Assembly: GCA_947588815.1 (NCBI GenBank)
Contig: CANQAG010000003.1
Location: 58,360-122,359, forward strand
Length of the DNA: 64,000 bases
Direction: 5' to 3'
Source of the DNA: an uncultured Bacilli bacterium
Lineage (GTDB): Bacteria; Bacillota_I; Bacilli_A; RFN20; CAG-449
The notes under the pieces were generated by a model, which saw only the letters and a program-made list of their open reading frames with translations, did no database searches and had not been told where the DNA came from. Positions 1 through 64,000 of this stretch are shown one piece after another (the first letter of the stretch is position 1; each line of letters opens with the position of its first letter). Made by a program: the position numbers and the translations under genes.

Positions 1-207
1 ATTACCTTTGCTTTTTTGAAAGTTGAAATTTTAGGAGCTATCTCTATAATCGGAGTTATCACATTGGTTATTTGTTTTTTAGGAGTTTTAATCGGAGGCT
101 TTTTTGGTGATAAATTGCAAGGTAAAGCTGAAATAGTCGGAGGAATTATTTTAATTTTAATGGGATTAAAAATATTGTTGGAACATTTAGGATGGCTACC
201 ATTTTAA
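1..207 (+). CDS. C-terminal end of a MntP-like manganese efflux pump (5' end outside window)
   Basis: Frame open from base 1 ([65 protein letters not shown]); MntP-like last helices; partial. Confidence 0.7.
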
Positions 208-636
208 AATATTTATCTTAATTGTATCATTGATTTCAATTATACAATATGTACCTTCGGTTCCGTCGCGGGGTCGTGTTAAAGAACCGGGATTTACAAT
301 ATATCGTGAATTTGGTAATTCTATAATCTTTGCAACATGAAGATGACCGAAAAGAATAATATCAATGTTATTATCGATCATATATCTTTCGTTAATTTTT
401 GAAGAATCATTTCCATGTAACATCAAAATTCTTTTGTTATTGATTGTTAAGGTTCTCTCACGTGGGAAAGGATAGTAATCCACATTACCTTTTACGGAAG
501 CAAACGGAGAAAGTTCTTCTAATGACAATTCACTGTCTCCAAGATGTAAAAAATAATCTCCGTCATAATGAAGATTTGTGAGATCTTTAATAAATGAGCG
601 ATCACGATGCGTGTCGCTAACGACTACTAATTTCAT
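196..636 (-). CDS. YfcE/MJ0936-family metallophosphoesterase
   Basis: [12 protein letters not shown]...LHLGDSE...MLHGN...LFGHLH...NPGSLTRPR phosphodiesterase motifs. Confidence 0.9.
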
Positions 637-753
637 GTTGATATTTTAAAACATCTTGAAAAATTATGCATTATAAAGACAAGGATTTAAAAGAAATAAA
701 AAAAGTTACCGTTAAGATTATCTTCCGGTTATACTTTATTTAGAGGAACAACT

Positions 754-1950
754 ATGGAAAGTTTAAAAGAATTATATAAAATCGGAAGAGGGCCTTCTTC
801 TTCACATACTATTGGCCCCGAAAGAGCCGCAAAAATTATGATGGAAAGATATCCAACAGCGGATTTTTTTGAAGTGGAATTATTAGGATCTTTAGCTTTT
901 ACGGGAAAAGGTCATAGAACAGATTTTGTATTGCAAAAAACTTTTAATGTTGATTGTAAAGTTGTCTTTAATACCGAGCTTAAAGAATTAATGCATCCAA
1001 ATACATTCATTATCCGCGCATATAAAGATAATCAACTTCTTGCTTCTTTAACTTTTTATAGTATTGGTGGTGGTAGTCTTCAAATTGAAGGTGAAGAAAA
1101 AACACCTAAAGATGAAATTTATTCTGAGAAAAATATGAAAGAAATAATTTTTTGGTGTCATTTAAATAATTGTTCTTTTGTGGATTATGTTTTTGCGCAT
1201 GAGAAAGTAACAATAAAAGGTTATTTAAATAAAGTTTATGAAAAAATGGAAGAATCAATTGAAAGAGGACTGCAAAAACAAGGAACCTTACCAGGGAAAC
1301 TTCATATAGAACGGAAAGCAAAAAGTATTTATGATTCGCGCATTCAAGGTGAAGATAATTGCGATCTAAAAACAATAGCTAGTTATGCATTAGCTGTCGC
1401 TGAAGAAAACGCCGCTGGAGAACAAGTAGTGACTGCTCCAACGTGTGGTTCTAGTGGGGTGCTTCCTGCGATTCTTCGTTTTGCTAAAGAAAAATATCAT
1501 TTCAGCCAAGAAAAAATTATAGAATCATTGGCTGTTGCCGGTATTTTTGGAAATGTTGTCAAAACGAATGCTTCGATTTCGGGTGCGGAGTGTGGATGTC
1601 AAGCAGAATTAGGAACAGCATGTGCTATGGCGTCTACGGCCCTAGCGTATCTTTTTGATTTATCGCTTGAGCAAATAGAATATGTTGCAGAGATGGCCTT
1701 AGAACATAATTTGGGTCTCACATGTGATCCGCTTGAAGGTATGGTTCAAATTCCGTGTATTGAAAGAAATGTAATTATCGCTTTAAGGGTTTTGGACTTA
1801 GTCGAACTAGCGAAACTTTTTACTAATTCTCACAAAATATCTTTTGATATGGTGGTCCAAACGATGAAAGAAACCGGAATGGATCTTAGTTATAAATATC
1901 GTGAAACCGCTGAAGGCGGATTGGCTCGATTAAAAGATAAGATTATTTAA
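754..1950 (+). CDS. sdaA: L-serine ammonia-lyase (iron-sulfur dependent), beta+alpha in one chain
   Basis: GPSSSHTIGPERAA beta-chain motif and TAPTCGSSGVLPA / GAECGCQAELG alpha-chain motifs. Confidence 0.88.
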   Translation: MESLKELYKIGRGPSSSHTIGPERAAKIMMERYPTADFFEVELLGSLAFTGKGHRTDFVLQKTFNVDCKVVFNTELKELMHPNTFIIRAYKDNQLLASLTFYSIGGGSLQIEGEEKTPKDEIYSEKNMKEIIFWCHLNNCSFVDYVFAHEKVTIKGYLNKVYEKMEESIERGLQKQGTLPGKLHIERKAKSIYDSRIQGEDNCDLKTIASYALAVAEENAAGEQVVTAPTCGSSGVLPAILRFAKEKYHFSQEKIIESLAVAGIFGNVVKTNASISGAECGCQAELGTACAMASTALAYLFDLSLEQIEYVAEMALEHNLGLTCDPLEGMVQIPCIERNVIIALRVLDLVELAKLFTNSHKISFDMVVQTMKETGMDLSYKYRETAEGGLARLKDKII

Positions 1951-2186
1951 TTGATGAATGTCAAACTCGTTTAAATTTTTAAAATTAATAGTACTATTTC
2001 ACAATTTTGAAAAAATAATTTATTTTGCAAAATAGATGACCATTTCTGGAGTACAAAAGAATTAACACCACACAATATTCATCGGCAATTCACTTGGATT
2101 TTTATTTAAAAAATAAGATTAATTAATCGAGTATTATTTGATAATAAGTAATGATATAATTTATTTTGTTCAAATGGGGTTAAGAA

Positions 2187-3914
2187 ATGATTGAACTTTA
2201 TCGTAAATATCTTAAGAAGTATAAAAAAGAGGTCATTTTAGGACCCTTGTTTAAGTTAATTGAAGCGATTTTTGAATTAATTGTCCCTTTAGTTGTGGCT
2301 TATATTATTGATCATGGTATAAAAAATAAAGAATTTGAAACTATCTACAAAATGGGTGGCGTTTTAATCGCTTTAGCGGTTGTCGGATTATGCTCAACTT
2401 TGGTTTGTCAGTTTTTTGCTTCAAAAGTTTCACAAAAAGTCGGAACACAAATGCGGAAAGACTTATATGTTCATATAAACAGTTTATCTAATCGAGAAAT
2501 CGATAAACTGACTGTCTCAAGCCTGCAAACCAGATTGGTTAACGATACGATTCAAGTTCAAAATTCAATTGCGATGTTGATTCGTCTTGCAATACGAGCT
2601 CCATTTATTGTCGTTGGGGCCACGATTATGTCCTTTATGATTAGTCCTACTTTGGCGATTATCTTTGTGTTTGCAACTCTAGCAATCGGGTTAATAATCT
2701 TTTTGGTTTCTAAATTTTCATTACCACATAATAAAAAGATGCAACAACAATTAGATGACTTGACTGTTATTACTAAGGAGAATCTCACTGGTGCTAGAGT
2801 GGTTAGGGCATTTTCCAAACAACAATATGAGCAAAAGCGTTTTTATGATAAGGCGAATAGTTTGGAAAAAACGTCACTTAAAATCGCCAAAATTTCATCG
2901 TGCCTCAATCCATTGACGAGTGTCGTCGTCAATATGACGATAGTTTTAATAATTTATTTTGGAATGTTTCAAGTTGAAAGTGCCTCACTTACTCAAGGGC
3001 AAATTATCTCACTTGTCAATTATATGACTCAGATTTCAATTGCGATTGTTGTTGTCGCCAATTTGGTGGTGCTATTTTCTAAAGCAAGCGCTTCGTCAAA
3101 AAGAATAAATGAAGTCTTTAATACTTCTTCAAGTATTATAAATGGAACCGAAAAGTTTGAAGATTCAAAGATAAGTATTGAATTTAAAAAAGTAGATATG
3201 CGATATAGCGATTCTGCGATGAACGCTTTGAGTGATATTAATTTTAAAGTGGAAAGCGGAATGACGCTTGGAATAATCGGAGGAACCGGAGCTGGCAAAT
3301 CAACATTGATCAATCTTTTAATGAGATTTTATGATGTAAATAATGGTGAGATTTTGATAAACGGTCTAAATATAAAAGAATACGATATAAAATCTTTGCG
3401 TGAAAATATAGCGGTTGTTCATCAAAAACCGACTTTATTCAGTGGCACGATTAAAGCAAATCTGAAGTATGGCAAAGAAGATGCAACAGAAGACGAAATG
3501 TATGAAGCGTTGAAAATGGCAAATGCCTATGATTTTGTATGTGAAAAAGAAGGATTAGAAACCGTGGTTCTTCAAGGTGGCAAAAACTTTTCGGGTGGAC
3601 AAAAACAACGTTTAGCGATCGCTCGTGCGTTAATTCGTAATCCGAAATTATTAATCCTGGATGATGCGACTTCAGCATTAGATTATAAGACCGAGGCTGA
3701 AGTTAAAAAAGCGATTTTCAAACGTTTTAAAGGGACGATGATCGTTATTTCCCAAAGAGTAGCGACGATTAAAAATCTTGATCAAATCATCGTCTTAGAA
3801 GACGGATTAATTGTTGGTTTTGGAAATCATCGTGATTTATATGAAAATTGTGAAGTTTATCGTGAAATTTGCGATTCACAACTATCGAAAGATGAGGTGA
3901 ACCGCGATGAATAA
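2187..3914 (+). CDS. ABC transporter, TM-NBD half-transporter (multidrug/lipid exporter type)
   Basis: GGTGAGKST Walker A, FSGGQKQRLAIARAL signature, LLILDDATSALD Walker B. Confidence 0.92.
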   Translation: MIELYRKYLKKYKKEVILGPLFKLIEAIFELIVPLVVAYIIDHGIKNKEFETIYKMGGVLIALAVVGLCSTLVCQFFASKVSQKVGTQMRKDLYVHINSLSNREIDKLTVSSLQTRLVNDTIQVQNSIAMLIRLAIRAPFIVVGATIMSFMISPTLAIIFVFATLAIGLIIFLVSKFSLPHNKKMQQQLDDLTVITKENLTGARVVRAFSKQQYEQKRFYDKANSLEKTSLKIAKISSCLNPLTSVVVNMTIVLIIYFGMFQVESASLTQGQIISLVNYMTQISIAIVVVANLVVLFSKASASSKRINEVFNTSSSIINGTEKFEDSKISIEFKKVDMRYSDSAMNALSDINFKVESGMTLGIIGGTGAGKSTLINLLMRFYDVNNGEILINGLNIKEYDIKSLRENIAVVHQKPTLFSGTIKANLKYGKEDATEDEMYEALKMANAYDFVCEKEGLETVVLQGGKNFSGGQKQRLAIARALIRNPKLLILDDATSALDYKTEAEVKKAIFKRFKGTMIVISQRVATIKNLDQIIVLEDGLIVGFGNHRDLYENCEVYREICDSQLSKDEVNRDE

Positions 3915-5643
3915 AAATATTTTAAGAAGAATATTACATTACACTAAACCTTATAGAAAGTGGATCGTCACGACGATAATTTCTGCACTAATCTATGTTT
4001 TGACCACACTTATTATCCCGATTATTACCGGAGATGCAATCAATTCGGTGGTAGGACCGCGACAAGTAGATTATAAAGCGGTGACAATAAGAATCTTGAT
4101 TATAATAGTGCTTTTTGTAATAGGCGCAATCGCAGAATGGATCTTATCATATGCTTCTAACGAGTTAAGTTATAAAACAGTAAAAGATATGCGAAAAGAT
4201 GCGATTGATAAAATATTAAATGTTGATTTAAAGCATTTAGATGCAATGGCAACAGGTGATATTATCACTAACGTAATTACTGATGTCGATCAAGTTAGCG
4301 ATGGATTAATTCAATGTTTTAAACAATTTTTTACCGGAATCATTACCATAATCGGAACTTTAGTTTTGATGTTTGTGATTTGTTTTCCAATCGCCATCGC
4401 GGTCGTCATTTTAACTCCGTTAAGTTTATTTGTGGCTTCTTATATTGCAAAATCTTCCGCGGAAACTTTCAAATTGCAATCTAATAAAAGAGGGGAATTA
4501 GGCGCCTTTGTAAATGAGTATCTTTCAAATCAAAGTATTGTCACTTCGTATGGATTAGAGCAAAAAACGATTGATGATTTTGAAAAAATCAATCAAGAAT
4601 TAGATAAATATGGTTTTAAATCTCAGATTTTCGGAGCTTTAATCAATCCGTCTACGCGTTTTGTCAACGCGATTATCTATGCCGTTTTGGCAGTTGGAGG
4701 GGCCCTAATAGTTTTAGATGGGCGTTTCGGTTTAACAATCGGGGCTTTATATTCATTTCTTACTTATGCTTCGCATTATACAAAGCCGTTTAATGAAATT
4801 TCGGGAGTAATCGCCGAATTACAGAATTCCTTCGCTTCCGCAAAAAGAATTTTTGCGTTTTTGGATATCGAAGATCAATCTAGTGATAAAAATAATTATG
4901 TATTAAGAGATCCTCAAGGAAATTTTAATTTAGATAATGTGAGTTTCTCCTATAATGATAAAAAAATAGTAATCGATAATTTAAATTTAGAAATTAAAAA
5001 AGGAACCGCGGTTGCTATTGTAGGACCGACAGGATGCGGAAAAACGACGTTGATAAATCTTTTAATGCGTTTTTACGATGTGAATCAAGGAATAATAAAG
5101 TTAGATAATCATGATATTAAAACTCTGACTAGAAATTCGTTACGAGAAGGGTTTGGAATGGTGCTTCAAGATAGTTGGATCTTTAAAGGTTCAATTAGAG
5201 ATAACGTCGCATATTCCGTCGATAATGCGACTGAAGAAGAAATAATTGCCGCTTGCAAAAGTAGCAAAGTACACAATTTTGTAATGAGAATGGAGCACGG
5301 ATATGATACGATAATCGATGATGCAAGTGGTCTTTCTGAAGGACAAAAACAGCTGATTTGCATCGCCAGATTAATGCTTAAAGATCCAAAAATATTGATC
5401 CTTGATGAAGCGACATCCTCACTTGATACCAGAAGTGAAATTATCATTCAAAATAACTTTAAAAAGTTAATTAAAGGTAAAACTTCATTTATTATCGCTC
5501 ATCGATTGGCGACTATTAAAGAAGCCGACATAATCTTGGTAATGAAAAATGGCCAGATTGTCGAAAGAGGAACACATGAAGCCTTGCTTTCACAAAAAGG
5601 GTTCTATTTTGAACTTTATAATGCTCAGTTTAATGGTGAGTAG
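3907..5643 (+). CDS. ABC transporter, TM-NBD half-transporter, partner of preceding gene
   Basis: GPTGCGKTT Walker A, LSEGQKQLICIARL signature, ILILDEATSSLD; overlaps upstream gene by 8 nt. Confidence 0.92.
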   Translation: MNKNILRRILHYTKPYRKWIVTTIISALIYVLTTLIIPIITGDAINSVVGPRQVDYKAVTIRILIIIVLFVIGAIAEWILSYASNELSYKTVKDMRKDAIDKILNVDLKHLDAMATGDIITNVITDVDQVSDGLIQCFKQFFTGIITIIGTLVLMFVICFPIAIAVVILTPLSLFVASYIAKSSAETFKLQSNKRGELGAFVNEYLSNQSIVTSYGLEQKTIDDFEKINQELDKYGFKSQIFGALINPSTRFVNAIIYAVLAVGGALIVLDGRFGLTIGALYSFLTYASHYTKPFNEISGVIAELQNSFASAKRIFAFLDIEDQSSDKNNYVLRDPQGNFNLDNVSFSYNDKKIVIDNLNLEIKKGTAVAIVGPTGCGKTTLINLLMRFYDVNQGIIKLDNHDIKTLTRNSLREGFGMVLQDSWIFKGSIRDNVAYSVDNATEEEIIAACKSSKVHNFVMRMEHGYDTIIDDASGLSEGQKQLICIARLMLKDPKILILDEATSSLDTRSEIIIQNNFKKLIKGKTSFIIAHRLATIKEADIILVMKNGQIVERGTHEALLSQKGFYFELYNAQFNGE

Positions 5644-5654
5644 AAAGGAAAATT

Positions 5655-6749
5655 ATGAAAAATCCTAAAGCAGATAAATTTTATATGCCGGGCGAATATG
5701 AGCCTCACGAAAAAACTTTGATGCTTTTTCCGTTTCGCGGAGATGTGTGGCGTTTAAAAGCAAAGCCGGCGCGCGCCGTTTTTCAACAACTCGTTAAAGC
5801 TATCAGTGAATATGAACCGGTTTTAATAGGGGTAAGAAAAAGCGATTTTGAAGTTGCTAAAGAATTATTAAACTTTAAAAATGTTTCGCTAATTGAAATG
5901 AATTACGATGATTGTTGGATGCGCGATGTAGGACCAACTTTTGTTGTCGATAATAAAGGGGACATTCGCGGCGTTGATTGGAAATTCAACGCTTGGGGCG
6001 GAAGTTACGATGGCTTATACGAACCTTATGATGCGGACGATAAAGTTGCGGCTACTATTTTAGAAAATGAAGGTATTGAAAGGTACCGTCTCGATGATTT
6101 TGTGTTAGAAGGCGGGTCGATTCACGTTGACGGAGAAGGAACGGCGTTAGTGACTGAAGCCTGTTTGCTATCGAAAGGAAGAAATCCGCATTTGACAAAA
6201 GAAGAGATAGAAAGCAAACTCAAAGATTATCTTAATGTAGAAAAAGTAATCTGGTTGCCACGTGGTATTTATCTTGATGAAACTAATGAACATGTTGATA
6301 ATGTCGCGTGTTTTATAAAACCAGGAGAGGTTTTAATGGCATATTGCACTGATCCGCAAGATCCACAATATGAACTGTCTAAAGTCACATATGATGCGCT
6401 TTTAAAACAAAAAGACGCTAAAGGGAGACAAATCAAAGTTCATAAGATGGTAATGCCAAATCCTGTTTACATTAGTGATGAAGAAGCGGAAGGATTAGAA
6501 ATAAAAAAAGATAGTTTAAATCGCATAAAAGGGATGCGTTTGGCAGCCTCATATGTTAATTTTTATATAATTAACGGAGCGATTGTAATGCCGGGATTTA
6601 ATGATCCTAATGATAAACTAGCTAAAGAGACGTTAGAAAAACTTTTTCCAGAACGAAAAATTATTCAAATCAATACCCGAGAAATTCTTTTAGGAGGAGG
6701 CAATATTCATTGCTTGACTCAACAAATGCCAAGGAGAAAATCAAGATGA
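5655..6749 (+). CDS. aguA: Agmatine deiminase
   Basis: MPGEYEPHEKTLMLFPFRGDVWR, DCWMRDVGPTFVV, GGSIHVDGEGT, GGGNIHCLTQQMP. Confidence 0.95.
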   Translation: MKNPKADKFYMPGEYEPHEKTLMLFPFRGDVWRLKAKPARAVFQQLVKAISEYEPVLIGVRKSDFEVAKELLNFKNVSLIEMNYDDCWMRDVGPTFVVDNKGDIRGVDWKFNAWGGSYDGLYEPYDADDKVAATILENEGIERYRLDDFVLEGGSIHVDGEGTALVTEACLLSKGRNPHLTKEEIESKLKDYLNVEKVIWLPRGIYLDETNEHVDNVACFIKPGEVLMAYCTDPQDPQYELSKVTYDALLKQKDAKGRQIKVHKMVMPNPVYISDEEAEGLEIKKDSLNRIKGMRLAASYVNFYIINGAIVMPGFNDPNDKLAKETLEKLFPERKIIQINTREILLGGGNIHCLTQQMPRRKSR

Positions 6750-7600
6750 GAAAAGTTAAAGTTGCTGCAACGCAAATGGCGACAAGTTGGAATCGAGAAG
6801 ATAATTTAATGAAAGCGGAACGCTTAGTGCGAAAAGCCGCTCAAGAGGGAGCAAATATTATTCTCCTTCAAGAATTATTTGAAACACCGTATTTTTGTCA
6901 AAAAGAAAAATATAAGTATTTTCAATTAGCGACTACAAGTGAAACAAATGAAGCGATTAAAAGATTTAAAAAGATAGCCAAGGAATTACATGTCGTTTTA
7001 CCGATTTCGTTTTTTGAACGAGCTAATAATGTCTTTTATAATTCTTTGGCACTTATAGATACTGATGGCGAAGTTAAAGGTATCTATCGTAAAACTCATA
7101 TTCCTACTGGGGAATGTTATGAAGAAAAATTTTATTTTTCTCCAGGCGATACGGGCTTTATGGTATTTGATACAGAATTTGGAAAGTTGGGTCTTGGAAT
7201 TTGCTGGGATCAATGGTTCCCGGAAACGGCTCGCTCTTTAGCTTTATTAGGCGCGGAAATTTTAATGTTTCCTACGGCGATAGGGTCAGAACCAACTCCG
7301 ACCATTGATTCAAAATTGCATTGGCAAAACACAATGAGAGGACACGCCGCTGCGAACATCATGCCCTTAGTGGCATCTAATCGTGTGGGAGTTGAAAAGG
7401 ATGATGATTCTTCGATGACATTCTATGGTTCTTCTTTTATCGCCAATGAAGAAGGAGAAATCGTTAAAGAATTAAATCGTACCGAAGAGAATATTCTAGT
7501 AGCGGAATTTGATTTAGATGAAATAGCTAAAAAAAGATATTCTTGGGGTGTTTTCCGTGATCGACGACCGGAAATGTACAAGACCCTTTTGAAAAAATAA
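6746..7600 (+). CDS. aguB: N-carbamoylputrescine amidase (start refined; ATGA overlap with aguA)
   Basis: Nitrilase fold MRKVKVAATQM, LLQELFETPYFCQ, YRKTHIP, GICWDQWFPETAR. Confidence 0.95.
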   Translation: MRKVKVAATQMATSWNREDNLMKAERLVRKAAQEGANIILLQELFETPYFCQKEKYKYFQLATTSETNEAIKRFKKIAKELHVVLPISFFERANNVFYNSLALIDTDGEVKGIYRKTHIPTGECYEEKFYFSPGDTGFMVFDTEFGKLGLGICWDQWFPETARSLALLGAEILMFPTAIGSEPTPTIDSKLHWQNTMRGHAAANIMPLVASNRVGVEKDDDSSMTFYGSSFIANEEGEIVKELNRTEENILVAEFDLDEIAKKRYSWGVFRDRRPEMYKTLLKK

Positions 7601-7612
7601 GGAGAATAGGTT

Positions 7613-8860
7613 ATGAATCAAAATTTAAAAAAAGTTGATGAAGAAGTTTATGAAGCCATTGCGTTAGAGAGGCTTCGCCAAGAACAACATCTTGAATTAA
7701 TTGCTTCGGAAAATTATGTTTCCAAAGCAGTTTTAGAAGCGCAAGGCTCGATCATGACCAACAAATATGCGGAAGGTTATCCGTCTAAACGCTATTATGG
7801 TGGTTGTGAATATGTAGATATTGTTGAAGAACTAGCGTGTGAACGATTAAAAAAACTTTTCGATTGCAAATTTGCTAACGTGCAACCACATTCAGGATCA
7901 CAAGCCAATATGGCAGCAATTCGTTCTTTGATTAATCTTCATGATCGAATTTTGGGGATGAGCCTCGATGGTGGTGGCCATCTTACTCATGGTTATCACT
8001 TGTCTTTTTCGGGTCAAGATTATGAAAGTTATTCTTATGGTATTGATTCAAATACTGAAATGATCGATTATGACGCAATTGAAAAATATGCTTTAGAAAT
8101 CAAACCTCGTTTGATTATTGCAGGAGCCTCAGCTTATCCTCGCAAAATTGACTTTAAACGTTTTAGGGAGATTGCCGATAAAGTAGGAGCTTATCTTATG
8201 GTTGATATGGCTCATATTGCCGGTTTAGTAGCGGCCGGATTGCATCAAAATCCGTGCCCTTATGCCCATGTTGTAACATCTACCACTCATAAAACATTGC
8301 GTGGTCCCCGCGGTGGAATTATTTTAACCAACGATGAAGAACTTTATAAAAAGATCAATAAAACTGTATTCCCCGGTGTTCAAGGAGGACCGCTTATGCA
8401 TGTTATTGCCGCAAAAGCGGTCGCTTTTAAAGAAGCCTTAGATCCCTCTTTTATCGAATATCAAAAGCAAGTGGTTAAAAATGCGGCAGCATTGGCAAAT
8501 GAATTGAAAAATTTGCAATATCATGTTGTTAGCGGTGGCACTGATAATCATCTTCTTTTATTGGATGTAAAAAGCAGTGCTCATATTACCGGTAAGGCAG
8601 CAGAAACCTTACTTCATAGTGTCAATATTACGTGCAATAAAAATACCATTCCAAATGATACCGAAAAACCTTTTTATGCTAGCGGTATTCGTCTTGGAAC
8701 TCCAGCTTTAACGACTCGTGGTATGAAAGAGGCGGAAATGATATTAATTGCAAGACTTATTGATAGAGCCTTGAAAAATAGCGAAAACGAAAAAGTGCTT
8801 TGCGAAATAAAGCAAGAAGTTATCAAATTAACTGAACGTTTTCCGTTAAACTATGATTAG
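7613..8860 (+). CDS. glyA: Serine hydroxymethyltransferase
   Basis: [50 protein letters not shown]. Confidence 0.98.
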
Positions 8861-8861
8861 T

Positions 8862-10019
8862 TTATCGATTTTTATAATTTGTAATTAATAATTTTTGATA
8901 ATTAGAATAATCATTGATCGTTATTTGTGGATTTCCGTTTTCATCGAGATTATTTTCATCGATTGAAACATTCATATTGTCTACATAGGCAGAAGTGCCT
9001 TCACTTTGACCTTGTAAATTTAAATAAACGTTGTTAAAGAAAGAACCGACATCATTTAAAAATTTGTTATGTGACCAAAAACTGTTGCTGTTTTCCCATT
9101 CTTTGGTGATAGCAGAATCGATTCTAGAAGAAAAATCAGTATAGTAATTGTAATCTGTAATTGATAATAATTCTTTAATTGATGAAAAAACTTCGAAATA
9201 AGCAGAGTATTGTAAGAAAGGATCGTCGCTGTTTAAAATAACATACGCGGCGATAAGATTGGCATCATCTTCGCGAGCGACGCCTTTGGCATGAGCAATT
9301 TCATGAGCATAGCAAAATGCAGTTTCAGCTATAGGAATATCTTTATTGATGCTTATTTCAACTGTCGGAGCAAAGAAATTGCCGGTTATGTGCATTTGAG
9401 ACATAAACCAAGAGAAAAAAGCGTTTTTGACTTTAGGCTGATAATCAATAAAATAGTCACCTTCGATTTTATCAAATTCTTTGTTGATAATTTCTGAAAG
9501 TTCATCATTACTATAAGGATTTATAACAAGTCCGTTATCATCACGAGTTACTTTTTTTGAGACTTCGTTAAAAAGTTTAAGATGATATTCGGACATCTGT
9601 TTTATTTCTTGGCTTGAAACTTTCTCGGTATTGATATCGATAGGCAAGTCACTTCTACCATAAGCAACACTGCCCGTGATTGTATAATACAAGGATACAA
9701 AAACTATTAAACAGACAACGGAAAGGGCTTGATTAATGGCGCTTATCCATTTAAATTTTATTAATTTTATTATAAGCATGACAATGGTAACAATAATTAG
9801 CAAAATTGCGATAACGACTAACAATTCAAATAAAGAAAAAGAGATGTTATTTGTTATTCCGCCCATCCAATTATTATAAAAATTACCAAAAGCTTTTGTA
9901 TACCAATCGCTAAGACCAGCATTGGATTTGAAGGCCGCCCAAATGACGATAAGGACAACCATAACCGCTATTGAAATACCTTTTGCAATTATCGAAATTA
10001 ATTTCATGTAGATCACCAA
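8862..10019 (-). CDS. DUF3810-like membrane protein with HExxH-like motif
   Basis: N-terminal TM helices and CYAHEIAHAKGVAREDDANLIAAYVI. Confidence 0.75.
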   Translation of the reverse strand: MVIYMKLISIIAKGISIAVMVVLIVIWAAFKSNAGLSDWYTKAFGNFYNNWMGGITNNISFSLFELLVVIAILLIIVTIVMLIIKLIKFKWISAINQALSVVCLIVFVSLYYTITGSVAYGRSDLPIDINTEKVSSQEIKQMSEYHLKLFNEVSKKVTRDDNGLVINPYSNDELSEIINKEFDKIEGDYFIDYQPKVKNAFFSWFMSQMHITGNFFAPTVEISINKDIPIAETAFCYAHEIAHAKGVAREDDANLIAAYVILNSDDPFLQYSAYFEVFSSIKELLSITDYNYYTDFSSRIDSAITKEWENSNSFWSHNKFLNDVGSFFNNVYLNLQGQSEGTSAYVDNMNVSIDENNLDENGNPQITINDYSNYQKLLITNYKNR

Positions 10020-10073
10020 AAATATTATATCACTTTTTATAAAAAACTAGTAGAATTTTATTAGGAGGTACTT

Positions 10074-10568
10074 ATGAAGAAATTTTTTCAAGAATTTAAA
10101 GATTTCATTAATCGTGGCAATGTTATCGATATGGCTGTTGGTGTAATTATCGGTAGTGCTTTTGGCAAGATTGTTACGGCGATGGTTGATGGAATCATCA
10201 TGCCGCTTATCACTTTAGCGACCGGTGAAAGCGACATCAGTGGATTATCAGTGGTCTTAAACGGAGTAAACAAATATATTACTGACGAAAATGGAAGTCA
10301 AGTTTTAAATCCGGAAGCGGTGTTGTTAAGATGGGGAAACCTAATTCAAGTAACCATCGATTTCCTATTAATCGCATTGGTTTTATTTACAATTGTAAAA
10401 ATTGTGAATGTAATTCATCATCGGTTAAATCGCAAAAAAGAAGAAGCTGAAAAAATCAAAAAGGAAGAAGAAGCTAAAGTAGCGGCAGTTGAAGCAGCAA
10501 AACCAACTCCGACAGAAGCTTTGTTAATTGAAATCAGAGATTTGTTAAAAAAGGACGAAACTAAGTAA
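10074..10568 (+). CDS. mscL: Large-conductance mechanosensitive channel
   Basis: MKKFFQEFKDFINRGNVIDMAVGVIIGSAFGKIVTAMVDGIIMPLI. Confidence 0.97.
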   Translation: MKKFFQEFKDFINRGNVIDMAVGVIIGSAFGKIVTAMVDGIIMPLITLATGESDISGLSVVLNGVNKYITDENGSQVLNPEAVLLRWGNLIQVTIDFLLIALVLFTIVKIVNVIHHRLNRKKEEAEKIKKEEEAKVAAVEAAKPTPTEALLIEIRDLLKKDETK

Positions 10569-10569
10569 A

Positions 10570-11406
10570 TTATAGATTAAAAATATAAAACAAATATCCT
10601 GTACTTAAAGCGACAATAGCAAGGATGGATAAAGCGATTAATCCATCACGCCAAGTCGCTTTTTTTCTAAACAAAAAGACGATACCTAAACCGGAATTGA
10701 TTATTAAACCGGCAATAAGAGAACCAAAAGAGAGGCCTCCTTTTAAAAATAATTCGGTGGTAAGAATTGAAGAAGAGCAATTAGGAATAAGACCTATTAT
10801 AGTGGCTAAAAGCGGTCCTAACGCTTGATTGGTTTCTAAGAAGGTCATGATATTGTTTTCACCAATCCAAAATATTAAAAGCCCGAAAATCAAGTTTATA
10901 ATCAAAACATACAGAAAAATTTTAAAAGTGTGAATTAAAGGATGAATTAGATGTTTATGAATCGGTGTTTCGGGTTTTTCTGTGACGTTCGATTCAGTAT
11001 TTACTGCCTTTTGTTTATTAATAAATTTGTTTGAGAATAAATAGTCGCACAAAAAGCCGATGACAAATCCTAAAATGAGTTTTGTAATAATTAAAGGTAA
11101 AACATATAGGGATTTTGAAGTATCACTTAATAAGATAGGAATCGATTCATCGCTACAAGCAATAAATATCGCGATTAGAGTTCCAAAAGAAATTCCTTTA
11201 TCAATGTAAAGTTCTGAAGCGACGATTGAAAAACTGCATTGTGGGATAAGACCGAGTAGAGATCCTACAAACGGAGCATATTTATGATTTTGCCTTAAAA
11301 GCATGACCAGTTTTTGTTCGAAAAAAGAAACGATAACATAGATAAAAAAAGTGATGATAAACACTTTGAAACTATCGATTAAAGCATCTAATAAAATTTC
11401 AGTCAT
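10570..11406 (-). CDS. Putative 10-TM permease / heavy-metal exporter-like (ArsP_2-like)
   Basis: Internal duplication (GLIPQCSFSIVASELYIDKGISFGTLIA / GLIPNCSSSILTTELFLKGGLSFGSLIA) and multiple TM helices. Confidence 0.7.
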   Translation of the reverse strand: MTEILLDALIDSFKVFIITFFIYVIVSFFEQKLVMLLRQNHKYAPFVGSLLGLIPQCSFSIVASELYIDKGISFGTLIAIFIACSDESIPILLSDTSKSLYVLPLIITKLILGFVIGFLCDYLFSNKFINKQKAVNTESNVTEKPETPIHKHLIHPLIHTFKIFLYVLIINLIFGLLIFWIGENNIMTFLETNQALGPLLATIIGLIPNCSSSILTTELFLKGGLSFGSLIAGLIINSGLGIVFLFRKKATWRDGLIALSILAIVALSTGYLFYIFNL

Positions 11407-11594
11407 TTTCTTTCCTCTAAGCCTAGTTATTATGTGAAAATAAAAAGCTACTTACAACAAATAAAGTAAACTTAAATTATGTTTTAATCGTTTAAAGTTG
11501 TTGGTTGATAGAGCAAAAGAAGTTTTTCGGATAAAAACGAAATTAATTTTGTTAAGTTTCTTGCACAAAAATGTTTTTACTTAATTATTTCTCA

Positions 11595-11623
11595 TTGAGG
11601 ACAAATGGCATTTAATGTATAAT
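11595..11623 (+). promoter_or_regulatory. sigma-A-type promoter for secA
   Basis: TTGAGG - 17 nt - TATAAT; the -10 lies in an imperfect palindrome ATGTATAATATACAT (11615-11629). Confidence 0.7.
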
Positions 11624-11655
11624 ATACATTACAGCAAATTGAAAGGAACAAAAAT

Positions 11656-14139
11656 ATGAACTTTTTAGATAAATTACTTCGAGTTGATAAAAGAGCTTTA
11701 AAGAAAATCGAAAAAAAGGCCGAGGCTGTTTTATCTTACGAAGATGAAATGAAAGCCTTAAGCGACGAAGAGTTAAAAGCTAAAACCGAAGAATTTAAAG
11801 ATCGGATCAAAAACAAAGGAGAATCTTTAGATTCGATTTTACCAGAAGCCTTTGCAGTTTGCCGTGAAGCAGCGCGAAGAGTCCGAAATGAGTTTCCGTT
11901 TAAAGTTCAAGTTATGGGTGCTATTGTTCTTCACGAAGGCGATGTAGCCGAGATGAGAACCGGTGAAGGTAAAACTTTGACGGCAACGATGGCGGTTTAT
12001 CTCAACGCTTTAACCGGTAAAGGAGTTCACATCGTTACCGTTAACGAATATTTAGCTGCCCGTGACTGCGAAAACATGGGAAAAATTTATAATTTCCTCG
12101 GGTTATCGTGTGATGTCAATCTTCGTGAAAAAGATGTTTTGCAAAAACAAGCGGCATATAATGCCGATATTACTTACACGACGAACTCCGAATTAGGTTT
12201 TGATTACCTTCGTGACAATATGGCACAAAGCGTTAAGCAAAGAGTGTTGCGGGGTTTAAATTTTGCGATTGTCGATGAAGCAGACTCGATTTTAATCGAT
12301 GAATCAAGAACCCCGTTAATTATTTCCGGTGGTGAAAGAGCTGCCGCTTCCACTTATATCTTTGCCGATCGTTTTTGTAAATCACTCAAAAAAGATCGGG
12401 ATTTTACGATCGATATTAAAACCAAAACTTGCGCTTTAACCGATTCCGGCGTCGATGCTGCCGAAAAGGCGTTTGGCGTAAAAAACATCTATAACCCAGA
12501 ATACACAGAATTAGTACATCGAATTCACCAAGCTTTAAAAGCTAATTACATCATGAAGAAGAATGTTGAATATATGGTTGCAAATGATGAAATTCATCTC
12601 ATCGATCAATTCACGGGACGTGTTTTAAAAGGACGTGAATATTCCGATGGATTGCAACAAGCGATTCAAGCAAAAGAAAATGTCAAAATTAAATCTGAAA
12701 CGATTACGATGGCGACGATTACATATCAAAACTTCTTTAGAATATACAATAAACTTGCGGGTATGACCGGTACGGCCAAAACCGAAGAAGAAGAGTTTGA
12801 AAAAATCTACAATATGCACGTCACGTGCATTCCGACTAATATGCCGATTATTCGTTACGATGATACTGATTTGGTATATGGAAGTAAAAATGCCAAATTT
12901 AAAGCTTTAGTTGAAGAAGTTAAAAGAAGACATGCAATCGGACAACCGATTTTGATAGGTACCGCTTCCGTTGAAATGTCGGAACTTGTTCATGATTTAT
13001 TGGTAAAAGAAAACTTGCCACATGAAGTCTTAAATGCTAAAAATCACGAAAGAGAAGCTCATATTATTGAAAAAGCCGGAGAAATGGGTGCGATTACGTT
13101 GGCGACAAACATGGCAGGACGTGGTACCGATATTAAATTAGGCAAAGGAGTTACGGAAATAAAATCAGATGAAATAAAATATCCGGCCGGACTTTGTGTT
13201 TTAGGTACTGAAAGACACGAATCGCGTCGTATTGACAATCAGTTACGAGGTCGTTCCGGACGTCAAGGTGATCCGGGATATTCGCGTTTCTTCGTTTCGG
13301 TGCAAGATGACTTATTGCTAAGATTTGGCTCTGATTTTTTGCAAACGCTTTTTGCTAAATTGGGTGATGAAGCTCTTGACAATAAGATGGTTACCAATGC
13401 GATTACTTCTGCTCAAAAGAAGATTGAAGGTCAAAACTTTGATACACGAAAATCTTTGCTTGACTACGATGATGTTTTAAGACAACAAAGAGAAATTATG
13501 TACAAAAAGAGAGACAAAATCTTGTTCTCGGAAGAAATTCAAGAGTTGATTAAAGAATTTTTCAATACTACCGGTGCTGCAATTGTCAAACGTTCTTTAA
13601 ATGTTGAAAGCAATGGTGATGAAGTCATTAATCCGGAGCTTCTTAAATCTAATTTGGAACCTAAGTTTTTACCTAACGGAAGTTTCGATCCTTCCGGTTA
13701 TGAAGATGCTCCAATCGACGAAGTAAAAGAAGAAATTGCCGAAATTCTTTTTGCTTTCTACCAAAGAAGACGTAAAGAATGGCCCGATGAGGTTGCCAAT
13801 CAAGTAGAAAAACAAGTAGCGCTTCGCTTTGTCGATCGAAATTGGACGGTTCATATTGATTCCATGGCTAAATTAAGAGAAGGTATTCATTTAAGATCGT
13901 ACGCTAATCAAAATCCGTTACAAGATTATGTGAACGAAGGATTTAAGATGTTTGAACAAATGTCAGATACTATCGCTGAAGAAGTAGTATTTAATCTTTT
14001 AAACGTTCAAGTTCACATTAAAACACCGGAAGAGATAGAACAAGAGCGCCTAGAAAGAGAAAAAGCGGCATTAGCAAATGAAAAAGCTAATGACGCTAGT
14101 GAAGATAACGAAAAAAAAGTTAATAATGAGACAAACTAA
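11656..14139 (+). CDS. secA: Preprotein translocase ATPase SecA
   Basis: VQVMGAIVLHEGDVAEMRTGEGKTLTATMAVYLNAL, ATNMAGRGTDIKLG, QLRGRSGRQGDPG. Confidence 0.98.
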   Translation: MNFLDKLLRVDKRALKKIEKKAEAVLSYEDEMKALSDEELKAKTEEFKDRIKNKGESLDSILPEAFAVCREAARRVRNEFPFKVQVMGAIVLHEGDVAEMRTGEGKTLTATMAVYLNALTGKGVHIVTVNEYLAARDCENMGKIYNFLGLSCDVNLREKDVLQKQAAYNADITYTTNSELGFDYLRDNMAQSVKQRVLRGLNFAIVDEADSILIDESRTPLIISGGERAAASTYIFADRFCKSLKKDRDFTIDIKTKTCALTDSGVDAAEKAFGVKNIYNPEYTELVHRIHQALKANYIMKKNVEYMVANDEIHLIDQFTGRVLKGREYSDGLQQAIQAKENVKIKSETITMATITYQNFFRIYNKLAGMTGTAKTEEEEFEKIYNMHVTCIPTNMPIIRYDDTDLVYGSKNAKFKALVEEVKRRHAIGQPILIGTASVEMSELVHDLLVKENLPHEVLNAKNHEREAHIIEKAGEMGAITLATNMAGRGTDIKLGKGVTEIKSDEIKYPAGLCVLGTERHESRRIDNQLRGRSGRQGDPGYSRFFVSVQDDLLLRFGSDFLQTLFAKLGDEALDNKMVTNAITSAQKKIEGQNFDTRKSLLDYDDVLRQQREIMYKKRDKILFSEEIQELIKEFFNTTGAAIVKRSLNVESNGDEVINPELLKSNLEPKFLPNGSFDPSGYEDAPIDEVKEEIAEILFAFYQRRRKEWPDEVANQVEKQVALRFVDRNWTVHIDSMAKLREGIHLRSYANQNPLQDYVNEGFKMFEQMSDTIAEEVVFNLLNVQVHIKTPEEIEQERLEREKAALANEKANDASEDNEKKVNNETN

Positions 14140-14160
14140 TCGATAAAAGGATGTGATAAA

Positions 14161-15280
14161 ATGTTAGAACTATTCGAGATTAAAAGCATTCTTAACAAAT
14201 GTCAAAAAAACATTAAGGAATTAGGTGATTCACTTTGACATCGCCACACTTATAGAAGAAGCCTCAAAACAAGAAGCCTTAATGGCGTCTGATTCTTTTT
14301 GGGATGACCAAAAAGCGGCTTTGGCAATTGTCAATGATTTAAATGAAAAGCGGGATAAAATCAACGCGTATCAAAAATTAAATAACGATTATGAAGAATT
14401 AAAAGAAACGTTTGATTTATTGAAGGAAACATATGATCAAGACCTTCATGAATTTTTGGCGTCTTCTTTGATGGAACTAGAAAAAAATATCAATGCTTTT
14501 GAAACGACAATTCTATTTTCCGGACCTTTCGACAAAGAAAATGCAATTTTGGAATTGCATCCCGGCGCGGGTGGAACAGAATCGCAAGATTGGGCGGAAA
14601 TGTTATATAGAATGTATATTCGTTTTGCAGAGCAAAAAAATTTCAAAGTGCAAATGCTTGATTATCAAGATGGTGATGAAGCGGGTATCAAAAGTGTTTC
14701 GTTTATTATCAAAGGTCGCAATGCCTACGGCTTACTGAAATCGGAAAAAGGCGTACATAGATTAGTGAGAATTTCGCCGTTTGATGCTTCAGGGCGTCGT
14801 CATACTTCATTTGCTTCGGTTGAAGTTACTCCGGAAATCAAAGATACCGGTAATATCATCGTCGAAGAAAAAGATTTAAAAATCGACACCTATCGTTCTT
14901 CTGGAGCCGGCGGACAAAATGTCAACAAGACTGAATCAGCGGTAAGAATAACGCATTTGCCAACGGGAATTGTAGTCAATTGCCAAAATGAACGTAGCCA
15001 AATTCAAAATCGAGAAATCGCTATGAATATTTTAAAAGCCCGACTTTTTCAAAAACAAGAACAAGAACGGCTCGCGGAATTAAATAAATTGCGGGGTGAA
15101 CAAAAGAATATCGAATGGGGCTCTCAAATTCGCTCCTATGTATTTTGTCCCTATACGATGGTTAAGGATCATCGTACCGATTATGAAACCGGCGATGTAC
15201 AGTCGGTATTAGATGGTAATATCGACGGATTTATCGATAGTTATTTAAAAATGGAGGTCGGGAAAAATGATCAGCAATAA
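14161..15280 (+). CDS. prfB: Peptide chain release factor 2, with programmed +1 frameshift at in-frame TGA (14236-14238)
   Basis: ATG TTA GAA ... TTA GGT GAT TCA CTT TGA C; shift onto GAC continues as [12 protein letters not shown]...; [25 protein letters not shown] motif. Confidence 0.95.
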
Positions 15281-16226
15281 AAAAGAACTGAAACTCCGAA
15301 TCCTTCATACATTGTTGGTTATTTTAGGAAACGTAATTTTAGCTTTTGGTGTTGCGGTTTTTTTGGTTCCTTATAATATTGTAAGCGGTGGCATTGCGAG
15401 TATTGCTTTGATTTTTCAAGGAGCATTTGGATGGAATATCAATGTGTCCTTAATCGTGATTACGTGGGCTTTTTATATTTTAGGGGCTGTTCTTTTAGGT
15501 AAGAAATTCGCTGTTCAGACGATTATTGCCACGATTGTATATCCTTTGGCCTTTTCGCTATTTTTGTCTTTGCAACAACAAACACCGATTTTACACTTAG
15601 ATGTTACGAATAGTGTCAATATTCTTTTAGCGGCGATATTCGGTGGTTCATTGACAGGCATTGGAGTTGCGATTACTTTTTTAGGTGGCGGATCGACTGG
15701 AGGAGTCGATATTATCGCCTTAATATTGCAAAAATATTTTAATTTTAAATGCTCCGTTGTCTCTTTCATAGTAGATGCAATTACAATTATTTGCGGATTT
15801 TTTACATATAACGATCTGTCGCTCGCTTTGATTGGTATTATATGCGCTGCTTTAGCGGCGATGTTTGTTGACAAGATATTTCTTGGAACAGGTAACTTTT
15901 ATATTGCCTATATCATTTCGCCCAAATGGAAAGAAATCAATGAGTTTATTTTAGCTAAGTTAGAACGAGGAACAACGTTAGTTGATTCAATAGGCGGATA
16001 TTCCGGAGAAGACAAAAAAATGATTCAAGTTTCTTTTTCGGCCAATGAATATGTAGTATTACAAGAAGCGATTTCAAGTATTGATTCCAAAGCGTTTATG
16101 AGTATCATCAAAGCGCATGAAGTTAAAGGCGAAGGTTTTAATCCATATATAAAACACAAAAAAAGTCGTTTGTTAAAAAAGCAAGAAGAGGGTGAGGATT
16201 ATGGAAACAAAGAAAGAGAAAATTAG
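15267..16226 (+). CDS. YitT family (DUF161/DUF2179) membrane protein
   Basis: [54 protein letters not shown]. Confidence 0.9.
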
Positions 16227-17682
16227 TAATGGTAAAAGAGTCTATATTGCTCTTACAAGTTTGATGGCGATAACCTTTTTAGGTGTTGGAATTCTCGTTG
16301 GCTACAATATCGATCGACCGGTAGATCAAGATTCTTCTATTAACGAATCATCGTATGAAGATTTTGTGCAAAAATTTCTTGATATGTATGAATTGATTTA
16401 TGATCAATCGCTTTATACTGTCGATAAAGAGGATTTAATAAATGGAGCCATTGATGGAATGTTGAATGTTTACAATGATCCATACACTTTTTATACTCTT
16501 AATTCCAGTGATCAGCATTTAGGCACAAGCGGAGTTGGTCTTGGTATTGTCCGTTCTCCGTATAACGGTAATTGTCTCATTACGCAAGTGATTGAAGGAT
16601 CTCCGGCCGCGAAAGGCGGCCTAAAGGATAAAGATATTATTTATAAAATTGCCAAATTAGACGAAAATAAGAATATTATAGAAAACTCTGAGAAAAAATT
16701 AAATGAATTTTCTTATTTAGATTGGACCTCGGAAATTTTCAATTTCGAAGATAAAGATTGCGTAAGAATTTATTATCTTCGAGATAACGAAGAACGAGTA
16801 ACGGATGTTACTGTTGGAACTTATATGACAACTAACGTTTCTTTTTCGGCCAAAACAATCGACGGAAAAGTGGAAGCATACGTTAAGATTTCCTCTTTTT
16901 TAGGAATGGGAGCAGGCGAAATTTCGCCAGTTGATGAATTGAACGGAGTATTAAATACTATCGTTAAAAATTACGGAGAAATCGATCATTTAATATTTGA
17001 TGTACGTGAAAACGGCGGTGGATATGTTTCAAATTTTGTAAATTCGATGGCATACTTCGTCTATGATGGAACGACCGTCATGCGATATCGATATCGCGAT
17101 GGAAGCATTCAAGAAGTAAAAACTAAAGATTGGAAAGATATGAAAAAATATAGTGCGAATCATTATACGGTAATCATCAACGAAAATACGGCTTCTGCGG
17201 CCGAAAGTTTTGCACTAGCAATGAAAGATCTTTTAAATGCCACGATCGTCGGACAACAAAGTTATGGAAAAGGCATCGCTCAAAACCTTAAATATTATGA
17301 CGATGAAAGTGTTTTAAGATATACTTTCGCAGAAACTTTGCCTCCTTTTAGCGAAGGTATTAACTTAAAAGGAATTACCCCGGATGTAACAGTCGGTTAC
17401 TCTAAGGAAGATAAATACATATATCGAGGATATGTTGAAGGTAAGGCTTCCAATGATCTCCTTTCGCTTGAAAGCAAAGAATTGATTGTTAAACAGATCA
17501 ATTTAGTGATGAATCAAAAGTTCGATTCCTTTAATACAGCCGTTGTGGCCTTTCAAGAAGCATATGATCTTGAAATAAATGGTGAATTTAATAAAGTTAC
17601 CGCGGATTATTTGCAAATGAAGATATATGATATTTATCTTCAAATATCTGAAGAAATTTTAGAGGTTGCACGAGGAAATTAA
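16201..17682 (+). CDS. S41 family C-terminal processing peptidase (PDZ + protease + peptidoglycan-binding-like tail)
   Basis: GVGLGIV...PAAKGGLKDKDII PDZ, NENTASAAESFALAMKD, GQQSYGKGIAQ; start refined to ATG after GAGGATT. Confidence 0.9.
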   Translation: METKKEKISNGKRVYIALTSLMAITFLGVGILVGYNIDRPVDQDSSINESSYEDFVQKFLDMYELIYDQSLYTVDKEDLINGAIDGMLNVYNDPYTFYTLNSSDQHLGTSGVGLGIVRSPYNGNCLITQVIEGSPAAKGGLKDKDIIYKIAKLDENKNIIENSEKKLNEFSYLDWTSEIFNFEDKDCVRIYYLRDNEERVTDVTVGTYMTTNVSFSAKTIDGKVEAYVKISSFLGMGAGEISPVDELNGVLNTIVKNYGEIDHLIFDVRENGGGYVSNFVNSMAYFVYDGTTVMRYRYRDGSIQEVKTKDWKDMKKYSANHYTVIINENTASAAESFALAMKDLLNATIVGQQSYGKGIAQNLKYYDDESVLRYTFAETLPPFSEGINLKGITPDVTVGYSKEDKYIYRGYVEGKASNDLLSLESKELIVKQINLVMNQKFDSFNTAVVAFQEAYDLEINGEFNKVTADYLQMKIYDIYLQISEEILEVARGN

Positions 17683-17683
17683 T

Positions 17684-19660
17684 ATGGTAGAGCGAAAGTT
17701 TGAGGTAGTTTCGCCGTATCAGCCAACTGGTGATCAACCACAGGCAATTGAGGAACTTTGTAAAGGTCTTCAAGAGGGTAAAAAATTTCAAGTATTATTA
17801 GGGGCAACCGGTACCGGAAAAACTTTTACGGTTTCTAAAGTGATAGAAAAAGTCAATCGCCCGACTTTAGTGTTGGTTCACAACAAAACTTTAGCCGGTC
17901 AACTTTATGCAGAATTCAAAGAACTTTTTCCAAATAATCGAGTAGAGTATTTTGTTTCGAATTTCGATTTTTATCAACCTGAAGCGTATCTTCCAAGTAG
18001 CGATACTTATATTGAAAAAAACGCTTTAATGAACGAGGAAATCGAAATAATGAGAAGTTCGGCGATTAATTCGATTTTAGAACGACGAGATACGATTATC
18101 GTGGCTTCGGTCGCTTCGATTTATGGCCTTACTGATCCGGCTGAATATCGCTCGTTGGTTTTTTTCTTACATAAAGGAGAAGAAATCGACCGCAAGGAGT
18201 TGATTGAGCGACTTGTAAACGCTCAATACATCAGAAACAATTTAGATTTAGGGCCGGGAAGTTTTAGAGTAAACGGCGATGTAATTGAAATCGCTCCACC
18301 TTCCACTACGGAATCTACAATTAAAATACTTCTCGATGAAGATAGTAAAATCGATGAAATTTTAGAAGTTGAACCATTGACGGGTGTTGTCAAACATACT
18401 TTTAATGAATTTCCGATTTTTCCGGCTCACGAACACGCGTCGACTCAAGAACGCATTAATAAGGCGGTAGAAACCATTAGAGAAGAATTAGTTGAGCGCT
18501 TAGGGTACTTTCATAAAGAAAATAAGTTTTTGGAAGAAGAACGATTAGATCAACGAACCAGACGCGATATGGAAGCCCTTTTGGAGTTTGGCATATGTCC
18601 CGGAATTGAAAACTATGCGCGCCATATCGATCAAAGAAAGCCGGGAGATACTCCATATACTCTTTTTGATTATTTGCCTAAAGATTACCTTCTGATCGTC
18701 GATGAATCGCATGTGACTTTTTCGCAGGTTCGCGGAATGTATAATGGTGATCGGTCGCGAAAGGAAACTTTGGTCGAATACGGATTTAGATTGCCGTCGG
18801 CTTTAGATAATCGACCATTGAATTTTGAGGAATTCGAAAATAAAATAAATCAAGTTATTTGTACTTCGGCTACTCCCGGAGATTATGAATTAGGAAAAAC
18901 CGGAGGTGAAGTTACCCAGCAGATTATTCGTCCGACCGGCTTACTTGATCCCATAGTAGAAGTTAAAGATGTCGATAATCCGGTATATGATTTAATCGGA
19001 GAAATCGATAAGGTTATTGAAAGAAACGAAAGAGCAATGGTCGTAACCTTAACCATTCGTGATGCCGAGAATTTAACTTCTTATTTAAAACAACAAGGCT
19101 ATAAAGTTTCCTATCTTCATAATGAAACAAAAACTCTAGAAAGAACTGAGATCATTTATCAGTTGCGGAAAGGTAAATATGATGTTTTGATCGGAATCAA
19201 TCTTTTAAGAGAAGGTTTGGATATTCCCGAAGTCAGTCTTATAGCGATTTTAGATGCGGATAAAGAAGGATTTTTGCGTTCGGAAAGATCTTTGATTCAA
19301 ATTATCGGAAGAGCGGCAAGAAACGAACACGGACGAGTGATTATGTACGCTAAAAACATCACTGATTCAATGAGTGGAGCTATCAAAGAGACGAATCGTC
19401 GCCGAGCTATTCAAGAAGCATATAATATCGAACATCATATTGTACCTCATACCATTGTTAAAGAAATAAGAGCGCCGTTACATGTGGTAGATAATATGCT
19501 CGATAAACCGAGTAAATTTAAAAACGCGAAAATGACTAAAACCGAAAAAGAGAAAACTATTCGATCAGTTGAAAAAGAAATGCGAGAAGCAGCACGAAAT
19601 TTAGATTTTGAAAAAGCAGCAACGCTTCGCGATATTTTGTTTGAATTAAAGGGTGAATAA
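17684..19660 (+). CDS. uvrB: UvrABC system protein B
   Basis: YQPTGDQPQAIEEL, LLGATGTGKTFT, YPSSDTYIEK-like, REGLDIPEVSLIAILDADKEGFLRS. Confidence 0.98.
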   Translation: MVERKFEVVSPYQPTGDQPQAIEELCKGLQEGKKFQVLLGATGTGKTFTVSKVIEKVNRPTLVLVHNKTLAGQLYAEFKELFPNNRVEYFVSNFDFYQPEAYLPSSDTYIEKNALMNEEIEIMRSSAINSILERRDTIIVASVASIYGLTDPAEYRSLVFFLHKGEEIDRKELIERLVNAQYIRNNLDLGPGSFRVNGDVIEIAPPSTTESTIKILLDEDSKIDEILEVEPLTGVVKHTFNEFPIFPAHEHASTQERINKAVETIREELVERLGYFHKENKFLEEERLDQRTRRDMEALLEFGICPGIENYARHIDQRKPGDTPYTLFDYLPKDYLLIVDESHVTFSQVRGMYNGDRSRKETLVEYGFRLPSALDNRPLNFEEFENKINQVICTSATPGDYELGKTGGEVTQQIIRPTGLLDPIVEVKDVDNPVYDLIGEIDKVIERNERAMVVTLTIRDAENLTSYLKQQGYKVSYLHNETKTLERTEIIYQLRKGKYDVLIGINLLREGLDIPEVSLIAILDADKEGFLRSERSLIQIIGRAARNEHGRVIMYAKNITDSMSGAIKETNRRRAIQEAYNIEHHIVPHTIVKEIRAPLHVVDNMLDKPSKFKNAKMTKTEKEKTIRSVEKEMREAARNLDFEKAATLRDILFELKGE

Positions 19661-19688
19661 AAAAAGGAATCGTAGAGATTCCTTTTTT
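19661..19688. terminator. Bidirectional intrinsic terminator between uvrB and carD-like gene
   Basis: AAAAAGGAATC GTAG AGATTCCTTTTTT inverted repeat flanked by A/T runs. Confidence 0.85.
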
Positions 19689-20190
19689 AATTTAGTTGAT
19701 TACGAATATAATCATCGACAGCTTCCGGTTGAATTCCTAATGCATTAGCAAATTCATCATTAACATTACTTACTAATGAAGAGAAATACTCTTTCTCTTG
19801 TGACGAAAGATGTTTCTTTTCATTTTGCAATTCTTTAGAGATTAAATATAAAGATTTTATTAATCGTATTTGCATTTTTAAGTCACCGGATTGATATAAT
19901 TCCGCAAAACTTTGCTTTCTTAAGCGAGCGTCAAAAATTAAAAGAGGTTCAATTGAAGGTAGACTTGAAATCAGTTCGATAGTCTGCTTTTTGGTTAAAA
20001 CATGGCGCATTAATTCTACGGCACGATCTTTTGGTATTCTAATTACTAATGATTTTTTATTTCTTTCTTTAAATAAAGGTTCTAAAGTAAAGTAACTTAT
20101 TTCTCCTTTGCCAAAATCAAAAGTTTCTTCTTTGATAATTTTGCAAACGCCGGAATTTTTAGTAGCTACAATGTCTGATATTTTGAACAT
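19687..20190 (-). CDS. CarD/CdnL-family transcription regulator
   Basis: MFKISDIVATKNSGVCKIIKEETFDFGKGEISYFTLEPLF...IRIPKD. Confidence 0.85.
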   Translation of the reverse strand: MFKISDIVATKNSGVCKIIKEETFDFGKGEISYFTLEPLFKERNKKSLVIRIPKDRAVELMRHVLTKKQTIELISSLPSIEPLLIFDARLRKQSFAELYQSGDLKMQIRLIKSLYLISKELQNEKKHLSSQEKEYFSSLVSNVNDEFANALGIQPEAVDDYIRNQLN

Positions 20191-20367
20191 AAAAACCTCC
20201 TTCTACTAATATTTTAGCCTTTTTTTAAAAGTTATTTCTAATTGAATTTTTGAAAAAACACAAAAATTTTAGAATTCATTAGCATAAAAAAGAGATTTTA
20301 AAAAAAATTGACGAAATTTGTATATTTTACGAAAATTGTATCAATAATGAGAAAAAAACTTTGTAAC

Positions 20368-20396
20368 TTGACAGTTTATGATAAGTTTGATATAAA
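20368..20396 (+). promoter_or_regulatory. Consensus sigma-A promoter upstream of O-antigen-ligase-like gene
   Basis: TTGACA - 17 nt - TATAAA. Confidence 0.8.
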
Positions 20397-20418
20397 GTTG
20401 ATATGCAAAACTTGAAGG

Positions 20419-20438
20419 TCTAACTATATATAGTTAGA
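20419..20438. promoter_or_regulatory. Perfect 20-bp palindrome between predicted TSS and RBS (operator or hairpin candidate)
   Basis: TCTAACTATATATAGTTAGA equals its own reverse complement. Confidence 0.6.
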
Positions 20439-20456
20439 TAAAAAGGAGTAGCTTTA

Positions 20457-21884
20457 ATGAAAATGTTTTTAGAAAAGAATAAACACATTATATCTTTAAG
20501 CGCGATTACAATAACGTTGTTTTTGTTTTGGCTTTTTTCTTTTTTATCAACTAAAAGCATTATTGATTCAAGAATAAGCGAACCTTTAGAAGGGGTAGCA
20601 TATATTTTATGCGGTATTGCTATCGGTGCTTTATTAATTTTTGTTGAAGATATGTTTTATACCATTTCAATTGCTGCTTTTTTTTCTTTCTTGACGGCAC
20701 AAATTTATGGACTTAAATCGATTCCGATTCCGTTAATTGTTTCTTTAGCGATTATTGTTGTCGGAATTATTGTTTCAAGCATTAAAAATCGATTTATCAT
20801 CAAACAAGGACCATTTTTCTCGGGAATTGTTGTTTTGGCTGTTGCATGTGTTTTAGGGGGATTGCTTAATTTTACAGATTCATATTGGATTCAATTGTTT
20901 GGAGTTCTTGCAATAGCTTTCGGAATAGCTTTTGTTTACATTTTCTTAACGTCGCATAAAAAAGTCGAATTTAAAGAACTTGCTTATATTTTTACGTTTT
21001 TAGCGGTATATATAAGCTTACAATGCTTTGTGTGCATTTTAACACAGCCCGATCCGCGTATGGGGTTGCTTAAAAAATGTATCAATCTTGGATGGGGTGT
21101 CGCTAATAATGTCGGGATGATATTATTGTTGATTTTACCATTTATTTTTTATTTATCGCATATTGAAAAGGGATCCAAAAAAATAGTTCTCACTTTCGTC
21201 TCATATTTGATTATATTGACAATTTATTTTACTTATTCACGAGGCGCTATTGTAAGTTTGATTTTAGAACTTATCGGTTTATTGGTATATCGCTATTTTA
21301 TCAGTGAAAATAAGCAAAAATATCTTGTTTTAAACGGTAGCATTATCGCTGGAATAATAATTTGTTTTACAATGTTTGCTATTATAAGACCAAGCGATCT
21401 TCAAATTATGATTGAAAACTTCTCTAATGGAATACACCTTGATAATTTAAATGGCCGATCTCCGATTTATGAGCAATTTTTTAATCAGTCTTTTGATCGC
21501 TTTGTTTTTGGCCATGGAATGTTTGCACCATTAGATTTTAGAGTCGATGTGGCGGAGGGACAGTATCAATGGGGACATGGAACTTTTATTCATACGTTTT
21601 ATACGATGGGATTTGTCGGTCTTCTTGCTTTGATTTTCCATTTATTTCAAAAGTATTATTATCTTTTCAAAGAGCATTCAGCGGTGACAATTTTTGTGGC
21701 AATCGGATTTTTAGGGTCAGGATTCTATGGATTGTTTGATGTTAGCTATTACTTTATCAGTTATATGATTTTATTGATGCTTATTTTAGCTTACGTTCCT
21801 ATCGATAATGCGTTTAAAGAGGGCGAAGATCCAATAAAGAGTAAATTAAAAAAATTATTCCTTAAACTAAGAAAGCACGATTAA
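20457..21884 (+). CDS. O-antigen ligase / polymerase (Wzy-C)-like multi-TM protein
   Basis: Polytopic; GWGVANNVGMILLLILPF, TYSRGAIVSLILELIG, NGRSPIYEQFF, GHGTFIHTFYTMG. Confidence 0.75.
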   Translation: MKMFLEKNKHIISLSAITITLFLFWLFSFLSTKSIIDSRISEPLEGVAYILCGIAIGALLIFVEDMFYTISIAAFFSFLTAQIYGLKSIPIPLIVSLAIIVVGIIVSSIKNRFIIKQGPFFSGIVVLAVACVLGGLLNFTDSYWIQLFGVLAIAFGIAFVYIFLTSHKKVEFKELAYIFTFLAVYISLQCFVCILTQPDPRMGLLKKCINLGWGVANNVGMILLLILPFIFYLSHIEKGSKKIVLTFVSYLIILTIYFTYSRGAIVSLILELIGLLVYRYFISENKQKYLVLNGSIIAGIIICFTMFAIIRPSDLQIMIENFSNGIHLDNLNGRSPIYEQFFNQSFDRFVFGHGMFAPLDFRVDVAEGQYQWGHGTFIHTFYTMGFVGLLALIFHLFQKYYYLFKEHSAVTIFVAIGFLGSGFYGLFDVSYYFISYMILLMLILAYVPIDNAFKEGEDPIKSKLKKLFLKLRKHD

Positions 21885-22051
21885 ATTTGCAAGAAAATAC
21901 TATATAAATAAAATTTTTACTAACTTTTGGTAATATGTTATATATTAATTCATTCTTTACTAAGTTTGCATTACTATATTAAAAAAATTCGATATTTAAA
22001 GGTAGGGTTTTTGAAAACTAAAAAACATACCATAAACAAGCAAAAACCATC

Positions 22052-22097
22052 AAAGTATACCTCAATGTTACTTTAAAGTATACTTTATAGTTACTTT
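22052..22097. repeat. 23-bp tandem duplication
   Basis: AAAGTATACCTCAATGTTACTTT / AAAGTATACTTTATAGTTACTTT (19/23 identical). Confidence 0.85.
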
Positions 22098-22281
22098 TTT
22101 TGTAAACTTTAAAGCGAACTTTAAAATTAATAATTCATAAAATTTATTATTGATTTACTCCCAAAAAAAGAAAACCATGTCAAACTTTCCTATTTTTTAA
22201 TCAACGAGTTTTTATTGTAATTAAAATTTAATCGAAAAAATCGTAAAAGAGTTGATTAGTATTTCCTTTTTATTTCAACAA

Positions 22282-22321
22282 TATCGTTAAAATAAATCTT
22301 TGTTTTATCGTTAAAATAAAT
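22282..22321. repeat. 16-bp direct repeat TATCGTTAAAATAAAT x2
   Basis: Exact copies at 22282-22297 and 22306-22321. Confidence 0.85.
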
Positions 22322-22377
22322 AATTCTTATGAATTACTTTCAGAATAATAAATTCTTTTTTTACAAGAATTATATAT

Positions 22378-23638
22378 CTAATCTTTAATAAACATTGTCA
22401 AATATAATGGAAAACATTTATATTTTGGATTAGAACAATTAACATTGTTCATGGATAATTTGATTCCATATTCTAAGTTTTGCTTTTCTATAACATTAAG
22501 TAAACTTTTTGATTTAGTATTTGTTCCAGCTTTTACTTCAATCGGTACAATTTTATCATCTAGTGAAACTACAAAATCAATTTCTAAACGATCATCACGA
22601 CGATAATAATAAGGAATTAAGCCATTACAAACAAGAATTTGAGCAATAACATTTTCAAACAAAGCCCCTTTAAAGATTCCTATTTCACCAGCTAATATCT
22701 TTCCTTGTAGATTTTTACCACCATACATAGCTAGTAATAAACCAGTATCCATGAAATATAATTTGAAACAAGATTTATCTTGATATGCTCTTAAAGGAAT
22801 ATCAAATGTTTTCAAACGATATATTTTATTAATTAGCCCAGCATCTTCAATCCATTGGATACTAGAATAATAACGGCTTGATTTACCTCCAGTTTTAAGC
22901 AAGTTATATTGAAATTTTTTATTATCCATTGCTAATTGATCAGGAATCGAATTATAACATTCTCTAACTCTTTCTTTGACTAAACTTGTCGAATATTTAG
23001 CAATATCTTTGCTATAGTTATCAATAATTGCTTGTTGTTTTTTAACTACTAGTCCAATATTATTAGTTTCTATAAAGGTTTGTACTACTTCTGGCATACC
23101 GCCAACAACAATATACTGTAAAAATAAATTATTATAAACATTATGTAATCCTTCTGGTACCATTTGTTCGTTTTTATAATATTCTTCAAGATCTTTAATA
23201 TGACTATCCTTATATTTATTGGCCCATAAGAATTCTTTAAATGACAAGGGTTTTAAATATATTGTTTCAACATAACCTACCGGATATGATGATACACTAT
23301 TTAAAGTAACACCAAGCATCGAACCTGTAGCAATTACATCATAATTACCATCTTGAGCAAATGATTTTAAGGCTGTTATGGCTCTTAGGCATTTTTGAAC
23401 TTCATCTAAAAATATAAGAGTTCTCTTAGGAATTATTATATTATCAACATCGTAAGCCGATAATCGCTTTAGAAGTTGTTTAATAGTTAAATTGTCTTCA
23501 AATATTTTATTACCATTATCATCAATTTCAAAATTTACTTCAAAAATATTGTCATAAAATTTTTTAGCAAATTCTCTAACTAAATAAGTCTTTCCCACTT
23601 GCCTAGGGCCATAAATAATTAATGGTTTTGAGATAGTA
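22378..23638 (-). pseudogene. DUF4143-type AAA ATPase, 5'-truncated
   Basis: KPLIIYGPRQVGKTYLVREFAKKF is open in frame, but a TGA (23639-23641) lies just upstream and the only listed start (GTG) is inside Walker A; TLIFLDEVQKC Walker B, C-terminal EIDFVV...IVPIEVKAG nuclease-like motif. Confidence 0.7.
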
Positions 23639-23644
23639 TCACAA

Positions 23645-23743
23645 CTTCAAAAAAGTGGCAATTAGATATTAAAAATTCTTCAAAAAAAAGGAAAATCTTG
23701 TATTAAAGTACTTCAAAAAAAGGAAATCATACCAAACATTTCT
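23645..23743. repeat. Degenerate 33-bp-period tandem repeat (3 units)
   Basis: CTTCAAAAAA(A)GG-type units begin at 23645, 23678 and 23711. Confidence 0.7.
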
Positions 23744-23837
23744 ATTTTTTCTTTTAACCAATGAGCTATGTCAACAATTTTTACTCCTTAATATAAATAA
23801 TCATTTTTAGATGTTTTTCACAACCCGCTATAAAAAG

Positions 23838-23873
23838 AAAAAAATCGTTCTATTATTTTTTATAATAGAACGA
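23838..23873 (-). terminator. Intrinsic terminator of ssrA
   Basis: Minus strand TCGTTCTATTA - loop - TAATAGAACGA followed by T run. Confidence 0.9.
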
Positions 23874-23885
23874 GATTCTCTTTCC

Positions 23886-24258
23886 TGGTGGAGGTGACGG
23901 GAATTGAACCCGCGTCCGAAGATCGCCACATGTATAGTCCTACAACTTAGTTTACTGCTAATGTTCATCTAAGCTAAGAACAGTAAACGAATCTAACTTA
24001 GACTAACCTATAATGTTTTCGTAATGATCTTATAGATATCGAACATTCTTATTCTCTCTTTTTACGCCATCCTTTCACTTAGAGACCCAGCAAAAGGTGA
24101 CGGCTTGCTTCCCGAATTATGGGACTCAATTTGAGGCTAATTAAGCAGCGAAAGCAAATGATTGTGTTCTGTTGCCGTTTATAGGCTTGTGGTCTTTGAC
24201 GCGACCAACCGGTTGCACTGTACATTCTGCGTATCCCCGTCGAAACCGGAACACCCCC
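23886..24258 (-). ncRNA. ssrA: tmRNA (transfer-messenger RNA), tag GNRTQSFAFAA
   Basis: 5' GGGGGTGTTCCGGTTTCGACGGGGATACGCAG; 3' TTCGGACGCGGGTTCAATTCCCGTCACCTCCACCA; tag ORF GGC AAC AGA ACA CAA TCA TTT GCT TTC GCT GCT TAA at 24176-24141. Confidence 0.95.
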
Positions 24259-24455
24259 ATGTAAATAGTATACCTTCTTTAAAAAGGCTATATAAGTATA
24301 ACAAGCACTAATTTACTTAGCAAGATATAATTTTATACGTTTTTGCTAAAGAACCTTAAATCTTTAATATTTTACTACCTTTTACTTTGCAGTTTAACTA
24401 TTTGACAAACAGGAAGATTAAATAGTAAACTTGGTATGAAAGGTAGGAATACAAA

Positions 24456-24707
24456 ATGTTGGAATATAAATTTGACACGCAACTATTGATTGAAGGAAAA
24501 GGATTAGACGAAGATAAGATTAACGATTACATTACCGAAAATTTTAAAGGCGATTGCCTTTTGGCTGTTGGTGATGATGAACTTATTAAGATTCATTTTC
24601 ATACAAATGAACCTTGGAAAGTGCTTGAATATTGTGCGTCTTTAGGCGAAATTTACGATATCGTAGTCGAAAATATGGAACGTCAATCAAACGGATTAAA
24701 AGGCTAA
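24456..24707 (+). CDS. Stand-alone domain like the C-terminus of FakA/DAK2-family kinases
   Basis: DTQLLIEGKGLDEDKINDYITENFKGDCLLAVGDDELIKIHFHTNEPWKVLEYCASLGEIYDIVVENMERQ. Confidence 0.75.
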   Translation: MLEYKFDTQLLIEGKGLDEDKINDYITENFKGDCLLAVGDDELIKIHFHTNEPWKVLEYCASLGEIYDIVVENMERQSNGLKG

Positions 24708-24712
24708 TTGGG

Positions 24713-25204
24713 ATGTTATATAAAAATGTTACCCATGGATTTCCACCGGTAATAGATAAAGATTCTAAAATATTAATATTAGGAAGTTTTCCCTCGGTTA
24801 AATCGAGAGCGGAAAACTTCTTTTATATGCACCCTAATAATCGTTTTTATGCGATGTTGGAAAAAGTTTATGGCGATAACTTTACAGAGCGACAAATTGC
24901 GACAAAAGTAAAGTTACTAAAAAATAATCATATCGCTTTATATGATATGGTGGAACAATGTGACATTGTTGATTCAAAAGATCAAGAAATTACTAATGTG
25001 AAAGTGACGGATATTCCCTTGATGATAAAAGGAACCAATATCGAAAAAATTATTTTAAACGGAAAAAAAGCTTATGAACTTTTTTTAGAGTATTATTCTT
25101 CGCTAGGGAAAAAATTTTATTATCTTCCTTCGACATCTTCAAGTAACGCGAGATATAGCCTTGATATGTTGGTTGGTATTTATCGAAAGATTCTCGATGA
25201 TTAA
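24713..25204 (+). CDS. DNA-deoxyinosine (hypoxanthine) glycosylase, UDG superfamily
   Basis: LILGSFPSVKSR...FFYMHPNNRFY...ALYDMVEQCDI...LPSTSSSNARYS; start refined from ORF-track 24632. Confidence 0.85.
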   Translation: MLYKNVTHGFPPVIDKDSKILILGSFPSVKSRAENFFYMHPNNRFYAMLEKVYGDNFTERQIATKVKLLKNNHIALYDMVEQCDIVDSKDQEITNVKVTDIPLMIKGTNIEKIILNGKKAYELFLEYYSSLGKKFYYLPSTSSSNARYSLDMLVGIYRKILDD

Positions 25205-25269
25205 ATTGAGCTCTTTTAAATATCCATGAAACAAGATAAAATAATATTGTCTAAAAAGAGAGGTAAGTT

Positions 25270-26238
25270 ATGGCAATTGTCGGAATCGATATTGGTGGTA
25301 TGTCCATTAAACTAGGCATTGTATCCATCGAAGGAAAAATTTTAGAGAAAATCAATTTTAAAGTCGACTATAAAAAATTATCTAGCGACCAAGTAATTGA
25401 AATGATTAAAGATCATATTTTGATGCTTTTAGATAAAAGCAAGTTCAGTAAAAATGATCTTGAAGGGATCGGAATCGGATGTCCGGGAGCAATAAATGCC
25501 CCTAAAGGAGTTGTCGACTATGCGAATAACCTCGGATGGGTTAAAGTGCCGCTCGTTGCAAAACTCAAAGAACATTTCAATGTTCCGATTTATATCTCAA
25601 ATGATGCAAATGTCGCTGCTTTAGGCGAAGCGATTTACGGATCTGGCAAGCAATATAATAATTCGGTGATGATTACTCTTGGAACCGGGGTCGGAGGCGG
25701 AATTGTCATTGATCATCGTTTGTTTGAAGGAAATGAAGGCAAAGGTGCTGAACTCGGTCATATGGTAATTGAAGTCGATGGCAAAGAATGTTCTTGTGGA
25801 CGCAGGGGTTGCTTTGAAGCTTACTCTTCGGCAACTGCGCTTATTGAAAGCACGAAAAAAGCAATGATAGAAAATCCAACTTCTCAAATGTGGCAAGAAG
25901 TTGCCGGAGATTTAAATAAAGTGGATGGTAAATTGGCGTTTGAATATTATAAAAAAGGCGATTTGGTAGCTAAAGAAGTTATCGACAATTATATTCATTA
26001 TTTAGGAGAAGGATTATTAAATATTTGTAATATTTTTAGACCGGAAGCGATTCTTTTAGGCGGCGGTATTTCCGCCCAAAAAGATTGTCTTTTAAATCTA
26101 TTAGAACCATATTTGGAAGCGCGATTCTATGGTTATCGGCAAAGTCCGAAAGTCGCTCTTAAAATTGCAACTTTAGGAAATGATGCCGGAATTATCGGCG
26201 CGGCGGCGTTAGTTCTTCAAAATGCCATCGTCAAATAA
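25270..26238 (+). CDS. ROK-family glucokinase
   Basis: GIDIGGMSIKLGIV, NDANVAALGEA, GTGVGGGIV, GHMVIEVDGKECSCGRRGCFEAYSS. Confidence 0.93.
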   Translation: MAIVGIDIGGMSIKLGIVSIEGKILEKINFKVDYKKLSSDQVIEMIKDHILMLLDKSKFSKNDLEGIGIGCPGAINAPKGVVDYANNLGWVKVPLVAKLKEHFNVPIYISNDANVAALGEAIYGSGKQYNNSVMITLGTGVGGGIVIDHRLFEGNEGKGAELGHMVIEVDGKECSCGRRGCFEAYSSATALIESTKKAMIENPTSQMWQEVAGDLNKVDGKLAFEYYKKGDLVAKEVIDNYIHYLGEGLLNICNIFRPEAILLGGGISAQKDCLLNLLEPYLEARFYGYRQSPKVALKIATLGNDAGIIGAAALVLQNAIVK

Positions 26239-26276
26239 AAAGTAATTAAATCATAAATGAAGTACAATAAAACAAA

Positions 26277-26299
26277 AAAGAGGGTTTTTAACCCTCTTT
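26277..26299. terminator. Intrinsic terminator after ROK kinase
   Basis: AAAGAGGGTT TTT AACCCTCTTT. Confidence 0.8.
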
Positions 26300-26387
26300 A
26301 TACTACCTTTAAATATAGATTATTGGTAGAAGATTTAAGCGGAGTGAAAATTAATTTTTTGCTTGCCGCTTGACTGTATTGGGTCTA

Positions 26388-26591
26388 TTATTTGACCTCA
26401 ATGGCCTGAACCGGGCAAGATTCAGCAGCTTCATTAACGCTAGCTTCTAATTCTTCTGGGAGTTCGGTTTCATTGCCTAAAATGTTTTCTGCTAAACCAT
26501 CATCGCCGAATCCAAAGACCGCTGGTGCAATTGAAGTGCAAAGACCACAACCGACACAAACAGCTTTGTTAACTGCACATTTCTTTGCCAT
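26388..26591 (-). CDS. Ferredoxin
   Basis: MAKKCAVNKAVCVGCGLCTSIAPAVFGFGDDGLA...AAESCPVQAI; start refined, SD AGGAGG upstream. Confidence 0.92.
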   Translation of the reverse strand: MAKKCAVNKAVCVGCGLCTSIAPAVFGFGDDGLAENILGNETELPEELEASVNEAAESCPVQAIEVK

Positions 26592-26836
26592 ATATGTATC
26601 CTCCTTGAATAATACGCCATTATTATATAGCCGTTGATCTTTTTTTTCAATCATTAAATGTGGATATATCAAAGCTACAATTATTAAAAATTTTTATTAG
26701 ATATCAAAATTGAAGAAATAAAAAGTTTTTATTCAATGTTAACTTTAGTATGGAAAAAAGACTTTTTATTTAACACAATTATTCTATGATTTTACAACTA
26801 GTTTGGATACAATATAAAAGGAGGTTTGGAGCAAAT

Positions 26837-27205
26837 ATGGAAGAAGAAACACGAGTTGTTAAATTTCAAAAACTGCGTGAAGATATTTCGCGAATGGATA
26901 AAACTCCAAACAGCAATTTTCCTTTTCAAGAACAACACGATGAGAATTTAGAAGACATTCCAATGAGTGGTGAAGATTTACAAAAAGCGCACATAAAAAG
27001 AAACACTTTATCAATCTCACTTAATCAAATTATTAATGCATATGATGAATATACAACGATGACCGAGAAAAAAACTCTTAGTGAACTTGAAAAAGAAAGA
27101 CGCAAAACCGCTCATAAAGCGTTATTAAAAAAAATTTTAATAATATTACCGATTGTAATCCTTGTGATTGCTTTGGTGGTGTTGTTGATGATTAGTTGGA
27201 GGTAG
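26837..27205 (+). CDS. Small C-terminally membrane-anchored hypothetical protein
   Basis: AAAGGAGG SD, coding ORF ending in one TM helix (ALLKKILIILPIVILVIALVVLLMISW). Confidence 0.7.
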   Translation: MEEETRVVKFQKLREDISRMDKTPNSNFPFQEQHDENLEDIPMSGEDLQKAHIKRNTLSISLNQIINAYDEYTTMTEKKTLSELEKERRKTAHKALLKKILIILPIVILVIALVVLLMISWR

Positions 27206-27207
27206 TT

Positions 27208-27879
27208 ATGTTAGTAACAGTCGCAATCGATGGACCGGCTGCAGCCGGGAAATCGACAATCGCTAAAAAAGTCGCCGAAAAACTTGGCTATGTTTATATT
27301 GACACGGGCGCCATGTATCGCTGTGTAACTCTTTTGGCTCTTCAAAAAGGCGTCGACCCACAAGATGAAAAAGCGGTTGAACAACTGCTTCCTGAAATCA
27401 ATATCGATATGAAACCTAATCATGTCGTGTTACTTAATGGTCATGATGTGAGTAAAGATATCCGCTCTCGTAATGTGGCAGATAATGTTTCCTATGTTGC
27501 TTCTTATAAAAACATTCGACTCTTTTTAGTAGACTTACAAAGAAAGTTAGCTAAAAATGTTTCCGTTGTGATGGATGGAAGGGATATTGGAACATATGTT
27601 TTACCGGATGCGAATGTTAAAATTTTTCAAGTCGCTTCTGTCGCTACGCGGGCTCAAAGAAGATATAAAGAAAATCTAGAAAAAGGCATTAAGTGTACTT
27701 TAGAAGAGGTTGAAGAAGAATTAAAAAAAAGAGATTATATCGATTCTCATCGTTCTTTTGCACCGCTTAAACAAGCTGATGACGCCTATATGTTAGATAC
27801 ATCTTATATGTCTATAGATGAAGTTGTTACTAAAGTGATAGATATCATTCACATGAAGATTGGAGAGCAAAATGGCTAG
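27208..27879 (+). CDS. cmk: Cytidylate kinase
   Basis: VTVAIDGPAAAGKSTIAKKVAEKLGYVYIDTGAMYR, VVMDGRDIGTYVLPDA. Confidence 0.97.
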   Translation: MLVTVAIDGPAAAGKSTIAKKVAEKLGYVYIDTGAMYRCVTLLALQKGVDPQDEKAVEQLLPEINIDMKPNHVVLLNGHDVSKDIRSRNVADNVSYVASYKNIRLFLVDLQRKLAKNVSVVMDGRDIGTYVLPDANVKIFQVASVATRAQRRYKENLEKGIKCTLEEVEEELKKRDYIDSHRSFAPLKQADDAYMLDTSYMSIDEVVTKVIDIIHMKIGEQNG

Positions 27880-29179
27880 TGGAATCGTTGCTATTGTCGG
27901 ATCCCCTAATGTTGGAAAATCGACGCTTTTCAATCGTATTGTCGGAGAAAGGCAGGCTATTGTTCATGATGAAGCCGGCGTTACAAGAGATCGTCTTTAC
28001 GCTAAGGCTGAATGGCTAACTAGAGAATTTCAAATTATCGATACAGGAGGAGTTGAAGTCGCTTCGGCACCTTTTCAAGTGCAAATAAGAGCCCAAGTGG
28101 AAATTGCTATTGAAGAAGCTGATGTGATTGTCTTTGTAACGGATGGTAAAGTTGGAGTTACTCCTGATGATCGCTTGGTCACTAAAATGCTTCATAAATC
28201 TAGTAAACCGGTGATTTTGGTTGTCAATAAAATTGATGATATTTCTAAGGTAGATGACGTTCATGAGTTTTACGCGTTAGGAATCGGTGATCCGCTTGCA
28301 ATTTCAACTGCGCACGGAATCGGGATTGGTGATCTTCTTGATCGGATTGTAAAACTATTGCCGGATCGTAAAGTTAAAACTTATGAAGATGCGATTTGTT
28401 TCTCAATTATCGGGCGTCCTAATGTCGGAAAATCCAGTTTAACCAATGCAATTCTTAATCAAGAAAGAGTTATTGTTTCTTCAATCGAAGGTACCACTCG
28501 CGATTCGATCGATACTCCATTTAAAAGAGATGATAAGGAGTATGTTGTCATCGATACCGCAGGGTTGAAAAAACGCGGAAAAATTTATGAATCGGTCGAT
28601 AAATATGCGGCGATAAGAGCTTTAAGCGCGATTGAAAGAAGCGATGTTGTGTTGTTGGTAATCGATGCAAAAGAAGGAATCAACCAACAAGATAAACATG
28701 TTGTCGGTTACGCCTTTGAAGCTTCAAAGGCCATTATTATCGTTGTCAATAAATGGGATTTAGTCGCCAAGGATGAACATGCAATGGCGGATTTTACAAA
28801 AAAGATTCGCGAGGAGTTTAAGTTTTTAGATTACGCTCCAATTGTTTTTGTCTCCGCGAAAAATCGTTCGCGAATTGGAAACATTTTTCCGGAAATCGAT
28901 GTTGCGTATAATTCATACACGTCTCGACTATCAACTTCGATCTTGAATGAAATTATTCAAGATGCGCAGATTATGAATCCGACACCGGAATTTAACGGCG
29001 GAAGATTGAAGATTTATTATGCTAATCAAGCGACGATTAAACCTCCGACATTTGTTCTTTTTGTTAACAATCAAAATTATATGCATTTTTCTTATTTACG
29101 ATATCTTGAAAATAGATTGCGCGAAACTTTCGAATTAAAAGGTTCACCGATTAAATTGATTTTACGGGAGAGAAAATAA
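27872..29179 (+). CDS. der: Ribosome biogenesis GTPase Der
   Basis: Two GTPase domains: GSPNVGKSTLFNRIVGERQAIV and GRPNVGKSSLTNAILNQERVIVS. Confidence 0.97.
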   Translation: MASGIVAIVGSPNVGKSTLFNRIVGERQAIVHDEAGVTRDRLYAKAEWLTREFQIIDTGGVEVASAPFQVQIRAQVEIAIEEADVIVFVTDGKVGVTPDDRLVTKMLHKSSKPVILVVNKIDDISKVDDVHEFYALGIGDPLAISTAHGIGIGDLLDRIVKLLPDRKVKTYEDAICFSIIGRPNVGKSSLTNAILNQERVIVSSIEGTTRDSIDTPFKRDDKEYVVIDTAGLKKRGKIYESVDKYAAIRALSAIERSDVVLLVIDAKEGINQQDKHVVGYAFEASKAIIIVVNKWDLVAKDEHAMADFTKKIREEFKFLDYAPIVFVSAKNRSRIGNIFPEIDVAYNSYTSRLSTSILNEIIQDAQIMNPTPEFNGGRLKIYYANQATIKPPTFVLFVNNQNYMHFSYLRYLENRLRETFELKGSPIKLILRERK

Positions 29180-30183
29180 TGAAGATTACGATTTTAGGTT
29201 CAGGCACTTGGGGTACTGCATTAGGTCAACTTTTATGTGACAATAGTCATGAAGTGACCATTTACGGAATCGTCAAAGAACAGGTTGATGATATCAATCT
29301 CAATCATCAGAATTTAGCTTATTTTAATGATGATGTCGTTTTGCCTTCATCGTTAAAAGCTACCATGGATTTAAAAGAAGCGATGAAAGATCCTGAAATT
29401 ATCGTATTAGCGGTTCCAACTATTGCAATACGTTCAATTTTAGAGCAAATTAAACCATTGATCAAAAATCGCCCCTATTTAGTGAGTGTTGCCAAAGGGT
29501 TTGATACGAATTCAACAAAACGAATGTCAGAATTAATTCGCGAAATAATTCCCGAACAAATGCGACAAGAAGTGGTTTCTTTAATCGGACCGGGGCATGC
29601 TGAAGAAGTCATTTATCGTTATTTAACCTTAGTCACGTCTACTTCGTTGGATTTTGAAGCCGCGAAAAAGATACAAGAGATTTTTTCGAATCGCTACTTT
29701 AGAGTTTACACTCAAACCGATGAAATCGGAGCAGAGTATGGAGTGGCTTTGAAAAACGTCATCGCGATTGCCGCTGGATGTATCGTCGGATTAGGACAAG
29801 GCGATAATGCTAGAGCTGCCCTTTTAACGCGAGGATTGGCAGAAATTGTTCGTTTTGGCGTGGCTTTCGGCGGTAAATTTCAAACTTTTTTAGGTCTTAC
29901 CGGTTTAGGGGATCTTGAAGTTACTTGTAATTCGCGTCATTCTCGAAATTTTCAAGCGGGATATGCTATTGGAAAAGCAAATTCTGCCAAAGAATTTTTA
30001 GCTACAAATACCAAAACCGTAGAAGGAATAAGAACAGCAAAAATTGTCTATCAATTAGCTAAAGAAAACAATATCGAAATGCCGATTACAGAAGCGGTTT
30101 ATAATGTTTTATACAACGATAAAAAACCTTCCGATGTTATCACGCAATTAATGGCACGACAATTAAAAGACGAAACTGAATAA
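29179..30183 (+). CDS. gpsA: Glycerol-3-phosphate dehydrogenase [NAD(P)+]
   Basis: ITILGSGTWGTALGQLL, VSVAKGFD, ALKNVIAIAAGCIVGLGQGDNARAALLTRGLAE. Confidence 0.97.
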   Translation: MKITILGSGTWGTALGQLLCDNSHEVTIYGIVKEQVDDINLNHQNLAYFNDDVVLPSSLKATMDLKEAMKDPEIIVLAVPTIAIRSILEQIKPLIKNRPYLVSVAKGFDTNSTKRMSELIREIIPEQMRQEVVSLIGPGHAEEVIYRYLTLVTSTSLDFEAAKKIQEIFSNRYFRVYTQTDEIGAEYGVALKNVIAIAAGCIVGLGQGDNARAALLTRGLAEIVRFGVAFGGKFQTFLGLTGLGDLEVTCNSRHSRNFQAGYAIGKANSAKEFLATNTKTVEGIRTAKIVYQLAKENNIEMPITEAVYNVLYNDKKPSDVITQLMARQLKDETE

Positions 30184-30227
30184 ACACCTTTTTATCATCT
30201 TTGCATATATTAGCCTAGGTGATAAAG

Positions 30228-30464
30228 ATGAATGACTCAATTTTTGATAAAGTCGAAAAAAAGACTAATGTGAAAAGAGATGACATTATTAGGTTAGCTA
30301 AATCGTTATCAGGGAAAGATTTAAATGATGACGATAATTTGCGAAAACTGATTAAAGATGTTGCCCGACTCGCGGGCAAAGAAGTCTCGAAAGAGAAAGA
30401 AGAAAAAATTATTAATGCGGTTAAAAAGGACAAAGTTCCAAAAGATATCAATAAAGTGATTTAG
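30228..30464 (+). CDS. SpoVIF-like small protein
   Basis: MNDSIFDKVEKKTNVKRDDIIRLAKSLSGKDLNDDDNLRKLIKDVARLAGKEVSKEKEEKIINAVKKDKVPKDINKVI resembles the SpoVIF family pattern. Confidence 0.6.
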   Translation: MNDSIFDKVEKKTNVKRDDIIRLAKSLSGKDLNDDDNLRKLIKDVARLAGKEVSKEKEEKIINAVKKDKVPKDINKVI

Positions 30465-30488
30465 CATCGTCGAAGCGATGCTTTTTTT
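30464..30488 (+). terminator. Intrinsic terminator
   Basis: GCATCG TCGAAG CGATGC TTTTTTT. Confidence 0.85.
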
Positions 30489-30557
30489 CATTTATAAAAA
30501 ATCTTTTTTGGGGAAATACTAAATTACGAAGATATCTTCTTCAAGAAAGGAAAACAT

Positions 30558-30737
30558 ATGAAAAATTCAAAAGTTATTTGCAGACCTTGCAAAGAGCAAA
30601 ACAACTGGGAAATTCAAGGACCGGACGGCAAGGTATTAGACAAACATTTTGCCACACGCTTCGAGTGCGTTAAGGAAGGCGAAAGACTTGCTATGGAATG
30701 CGGTTGTGAACTTTGTGTTCTCGATCACTACGAATAA
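30558..30737 (+). CDS. 59-aa Cys-rich small protein (DUF2188-like?), missing from ORF track
   Basis: GAAAGG SD; MKNSKVICRPCKEQNNWEIQGPDGKVLDKHFATRFECVKEGERLAMECGCELCVLDHYE; followed by terminator. Confidence 0.7.
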   Translation: MKNSKVICRPCKEQNNWEIQGPDGKVLDKHFATRFECVKEGERLAMECGCELCVLDHYE

Positions 30738-30745
30738 TAATTTGT

Positions 30746-30770
30746 AAACGGCCATTTGAAAGGCCGTTTT
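30746..30770 (+). terminator. Intrinsic terminator upstream of eno
   Basis: AAACGGCC ATTTGAAA GGCCGTTTT. Confidence 0.7.
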
Positions 30771-30777
30771 AAAATAG

Positions 30778-32079
<1,302 letters not shown>

Positions 32080-32111
32080 CTTTAATTGCAATAATGAAAA
32101 TTAAAAAAAAC

Positions 32112-32152
32112 AAATAAGCGGTTTACTGAATGGGTAGACTGCTTATTTTTTT
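32112..32152 (+). terminator. Intrinsic terminator after eno
   Basis: AATAAGCGGTTTA ... TAGACTGCTTATTTTTTT. Confidence 0.75.
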
Positions 32153-32387
32153 ACTTTGATTTTGCGTCAAAAAAATATAAAACCGGTTTTACAAATTTAA
32201 ATACAGTAAAACAATTTTTATTAATATTTTAAGTTTTTTTAACTTGTTATAATCTATTTTATAAGTTTTATTATTAATATTTTTTATATAAATTTTAAAT
32301 TTTTTAAAGAAGGTTTAAAAATTTTTCAATTTACGCTATATTTTATTTAGCTCTATATAAACAAACATTAAGCAGTAGGTATGATGT

Positions 32388-32969
32388 ATGGATGAACGCG
32401 AATTGACATTACTTTATCTTTTAGATAATTTTTCAGCAAACTTTGCTTACTATAGAAAACAAAAAGGATTCTCACAAACGGAATTTGCTAAAACGCTCAA
32501 TATTTCTAAACAAGCGGTATCTAAATGGGAAAAGGGTAGTTGTTTTCCTGATTTGCCACGACTTTTATATTTATGCAATTATTTTGAAATTTCACTTGAC
32601 GATTTCTTTGAAGAAAAGCCATCTCATTTAAAATATCAAAATCCCTATGCCTTTGAAAAAGAAAAAATTAAAGAGATGCTTATAGTGTTAAGGAAAAACA
32701 CCGGATTAACACAAAATGATTTTTCACGTTACGTCAATATGACACCGCAGATCGTTTGTTTTTGGGAAAAAGGAGAAGCGATTCCTTCTATTGATGTTAT
32801 TAAAGAATTATGCGATAAACTTGACATATCGTTAGATGATTTTTTTCATTATCGACTTTTAAAAAAAGAAAAACCTTATCGTGATTATTTGAAATTAGGT
32901 TTTAAAATATTTATCGGTATTTGGATATTATTATTTACTTCGTTAATAATCTTGTCATTTTTCATTTAG
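32388..32969 (+). CDS. Double XRE-type HTH protein with C-terminal TM helix
   Basis: Two HTH_3 units (YRKQKGFSQTEFAKTLNISKQAVSKWEKG; LRKNTGLTQNDFSRYVNMTPQIVCFWEKG) then a hydrophobic C-terminus FIGIWILLFTSLIILSFFI. Confidence 0.85.
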   Translation: MDERELTLLYLLDNFSANFAYYRKQKGFSQTEFAKTLNISKQAVSKWEKGSCFPDLPRLLYLCNYFEISLDDFFEEKPSHLKYQNPYAFEKEKIKEMLIVLRKNTGLTQNDFSRYVNMTPQIVCFWEKGEAIPSIDVIKELCDKLDISLDDFFHYRLLKKEKPYRDYLKLGFKIFIGIWILLFTSLIILSFFI

Positions 32970-33063
32970 ATTAGAAAATAATTATCGGTTTTATTGCTAG
33001 CTTTATTTAAATAAAACAGAAATTTGATATATTTAATTATTAGAGGGTGGAGGAAACTTTAAT

Positions 33064-34122
33064 ATGACAAAAAAGAAAGATAACAATGTTACAATTCGAA
33101 GCTCTGCTGCCGAATATCTTACTTATGTGGCCTCAATAGGCGAAGAAACTCAAAATATCGAAGTTAGATATGAAGATGAAAATATTTGGCTTACGCAAAA
33201 AATGATGGGATTACTTTTTAATGTTGAAACGCATACGATTAACTATCATATTAAGAAAATTTTTGCTGATAGGGAATTGTTAGAAGAAGCAACTATTCGA
33301 AATTTTCGAATAGCTCAAAATGAAGGCGATAGAACTATAACTAGAAAGACGATTCATTATAATCTTCAAATGATTATCGCGGTTGGTTTTAAAGTTAATT
33401 CTGAAAGAGCGGTTCAATTTCGTAAATGGGTTAATCAAATAGCATCCGAATATACAATCAAGGGTTGGGTTATGGATGATGAAAGATTAATCAGAGGAAC
33501 TTATTTAACTGATAAGTATTTTGAAGAACAATTGGAAAGAGTTCGCGAAATACGTGCTTCTGAAAGAAAGTTTTACCAAAAAATAACCGATTTATATGCT
33601 ACAGCGATTGATTACGACAAGGAATCTTTAGCAACAAAAAGATTTTATGCCACGGTCCAAAACAAAATGCATTATGCTATTCATGGCCATACAGCCGCCG
33701 AATTAATTGTTGAAAGAGCTGATTCAAGCAAAGAACATATGGGACTTACCACTTGGAAAGATAGTCCGGATGGTAAAATTCAAAAATCAGATGTTGTGAT
33801 CGCTAAAAACTACTTAAACGAATTTGAACTTAGTCAACTTAATAGAATGGTAAATGCGTATTTGGATTTTGCCGAAAATATGGCCCAAAGAAAAATTCCG
33901 CTTACAATGGAAGATTGGGAAAATCGGCTTAATTCATTTATTGAAATGTTTGAATATGGGCTATTAAAAGATGCAGGAAAGGTTTCGAATGAAATCGCAA
34001 GACTTCACGCTGAAACAGAGTTTGAAAAATACAGAGTAATCCAAGATAAATTGTTTATGTCTGATTTTGATAAGTATTTGCTCGAATTAGAAGAACATAT
34101 AAAAAATGCAAAAAAAGATTAA
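33064..34122 (+). CDS. RhuM-family protein
   Basis: DENIWLTQKMMGLLFNVETHTINYHIKKIFADRELLEEATIRNF...YNLQMIIAVGFKVNSERAVQFRKW...FYATVQNKMHYAIHGHTAAELI. Confidence 0.92.
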   Translation: MTKKKDNNVTIRSSAAEYLTYVASIGEETQNIEVRYEDENIWLTQKMMGLLFNVETHTINYHIKKIFADRELLEEATIRNFRIAQNEGDRTITRKTIHYNLQMIIAVGFKVNSERAVQFRKWVNQIASEYTIKGWVMDDERLIRGTYLTDKYFEEQLERVREIRASERKFYQKITDLYATAIDYDKESLATKRFYATVQNKMHYAIHGHTAAELIVERADSSKEHMGLTTWKDSPDGKIQKSDVVIAKNYLNEFELSQLNRMVNAYLDFAENMAQRKIPLTMEDWENRLNSFIEMFEYGLLKDAGKVSNEIARLHAETEFEKYRVIQDKLFMSDFDKYLLELEEHIKNAKKD

Positions 34123-34541
34123 TTTGATCGAAACCTCAAAGGATTTCTAGTATTGAAATTCATTCATAACCATTAATATTTTAATTGTTTTGCTTCATAA
34201 TAATTTGCGATAACGATCTATTTGTTCATTAAAAGTTGCTACTATACTATAATATGGCAATTAATTAAAAAAGTCTTACGTTTCCATAATATAAATAACC
34301 TATGATTTATTACTTGAAGGAAACGTTTTTTGATACTGCAAAAAGTCGAATAAATATTGAAAACGAAATACATATAACACGTATAACGCGGATCATTTTT
34401 TGATGATCGTCAATATCTTTCAAAGAATATTAAAACATCGATTTGCGTTTGAGGTATAAAGGTCTAGGGTATAACTTAAAAATTTTTTTAAAACCAAAGC
34501 ATTTTATTATTAATAAATATTGCTTACAAACAGATAATTAG

Positions 34542-34570
34542 TTGACAGTAAAATAATTTTGTGGTATTTT
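34542..34570 (+). promoter_or_regulatory. sigma-A promoter of rpmG-secE-nusG
   Basis: TTGACA - 17 nt - TATTTT. Confidence 0.65.
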
Positions 34571-34605
34571 GCTTTCAGCAAGTTTAAAATAAGAAGGTGA
34601 TATAG

Positions 34606-34755
34606 ATGAGAGAAAAAGTTATTTTGATATGCACTCAATGTCTTTCTAGAAACTATACAACCACTAAAAAAAAGACTGATGTCAGTAAACGGATGGAACT
34701 TGTTAAATATTGCCCTAAGTGCAATGCCCATACGTTACACAAAGAATCACGATAG
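34606..34755 (+). CDS. rpmG: 50S ribosomal protein L33 (Cys-containing form), missing from ORF track
   Basis: [60 protein letters not shown]. Confidence 0.95.
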
Positions 34756-34767
34756 GGAGGATTCGTT

Positions 34768-35016
34768 ATGTATAAGATTAAGCGTTATTTCCAAGGTGTC
34801 TTGAAACAAGCGAAAATGGTCAGATGGCCTTCTCGTAAAGATTTGCTTGTTTCAGTGAGCGTAGTATTAGTCATCGTCGCTTTTTCAGCTTTAATGTTGG
34901 CTTTAGATGATTTTATCGTTTCACAATTGCTTCAAGAGCTAGATCGCAATTTTGCCACTAGTAGTGATTCCGCCACCAGCGAAGCCGTTGCGATGTTATT
35001 TAATGTCTTGCGCTAG
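34768..35016 (+). CDS. secE: Preprotein translocase subunit SecE
   Basis: KRYFQGVLKQAKMVRWPSRKDLLVSVSVVLVIVAFSALMLALDDFI; between rpmG and nusG. Confidence 0.92.
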   Translation: MYKIKRYFQGVLKQAKMVRWPSRKDLLVSVSVVLVIVAFSALMLALDDFIVSQLLQELDRNFATSSDSATSEAVAMLFNVLR

Positions 35017-35028
35017 AAAGGATTAAAT

Positions 35029-35580
35029 ATGGATACTAATATCGAAAAACAATGGTATGTTGTAAATACCTATGCTTCTCATGAAAATAAAGTTAAAGAA
35101 AATCTTGAACGTCGTGTCGAATCGATGGCATTGCAAGATTATATTTTTAGAATTATTGTTGCGGAGCATGAAGTTCCGGTAATGAAAGACGGGGTTGCAA
35201 CCGGAAAGACGAAAATGAAAAATCTTTATCCCGGCTATGTCTTTATCGAAATGATTATGACGGATGAAGCGTGGTACATGGTTCGTAATACACCAGGGGT
35301 TACAGGATTCGTCGGATCATCCGGTGGCGGAGCTAAACCTTTCCCGGTAACTAGAGAGCAAATCGAACCGGTCTTAAAAAGAATGGGTATGGTTGATTTT
35401 GAAATGTACTCAAATTATGAAGTCGGAGATTTAGTAAGAGTTATCGCGGGTACGTTTGAAAGCACCGAAGGAACCATTGAATCAATTAACACCGAATTGG
35501 GAGAAGTGACTATTTCAGCGTTATTCTTCGGAAGACCGACTTCTATTACCGTAAAGTTTTCTGAAGTTGAAAAGATTTAA
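35029..35580 (+). CDS. nusG: Transcription termination/antitermination protein NusG
   Basis: KQWYVVNTYASHENKVKENLERR, YPGYVFIEMIMTDEAWYMVRNTPGVTGFVG. Confidence 0.97.
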   Translation: MDTNIEKQWYVVNTYASHENKVKENLERRVESMALQDYIFRIIVAEHEVPVMKDGVATGKTKMKNLYPGYVFIEMIMTDEAWYMVRNTPGVTGFVGSSGGGAKPFPVTREQIEPVLKRMGMVDFEMYSNYEVGDLVRVIAGTFESTEGTIESINTELGEVTISALFFGRPTSITVKFSEVEKI

Positions 35581-35583
35581 ATT

Positions 35584-35621
35584 AAAAAATACTTCCAAAA
35601 TAAAATCGGAAGTATTTTTTT
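35584..35621 (+). terminator. Intrinsic terminator after nusG
   Basis: AAAAAATACTTCC - loop - GGAAGTATTTTTTT. Confidence 0.88.
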
Positions 35622-35757
35622 ATACAATAAAATCGAAAAATCAATTATTACTTACATTAATATATTCATCAATACTCTGTTAGAAGAAAGGCAAGATATA
35701 ATGGAAGTGTAAGGATCCGATCAGTAAGTTCTTAACTGATCATTTTAAACTTTTGTA

Positions 35758-35887
35758 AAGGACTTTTATGGGTGCACACAAACTTTTTCAAGGGACTTTT
35801 ATAACAATACGCAAACTTTTTCAAGGAACTTTTGCAATAATATGTAAATTTTTTCAAGCGAGATTTGCTGTAAAAGTAGTTTTTTAA
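35758..35887 (+). repeat. 33-bp-period tandem repeat (about 4 degenerate units), open in one frame as a 39-aa peptide (35768-35887)
   Basis: AAGG(N)ACTTTT units begin at 35758, 35790, 35823 and 35856; frame reads MGAHKLFQGTFITIRKLFQGTFAIICKFFQARFAVKVVF*. Confidence 0.75.
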
Positions 35888-35948
35888 TAAGTAAATGTAT
35901 TAGCAATTTATTAATTTAGTTATATATCTATTAGTCGATTTTATTATC

Positions 35949-36758
35949 TTAATTATCGACGGATGATTTTAATTTTATTATTACGATATGATAACCAAGT
36001 AAAACACAATATCCGATGACATAAAAAAGAAACAATAAAATGATCACGTTTGATATTGGACCATATAAGGTGTCGTAAGAAGCGATATATCTTAAATAGA
36101 AGTCATATAGAAGCACACCGCTTGAAAGACCGAAAGAAGCGATTGATGAGCCGATAAAAGCGTCTTTCCACTTTATAGCGAACGTTGACGAGAGACGATA
36201 TAAAAAAGCTAAAGAGAAGGAAAGAATAGCCGTTAAGAAAAGAAAGCGAAAGATTGCAAAAGTAAAAAAGAGATTTAAAACCATCGAGTAATAAGTGATG
36301 ACGATAAAAAATAGAAAAAGACCGGTGGTGACAATTAAAAATAAAATTGTAATGATAATGGATTGGGCTTTGGCTCTAAAGAATGGTAATTTAGGAAGAT
36401 GATTTTTAAATCGAGTGTAAGCAAAGAAATTATTAATACCATGTGAAGCGACGTAAAAGGCTACAAGAGCGCTAAAACCCAAAGAAATAAAAGAACTCAT
36501 TTTGTTGCGGTAAAGGAAGTCGATAAGATCGTTTATTTGTTGTTGATTAAGATAATATGATAAAAACGTTTCTACTATTTGAGAGGAAGCAAAGGTTGAA
36601 AGTAAAGCAGCACTAATCAATAAAGTGGGCATTAAAGAAAAAAGAAGATAATAGGCTAAAGAAGCGGGAGCAAAAAATAAATCGCCTTCTAATGTGAATA
36701 ATTGATGTAATTTTATATATATCGGATGATTAAAAATTTTATCTTTGATTTTCTTCAT
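35949..36758 (-). CDS. YihY/BrkB-family inner membrane protein
   Basis: Six-TM YihY pattern, FFAPASLAYYLLFSLMPTLLISAALLS, GSSIASFGLSSGVLLYDFYLRY. Confidence 0.85.
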   Translation of the reverse strand: MKKIKDKIFNHPIYIKLHQLFTLEGDLFFAPASLAYYLLFSLMPTLLISAALLSTFASSQIVETFLSYYLNQQQINDLIDFLYRNKMSSFISLGFSALVAFYVASHGINNFFAYTRFKNHLPKLPFFRAKAQSIIITILFLIVTTGLFLFFIVITYYSMVLNLFFTFAIFRFLFLTAILSFSLAFLYRLSSTFAIKWKDAFIGSSIASFGLSSGVLLYDFYLRYIASYDTLYGPISNVIILLFLFYVIGYCVLLGYHIVIIKLKSSVDN

Positions 36759-36926
36759 GTATTTATTATTGACGTATTAAGAAAGATTAAAAAAATTTGC
36801 ATAATAAAAAAAATCAAATTATTGGTCGATTTTGCTAATATTTATAAATTACAAGGTCTCCTTATTCTTAAATGCGAAGGTAATTTCATTTGAATTATTT
36901 TATAATTTATTCAATATTTTTTAATT

Positions 36927-36958
36927 AAAAAAGGACTATATCGATTTATAGTCCTTTT
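36927..36958 (-). terminator. Intrinsic terminator for the minus-strand secreted-protein operon
   Basis: Minus strand AAAAGGACTATA AATCGA TATAGTCCTTTTTT. Confidence 0.75.
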
Positions 36959-37072
36959 CACTTATTAAAGCAAAATTAATTATTTGGTTTATTTTTACTT
37001 TAAGGCAAACTTGGTGTAATTTATCAAAACTTTTATTCTTCTTCTAAATGACACACTTGCTAATAAATATTT

Positions 37073-37333
37073 CTATTTATATCTTAACCAAGGCAATTCT
37101 ACTGAATGATGATTGTCTTTTGTTGAACTAGGTTCTTCTTCATTACTGGTTGATTCGGATATTGAAGAGGAATCGCTATCACCATAACTACTGGTATTTA
37201 ATGTATCTATATTACTTGTTGAAGAAGTATTGACGCTAGATCTATTATTATTGTTATTTACACATGATATTAAAAAGATTGATAAAATGCAAAGTAAGAC
37301 TTTTTTAGTTAAGCCACCACTCTGTAGTTTCAT
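37073..37333 (-). CDS. Short lipoprotein: signal peptide plus Ser-rich linker only
   Basis: MKLQSGGLTKKVLLCILSIFLISCVNNNNNRSSVNTSSTSN... lipobox then low-complexity linker ending ELPWLRYK*. Confidence 0.6.
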   Translation of the reverse strand: MKLQSGGLTKKVLLCILSIFLISCVNNNNNRSSVNTSSTSNIDTLNTSSYGDSDSSSISESTSNEEEPSSTKDNHHSVELPWLRYK

Positions 37334-37442
37334 TTGTTTCTCCGAAAGGATCAAATGCTTTTTGGGAAACTTGCGATTCAAGCATTATTTCTTTAAGATT
37401 CAAAATTTCAATATTTAATTCTGGCTTAATATATGTTTTCAT
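37305..37442 (-). CDS. 45-aa small ORF, overlapping the following lipoprotein gene, missing from ORF track
   Basis: TAGGAGGAAA SD; MKTYIKPELNIEILNLKEIMLESQVSQKAFDPFGETNETTEWWLN*; 17 nt after the upstream secreted-protein gene. Confidence 0.6.
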   Translation of the reverse strand: MKTYIKPELNIEILNLKEIMLESQVSQKAFDPFGETNETTEWWLN

Positions 37443-37459
37443 TTTCCGTTTCCTCCTAA

Positions 37460-39373
37460 TTACCATTCAAGGCCTAATTCTGTTGCTGCTGCGTCTACTA
37501 AGACACCGAGTTTTACAGAATCGCCATCACCAAGATCAATATCATCATCCTCGTGTAATGCATAATATTCTTCTAAAATGTCCGCAAAACTATATTGTTT
37601 TGCAATATTAAAGTAATAAGTATCGCCTACTTTAACATATGCGAATGCAAGTAAAGAAGTGTTTAAATTGTTTTTCTGAATGTTTGTAATAGAAACAATA
37701 TATTCATTTAGTTTATTATAATTTTCAAAGCATCTTGTACTTGGATCGCTAATTAATGCTGTGAATTCTTCTTCATTAAACGATTTATTCTCACCATTAA
37801 ATACGTCTTGCGGATTTTTACCGGTCACGATTAATCCTGTTTTATCAACATCTTCAACAGCGGAGAAATCAAATGAATATTTGATTTTTATAGATAAATT
37901 TTTAAAATCAAAATAAGAAACTTCTTTTTTAGAATTAGAATATTCAACATTTACTTGTTTAACAGCAATATTGTATCCAATTTTGGTGAATTTAATTTTT
38001 ATGTTGTTGAAACTTTTGTCAATTTTTTTTGTATTGCTTAATTCAATTAATTTAAAGTTGTTAGTTGGAGCGTCAACTTCTAATATTTCACTTAATGCTT
38101 CTTCATCATTCGTCGAATTATAACCAAATAATTGAAGAGTGCTATAGCCTTTGCTAGGAGTACCTGAGTAATTTTTAACACTCAATGAAACACTAATAGA
38201 ATCATTTAATGAATTGAGAGCTTTACCTTCAATAAATGTATACGAAATATAATGATCACCACTTAATTTTAATTCACCATCTTTATAGGTACTCTCACTA
38301 TTAGAATCAAATTTTCCTTGACCTTCAGTTTCGATAGAATCGGAGTATGTAATTTTTCCCGTAATAGTTTCTTTTTGACCTTCTGTTTGTTTTTCTTTGA
38401 AATCGAAGGCTAATGCCATATTTGTTTCAGAAGTTTTAAAAATAATATCGGTTGTTTTTTTGGAATGTGCATTCCACTTTGCATATAAATTAATTGTTGT
38501 TGCTTCTGAATATGTTTTACCAAATTCAAAAGATTCGTCACTTAAATGTAAACCATTATCTTCCGATGTATACCAATCTTCGAATTCGTAGGTATAATAT
38601 TCATCTTCTTGTCTTGTAGGTATTTCTGCTTTTTTTGTAATTGGTGTATTTAATTCAAATTCATCAGGATCACCAAACATATTTTCAGTACCATCATTTA
38701 AATAATAATTCACTGTAACTTTACTCGCTTCTTTTAATTTAAAAAGAGCAATTGTTGCGCTTGTTCCCCCATTAGTAGTACCAGTTTTACCAGAATTTTG
38801 TAGATTGGTATAGCAACCAAAAAAACTAGAACTAATATTATATGTTATATGGTTTCCATCATTATTAGAAAAATCGAAAGTGTAATATTCTGGATATTGA
38901 TATTTATTGTTGTTGCCAGTTTCATACTTCCAAGTATATTTCGCACTGTCAAAACTAAATCCTTTATTATTATAAGCCAAATAATCTCCTACATGATTAT
39001 TAAGATTTATAATTTTAAAAGACATTTCTTTGGATGTGGATGAAAATGTGTCTACTGTCATTTGCAAAGCAGTTGTGGGTAAATTTGAAATTATTTTATT
39101 ATTTATTGTTATATCAACAGAAGTTAAACGATTATTAGATCCAGTGTTTGTACTCATAACATAATTATTAGTAGTTTTTGCTGCCACCATTATTACTTTA
39201 TCATTTAATTTAAGGTTAAGAGCACCATCATCTCCTGGCTCCACGAGTTCCCATGTAGATTCTTCAGCCGCTTCAACTTCTTTAACATTTTCTCCAGTGA
39301 CGGTACGAACTAAAGAAAAGCCAGTTAAAATTAAACATGATGAGAGTAAGATTAGTTTCTTTTTAATAGTCAT
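37460..39373 (-). CDS. Secreted protein with InlB B-repeat-like domain
   Basis: N-terminal signal peptide; VTVNYYLNDGTENMFGDPDEFELNTPITKKAEIPTRQEDEYYTYEFEDWYTSEDNG...LYAKWN. Confidence 0.75.
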   Translation of the reverse strand: MTIKKKLILLSSCLILTGFSLVRTVTGENVKEVEAAEESTWELVEPGDDGALNLKLNDKVIMVAAKTTNNYVMSTNTGSNNRLTSVDITINNKIISNLPTTALQMTVDTFSSTSKEMSFKIINLNNHVGDYLAYNNKGFSFDSAKYTWKYETGNNNKYQYPEYYTFDFSNNDGNHITYNISSSFFGCYTNLQNSGKTGTTNGGTSATIALFKLKEASKVTVNYYLNDGTENMFGDPDEFELNTPITKKAEIPTRQEDEYYTYEFEDWYTSEDNGLHLSDESFEFGKTYSEATTINLYAKWNAHSKKTTDIIFKTSETNMALAFDFKEKQTEGQKETITGKITYSDSIETEGQGKFDSNSESTYKDGELKLSGDHYISYTFIEGKALNSLNDSISVSLSVKNYSGTPSKGYSTLQLFGYNSTNDEEALSEILEVDAPTNNFKLIELSNTKKIDKSFNNIKIKFTKIGYNIAVKQVNVEYSNSKKEVSYFDFKNLSIKIKYSFDFSAVEDVDKTGLIVTGKNPQDVFNGENKSFNEEEFTALISDPSTRCFENYNKLNEYIVSITNIQKNNLNTSLLAFAYVKVGDTYYFNIAKQYSFADILEEYYALHEDDDIDLGDGDSVKLGVLVDAAATELGLEW

Positions 39374-39414
39374 ATTTCTCCTTTCTATTACGAATTAAAA
39401 AATGCCAAGAGTTA

Positions 39415-39543
39415 TTAAAAAGTCCCCTTGACATTTAAATTCATAATATCGCTTATTTTAGAGTGGTTAAAAAGAGTAGTCTCCTTTATCCAAGAAGAAG
39501 AAATCCAGTTTCTTTTAATGTTATTAAAATAAATCTTTAACAT
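39415..39543 (-). CDS. Possible 42-aa leader ORF upstream of the InlB-like gene
   Basis: GGAGAGG SD 7 nt before ATG; MLKIYFNNIKRNWISSSWIKETTLFNHSKISDIMNLNVKGTF*. Confidence 0.35.
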   Translation of the reverse strand: MLKIYFNNIKRNWISSSWIKETTLFNHSKISDIMNLNVKGTF

Positions 39544-39888
39544 TATATCTAACCTCTCCACTTCTAATTTACTAAATAAAAGTGAATAGTGCAATATGTT
39601 TTATATAATTTTGTTTATTTATTGTGACTATTTTAGCGGTAAAAAAAATCTATGAAAAATATTTTAAATATAGGAAAGAAAATATAATAAAAATTATTCT
39701 CGAATTTTAAATATAAAAAATTAAAATTAAAAACAAAACTAATGGTAAAAGTTTTCGAGGTACAAAAAATTTTTAACATTACATGTGAATTTAATTTTGA
39801 TTAATCGCACAATTCTATAACATAATAAAAATAATCTTTTCTTTTAGATTATTACTTATGGTAATATTAAATAAAGGAATATTTTTAT

Positions 39889-42438
39889 ATGTCAAAATAT
39901 ACGAAAAAAGCAAAAAATGATGATTCGGTGAATGAAGTAAAAGATCAGGTTGATTTAAAGAATCAAAATCTTGATCTTAGCGATTTAGAAGATATCAATT
40001 CGACTAGAGAAATCAAAAAAATCAATAAGAAATCAGATAAATACTCTGTTCCCATTGAAGTGATCCGATACGATGATGTTGAAATCACCAAAGGTTTAAA
40101 TGTCGAACAGGTGGAAAGTCGTCATAAAGCCGGATTGACTAATCAGATTAAGAAAAAATATTCAAAGACATATTTAGAAATTTTCATTACCAATATTTTT
40201 ACTTTTTTCAATATTTTATTAATTACTATCGGAGTGGCTTTGGCGATTGTAGGACAATGGGCCAATTTGTTTTTCTTGGTAATTCTTTTGGCTAATACGG
40301 TGATTGGTATCGGTCAAGAAATCAGAGCCAAACATATTATCGATCGATTAAGATTAGTGACTTCGCCGACTGCATTGCTTGTCAGAAATTCTCAAGAAAT
40401 TGAAGTGTCGGTTGACGAAGTTGTTTTAGATGACATTATCATTTTAAAAAGCGGAAAGCAAATATGTACGGATTCGATTGTACAAGAGGGATTAATCGAA
40501 GTTAATGAATCGCTTTTAACGGGTGAATCGGCGGCGATTAAAAAAAGAAAAGGCGATACCGTTTTAGCGGGTTCTTTTGTGGTATCGGGATCTTGTTATG
40601 CTCGCGTGAATCATGTCGGGGAAGACAATTATGTCAGTCGTATCCAACAAAAAGCCAAAGAAGTCAAAGGGCGAAATTCGGAACTTTTAAATTCATTGAA
40701 TCGGGTGATTAAAGTGATTTCTTTTATCATTATCCCGTTTGCCATTATCACGATTTTCAATGTTTTGGCAACGACAAATCTTAAAGAACCTTGGGAGATT
40801 GCTAAAGAGGTAATAACCACTACCGCGGGATCTTCGGTGGCGATGATTCCTTCGGGATTGTTCTTATTGACTTCGACGACTTTGACGGTATCTTTCATCG
40901 TTTTGGCTAATCGTAAAGCTTCGGTGCAAGAATTGTATAGTATTGAAATGCTCGCAAGAACCGACACTTTATGTCTCGATAAAACGGGAACCATCACCGA
41001 TGGAACGATGGAAGTGACAGAAGAAATCATCATCGACAATACTATTGAAACCGGCAAGTTAAAGAATATCATGGGGGCGGTTTTAGGATCTTTTGAAGAA
41101 AAAAATCAAACTTCAATCGCTTTGGAGAAGTATTATCCGGTTAATAAAATCTTTAAAAAGCAAAGCGTGATTCCGTTTTCTTCGGAACGCAAACTTTCGG
41201 CGGTTACTTTTAAAAATCAGGGTACTTATCTTTTAGGGGCTCCCGAATTTATTTTAGATGCCGGTTATAATGAATTGTTGCAATCTTTTTATCAATATAC
41301 TTCCAAAGGCTATCGTGTCATTTTGTTGGCGCATTCTTTAGAAGTAATCGAAGATGATAAAATTCCTCTAGTAACTAAACCTTTAGCGGCCTTTATTTTA
41401 AAGGATCATATTCGTGAAGAAGCGATACCGACGATTAAATGGTTTAACGACAATAACGTGACCATTAAAATTATCTCCGGGGATAATCCGGTGACGGTTG
41501 CCGAAATCGCTAAACAAGTCGGAGTTCAAAATGCCGAAAAATGTGTTTCTTTAGAGGGGTTATCGTTACAAGAAGTGGCAAGTATTGCTAATGAATATAC
41601 GGTATTTGGTCGTGTTTCTCCGGAACAAAAGGCCACGCTTATTAAAGCGATGAAAAGCGATAAGCATACCGTTGCTATGACCGGAGACGGAGTTAACGAT
41701 ATTTTGGCGATGAAACAGGCGGATTGTTCGATTGGAATGGCTTCCGGTTCAGAAGCGGTAAGAAACGTCGCCCATATCGTTTTAATGGATTCGAATTTTG
41801 CTTCGATGCCTAAAGTGGTCGAAGAGGGTAGAAAAGTAATAAACAACATTCAAAATTCGGCGTGCTTATTTTTGATGAAGACGATTTTCGCAGTGATTAT
41901 GACGATTGTACCGGTCATCGTTTCATTATGCGGCACACCTTTAACGTATCCGTTTGAACCCCGCAATTTGTACATTATGGAAATGGCGGTTATCGGTATT
42001 CCTTCTTTCTTCTTAGCTTTACAACCCAATAAGAATTTAATTACGGGTAATTTCTTGAAAAACGTTTTGCTTAAAGCTATCCCGGGGGGTATCGCTTTAT
42101 TGACTTCGGTTTTTATGATCATGATTTTGAAAAATTATGGTAACTTTGAAATTGCTCCTGAAAAGATGGTGACGATGGCGGGTTACGCCTTGTCATTTAC
42201 CGGAATTGCGATTTTATTTAATGTGTGTACTCCGTTTAATATTTATCGGTTGATACTTTATATGGTGATGGTTCTTTTGGCGCTTTTTATCGCTTTTGTC
42301 ATTCCAAGTTCAATCACCGGTTTAGACTTCGCTTTATTGAATACCACGAACTGGTTAACGGTGCTTACCACTATTTTTGTCTCAGTGGTTTTATACAATA
42401 TTTTAGAACAAATGCGTTTAGCCCTAGTGAAAAAATAA
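39889..42438 (+). CDS. P-type cation-transporting ATPase (HAD-IC)
   Basis: LCLDKTGTITDGTMEV, LLTGESAAIKKRKGD, AMTGDGVNDILAMKQADCSIGMASGSEAVRNVAHIVLMDS. Confidence 0.95.
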   Translation: MSKYTKKAKNDDSVNEVKDQVDLKNQNLDLSDLEDINSTREIKKINKKSDKYSVPIEVIRYDDVEITKGLNVEQVESRHKAGLTNQIKKKYSKTYLEIFITNIFTFFNILLITIGVALAIVGQWANLFFLVILLANTVIGIGQEIRAKHIIDRLRLVTSPTALLVRNSQEIEVSVDEVVLDDIIILKSGKQICTDSIVQEGLIEVNESLLTGESAAIKKRKGDTVLAGSFVVSGSCYARVNHVGEDNYVSRIQQKAKEVKGRNSELLNSLNRVIKVISFIIIPFAIITIFNVLATTNLKEPWEIAKEVITTTAGSSVAMIPSGLFLLTSTTLTVSFIVLANRKASVQELYSIEMLARTDTLCLDKTGTITDGTMEVTEEIIIDNTIETGKLKNIMGAVLGSFEEKNQTSIALEKYYPVNKIFKKQSVIPFSSERKLSAVTFKNQGTYLLGAPEFILDAGYNELLQSFYQYTSKGYRVILLAHSLEVIEDDKIPLVTKPLAAFILKDHIREEAIPTIKWFNDNNVTIKIISGDNPVTVAEIAKQVGVQNAEKCVSLEGLSLQEVASIANEYTVFGRVSPEQKATLIKAMKSDKHTVAMTGDGVNDILAMKQADCSIGMASGSEAVRNVAHIVLMDSNFASMPKVVEEGRKVINNIQNSACLFLMKTIFAVIMTIVPVIVSLCGTPLTYPFEPRNLYIMEMAVIGIPSFFLALQPNKNLITGNFLKNVLLKAIPGGIALLTSVFMIMILKNYGNFEIAPEKMVTMAGYALSFTGIAILFNVCTPFNIYRLILYMVMVLLALFIAFVIPSSITGLDFALLNTTNWLTVLTTIFVSVVLYNILEQMRLALVKK

Positions 42439-42472
42439 TATCGGCATAAAATACTTAAGAAGAGGAAAACAA

Positions 42473-43633
42473 ATGAACAAACAGGTTATCCAACTTAACT
42501 TGCTATATTTTTTACGCTTTTTCGGCGATTCGATGTTTTTCCCGTTTTTGGTATTATTTTTCAATGCTTCATCTATTCAAGGCATGCAACTCGGAATCTT
42601 AATGGGGGTTATTCCGTTATTTCAAGTTTTGGGCAATCTTTTTTGGGGCAGGATCTCAGGTGGCTTAAAAAAGACGTTGGTGATTTTAAGAGTGATGATT
42701 TTTTTGGAACTTCTTTCAATGATCGTCTTTGGTTTTGTGACTGATTTTTATTGGTTATTAGCGTTAACGATCATCATCGCTTTTATCAATAATCCGTTTT
42801 TTAACTTGCAAGACGGAATTGCCATTAAAATATCCGAGGAAGCTAAAAACAAGTATGCGAAAACCCGAATGTGCGGTTCTTTTGCTTATTTGATCGGGGT
42901 GATAAGCGGTGGGTATCTGGCTGATCGATTTGGCTTTCGCTTTGTTTTTATAGTCGGAGCGGTCTCTTATATTTTATGTCTCATTTTATTGTGCTTTTTG
43001 GCGCGTCATCCTCATGAAAATCACGATGAGAAAAAAGAGTCGATATCGTTTAGCGCTGTGTTTAAAACTAAAGGATTTTTTCTGTATGCGGTGTTCTTTT
43101 TGTTGATGTTAGGTTCTTATAATGTCGGAGAATCTTACATGTCGGCATATTTAAAATCGTTAGGTCTTCAGGTTGATCAATGGGGTATGGTCTATGGGTT
43201 AATGATGATTTTTGAAATTGTGACGATGATTATTGTGGCTAAAAAATTTAAGGAATCATCTTTTCGAGGATTACTAATTTTAGGTGTTGGACTTTTAACG
43301 TTGCGACTTGGATTATCGGCTTTGCCATTACCATTATATGTCCTTGTGGCGATTGCACCATTAAGGGGTATCGGATGGGGTTTGTTTTTGGCGACGAATC
43401 TCAATATCATCAAAAAAATGCTTGGCACTTCTTTAGCGGTCAAAGCTGTATCGATTTTAGGAACGGCCCAAGGCTTGATGATTGGAATTATGAATTATTT
43501 AGCACCTTTGATTTATGAAACTTTTTCATATAATATTTTATATTTAATTTTATTTATCAGCGCATGTACAGGTATCGTGGTCTTGCTTTTTATCAAAATG
43601 GACTTTTTAAAATCATCTTCAAGTAATCAATAA
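42473..43633 (+). CDS. MFS transporter
   Basis: 12-TM pattern, LNLLYFLRFFGDSMFFPFLVLFFN...GNLFWGRISGGLKKTLV. Confidence 0.85.
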   Translation: MNKQVIQLNLLYFLRFFGDSMFFPFLVLFFNASSIQGMQLGILMGVIPLFQVLGNLFWGRISGGLKKTLVILRVMIFLELLSMIVFGFVTDFYWLLALTIIIAFINNPFFNLQDGIAIKISEEAKNKYAKTRMCGSFAYLIGVISGGYLADRFGFRFVFIVGAVSYILCLILLCFLARHPHENHDEKKESISFSAVFKTKGFFLYAVFFLLMLGSYNVGESYMSAYLKSLGLQVDQWGMVYGLMMIFEIVTMIIVAKKFKESSFRGLLILGVGLLTLRLGLSALPLPLYVLVAIAPLRGIGWGLFLATNLNIIKKMLGTSLAVKAVSILGTAQGLMIGIMNYLAPLIYETFSYNILYLILFISACTGIVVLLFIKMDFLKSSSSNQ

Positions 43634-43667
43634 AAATGCGATACAATAGAAAAGGGAGGACAAATTC

Positions 43668-44570
43668 ATGATAAGAATAAACAAACAAGTTGAAGAAGCT
43701 TTAAAAAATAATTTACCGGTTGTGGCTTTAGAATCGACGATTATCGCCCATGGTATGCCGTATCCTAAAAACGTCGAGACCGCTTTGGCGGTCGAACGCG
43801 TCGTAAGGGAACATGGCGCGATTCCGGCGACCATTGGAATCATCGAAGGAGAACCGGTAATCGGAATGAGTGAACAAGAAATCGAGGAATTTGGCAAACG
43901 ACAAGATATTATTAAAGTATCTAGATGTGACTTACCCTATGTGCTCAGTCAAAAAAAGTGGGGAGCGACGACGGTGGCAACAACGATGTTGTTTGCGTCT
44001 ATGGCCCATATTGATGTCTTTGTAACCGGGGGAGTCGGTGGGGTGCATCGTCACGTTGAAGAAACCCTTGATATTTCCGCCGATTTAGAAGAATTGGCGA
44101 TGACGCCCGTCACCGTCGTGTGCGCGGGCATAAAAGCGATTTTGGATTTACCTAAAACATTAGAGTATCTTGAAACTAAAGGAGTCTTGGTTATCGGTTA
44201 TCAATCGGATCATCTCGCGGATTTTTATACTCCGGATTCGGGTTTAAAATTAAATTGTCGAATGGATACCCCACTTGAGATTGCAAAAGCGATGAAAGCA
44301 AAAAAAGAATATGGGTTAAAAGGTGGAATGTTGATTTCTAATCCAATTCCGGATGAACTATCGATTTCCAAAGCTAAAATCGACGAAGCGATTGAAAAGG
44401 CCTTAAAGGAAGAACGTGCTTTAGGAATCAAAGGAAAAGAGTCAACACCATTCTTACTAAAGAAGATTGTCGAGTTGACTGAAGGAAAATCATTGGAAGC
44501 TAATATTAAATTGATTTTGAATAACGCCGCTTTAGGCAGTGAAATTGCCAAAGCGTATCGTCAATTATAA
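43668..44570 (+). CDS. psuG: Pseudouridine-5'-phosphate glycosidase
   Basis: VVALESTIIAHGMPYPKNVETALAVERVVREHGAIPATIGIIEGEPVIG, GGVGGVHRHVEETLDISADLEELA. Confidence 0.97.
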   Translation: MIRINKQVEEALKNNLPVVALESTIIAHGMPYPKNVETALAVERVVREHGAIPATIGIIEGEPVIGMSEQEIEEFGKRQDIIKVSRCDLPYVLSQKKWGATTVATTMLFASMAHIDVFVTGGVGGVHRHVEETLDISADLEELAMTPVTVVCAGIKAILDLPKTLEYLETKGVLVIGYQSDHLADFYTPDSGLKLNCRMDTPLEIAKAMKAKKEYGLKGGMLISNPIPDELSISKAKIDEAIEKALKEERALGIKGKESTPFLLKKIVELTEGKSLEANIKLILNNAALGSEIAKAYRQL

Positions 44571-44604
44571 AAAGATATAAAGATATATAGATTAAAAACT
44601 TTTG

Positions 44605-45567
44605 CTAATCGATTGCTTCGATCATGTCGCAATTTAAGATGCGAAAGTTTTTTTCTGTTAATAAAATCGCATTCTTAAGATTAAAAGTAGTACCGACTTT
44701 TAAGGTTTGAATGAAGGAAATCATTTCATTGCCATCGATAAGATTACCATTGCAATCAATGCGATATTCGATATTGTTGAGAGTCGCGGTAAAATAGGCT
44801 TTAGAAAAATTGCCATTTTCGGAAAGGCCTTCTAAAGAAGCGACTTTTAAATTGCGACAATTGATCGTGGCTAAATAGTAAGACGAAGGAACATCTGGAA
44901 GTTCATCGGTGATATCGATAATCGAAGGTTCTTCATAATATATTTCGCCACCATCATAATCTAAAGAAAAAACAGAGTCTTCGGAAGAGTAATCGTTACA
45001 ATTGATGCGGTGAACCCCATTGGAAGCGATATCGTATTCACCTAAAATCATATAGGGTTTACCGACTTCAAAATCGATATTTTCGATATGAATATTGTAA
45101 GCATAATAACCATATTTACCATCCATAAAAAAGGCGTTGGCGATACTTGGATAACGATAATTATATCCTTCGATCGACATTAAAGTGCCACAAAACCACG
45201 CACCCAAATCACCATCATTAAAACTCATAAAGGTTTCATATCTTTCTTTAGCGGATTCATTGTACTCTTCACTATCGTCGTTCGAGGACACTTCTTGAGT
45301 AGATTCATCTTGAGAAGAATTTTCTTCGTGGCTCGAGTCTTCGCTAGAAGAAAGTTCCACACTGCTATATGTGCTTTCTAGACTGGCAGTATCTGGCAAA
45401 TTCGAACTTTCATTTGAAGTTGTTTCGATAGATAAAATCGAGGAATTGCCTTGAACACTGGAGTTTGGCAATGAAAGACTTGAAGCGTCATTAGAGCCGC
45501 AAGAGCATAAAATTAGTACCATTAAAGGCCAAATTAAACGAATTTTTCTCTGTTTCATTTTAATCAC
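44605..45567 (-). CDS. Lipoprotein with Ser/Glu-rich linker
   Basis: LVLILCSCGSNDASSLS lipobox; long Ser-rich linker. Confidence 0.75.
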   Translation of the reverse strand: MIKMKQRKIRLIWPLMVLILCSCGSNDASSLSLPNSSVQGNSSILSIETTSNESSNLPDTASLESTYSSVELSSSEDSSHEENSSQDESTQEVSSNDDSEEYNESAKERYETFMSFNDGDLGAWFCGTLMSIEGYNYRYPSIANAFFMDGKYGYYAYNIHIENIDFEVGKPYMILGEYDIASNGVHRINCNDYSSEDSVFSLDYDGGEIYYEEPSIIDITDELPDVPSSYYLATINCRNLKVASLEGLSENGNFSKAYFTATLNNIEYRIDCNGNLIDGNEMISFIQTLKVGTTFNLKNAILLTEKNFRILNCDMIEAID

Positions 45568-45678
45568 CGCTTAAATTATATCTTAATTTAAAAGAAGAAA
45601 CTACCATATATATAATAAAAGCAATCGTTTTGCCTTAGCTTACCATTAAACAAAATTTAATTTTTATAATTCAATTAA

Positions 45679-45707
45679 TTGACAAACCGAAAATCGATGA
45701 TTATTAT
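45679..45707 (+). promoter_or_regulatory. Consensus sigma-A promoter driving a long 5' leader / ncRNA candidate
   Basis: TTGACA - 17 nt - TATTAT. Confidence 0.8.
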
Positions 45708-45713
45708 ATTAAA

Positions 45714-45930
45714 AAATAAATAGGAGGTGTATGCAAGCAAACGTTATCCCTTAAATTTACCTTAAATATTCAAATTAATTGTTACCGAGAGGCTTAAAGT
45801 TCACTACTACGTCGGATTTAGTGCTAAGCCAATGGTGTTTAAGCGATAAGTGCATTAATAAATATGGATTTTAATATAAGGATACTATGTCAGTATCTCG
45901 TGCAAGCAATCGATAAGGAGCTTGCCAAAT
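45714..45930 (+). ncRNA. Candidate structured RNA (riboswitch-like leader or independent ncRNA), class unknown
   Basis: Strong promoter; stems GGCTTA/TAAGCC with inner CACTA/TAGTG, GATAC/GTATC, GCAAGC/GCTTGC; no long ORF. Confidence 0.6.
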
Positions 45931-46006
45931 AAAAGATTGATATGTTAATTTTGCTAAGATGTACATTACATTTCTAGCGTAAATAAAAAAGAAAGGAGAT
46001 TAATAT

Positions 46007-49000
46007 ATGAAAAAGACTCTTGCGTTGCCTTTACTTGTTACTTCCGTTTTTGCGGTTGGAGTATTGGCAGGTTGTTCTTCCAATGAAAATTCGGATTCTT
46101 TGAGCGATGCATCCTCTTTGGTCAATTCTACTGGAAGACAAGAAACTTCAAGTGAAGGTGTTCCAAGTGACGATTTTGGTGAAGACGGCGATTATTACGT
46201 TGACACTGTAACTGGAGATGAATACGAAAAACAAAATGGCAGATGGGTTAAAGTAAAAGAAGGTGACAACGTTTATTATACTGTCCACTTTGATTTAAAT
46301 GGTGGTCATATCCCAGGTACAAACGCTACTACACTTCCTGATCAAAAAGTTACTCCGGGACATTGGGCTAAAGCACCAGAAGTTAATCCGGTTAAAGATA
46401 ATTTCGAATTTAAAGGATGGCTTAGTGAAAGGGACAATTCGAATTCGACTTGGTCATTTACTTTCCCGGTTTATGGTAATTTAATTTTAACCGCAGATTA
46501 TCGTGTTTCAAGCAGTGTTGCCAATAAGTTCTCGATTACCATCGATCCGAAAAACGGCGATGATACTTACACTATCGAGACCTTTGCGGGTGATAATCCG
46601 GCATTTAAAATTCCATCTAAGGGTGATAACTTTGCTTTCGTCGGTTGGTATTGGAAAGAAAACGGGCAAAAATATTCAGGATATATTGAAGACTATGTTG
46701 AAGGCGGATGGACTTTAGAGGCCCATTACGAAGTTGCAAAATTTAACTTCCAATATTATGTTGAAACCAATGAAGAAGTAACTATCACGGGACTTCTTGA
46801 CATTGAAAGCGTCTCGGTATCCGTTCCTGCATCTATCAACGGACGAACTGTTACCAAGATTGGACAAACTGCATTCCAGTCACGCATTTATTTGGAAAGC
46901 GTCACCCTTCCAAGCACTATTAAAGAAATTGATTCGCGTGCTTTCAATGGTGCCGGACGATTATTAGAAATCAAAGTCGACCCCACCAACGCTTATTATG
47001 AAGATGTCGACGGAATTCTCTTTAATAAAGGTAGAACGGAATTATTGCGTTATCCATGTAAAAAGGGCAGCAGTTACACCGTTCCGAATACCGTACAAAA
47101 AATCGGCGATTACGCTTTCTATGGATATGCCGACAATTGTATTTCTTCAATTTCCTTAAATGAAGGATTACAAGAAATCGGAGCATATGCTTTCTATCGA
47201 AACGAATTAATGACTAATATCGTTTTCCCAAGTTCGCTTAGAAAAATCGGCGACAGTGCCTTTAGTTTCGTTACGGCTCAAGGTGTTATGACTCAAATTA
47301 CCTTCAATGATGGTCTTGAATATATTGGTGATAGTGCCTTCGTTGGACAATACTTCAAAGATACCTTTACCTTACCATCAACCGTCAAACATATCGGTGC
47401 TTACGCCTTTGCAAATTGTACTGCGATAAAGAAGTTTGTCTTCCCACGCGACCTTGAAGAATTAGGCGAAAATGCCTTTAGCGCCGCTTGGGGACTTCTT
47501 GAAATCGATGTTGAAAGTGGCAATACCCATTTCAAAGTTCAAGACAACATGTTATTCGATTACAATATGTCGAAAGTTCTCTTATGTCCTTCCGGACAAC
47601 GTGATCCGGTTACGATTCCAAGTACCGTTACTGAAATCGGAGACTTCGCTTTCTTCTATTGTGATGATCTTGTCGATTACACTTTGCCGACAAATCTTCA
47701 AAGAATCGGTAAACGGGCCTTCGCATTCTCGGGAATAAAGGAAATTGCAATTCCTAATTCGGTTACAGAACTCGGCGAAGAAGCTTTCGGTTATTGCTAC
47801 GATTTAGAAAGTGTTACTTTCGGTTCCGGTTTAAATACCATTCCGGTCTATGCTTTTGACGAATGCTATAGTTTGACTACTGTCGATATTCCGGGGAATG
47901 TCCAAACTATTGAAGAAAATGCTTTCTGGGGTTGCTCTGGTTTAACTTCAGTTACCTTCCACGAAGGATTAAAAGAAATTAAAGATAGTGCCTTTTATTT
48001 CTCAAATAGCGCCGGTGGTGACGATGACGATTATGGATATAGTTATGATTCGGGGAACAAACCCGGACTTAAAACAGTCACATTCCCGAATTCGCTTGAA
48101 ACTCTTGGAAGAAATGTCTTTGCCAATCAAACCGCGTTGACTTCGGTTAACTTTGGTACCGGCTTACAGAATGTGAGCACTGAAGCGTTCTCTTCTACCG
48201 GATTAGTAGTAATTAATGTTCCAGCGGGAAACAATTACTTCTCATATGCTGACAATATTTTATACAATAAAAATAAAACTGAAATTTACTTCGGCTTAGA
48301 TGCCTTAACCGGTACCTTGACTATACCTAATTCAGTTACCAAGATCGGTGATTATGCGTTCTATCACTTAGATAACATCACCGGTATTGAGTTGTCGAAT
48401 CAACTTCAAGAAATCGGGTCAGGAGCCTTTGCTTACACTAAGGCTCAAGCAATTTCCTTCCCGGCTTCATTGAGACTTATTAAAGATGGCGCTTTCTATA
48501 TGGGTTCATTGAAGAGCGTTACCTTCGCAAATGGCGTTGAAGAAATTCAAGACAGTGCCTTTGTAATGAACGAGATGACCACTCTTGCTTTACCGAATAG
48601 TTTACAAACTATCGGTCCTGACGCTTTCAATTGGTGCTCAAGTTTAGTAACCGTTACTTTCGGTACCGGCTTAAAGACCATTGGAGAACGTGCTTTCTCT
48701 GAATGTAGACGATTGCTCGGTTCTAGCGTCAACGATGAATCACAAGCTGAAGCTTTAGTCTTACCAAGTGGATTAGAAAACCTTGGCGATGGTGCTTTCG
48801 CAGCGACACAAGTTGTAGACTTTGCCTTTACAGCAAATAATGATAAATTCAAAGTTGATAAGGGTATGATTTTAGATCAACAAGGAAAAGTCGTTTACGC
48901 TTACGCAAGCGGCAACGCTCAAACTTCCTTGGAACTTCCAAGTACCGTTACTGAAATTAGACCATATGCTTTTGCAGCCGGTCTTGTTACCAATCTTACT

Positions 49001-49258
49001 TCGTTAAAGCTTTCTGAAAATCTCGAAAAAATCGGACAACAAGCGTTCGCTAACTGCACTAAGATCGGTTCAATCGTGATTCCAAAGAGCGTTACTACCA
49101 TCGAAAGAAGAATTTTCGCTAACTGGGGTGCCAATCAATTGGTTTACTTTGAATGTAGTGAAGATTACGCTTTGGCAAACTTTGATTCCGATTACCTCGG
49201 TAGCTTGCATAATTCTGCACGGGACAAAGTTACCTACGACTATCAAGCAGCGGAGTAA
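46007..49258 (+). CDS. BspA-like LRR_5 lipoprotein with InlB B-repeat-like domains
   Basis: VLAGCSSN lipobox; YTVHFDLNGGHIPG...FKGWLS; many LRR_5 units (IGDYAFYG, SLNEGLQEIGAYAFYRNELMTNIVFPSSLRKIGDSAF). Confidence 0.93.
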   Translation: MKKTLALPLLVTSVFAVGVLAGCSSNENSDSLSDASSLVNSTGRQETSSEGVPSDDFGEDGDYYVDTVTGDEYEKQNGRWVKVKEGDNVYYTVHFDLNGGHIPGTNATTLPDQKVTPGHWAKAPEVNPVKDNFEFKGWLSERDNSNSTWSFTFPVYGNLILTADYRVSSSVANKFSITIDPKNGDDTYTIETFAGDNPAFKIPSKGDNFAFVGWYWKENGQKYSGYIEDYVEGGWTLEAHYEVAKFNFQYYVETNEEVTITGLLDIESVSVSVPASINGRTVTKIGQTAFQSRIYLESVTLPSTIKEIDSRAFNGAGRLLEIKVDPTNAYYEDVDGILFNKGRTELLRYPCKKGSSYTVPNTVQKIGDYAFYGYADNCISSISLNEGLQEIGAYAFYRNELMTNIVFPSSLRKIGDSAFSFVTAQGVMTQITFNDGLEYIGDSAFVGQYFKDTFTLPSTVKHIGAYAFANCTAIKKFVFPRDLEELGENAFSAAWGLLEIDVESGNTHFKVQDNMLFDYNMSKVLLCPSGQRDPVTIPSTVTEIGDFAFFYCDDLVDYTLPTNLQRIGKRAFAFSGIKEIAIPNSVTELGEEAFGYCYDLESVTFGSGLNTIPVYAFDECYSLTTVDIPGNVQTIEENAFWGCSGLTSVTFHEGLKEIKDSAFYFSNSAGGDDDDYGYSYDSGNKPGLKTVTFPNSLETLGRNVFANQTALTSVNFGTGLQNVSTEAFSSTGLVVINVPAGNNYFSYADNILYNKNKTEIYFGLDALTGTLTIPNSVTKIGDYAFYHLDNITGIELSNQLQEIGSGAFAYTKAQAISFPASLRLIKDGAFYMGSLKSVTFANGVEEIQDSAFVMNEMTTLALPNSLQTIGPDAFNWCSSLVTVTFGTGLKTIGERAFSECRRLLGSSVNDESQAEALVLPSGLENLGDGAFAATQVVDFAFTANNDKFKVDKGMILDQQGKVVYAYASGNAQTSLELPSTVTEIRPYAFAAGLVTNLTSLKLSENLEKIGQQAFANCTKIGSIVIPKSVTTIERRIFANWGANQLVYFECSEDYALANFDSDYLGSLHNSARDKVTYDYQAAE

Positions 49259-49260
49259 TT

Positions 49261-50304
49261 ATGAAAAAAAGGATTTTATCGGTATTAGTTCTCAGTTTGT
49301 TATTATGTACCGGTTGCCAAGATGAAGGGACGAGAACAGTAACTTTCTATTTGAATTACGATGAAAATGATACTGAAGTTTACCTTACTAAAACGCTTTC
49401 CGCGACCGATGCTTTAAAAACTCCAGTACGTCCAATCCGCAAAGATTACGTCTTTGCGGGCTGGAGTACTGATCGAAGCGAGACTACGGATTTCTATGAT
49501 GGATTTGATTCGCCTATTACCGGTGATTTATCATTATACGCGGTTTGGATTGATTATGACTCTATAGATGATCTTACGAAAGTTACAAGATTTTTAGAAA
49601 AAATCAAATCTTTAGAAGGTACAGTCGGCGAGACATTTCAAGCGGAAAGCGGTACCTTGATGTATCATATGCCACTTGAATATGGAGGCCAATATCGTGA
49701 TGAAATGGAGTATCATCGTTACGACGACATCATGGTTCAAAACTATTATTACTACAACCAAGATGTAAGACAACAATATGGTGAACGCCAATTCTTCGTT
49801 CAAGATAACAAAGCTTACGATCTTTATAAAGATTTGGAAAACTCGGCCGATAATAAAGCGTCGTATCAAAATTTATCGCAAAACTTTTCGTTAGATAACT
49901 GGCTCGACATCGGTTTTTCAAGCATACATTTATATTATTTGTATGCTCTTCAAAAACAGTTAGTGCAACAAACTTACGATACAATCGACTATGAATTGAA
50001 CTTCAATTATGATGAAGTAGATGAATATTCTAATTCTTATTCTTTCTCATATTCGTATTATACTCTTAGCAACTCAAGTGGAATTATCTCGGAAGAAGAA
50101 CATATTTATAAAATTACGATGGCCTTCTTAAATCGTAAAATTGTACGTTCCGTTGCCGAAGGTTATAGTTGGACCGCTATCGGCGGAGATCTTGCAACTG
50201 AAGATGAATTCCTTTGGGAATGTGAATACACTCAAGTAGACTCGATTGGTGAGTTTGAAGGAGAACGTTTCAATCCTAGTGATTTCAATTTCAATAATCT
50301 ATAA
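49261..50304 (+). CDS. Lipoprotein with InlB B-repeat-like domain
   Basis: LLLCTGCQDEG lipobox; TVTFYLNYDENDTEVYLTKTLSATDALKTPVRPIRKDYVFAGWSTDRSETTDFYDGFDSPITGDLSLYAVW. Confidence 0.8.
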   Translation: MKKRILSVLVLSLLLCTGCQDEGTRTVTFYLNYDENDTEVYLTKTLSATDALKTPVRPIRKDYVFAGWSTDRSETTDFYDGFDSPITGDLSLYAVWIDYDSIDDLTKVTRFLEKIKSLEGTVGETFQAESGTLMYHMPLEYGGQYRDEMEYHRYDDIMVQNYYYYNQDVRQQYGERQFFVQDNKAYDLYKDLENSADNKASYQNLSQNFSLDNWLDIGFSSIHLYYLYALQKQLVQQTYDTIDYELNFNYDEVDEYSNSYSFSYSYYTLSNSSGIISEEEHIYKITMAFLNRKIVRSVAEGYSWTAIGGDLATEDEFLWECEYTQVDSIGEFEGERFNPSDFNFNNL

Positions 50305-50338
50305 AATATTTTAAAAGAAAAAAATCATAACGAAGTTA

Positions 50339-50392
50339 AAAAGGGATGTTGAAAAACTCTTTGAAAATAGAGTGATATTCAACATCCTTTTT
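50339..50392 (+). terminator. Intrinsic terminator after lipoprotein pair
   Basis: AAAAAGGGATGTTGA ... TCAACATCCTTTTT. Confidence 0.75.
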
Positions 50393-50548
50393 AAATGAAA
50401 CATTTATAATTTTTATTAATCAATGTTACGATTATTTTAACTGTGAGTCTAATAGCAAATTTAAATATTCAGATTTTGATGTCATACTTGTAGATGATTG
50501 TTAAGCTTAAGAAAGAATCTATAATAGAAAACGATAGGAGGTGCAAAA

Positions 50549-51415
50549 ATGTGGATTTTAATGGCTGTCGGCTCAGCGTTTTTTGCGGGTCTTACCGCAA
50601 TACTTTCAAAATGCGGCGTGAGAAAATGTAATTCTGATGTGGCAACCGCAATCCGCACTTCTGTCGTCCTCGTCTTCGCTTGGATCATAGTTTTCATCAC
50701 GGGAGTACAAAGCGAAATCGCAAAAATTAATACGAAATCCCTCGTTTTTTTAATCCTATCTGGAGGTGCAACAGGCGCATCGTGGATTTGTTATTTTAAA
50801 GCATTATCTCTAGGGGAAGTGTCAAAAGTTGCTGCTGTCGATAAATCAAGTGTCGTTTTCTCTGTTTTACTTGCCATTGCTTTGTTTCCTGACGAAAGAA
50901 ATTTATGGTGGATAAAATTATTGTGTATTTTAGGAATCGGTAGTGGAACATTTTTGATGACGGACATTAAGCGTGGAGAGTCAAAGAGTAAATTCTTATG
51001 GCTGTTTTTTGCCGCGCTCTCTGCTTTGTTTGCAGCGGCTACTTCTATTCTTGTAAAAATCGGTATAGAAAACGTCGATTCCAATCTTGCGACTGCGATT
51101 CGTACTATCGTCGTATTTTTGATGGCGTGGATTATCGTCTTTTGCAGAAAAGAGAGCAAATTTGTAAAAAAAGTGGACGGTAAAGAAGCGATATTTTTAA
51201 TTCTTTCGGGATTAGCGACGGGTGGATCTTGGCTTTGCTATTATTATGCAATTCGCTTCGGACAAGTGAGCATCGTTGTTCCCATTGATAAGCTAAGCGT
51301 TTTGATTACGGTTTGTTTTTCACTTGTCGTTTTCAAAGAAAAGTTATCTATCAAAGCATGGATCGGTTTAGTGCTTATCACTAGCGGAGCAATTATAATG
51401 GCGATTTTGAAATAA
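50549..51415 (+). CDS. EamA/DMT-family transporter
   Basis: Two EamA repeats: FFAGLTAILSKCGVRKCNSDVATAIRTSVVLVFAW and LFAAATSILVKIGIENVDSNLATAIRTIVVFLMAW. Confidence 0.93.
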   Translation: MWILMAVGSAFFAGLTAILSKCGVRKCNSDVATAIRTSVVLVFAWIIVFITGVQSEIAKINTKSLVFLILSGGATGASWICYFKALSLGEVSKVAAVDKSSVVFSVLLAIALFPDERNLWWIKLLCILGIGSGTFLMTDIKRGESKSKFLWLFFAALSALFAAATSILVKIGIENVDSNLATAIRTIVVFLMAWIIVFCRKESKFVKKVDGKEAIFLILSGLATGGSWLCYYYAIRFGQVSIVVPIDKLSVLITVCFSLVVFKEKLSIKAWIGLVLITSGAIIMAILK

Positions 51416-51452
51416 GGAATAGACATAAGAGGATAAATTTATTTGTAGAATT

Positions 51453-51482
51453 AAAAAGAGCGTTTATTAATAGCTCTTTTTT
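51453..51482. terminator. Bidirectional intrinsic terminator
   Basis: AAAAAGAGC ... GCTCTTTTTT. Confidence 0.75.
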
Positions 51483-51509
51483 AATAACAATAAATTCTAT
51501 TAATAAGAA

Positions 51510-53237
51510 TTAAAATCTTACCGTTTGTGATACTTTAGAAGTGTCATATCTTACATTACTATTCAAATAAGAAGAACCGTTTATCGTTTCATTAAATGAA
51601 CGGATATAATCGGCGGTAATATCGCGGTAATTGTAAACTTCTCCGTTTTTGGTAAGTTTGCCGACAATTTTAGCGCTGGGGAAGTAATTATAATTACGAT
51701 TGACGTCGCGATGTAAAGCTAGATAATCGATCACAGCGACGCGATAAGTTTTAGAACTTTCAATCGCTTGACTATCAATACGATACATATGGGTTGAGTC
51801 GAAATTAAATTCTTTAATCAAATCTTCGCCTTTGGTATCCAAAATATAGATTTCATTGTCAAAAGGCAGTGATTTGTATAAATTGGCATAAGTGATCGTG
51901 CCACTTTGAAGGTTGCTACGTCCGGTATTGGTAATAGCATAGGAAATATCGTAACCGGCTTTAAGGGTTTGCTCGGCGATTGCTGTTGCGACAAAATTAG
52001 GTAATGATTGAGCATAACTTAAATAACTTTTTAATGTTCCTAAGGTTTCTTCCCCAATTTGATCGGAGATAGCTTTGTAAGAAGAAACTAAGGCACTGAG
52101 GTTTGGATCTTCTGCAACTTGAATAGAACTCGTGTCATAGTAAGAGTAATCTAAACAAGTTACTTCTCCTTGTGGAGAAACTTCAATAGATACATAAGAG
52201 TAAGCTTCACCATTACTACCACCTTGGACAAAAGGAACGCCGTTAACCATTCCTAATTCGGTTTGATGGGTGTGAGCGCAAAAAACCGCATCGACATAAC
52301 GCGATTGGGATTGTGGGCTTATTTTGGTAATTCCGGCATAGTCAGTAAGTGTGTCAGCGGATGAAGAATCTTCTAAGATGCTTTTTTGATCGGTGTGGAC
52401 ATCGAGAATTACGACATCGACATCGTGTTGGATTCTAAGTTCGTCAGAGAGTTGTTTAATTATCGGAGTTGGCGATTTAAAAGTATAAGGGTCCGCGAAT
52501 TGTGAACAAATCGAGGTGATTTGTCCATTGCCGATCACGCCGATAATTCCGACTTTTAAACCATTCTCCAAGGTTCTTATCACATATTTATCACCAAGAT
52601 TAGCATAATCGCCGGTCGATTTTGTATCGATGTCATAATTATAAATATTCGCGGCTAAAAAGGGAGTTTGATATCCTGTGCTACTAGCTCGTTTACGATT
52701 TTCTAAAATACGTTTGGCACCCCAATCGAATTCGTGATTTCCAAGGGTGAAACAATCAAATTCAATTTCATTCATGCAATCGGTTAAAAGGTTTCCGTAA
52801 TTGTAATTCGATTCGATGGCGCCTTGCCACATATCTCCGGAATTAAGCAAAAGAGTGTTTCCGTCTTTCTTTTGTTCTTTAAGAAAACTTCCGAGCTTAA
52901 CGATTCCGACTTCATCACCATTAGGAATTACCGATCCGTGAAAATCGTTGATGGCATAAAGATTTAAAGTACGAGGCTCATTATAGTAAGAACTTTCAAC
53001 ACTGCTTGAAGAAAGGGAATCTTCAATTATCGAGGAATTCGATTCTTCCTCACTACTAGAAAGGTAAGTGTATTCTTCGCTTGAAGTATCCGTTGAAGAA
53101 GTGGCATCACTTAAAGTTGAAGTTGATTCGATTTGAGATGGGGAGGATGAATTATTAAGACTACTTGTTTGATTTGTTGCTATTTTACAACCACTTAAGA
53201 GTAGTAAAATAAATAAAAGGGTTATTTTTTGTTTCAT
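51510..53237 (-). CDS. Lipoprotein bifunctional metallophosphatase / 5'-nucleotidase
   Basis: LLLSGCKIATN lipobox; AINDFHGSV, LNSGDMWQGAIESN, TLGNHEFDWG, AVFCAHTHQTELG. Confidence 0.9.
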   Translation of the reverse strand: MKQKITLLFILLLLSGCKIATNQTSSLNNSSSPSQIESTSTLSDATSSTDTSSEEYTYLSSSEEESNSSIIEDSLSSSSVESSYYNEPRTLNLYAINDFHGSVIPNGDEVGIVKLGSFLKEQKKDGNTLLLNSGDMWQGAIESNYNYGNLLTDCMNEIEFDCFTLGNHEFDWGAKRILENRKRASSTGYQTPFLAANIYNYDIDTKSTGDYANLGDKYVIRTLENGLKVGIIGVIGNGQITSICSQFADPYTFKSPTPIIKQLSDELRIQHDVDVVILDVHTDQKSILEDSSSADTLTDYAGITKISPQSQSRYVDAVFCAHTHQTELGMVNGVPFVQGGSNGEAYSYVSIEVSPQGEVTCLDYSYYDTSSIQVAEDPNLSALVSSYKAISDQIGEETLGTLKSYLSYAQSLPNFVATAIAEQTLKAGYDISYAITNTGRSNLQSGTITYANLYKSLPFDNEIYILDTKGEDLIKEFNFDSTHMYRIDSQAIESSKTYRVAVIDYLALHRDVNRNYNYFPSAKIVGKLTKNGEVYNYRDITADYIRSFNETINGSSYLNSNVRYDTSKVSQTVRF

Positions 53238-53447
53238 AGTTTTTCCTCAAAAAAAAATATAACATAATTTGCAATTTATCTCAAGATGCCTATTTTATAG
53301 ACAAAAATAGATAAAAAAGTAATAAAACTTAAAGAAAAACACAAGTTATTTTTAAATAAAAGTTTATGTAAAAATTATTTTTTAATTTGAACATTCAATG
53401 GGGTTTATTTTTTCAATTTGCGAAATATTGAAAAAACAAAAAAAAGA

Positions 53448-53476
53448 TTGCAAAACCACTTGAACTTTTGTAAACT
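53448..53476 (+). promoter_or_regulatory. Promoter of rplK-rplA
   Basis: TTGCAA - 17 nt - TAAACT. Confidence 0.6.
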
Positions 53477-53481
53477 ATCAA

Positions 53482-53560
53482 AGAATGGCATTTTATGCGC
53501 TTTTTGCGTCGCCGTTCTTTGCGCAGTGGAAGAATCTAACAGATGATTCGCGAACCACAG
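53482..53560 (+). promoter_or_regulatory. Structured leader upstream of rplK (possible L1 autoregulatory target)
   Basis: AGAATGGC/GCCGTTCT stem (53482-53518); GTGG/CCAC enclosing GAATC/GATTC stem (53526-53558). Confidence 0.5.
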
Positions 53561-53593
53561 CACGGACAAAAAAACTTATAGGAGGTGTGTCAC

Positions 53594-54007
53594 GTGAGTA
53601 AGAAAATCGCAAAAGTTGTAAAATTGGAAATCCCAGGAGGTCAAGCTAAGCCGGGACCTAAACTCGCTTCTGCAGGTATTTTAATGCCGAAGTTCTGTAC
53701 GGATTTCAACGCTAAAACCGCTGATCGTAACGGAGATATCGTTCCCGTTATTATTACGGCTTATGAAGACAAATCGTTTGATTTTGTCATCAAAACGACC
53801 CCGGTTGCGGTTCTTTTGTTAAAAGAAGCCGGAATTAGCAAGGGATCAGCTAATGCTAAAACCACGAAAGTCGGTCACATTAGCAAAGAACAACTTAGAA
53901 AAATCGCCGAGTACAAATTGCCAGATTTAAACTGCAATGATGTCGAAGCAGCGATGAAAGTAGTCGCCGGTTCTGCCCGTAATATGGGTATTACCATCGA
54001 TGAATAA
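53594..54007 (+). CDS. rplK: 50S ribosomal protein L11 (GTG start refined)
   Basis: KIAKVVKLEIPGGQAKPGPKLASAGI...TTPVAVLLLKEAGI; SD GGAGGTG at 53581. Confidence 0.97.
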   Translation: MSKKIAKVVKLEIPGGQAKPGPKLASAGILMPKFCTDFNAKTADRNGDIVPVIITAYEDKSFDFVIKTTPVAVLLLKEAGISKGSANAKTTKVGHISKEQLRKIAEYKLPDLNCNDVEAAMKVVAGSARNMGITIDE

Positions 54008-54046
54008 GTGGAAGGTTAAAACCGTTAATACCACTAGGAGGAAAAA

Positions 54047-54730
54047 ATGAAAAGAGGTAAAAAATATCAAGAAGCTTTAGCCAAGATTGAACCTAACAAA
54101 GTTTATAGTCTTGAAGAAGCTTGTGCACTTGTAAAAGAAACTTCAACAGTCAAATTTGACGCGACGGTTGAGGTCTCGTTCCGCCTTAACGTTGATCCCA
54201 AACAAGCCGATCAACAATTGAGAGGAACTTTAACTTTACCATATGGAAATGGTAAGACTAAAAAGATTTTGGCGATTACGCAAAAAGTCGATGAAGCACT
54301 TGCAGCCGGTGCCGATTATGCCGGTGGCAAAGAGATGCTTGAAAAAATTCAAAAAGAAAACTGGTTTGATTTCGATGTTATCGTCGCTACTCCGGATATG
54401 ATGGGGGAACTCGGTAAATTGGGTCGTGTTTTAGGACCTAAAGGTTTGATGCCAAACCCCAAGACAGGTACGGTTTCTCCGGATATCGCCAAAGCCGTCA
54501 AAGAAATTAAAGCCGGTAAAATCGAGTATCGTGTCGATAAAGAAGGAAACATTCATCTTTCCATTGCACGCGTTTCATTCGATACCGAGAAGATTGTTGC
54601 AAACCTCACCATGGTTTGCGATACGATTTTAAAAGTTCGTCCTGCCGCGGTTAAAGGACAATACATTAAAAACGTTGTTCTTCACACTACGATGGGTCCG
54701 GCCATTAAATTCACGTTTAATGGACGTTAA
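54047..54730 (+). CDS. rplA: 50S ribosomal protein L1
   Basis: [43 protein letters not shown]. Confidence 0.98.
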
Positions 54731-54744
54731 TAAATTTTAAAGCT

Positions 54745-54832
54745 CCAATATACCTAAGACAGCAACGGCTTTAAGCTTAATTATGTTGCCGAGGTACCTA
54801 TTCATGAATATGATTAGTCACCTGTATATTGT
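54745..54832 (+). promoter_or_regulatory. Ribosomal protein L10 leader
   Basis: CCTAAGACAGCAACGGC...GTTGCCGAGGT core, closed by CAATATA/TATATTG, directly upstream of rplJ. Confidence 0.85.
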
Positions 54833-54865
54833 TGCCTATATAAAAACTTTATAAGGAGGTGCAAT

Positions 54866-55354
54866 ATGAACCAAAACGTGTTAGAAGCCAAAAAGGCGAT
54901 CGTCGGCGAACTTACCGATCTATTAAAAACTTCTAATTCTGTAGTAGTTGCTGAATACCGTGGTTTAAATGTCGCGGAACTCACCGAACTCAGAAAAGAG
55001 CTTTTAAAGAAAAACGCAAAAATGGGCGTCTACAAAAATTCACTTTTCACTCGTGCGGTTGATGAATTAGGACACGAAGACTTAAATCAATATTTAGTCG
55101 GACCTAACGCATATATCACTTGTGAAGATCCTCTTGAAGGACCAAAAGTGGTTACCAAATTTGCTAAAAAACACGAAAATCTAATTATTAAAGGTGGATT
55201 GATTGAAGGTAAGGTCATGTCAGCAGACGAAATTAAGGACCTTGCAAAGCTTCCAAACAGAGAGGGCGTTCTTTCGATGTTACTATCTGTTTTACAAGCT
55301 CCAGTTCGTTCATTCGCATGTGCGGTAAAAGCTATCGCAGACAAACAACAATAA
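54866..55354 (+). CDS. rplJ: 50S ribosomal protein L10
   Basis: [46 protein letters not shown]. Confidence 0.97.
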
Positions 55355-55379
55355 TACCATTGATAGGAGGAAATTTAAA

Positions 55380-55757
55380 ATGGCAAAATTATCTAAAGAG
55401 GAAATCATTTCATCCTTAAAAGAAATGACCATCGTTGAATTAAACGATTTAGTTAAAGGCATTGAAGAAGAATTCGGCGTTACCGCTGCTGCTCCAGTTG
55501 CAGCCGCTGCCGCTCCGGTTGAAGAAGAAGCCGCTGCTAAAGGACCAAGCGAAGTTACCTTAGTTTTAAAGAGCTTCGGTACTAACAAGGTCCCAGTTAT
55601 CAAAGCAGTTGTGGCCATCACCGGTTTAAGCCTTGGCGAAGCGAAGAAGTTAGTTGACAATGCTCCTTCCAACATCAAGGAAAAGATTTCACCGGTCGAA
55701 GCCGAAGAACACAAGAAGACTCTTGTCGCTGCCGGTGCTGAAGTCGAAATTAAATAA
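55380..55757 (+). CDS. rplL: 50S ribosomal protein L7/L12
   Basis: [34 protein letters not shown]...[12 protein letters not shown]. Confidence 0.98.
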
Positions 55758-55778
55758 TTCGCGCCTTGAATTGAAAAA

Positions 55779-55807
55779 TAAACCTGCCTTACTTTAGGTG
55801 GGTTTTT
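55779..55807 (+). terminator. Terminator/attenuator hairpin after rplL
   Basis: AAACCTGCCT TACTTT AGGTGGGTTT TT. Confidence 0.7.
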
Positions 55808-55829
55808 GTCGCTTAAAGGAGGGTGAAGA

Positions 55830-56435
55830 ATGCCACAATATTTTGATAATGTCGAAGGTCTAAAATCTAAACCACGCTATCTTAATATTACGTTAAATGA
55901 ACATTCATTCTCCTTTAAAACCGACTCAGGAATATTTTCAAAAGATGAAATTGATAGGGGAAGTATCGCCTTATTAAATGTTTTATCTAAGCAAGAATTG
56001 GCGGGAGAAATTCTCGATTTAGGTTGTGGGTATGGCACTTTAGGAATCGTTCTTTCACGCTATTTTCCAGACACGAGAATTTATCTGGCTGATATTAATA
56101 AGCGCGCGTGCGCGCTCGCACGCGAGAACGCTTTATTAAACCACACTGCTATAACCGTGATTGAAAGCGATTGTTTCAGCAATATCGAACGACAGTTCGA
56201 TACAATCGTAATTAACCCTCCGATTAGAGCGGGTAAAAAAATAATCTACAAGATGTTTTTAGAAAGCTACAAACATCTTAATCCAAATGGTTCACTTTAC
56301 TTTGTGATTAGAAAAAGCCATGGGGCGGAATCGGCTCAAAAATATACAACGAGTGTTTTTCAAAATTGCACTCTAGTAAAACGTGATAAAGGCTACTACA
56401 TCTATCGAGCAGTAAAGTTGAACAATCAACAATGA
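55830..56435 (+). CDS. Class I SAM-dependent methyltransferase (RsmC/YbxB-like)
   Basis: GEILDLGCGYGTLGIVLSRYFPD, TIVINPPIRAGK. Confidence 0.9.
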   Translation: MPQYFDNVEGLKSKPRYLNITLNEHSFSFKTDSGIFSKDEIDRGSIALLNVLSKQELAGEILDLGCGYGTLGIVLSRYFPDTRIYLADINKRACALARENALLNHTAITVIESDCFSNIERQFDTIVINPPIRAGKKIIYKMFLESYKHLNPNGSLYFVIRKSHGAESAQKYTTSVFQNCTLVKRDKGYYIYRAVKLNNQQ

Positions 56436-56453
56436 AAGAAGGGAGACTTGCAC

Positions 56454-59400
56454 ATGAGCAAACAAATAGAATCAACAAATTATAAGTACCTTCATAATGG
56501 TCGGATTGACTATTCTAAGATCAGCGGATCTTTACCACTGCCTTATTTAGTCGAAATTCAAACTGAATCTTTCAAATGGTTCCTTGAAAAAGGAATCGAT
56601 GATGTATTCAAAGATGTATATCCGATTTCAAATCACAGTGATACTTTGTCAATCGAATACTGCGGGGCTAGATTAGATAAACCTAAATATGACCCGTTGG
56701 AATGTAAAACCCGTGATTTAACCTATAGTGCTCCCTTGAAGGTCACTTTGAGATTGATATTTAAAAACACCGGTGAAATTAAAGAAAATGAAGTCTTTAT
56801 GGGTGATTTTCCGTTGATGACCGAATCCGGAACATTTATCATCAACGGAGCGGAAAGAGCGATCGTTTCGCAACTTGTTCGTTCTCCAGGAGCTTATCTA
56901 TCTAAAGAGATGGACAAATCCGGAAAATACCTTTTTGGTGCCGATTTAATTCCGACAAGAGGCACTTGGTTGGAATTTGAATCTGATACCAAAGATATGA
57001 TTTCAGTGAGAATCGATCGTCAAAGAAAAATGCCGGTTACCATACTTTTAAGAGCATTAGGTCTCAACAGCTACGATTTAATGTATGAATTGTTCGGAGA
57101 TTCGATTCAATTACAAACCACGATTGAAAAAGAACGCGAAGGTCGTGAAAATAGCGATGAACTTCAAGCCTCTGATGCTTTGCAAGAAATCTACGCTAAG
57201 TTAAGACCGGGCGAGCCGTTTACACCTGAAGGTGCGGCGACTTTCTTCCGTCAGAAATTTTTCGATCATAAACGTTATGATTTAGGTCGGGCCGGTCGTT
57301 TTAAATTTTCGAAAAAACTCGGCATTTACAATCGTTTAGCGGGACGTTATTTAGCAGAACCTTTAGTATCAGCTGACGGCGAAGTTGTTTACAATGTCGG
57401 TGATTACATGTCCAAAGAGATCGTAGAACAACTCCAAGAGGAAGGTTTCTTTGAAAAAGGCGCTCACGAAAGACATCTTGCCATCAATGAAAATCTTGAT
57501 AATCATGGTATAGTCAATATCGTAAAAGTCTACACCGATGAAAAGAAAGAAAAAGTCGTTCCTATCGTTGGAACCGATCTTAATCTTGAAGTCGCTTATG
57601 TGACGATTTCAGATATGATTGCGACTTTCTCATACTTTACGAATGTCATTGACGGAATCGGAGATACCGATGATATTGACCATTTAGGCAATCGTCGTAT
57701 CAGATGTGTCGGAGAATTGATTCAAAATCAATTTAGAATCGGTCTTTCGCGTATGGAACGAAGCGTCAAAGAAAAGATGTCGATTTCTACCGAGGGAACG
57801 ATCACTCCTCAATCGTTAACGAACATTCGTCCATTGACAGCGGCGATTAAAGAATTCTTCGCTTCAAGTCAGCTTTCACAATTTATGGATCAAACTAACC
57901 CGTTAGCGGAGTTAGCCAATAAAAGACGTCTATCGGCTTTAGGTCCTGGTGGTCTTACTCGTGATAGAGCATCTTTTGAAGTTCGTGACGTTCACTATTC
58001 GCACTATGGTAGAATTTGCCCAATCGAAACTCCAGAAGGTCAAAATATCGGCCTTATCAATAATTTGGCGTGCTATGCCAAAATCAATCAATATGGCTTT
58101 ATCGAAACTCCATATCGTAAAGTTGATAAGAAGACTTGCCGAGTTACCGATGAGACAGAATACTTATCGGCCGATCGTGAAAGAGATCACGTCATCGCTC
58201 AAGCCAACGTTCATTTAGGCGAAGACGGAACGATTTTAGATCAACAAGTTATCGCTCGTCATAATGGCGAAAACATTTTAGCGGATCGTAAAGAAGTCGA
58301 TTATATCGACGTTTCACCAAAACAGATCGTTTCAATCGCTTCGGCGTGTATTCCATTCCTTGAAAACGACGATACGACGAGAGCCTTGATGGGCGCTAAC
58401 ATGCAACGTCAAGCGTTGCCGTTATTGAATCCTCACGCTCCTTTTGTCGGTACCGGTCTTGAACACAACATCGCAAAAGACTCCGGTTCGGCAGTAATAT
58501 GTAAAGAGGATGGTGTCGTCACTTATGTCGATGCCAAAAAGATCGTCGTCGAAGGCGAAAGCGGTCCACGCGTTTACTTATTGCAAAAATTCGGACGTTC
58601 AAACTCCGGTACTTGCATCAATCAAAAACCGATCGTCAAGAAAGATCAAAAAGTGAAAAAAGACGATATTATCGCCGATGGTCCGGCAATGGACAATGGC
58701 GATTTAGCCTTAGGTCAAAACGTGACGATCGCCTTTATGACATGGAATGGTTATAACTATGAAGATGCCGTCATCATGTCTGAAAGACTTGTTAAAGATG
58801 ACGTTTACACTTCGATTCACATCGAAGAATATGTGGTTGAATGTCGTTCGACCAAATTAGGTGACGAAGAAATCACTTGCGATATTCCAAATGTTTCAGC
58901 CGAAGCTAAAGCATTCTTGGATGAAAACGGCGTGATTGTTCCCGGCGCCGAAGTTAAAGAAGGCGATATTTTAGTCGGTAAAGTAACTCCGAAAGGACAA
59001 ACAGAACCGACGCCGGAAGAAAAATTGTTAATGGCGATTTTTGCTGATAAAACTAAAGATGGTAAGGATACTTCCCTTCGTGTTCCTCATGGTGGTGCCG
59101 GTATCGTACTCGATGTCAAGCGTTTCTCCCGTAAAGACGGCGCAGAATTACCGCCAGGAGTCAACGAAGTCATCAAAGTGTTCATCGTCCAAAAAAGAAA
59201 GATTTCTGAAGGCGATAAAATGTCGGGCCGTCATGGTAATAAAGGTGTTATTTCAAGAATTCTTCCAGAGGAAGATATGCCGTTTTTACCGGATGGAACC
59301 CCGGTTGATATCATGCTTAATCCGTTAGGTGTTCCGTCTCGTATGAATATCGGGCAGATTCTTGAAATTCACTTAGGCATGGCTTGTAAAAAGCTCGGTC

Positions 59401-60011
59401 TTAAAATTGCTACTCCGGTCTTTGATGGAATGACCAACGAAGAAATTTATGAATTGATGGATCGTGCCGGAATGGACAAAGACGGGAAAACGATTCTTTA
59501 CGATGGAAGAACCGGAGAAAGATTCGATGAAAGAATTTCCGTCGGTGTGATGTATATGATTAAACTCGTCCACATGGTCGATGATAAATTGCATGCTAGG
59601 TCCATTGGACCATACTCACTTGTGACGCAACAACCATTAGGCGGTAAAGCTCAAAATGGTGGTCAACGTTTCGGTGAAATGGAAGTTTGGGCTCTTGAAG
59701 CTTATGGCGCTGCGCATATCTTACAAGAAATCTTGACGATTAAATCGGATGATATGGTTGGAAGAGCCAAGACATATGAAGCAATCATCAAAGGTCGTGA
59801 AATTCCAAAACCGGGTATGCCGGAATCTTTCAGAGTCTTGCAAAAAGAATTACAATCGCTCGCGATCGACGTGAAATTGTTCGATAAAGACGGCGATGAA
59901 ATCGATCTAAAGATGATGTCGAAAGAAAATGAAGTTGAATCAAGAAAAATTTCGAATTCAGTACGTGAAATCACTTCTGAATATCGAGTTGATGAAGAGG
60001 AGGATCGATAG
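56454..60011 (+). CDS. rpoB: DNA-directed RNA polymerase subunit beta
   Basis: [56 protein letters not shown]. Confidence 0.99.
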
Positions 60012-60014
60012 AAT

Positions 60015-63000
60015 ATGTTTGATGTCAATCGTTTAGCGGCTATTCAAGTCGGATTAGCCTCTCCTGAAAAAATTAGAGAATGGTCCTATGGTGAAGTAAA
60101 AAAACCAGAGACGATCAACTATCGTTCGCAAAAGCCGGAAAAAGGTGGCTTATATTGTGAAAAAATCTTTGGACCAGCCAAAGACTATGAGTGTAATTGT
60201 GGTAAATATAAAAAGATCAGATTCCAAGGCGTCATCTGTGAAAAATGTGGCGTCGAGGTGACGACAAAAGCGGTTAGAAGAGAGAGAATGGGTCACATTG
60301 AACTCTCTTCGCCATGCGCTCATATTTGGTATTTAAAAGGAATTCCTTCAAGAATGGGATTAGTGTTAGACATTCTTCCTAAACAACTTGAAGAAGTTAT
60401 TTATTTCGTATCTCACATTTGTTTAAATCCGGGCACTTCTTCATGCTTACATTATCGCGAAGTGCTTGATGAAAGAAGTGCGAGAATCGTTTTCGTGAGT
60501 ACTATTCGCGAAATTAAAGAACAATTGATTAAAGATGGACTTGAGAACAATTATGATTATGCTCGGGCTGATGAATTGATTGCCAAGCTTGAAAATCCTC
60601 AAGAACCATTTAGTTTTTCGGTTTGTGCTTCGTATATCTCTAAATATACCGGAGCGGAATTCGGAATCGGGGCCGAAGCGGTCAAAAGATTGTTGGCGGA
60701 AGTTAACCTCGATGAAGAGTTTGCTAAAATTCAAGCTGAATTAAAAGAAACTCAAGGTCAAAAAAATCAAAAAAGATTAAAATTGATTAAACGCCTTGAA
60801 GCTATCGAAGCTTTCCGTAACTCCAATAACAAACCGGAGTGGATGATTCTCGATGTGTTACCGGTCATTCCACCTGATTTACGTCCGATGTTACAATTGG
60901 ATGGTGGTCGTTTCGCTACCAGTGATTTAAATGATCTTTATCGTCGAGTAATTACAAGAAATACGCGTCTTAAAAAATTGATTGATATGAACGCGCCGGA
61001 TGTCATTTTGATGAATGAAAAACGGATGCTTCAAGAAGCTGTCGACGCGTTGATCGACAATGGCAGAAGATCTAAAGCTGTTGTTGGTGCTGGTGGTAGA
61101 GCTTTAAAATCATTATCGAGCACTTTGAAAGGTAAGCAAGGACGTTTCCGTCAAAACTTACTTGGTAAGCGTGTCGATTATTCCGGTCGTTCGGTTATTG
61201 CCGTCGGTCCGGATCTTAAGATGTATGAATGCGGAATTCCTCGTGAAATGGCAATTCAATTGTTCCGTCCGTTTATCGCTTCGATCATGATTAAAAATGG
61301 TAATGCTAATTCGCATAAACAAGCCAATAAAATGATTGATCGCTATGATCCTATCGTGTGGGATATCGTTGAAAAAGTGATTAAAGAACATCCGGTTCTT
61401 TTAAATCGTGCACCGACCTTACACCGTTTAGGCATTCAAGCGTTCCGTCCAAAACTTGTCGAAGGAAGAGCTATTCGTCTTCACCCATTGGTTTGTACGG
61501 CTTTTAACGCTGACTTTGATGGTGACCAAATGGCGGTTCACGTACCACTTAGTTACGAAGCTCAAAAAGAAGCTTATGATTTGATGTTGGCTTCTCACAA
61601 TATTTTGGGTCCTAAAGACGGAAAACCGATCGTTACTCCTTCTCAAGATATGATTTTGGGAAACTATTACTTAACTTTGGAATCTTCCAAAGAAGATTTC
61701 TTAAAGAAAGCTGATGCTTGTCGTGAACACGGTGATCTTGAAGAAGCAGAAAGATATGAACTTTACGCGGCAAGTGAAGGAAAAGTATTCAAATCCGTCG
61801 ATGAAGTTTTAATGGCGTATGAAACTAAACAAATTCATCTTCATAACCGCATTGCGATTAAAGGCGAATCGATGAAAAAACTCGGCTTTGATTACGAGAT
61901 GAATAATTCTTATTTAATCACCACGGTCGGTAAGATAATTTTCAATCAAATCTTCCCTCAAGATTTCCCATATCTCAACGATAATTCTAAAGAAAACTTG
62001 AGTGCGGATCAAAAGTCGTTCTTTGTTCCAAAAGGAACCAACATTAAAGAGTACATTGCGAATTTACCGCTTAAAAAACCATTTGTCAAAAAGAATGTCG
62101 GTAATATCATCAATGAAATCTTCAACCGCTATCAAGCGGAAACGACTTCAAAAGTCCTCGATAATTTAAAAGATCAAGGCTTTAAATTTGCGACAGTTTC
62201 CGGACTTACCGTGTCCTTATTCGATATCGCGGTCATTGAAGGAAAGCAAGAATTATTACAAAACGGCGACAAACAAGTCGAACATATTCAACATCTATTT
62301 GATAAAGGTTTATTGACTGATGCTGAACGTCATAAACAAGTTGTCGATGTTTGGACCAAAGTCAGAGAAGAAGTCGAAACGATCCTTAAAAAACAATTTG
62401 AGGATAATCCACGTAACCCGATCTTTATGATGTCTGATTCTGGTGCTCGTGGTAGTTTGTCAAACTTCGTTCAATTAGCCGGTATGCGTGGCTTAATGGC
62501 TAATCCTTCCGGCGAAACCATTGAACTTCCGATTAAATCTTGCTTTAGAGAAGGTTTGACGGTTTCTGAGTTCTTTATTGCGACACACGGCGCCCGTAAG
62601 GGTGGTGCCGATACCGCGCTTAAAACGGCAGACTCCGGTTACTTAACCAGAAGACTTGTCGACGTTTCTCACGATGTGATCGTGCGGGAAGAGGATTGTG
62701 GTACTGACCATGGATTCGTGGTTTCAGAAATCCGCGATTCGAAAAACGATTCTGCGATTGTCTCCCTTTATGATCGCTTAGTAGGACGTTACACCGTTCA
62801 CGATGTTACTAATCCTGAAACCGGAGAAGTAATCGTTAAAGGCAATACTTTGATGGATGAAGAAATGGCTAAGGCCATCGTCGATGCCGGCATCAAGAAA
62901 GTTGAAATTCGTTCGTTGTTCGGTTGTGAGACTAAAGATGGTGTTTGCAAACATTGCTATGGTCGTAACTTAGCCACCGGACGCGAAGTCGAAGTTGGCG

Positions 63001-63890
63001 AAGCTGTAGGTATTATGGCGGCTCAATCAATCGGTGAACCGGGTACTCAATTGACGATGAGAACCTTCCACACCGGTGGTGTTGCCGGTAGCGATATTAC
63101 TCAAGGTTTACCGCGTGTTCAAGAATTGTTTGAAGCGCGTAATCCAAAAGGCGAAGCGATCATTTCGGAAATCAGCGGCGTTGTTACTTCTATTAAAACC
63201 GAAGCCGGTCGTTCGACTGTCGTCGTTAAAAACGATCTTGAAGAGAAGACTTACCTCACTAACTATAACGCTCGTTTGAGAGTTAAAGAAGGTGACAAAG
63301 TCACAAATGGACAAAAGATCACCGAAGGAGCTATTAATCCAAAGACTTTACTTGAAGTTTCAGATGTGACTCAAGTTCAAAAATACATTGTGAAAGAAGT
63401 TCAAAAAGTTTATCGTCTCCAAGGTATCGATATCTCCGATAAGCATATCGAAGTTATCGTACGTCAGATGTTAAGGAAGATGTTGATTGTCGAAGGTGGT
63501 GACACCGATATGCTTCCGGGTACTAGAGTTGACCTTGTTGAATTCACTCAAAAGAATGAAAAGGCGATCTTATCTGGTAAACATCCGGCAGTCGGTCGTC
63601 CAATCGTCCTTGGAATCACCAAGGCGGCGTTAAATACCGATTCGTTCTTATCATCGGCTTCCTTCCAAGAAACCACAAAAGTTTTAACCGATGCGGCTAT
63701 CAAAGGTAAAATCGACTATCTACACGGACTTAAAGAGAACGTGATGATTGGTAAATTGATTCCGGCAGGCACCGGCTTAAGAGCTGATGAAGATGAGGAT
63801 AACGATGAAGATACCGAAGCGTCCGAAGACACATCTAAAGATGAAAATACCCCGGATGTTATTGATTTTACCAGTCAATTAGATGACTAA
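60015..63890 (+). CDS. rpoC: DNA-directed RNA polymerase subunit beta'
   Basis: [54 protein letters not shown]. Confidence 0.99.
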
Positions 63891-63893
63891 TTT

Positions 63894-63931
63894 AAAAAAG
63901 CTTAACACATATTAAACGTTAAGCTTTTTTT
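63894..63931 (+). terminator. Intrinsic terminator after rpoC
   Basis: AAAAAGCTTAAC - loop - GTTAAGCTTTTTTT. Confidence 0.9.
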
Positions 63932-64000
63932 ATTATATAGGAAATTGTATTTAATAACGAAATAAAAAAAATAAGGGAAAAAGAAGAAAAGGAAATAATT

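Follow-up and report, generated by a model that had tools for sequence, protein, structure and literature searches.

The window analysed here, 64,000 nucleotides of DNA from an uncultured Bacilli bacterium, contains a gene for a BspA-like lipoprotein of 1083 aa (46007..49258, forward strand), in whose translation the lipobox LAGC is seen. The protein combines BspA-type leucine-rich repeats (PF13306, LRR_5, E 1e-136) with a Listeria-Bacteroides repeat domain (PF09479, E 5e-10). A second lipoprotein gene (49261..50304, forward strand; PF09479) starts 2 nt past the stop of the first and is probably in the same operon. Both belong to a cluster of four lipoprotein-like genes between 44605 and 53237, the other two being on the minus strand at 44605-45567 and 51510-53237. 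The window also holds a ribosomal protein L10 leader (RF00557, 54735-54839) and, on the minus strand, a tmRNA (RF00023, 23886-24258), both above threshold. Upstream of the 1083-aa gene lies a sigma-70-type promoter (45679..45707, forward strand) with a -35 TTGACA at 45679-45684, a 17-nt spacer and a -10 TATTAT at 45702-45707, which matches the consensus at 11 of 12 positions. The region has four promoter-like sites against 3.4 in shuffles, and this one is the best of them. It is present in the sister loci L009 and L010; the spacer is 16 nt in L010 and the promoter is otherwise kept in both sister species. The predicted transcription start is at about 45714; from there to the lipoprotein ATG at 46007 runs a predicted 5' untranslated leader of the mRNA of about 293 nt (45714..46006, forward strand). 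No terminator-like site was found in the leader up to the lipoprotein gene, and the transcript should therefore continue into it. A first-pass annotation of this DNA had placed the promoter about 290 nt before the start codon of a BspA-like lipoprotein gene and, seeing no T-run, had offered a long leader as one option; promoter and gene are where it put them, and the option was the right one. A transcription attenuator was rejected, as the intrinsic terminator that it would have before the gene is absent.

The sequence is a genuine conserved, genus-restricted mRNA leader. Within a single genus of uncultured gut Bacilli it is kept in three species, namely the source genome and two sister species known from MAGs of uncultured Bacilli (G002 and G003), and in both sisters it lies directly before the same lipoprotein gene; over 351 nt, the identities are 91 and 88%. 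The conservation in relatives on which the first-pass annotation had made a structured RNA depend is thus present, the leader proper being 93-94% identical to those of the two sister species, compared with 85% for the spacer immediately upstream and 75-91% for fourfold sites in the genes on either side. Sites invariant in all three species make up 91% of the leader and 81% of BspA third codon positions (p=3e-5), and the leader likewise exceeds the spacer next to it upstream in conservation (p=0.009). Other intergenic spacers of the region are equally or more conserved than the leader; the one that separates a DMT-type transporter gene from the second lipoprotein gene (50305-50548) is 96-99% identical in the sisters, which is above the leader. 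Since the leader is more invariant than both the third positions and the upstream spacer, we take it to be under selection, even though nearby spacers match it. Within the leader, a middle block (45791-45856) has 62 of 66 sites unchanged in the three species. Conservation of the first codons was rejected as a sign of structure shared by the leader and the coding sequence, because invariance at 15 of 16 third positions is also seen where four other tested genes begin.

Known Rfam riboswitches and the raiA, ROOL and 6S RNAs resemble this leader in lying upstream of a gene or in being structured RNAs with a promoter of their own. The leader differs from them in having no Rfam match and no terminator and in being restricted to one genus. 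No family of Rfam 15 reached the gathering threshold in the leader, and with lax filters and E-values up to 10 the best match (E 3.1) was to an unrelated snoRNA family; scans of the sister loci and of the loci of distant putative orthologues returned tRNAs alone. The earlier description of the RNA as unclassified is thus supported, and the alternatives that it had named, raiA-type RNA and other large Firmicutes ncRNAs, find no match even at E-values up to 10. When 281 genomes of the order were searched with a covariance model built on the core of the leader, nothing convincing appeared beyond the three congeners, the match in one further genome (G058, E 0.086) being at chance level. Searches for paralogues within the leader's own genome, and for matches in viral contigs, plasmids and phages, also found none. 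As its known occurrence is limited to these three congeners, the RNA is not a widespread ncRNA class. An independent small or large ncRNA (raiA, ROOL or 6S-like) that happens to neighbour the gene would account for the promoter match and the conserved block, but we consider it very unlikely, given that nothing resembling a terminator separates it from the lipoprotein gene, that it has no match in Rfam, in any other of the 281 genomes of the order or in the viral contigs, plasmids and phages searched and that it always directly precedes the same gene.

The folding results divide the leader in two. As a whole it folds no better than dinucleotide shuffles (z -0.14), while in each of the three species 45878-46020 folds beyond chance, with z -3.5 for the window, -3.3 for G002 and -3.7 for G003 (an independent tool gave -2.9). 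The last 140 nt or so of the leader region form two hairpins and a stem over the start codon, and both halves exceed chance on their own, 45880-45930 with z -2.6 and 45930-46020 with z -3.07 (-3.32 and -1.93 in the sisters). The first element is hairpin A (GGATACT-ATGTC-AGTATCT, 45880..45898, forward strand), including the GATAC/GTATC stem at 45881-45897, in which a U-A pair becomes U-G in G003. Hairpin B (GCAAGC...GCTTGC, 45902..45925, forward strand) forms with a pairing probability of about 1.0; it has a compensatory change in G002 (GCAAGT...ACTTGC) and a G-U pair in G003 (GCAAGT/GCTTGC). Stem D (45937..46011, forward strand; 15 bp with one G-G mismatch) is predicted to form between 45937-45952 and a stretch made up of the Shine-Dalgarno sequence's 3' half, the spacer and the start codon, and encloses hairpin C (45953-45978), whose inner part is largely deleted in G003. 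This stem around the start codon is, as modelled, weak and AU-rich. Further upstream, a hairpin in the middle block (45791..45830, forward strand) pairs GGCTTA (45791-45796) with TAAGCC (45825-45830) around an inner CACTA (45802-45806) and TAGTG (45819-45823), and has one pairing-compatible change; by itself it does not exceed chance (z -0.18). A long-range helix of 11 bp with one C-C mismatch (TTATC-C-CTTAAA / TTTAAG-C-GATAA, 45744..45849, forward strand) is predicted as well, and its invariant sequence offers no test by covariation. In some folds the 5' end pairs over a long range with codons 4-9, a pairing that varies with the length of coding sequence included and is without covariation. 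The compact stems described in the first-pass annotation are thus all at their places, but neither the GGCTTA hairpin nor the whole fold departs from chance, and its structured RNA holds for the last part of the leader rather than for its full length.

The structure could mean that we are dealing with a plain 5' untranslated region that sets or regulates translation through hairpins A, B and C and stem D, which a trans-acting protein or sRNA would open, with the Shine-Dalgarno-like sequence near the 5' end (see below) being incidental. The excess folding of 45878-46020 in three species and the coverage of the start codon by stem D argue for this, as does the finding that the named structure, with 63 pairs, contains none but standard pairs in the three species at positions where neither base is missing, and that the few stem changes preserve pairing. 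On the other hand, set against 24 further genes in the window, the predicted accessibility of the Shine-Dalgarno sequence and AUG (0.43 and 0.39) falls in the middle of the range, and stems show no more than a weak deficit of substitutions (p=0.07). Hairpin B alone among the named stems has a compensatory change, covariation across the three sequences is not above shuffles (355 of 500 reach it), and stem D, which never varies in the three species, is beyond such a test. Translational control of this kind seems to us somewhat unlikely as the main role of the leader. A fourU-like RNA thermometer was also considered and rejected. As in fourU thermometers, a UUUU (45949-45952) lies opposite Shine-Dalgarno purines in an AU/GU-rich stem that includes the start codon; unlike them, the stem has a long internal loop. 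Between 25 and 48 C the predicted unpaired fraction of the AUG rises from 0.34 to 0.61 in the window, a small opening, and stays at 0.33-0.36 in the sisters; a thermometer is not supported, because the accessibility is ordinary among the 24 genes and the sisters show no temperature response.

A direct repeat of 12 nt had suggested that the leader may switch between two folds. Its copies, TGCAAGCAAACG at 45732-45743 and TGCAAGCAATCG at 45901-45912, are both present, as is the single GCTTGC (45920-45925) for which they were proposed to compete. The repeat itself is at chance level, since an equally good one, with at most one mismatch, occurs in 207 of 1000 leader shuffles (21%), and neither sister species retains it, their second copies being GCAAGTGATCG and GCAAGTGATTG. 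The first copy stays GCAAGC in the sisters, and in G002 its sixth pair with the GCTTGC segment is lost. In the partition function the pairing of the first copy with GCTTGC has a probability of 0.0 in all three species, and the local hairpin one of about 1. Because the second copy and GCTTGC change together, in a double change local to hairpin B in G002 that keeps this hairpin, the two-fold switch is not supported; the sequences of two sister species suffice to dispose of a tempting model. A ligand-binding riboswitch or other switching leader, with two TGCAAGC copies competing for GCTTGC, would give the conserved middle block a role that it otherwise lacks, and on paper either copy does pair with GCTTGC. 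With the repeat gone in the sisters, GCTTGC co-varying with the local copy only, no terminator-like site or Rfam match, and the leader occurring before one gene only in one genus only, it is nevertheless the least probable of the explanations considered here. A new riboswitch or ncRNA class is not demonstrated.

A further feature lies near the 5' end. An extended, STAB-SD-like Shine-Dalgarno sequence, AGGAGGTG (45722..45729, forward strand), is found about 9 nt from the predicted 5' end of the mRNA and is invariant in the three species. It is a perfect complement of the 3' tail of the 16S rRNA, CACCTCCT within GGATCACCTCCTTT, the tail being taken from genomes of the same family, as the source assembly lacks it. 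In 3000 leader shuffles it occurred four times anywhere and never within the first 20 nt or so. There are 25 copies of AGGAGGTG in the genome, most of which are ordinary ribosome binding sites, a start codon following after 6-10 nt. The copy in the leader has neither a normally spaced start codon nor an open reading frame that is conserved in frame. The only start near it, at a distance of 3 nt, begins a frame of seven codons (ATG..TAA, MQANVIP*, 45731..45754, forward strand, its start 3 nt from AGGAGG). In the sisters a one-base indel leads to a different frame of 11 codons, MQA(R/K)RYPLNL(P/L), with a GTG start. Leader-peptide control, in which ribosomes translate the short frame after AGGAGGTG and stall or attenuate, draws on the start closely following AGGAGG in all three species (ATG in the window, GTG in the sisters) and on the 11-codon frame shared by the sisters. 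The single-base difference that leaves another peptide in the window, the suboptimal spacing of 3 nt compared with 6-10 nt at most other AGGAGGTG sites and the lack of a terminator-like site make it quite improbable. The predicted mean unpaired fraction of AGGAGGTG is 0.28-0.46 in the leader alone and about 0.14-0.23 once the fold takes in 40-60 nt from the start of the gene. Folding in isolation thus pairs AGGAGGTG in part, which speaks against the stabiliser reading given below, and its accessibility would rely on ribosomes binding during transcription. A second AGGAGGTG without a usable open reading frame, followed by a TTG-TAA start-stop, was seen on the reverse strand at another locus (G000:C6:20973-20980). 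It sits 71 nt upstream of a 330-aa open reading frame that has its own Shine-Dalgarno sequence, and together with the 35 nt or so that follow it is nearly invariant in three species.

Shine-Dalgarno sequences of this kind are known as protectors of mRNA. In the cry3A mRNA of Bacillus thuringiensis, the STAB-SD near the 5' end binds the 30S subunit without translation and blocks RNase J1 (PMC4113751). Among Firmicutes, the aprE leader is described as having a 5' stem-loop that protects its mRNA (PMC7509114, PMC3997798). The source genome encodes two RNase J homologues (TIGR00649, 587 and 411 bits, both over the cut-off) and, taking the predicted transcription start, the leader has a Shine-Dalgarno sequence near the mRNA 5' end that is able to pair with 16S rRNA. 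In view of the documented protection by Shine-Dalgarno sequences and stem-loops, and of the two RNase J genes, we read the leader as a STAB-SD-like 5' untranslated region. Like cry3A, it has, near the 5' end of the mRNA and a long way before the real start codon, a Shine-Dalgarno-like sequence that complements the 16S 3' end and directs no conserved open reading frame, and the bacterium possesses RNase J. It differs in that the promoter here is a primary one, while the stabilised end of cry3A lies inside a longer transcript, and in that the leader is 293 rather than 129 nt long, has additional conserved hairpins and has a function that we infer. In the aprE leader of Bacillus subtilis, a 5' stem-loop and ribosome binding stabilise the mRNA and translation is not needed. 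The likeness to aprE, which also concerns the mRNA of an exported protein, is claimed for the kinds of element and not for the sequence: the same two kinds of element occur, with no 5'-terminal stem-loop in the source genus.

We therefore suggest, with a probability of roughly 0.45, that the leader is a genus-specific cis-acting 5' untranslated region of the lipoprotein operon mRNA with a STAB-SD-like stabilising 5' end. Transcription would start from the strong promoter at about 45714, so that AGGAGGUG, a perfect extended Shine-Dalgarno sequence within the first 15 nt or so of the mRNA, may seat a 30S subunit without productive translation. The seated subunit would block attack on the 5' end by RNase J, and the two-lipoprotein mRNA of about 4.5 kb would hence be long-lived, as in STAB-SD-type stabilisation. 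The two small hairpins and the weak AU-rich stem at the start codon may also tune translation. Stabilisation of the mRNA, the transcription start, 30S binding and any effect of the 3' hairpins are what we infer, and the leader is most likely a 5' stabiliser that is structured in places. A STAB-SD does not need a long leader, and the stabiliser reading leaves the conserved middle (45791-45856) without explanation. The leader may instead be a new genus-restricted regulatory RNA, in which this block binds a protein or ligand and, together with stem D, controls synthesis of the lipoprotein; we regard this as unlikely.

The 5' stabiliser reading may be compared with the same type of lipoprotein gene elsewhere. 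G006 and G012, both from a sister genus and each a separate species, encode lipoproteins of 1070 and 1082 aa, with 47 and 42% identity, respectively, in the N-terminal region, and from sequence we argue that their genes are orthologous to the one considered here. Their leaders are shorter and unrelated to the 293-nt leader. Directly at the mRNA start predicted from their own promoters they have a perfect hairpin, of 9 bp in G006 and 8 bp in G012, which would be the 5' stem-loop version of the aprE arrangement. In a genus of another family, two species have an identical 24-nt palindrome, CCAAGTTCGTACCGAATTGGACGA, just before the Shine-Dalgarno sequence of a related lipoprotein gene (loci L091 and L092, also L086 and L087), and this palindrome occurs once per genome. 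The comparison with the sister genus suggests that orthologous surface-lipoprotein mRNAs may, if this is true, swap a terminal hairpin for an idle Shine-Dalgarno sequence. If our reading of the leader is right, ribosome-binding 5' stabilisers, which are known mainly from Bacillus, would extend to reduced-genome uncultured gut Bacilli.
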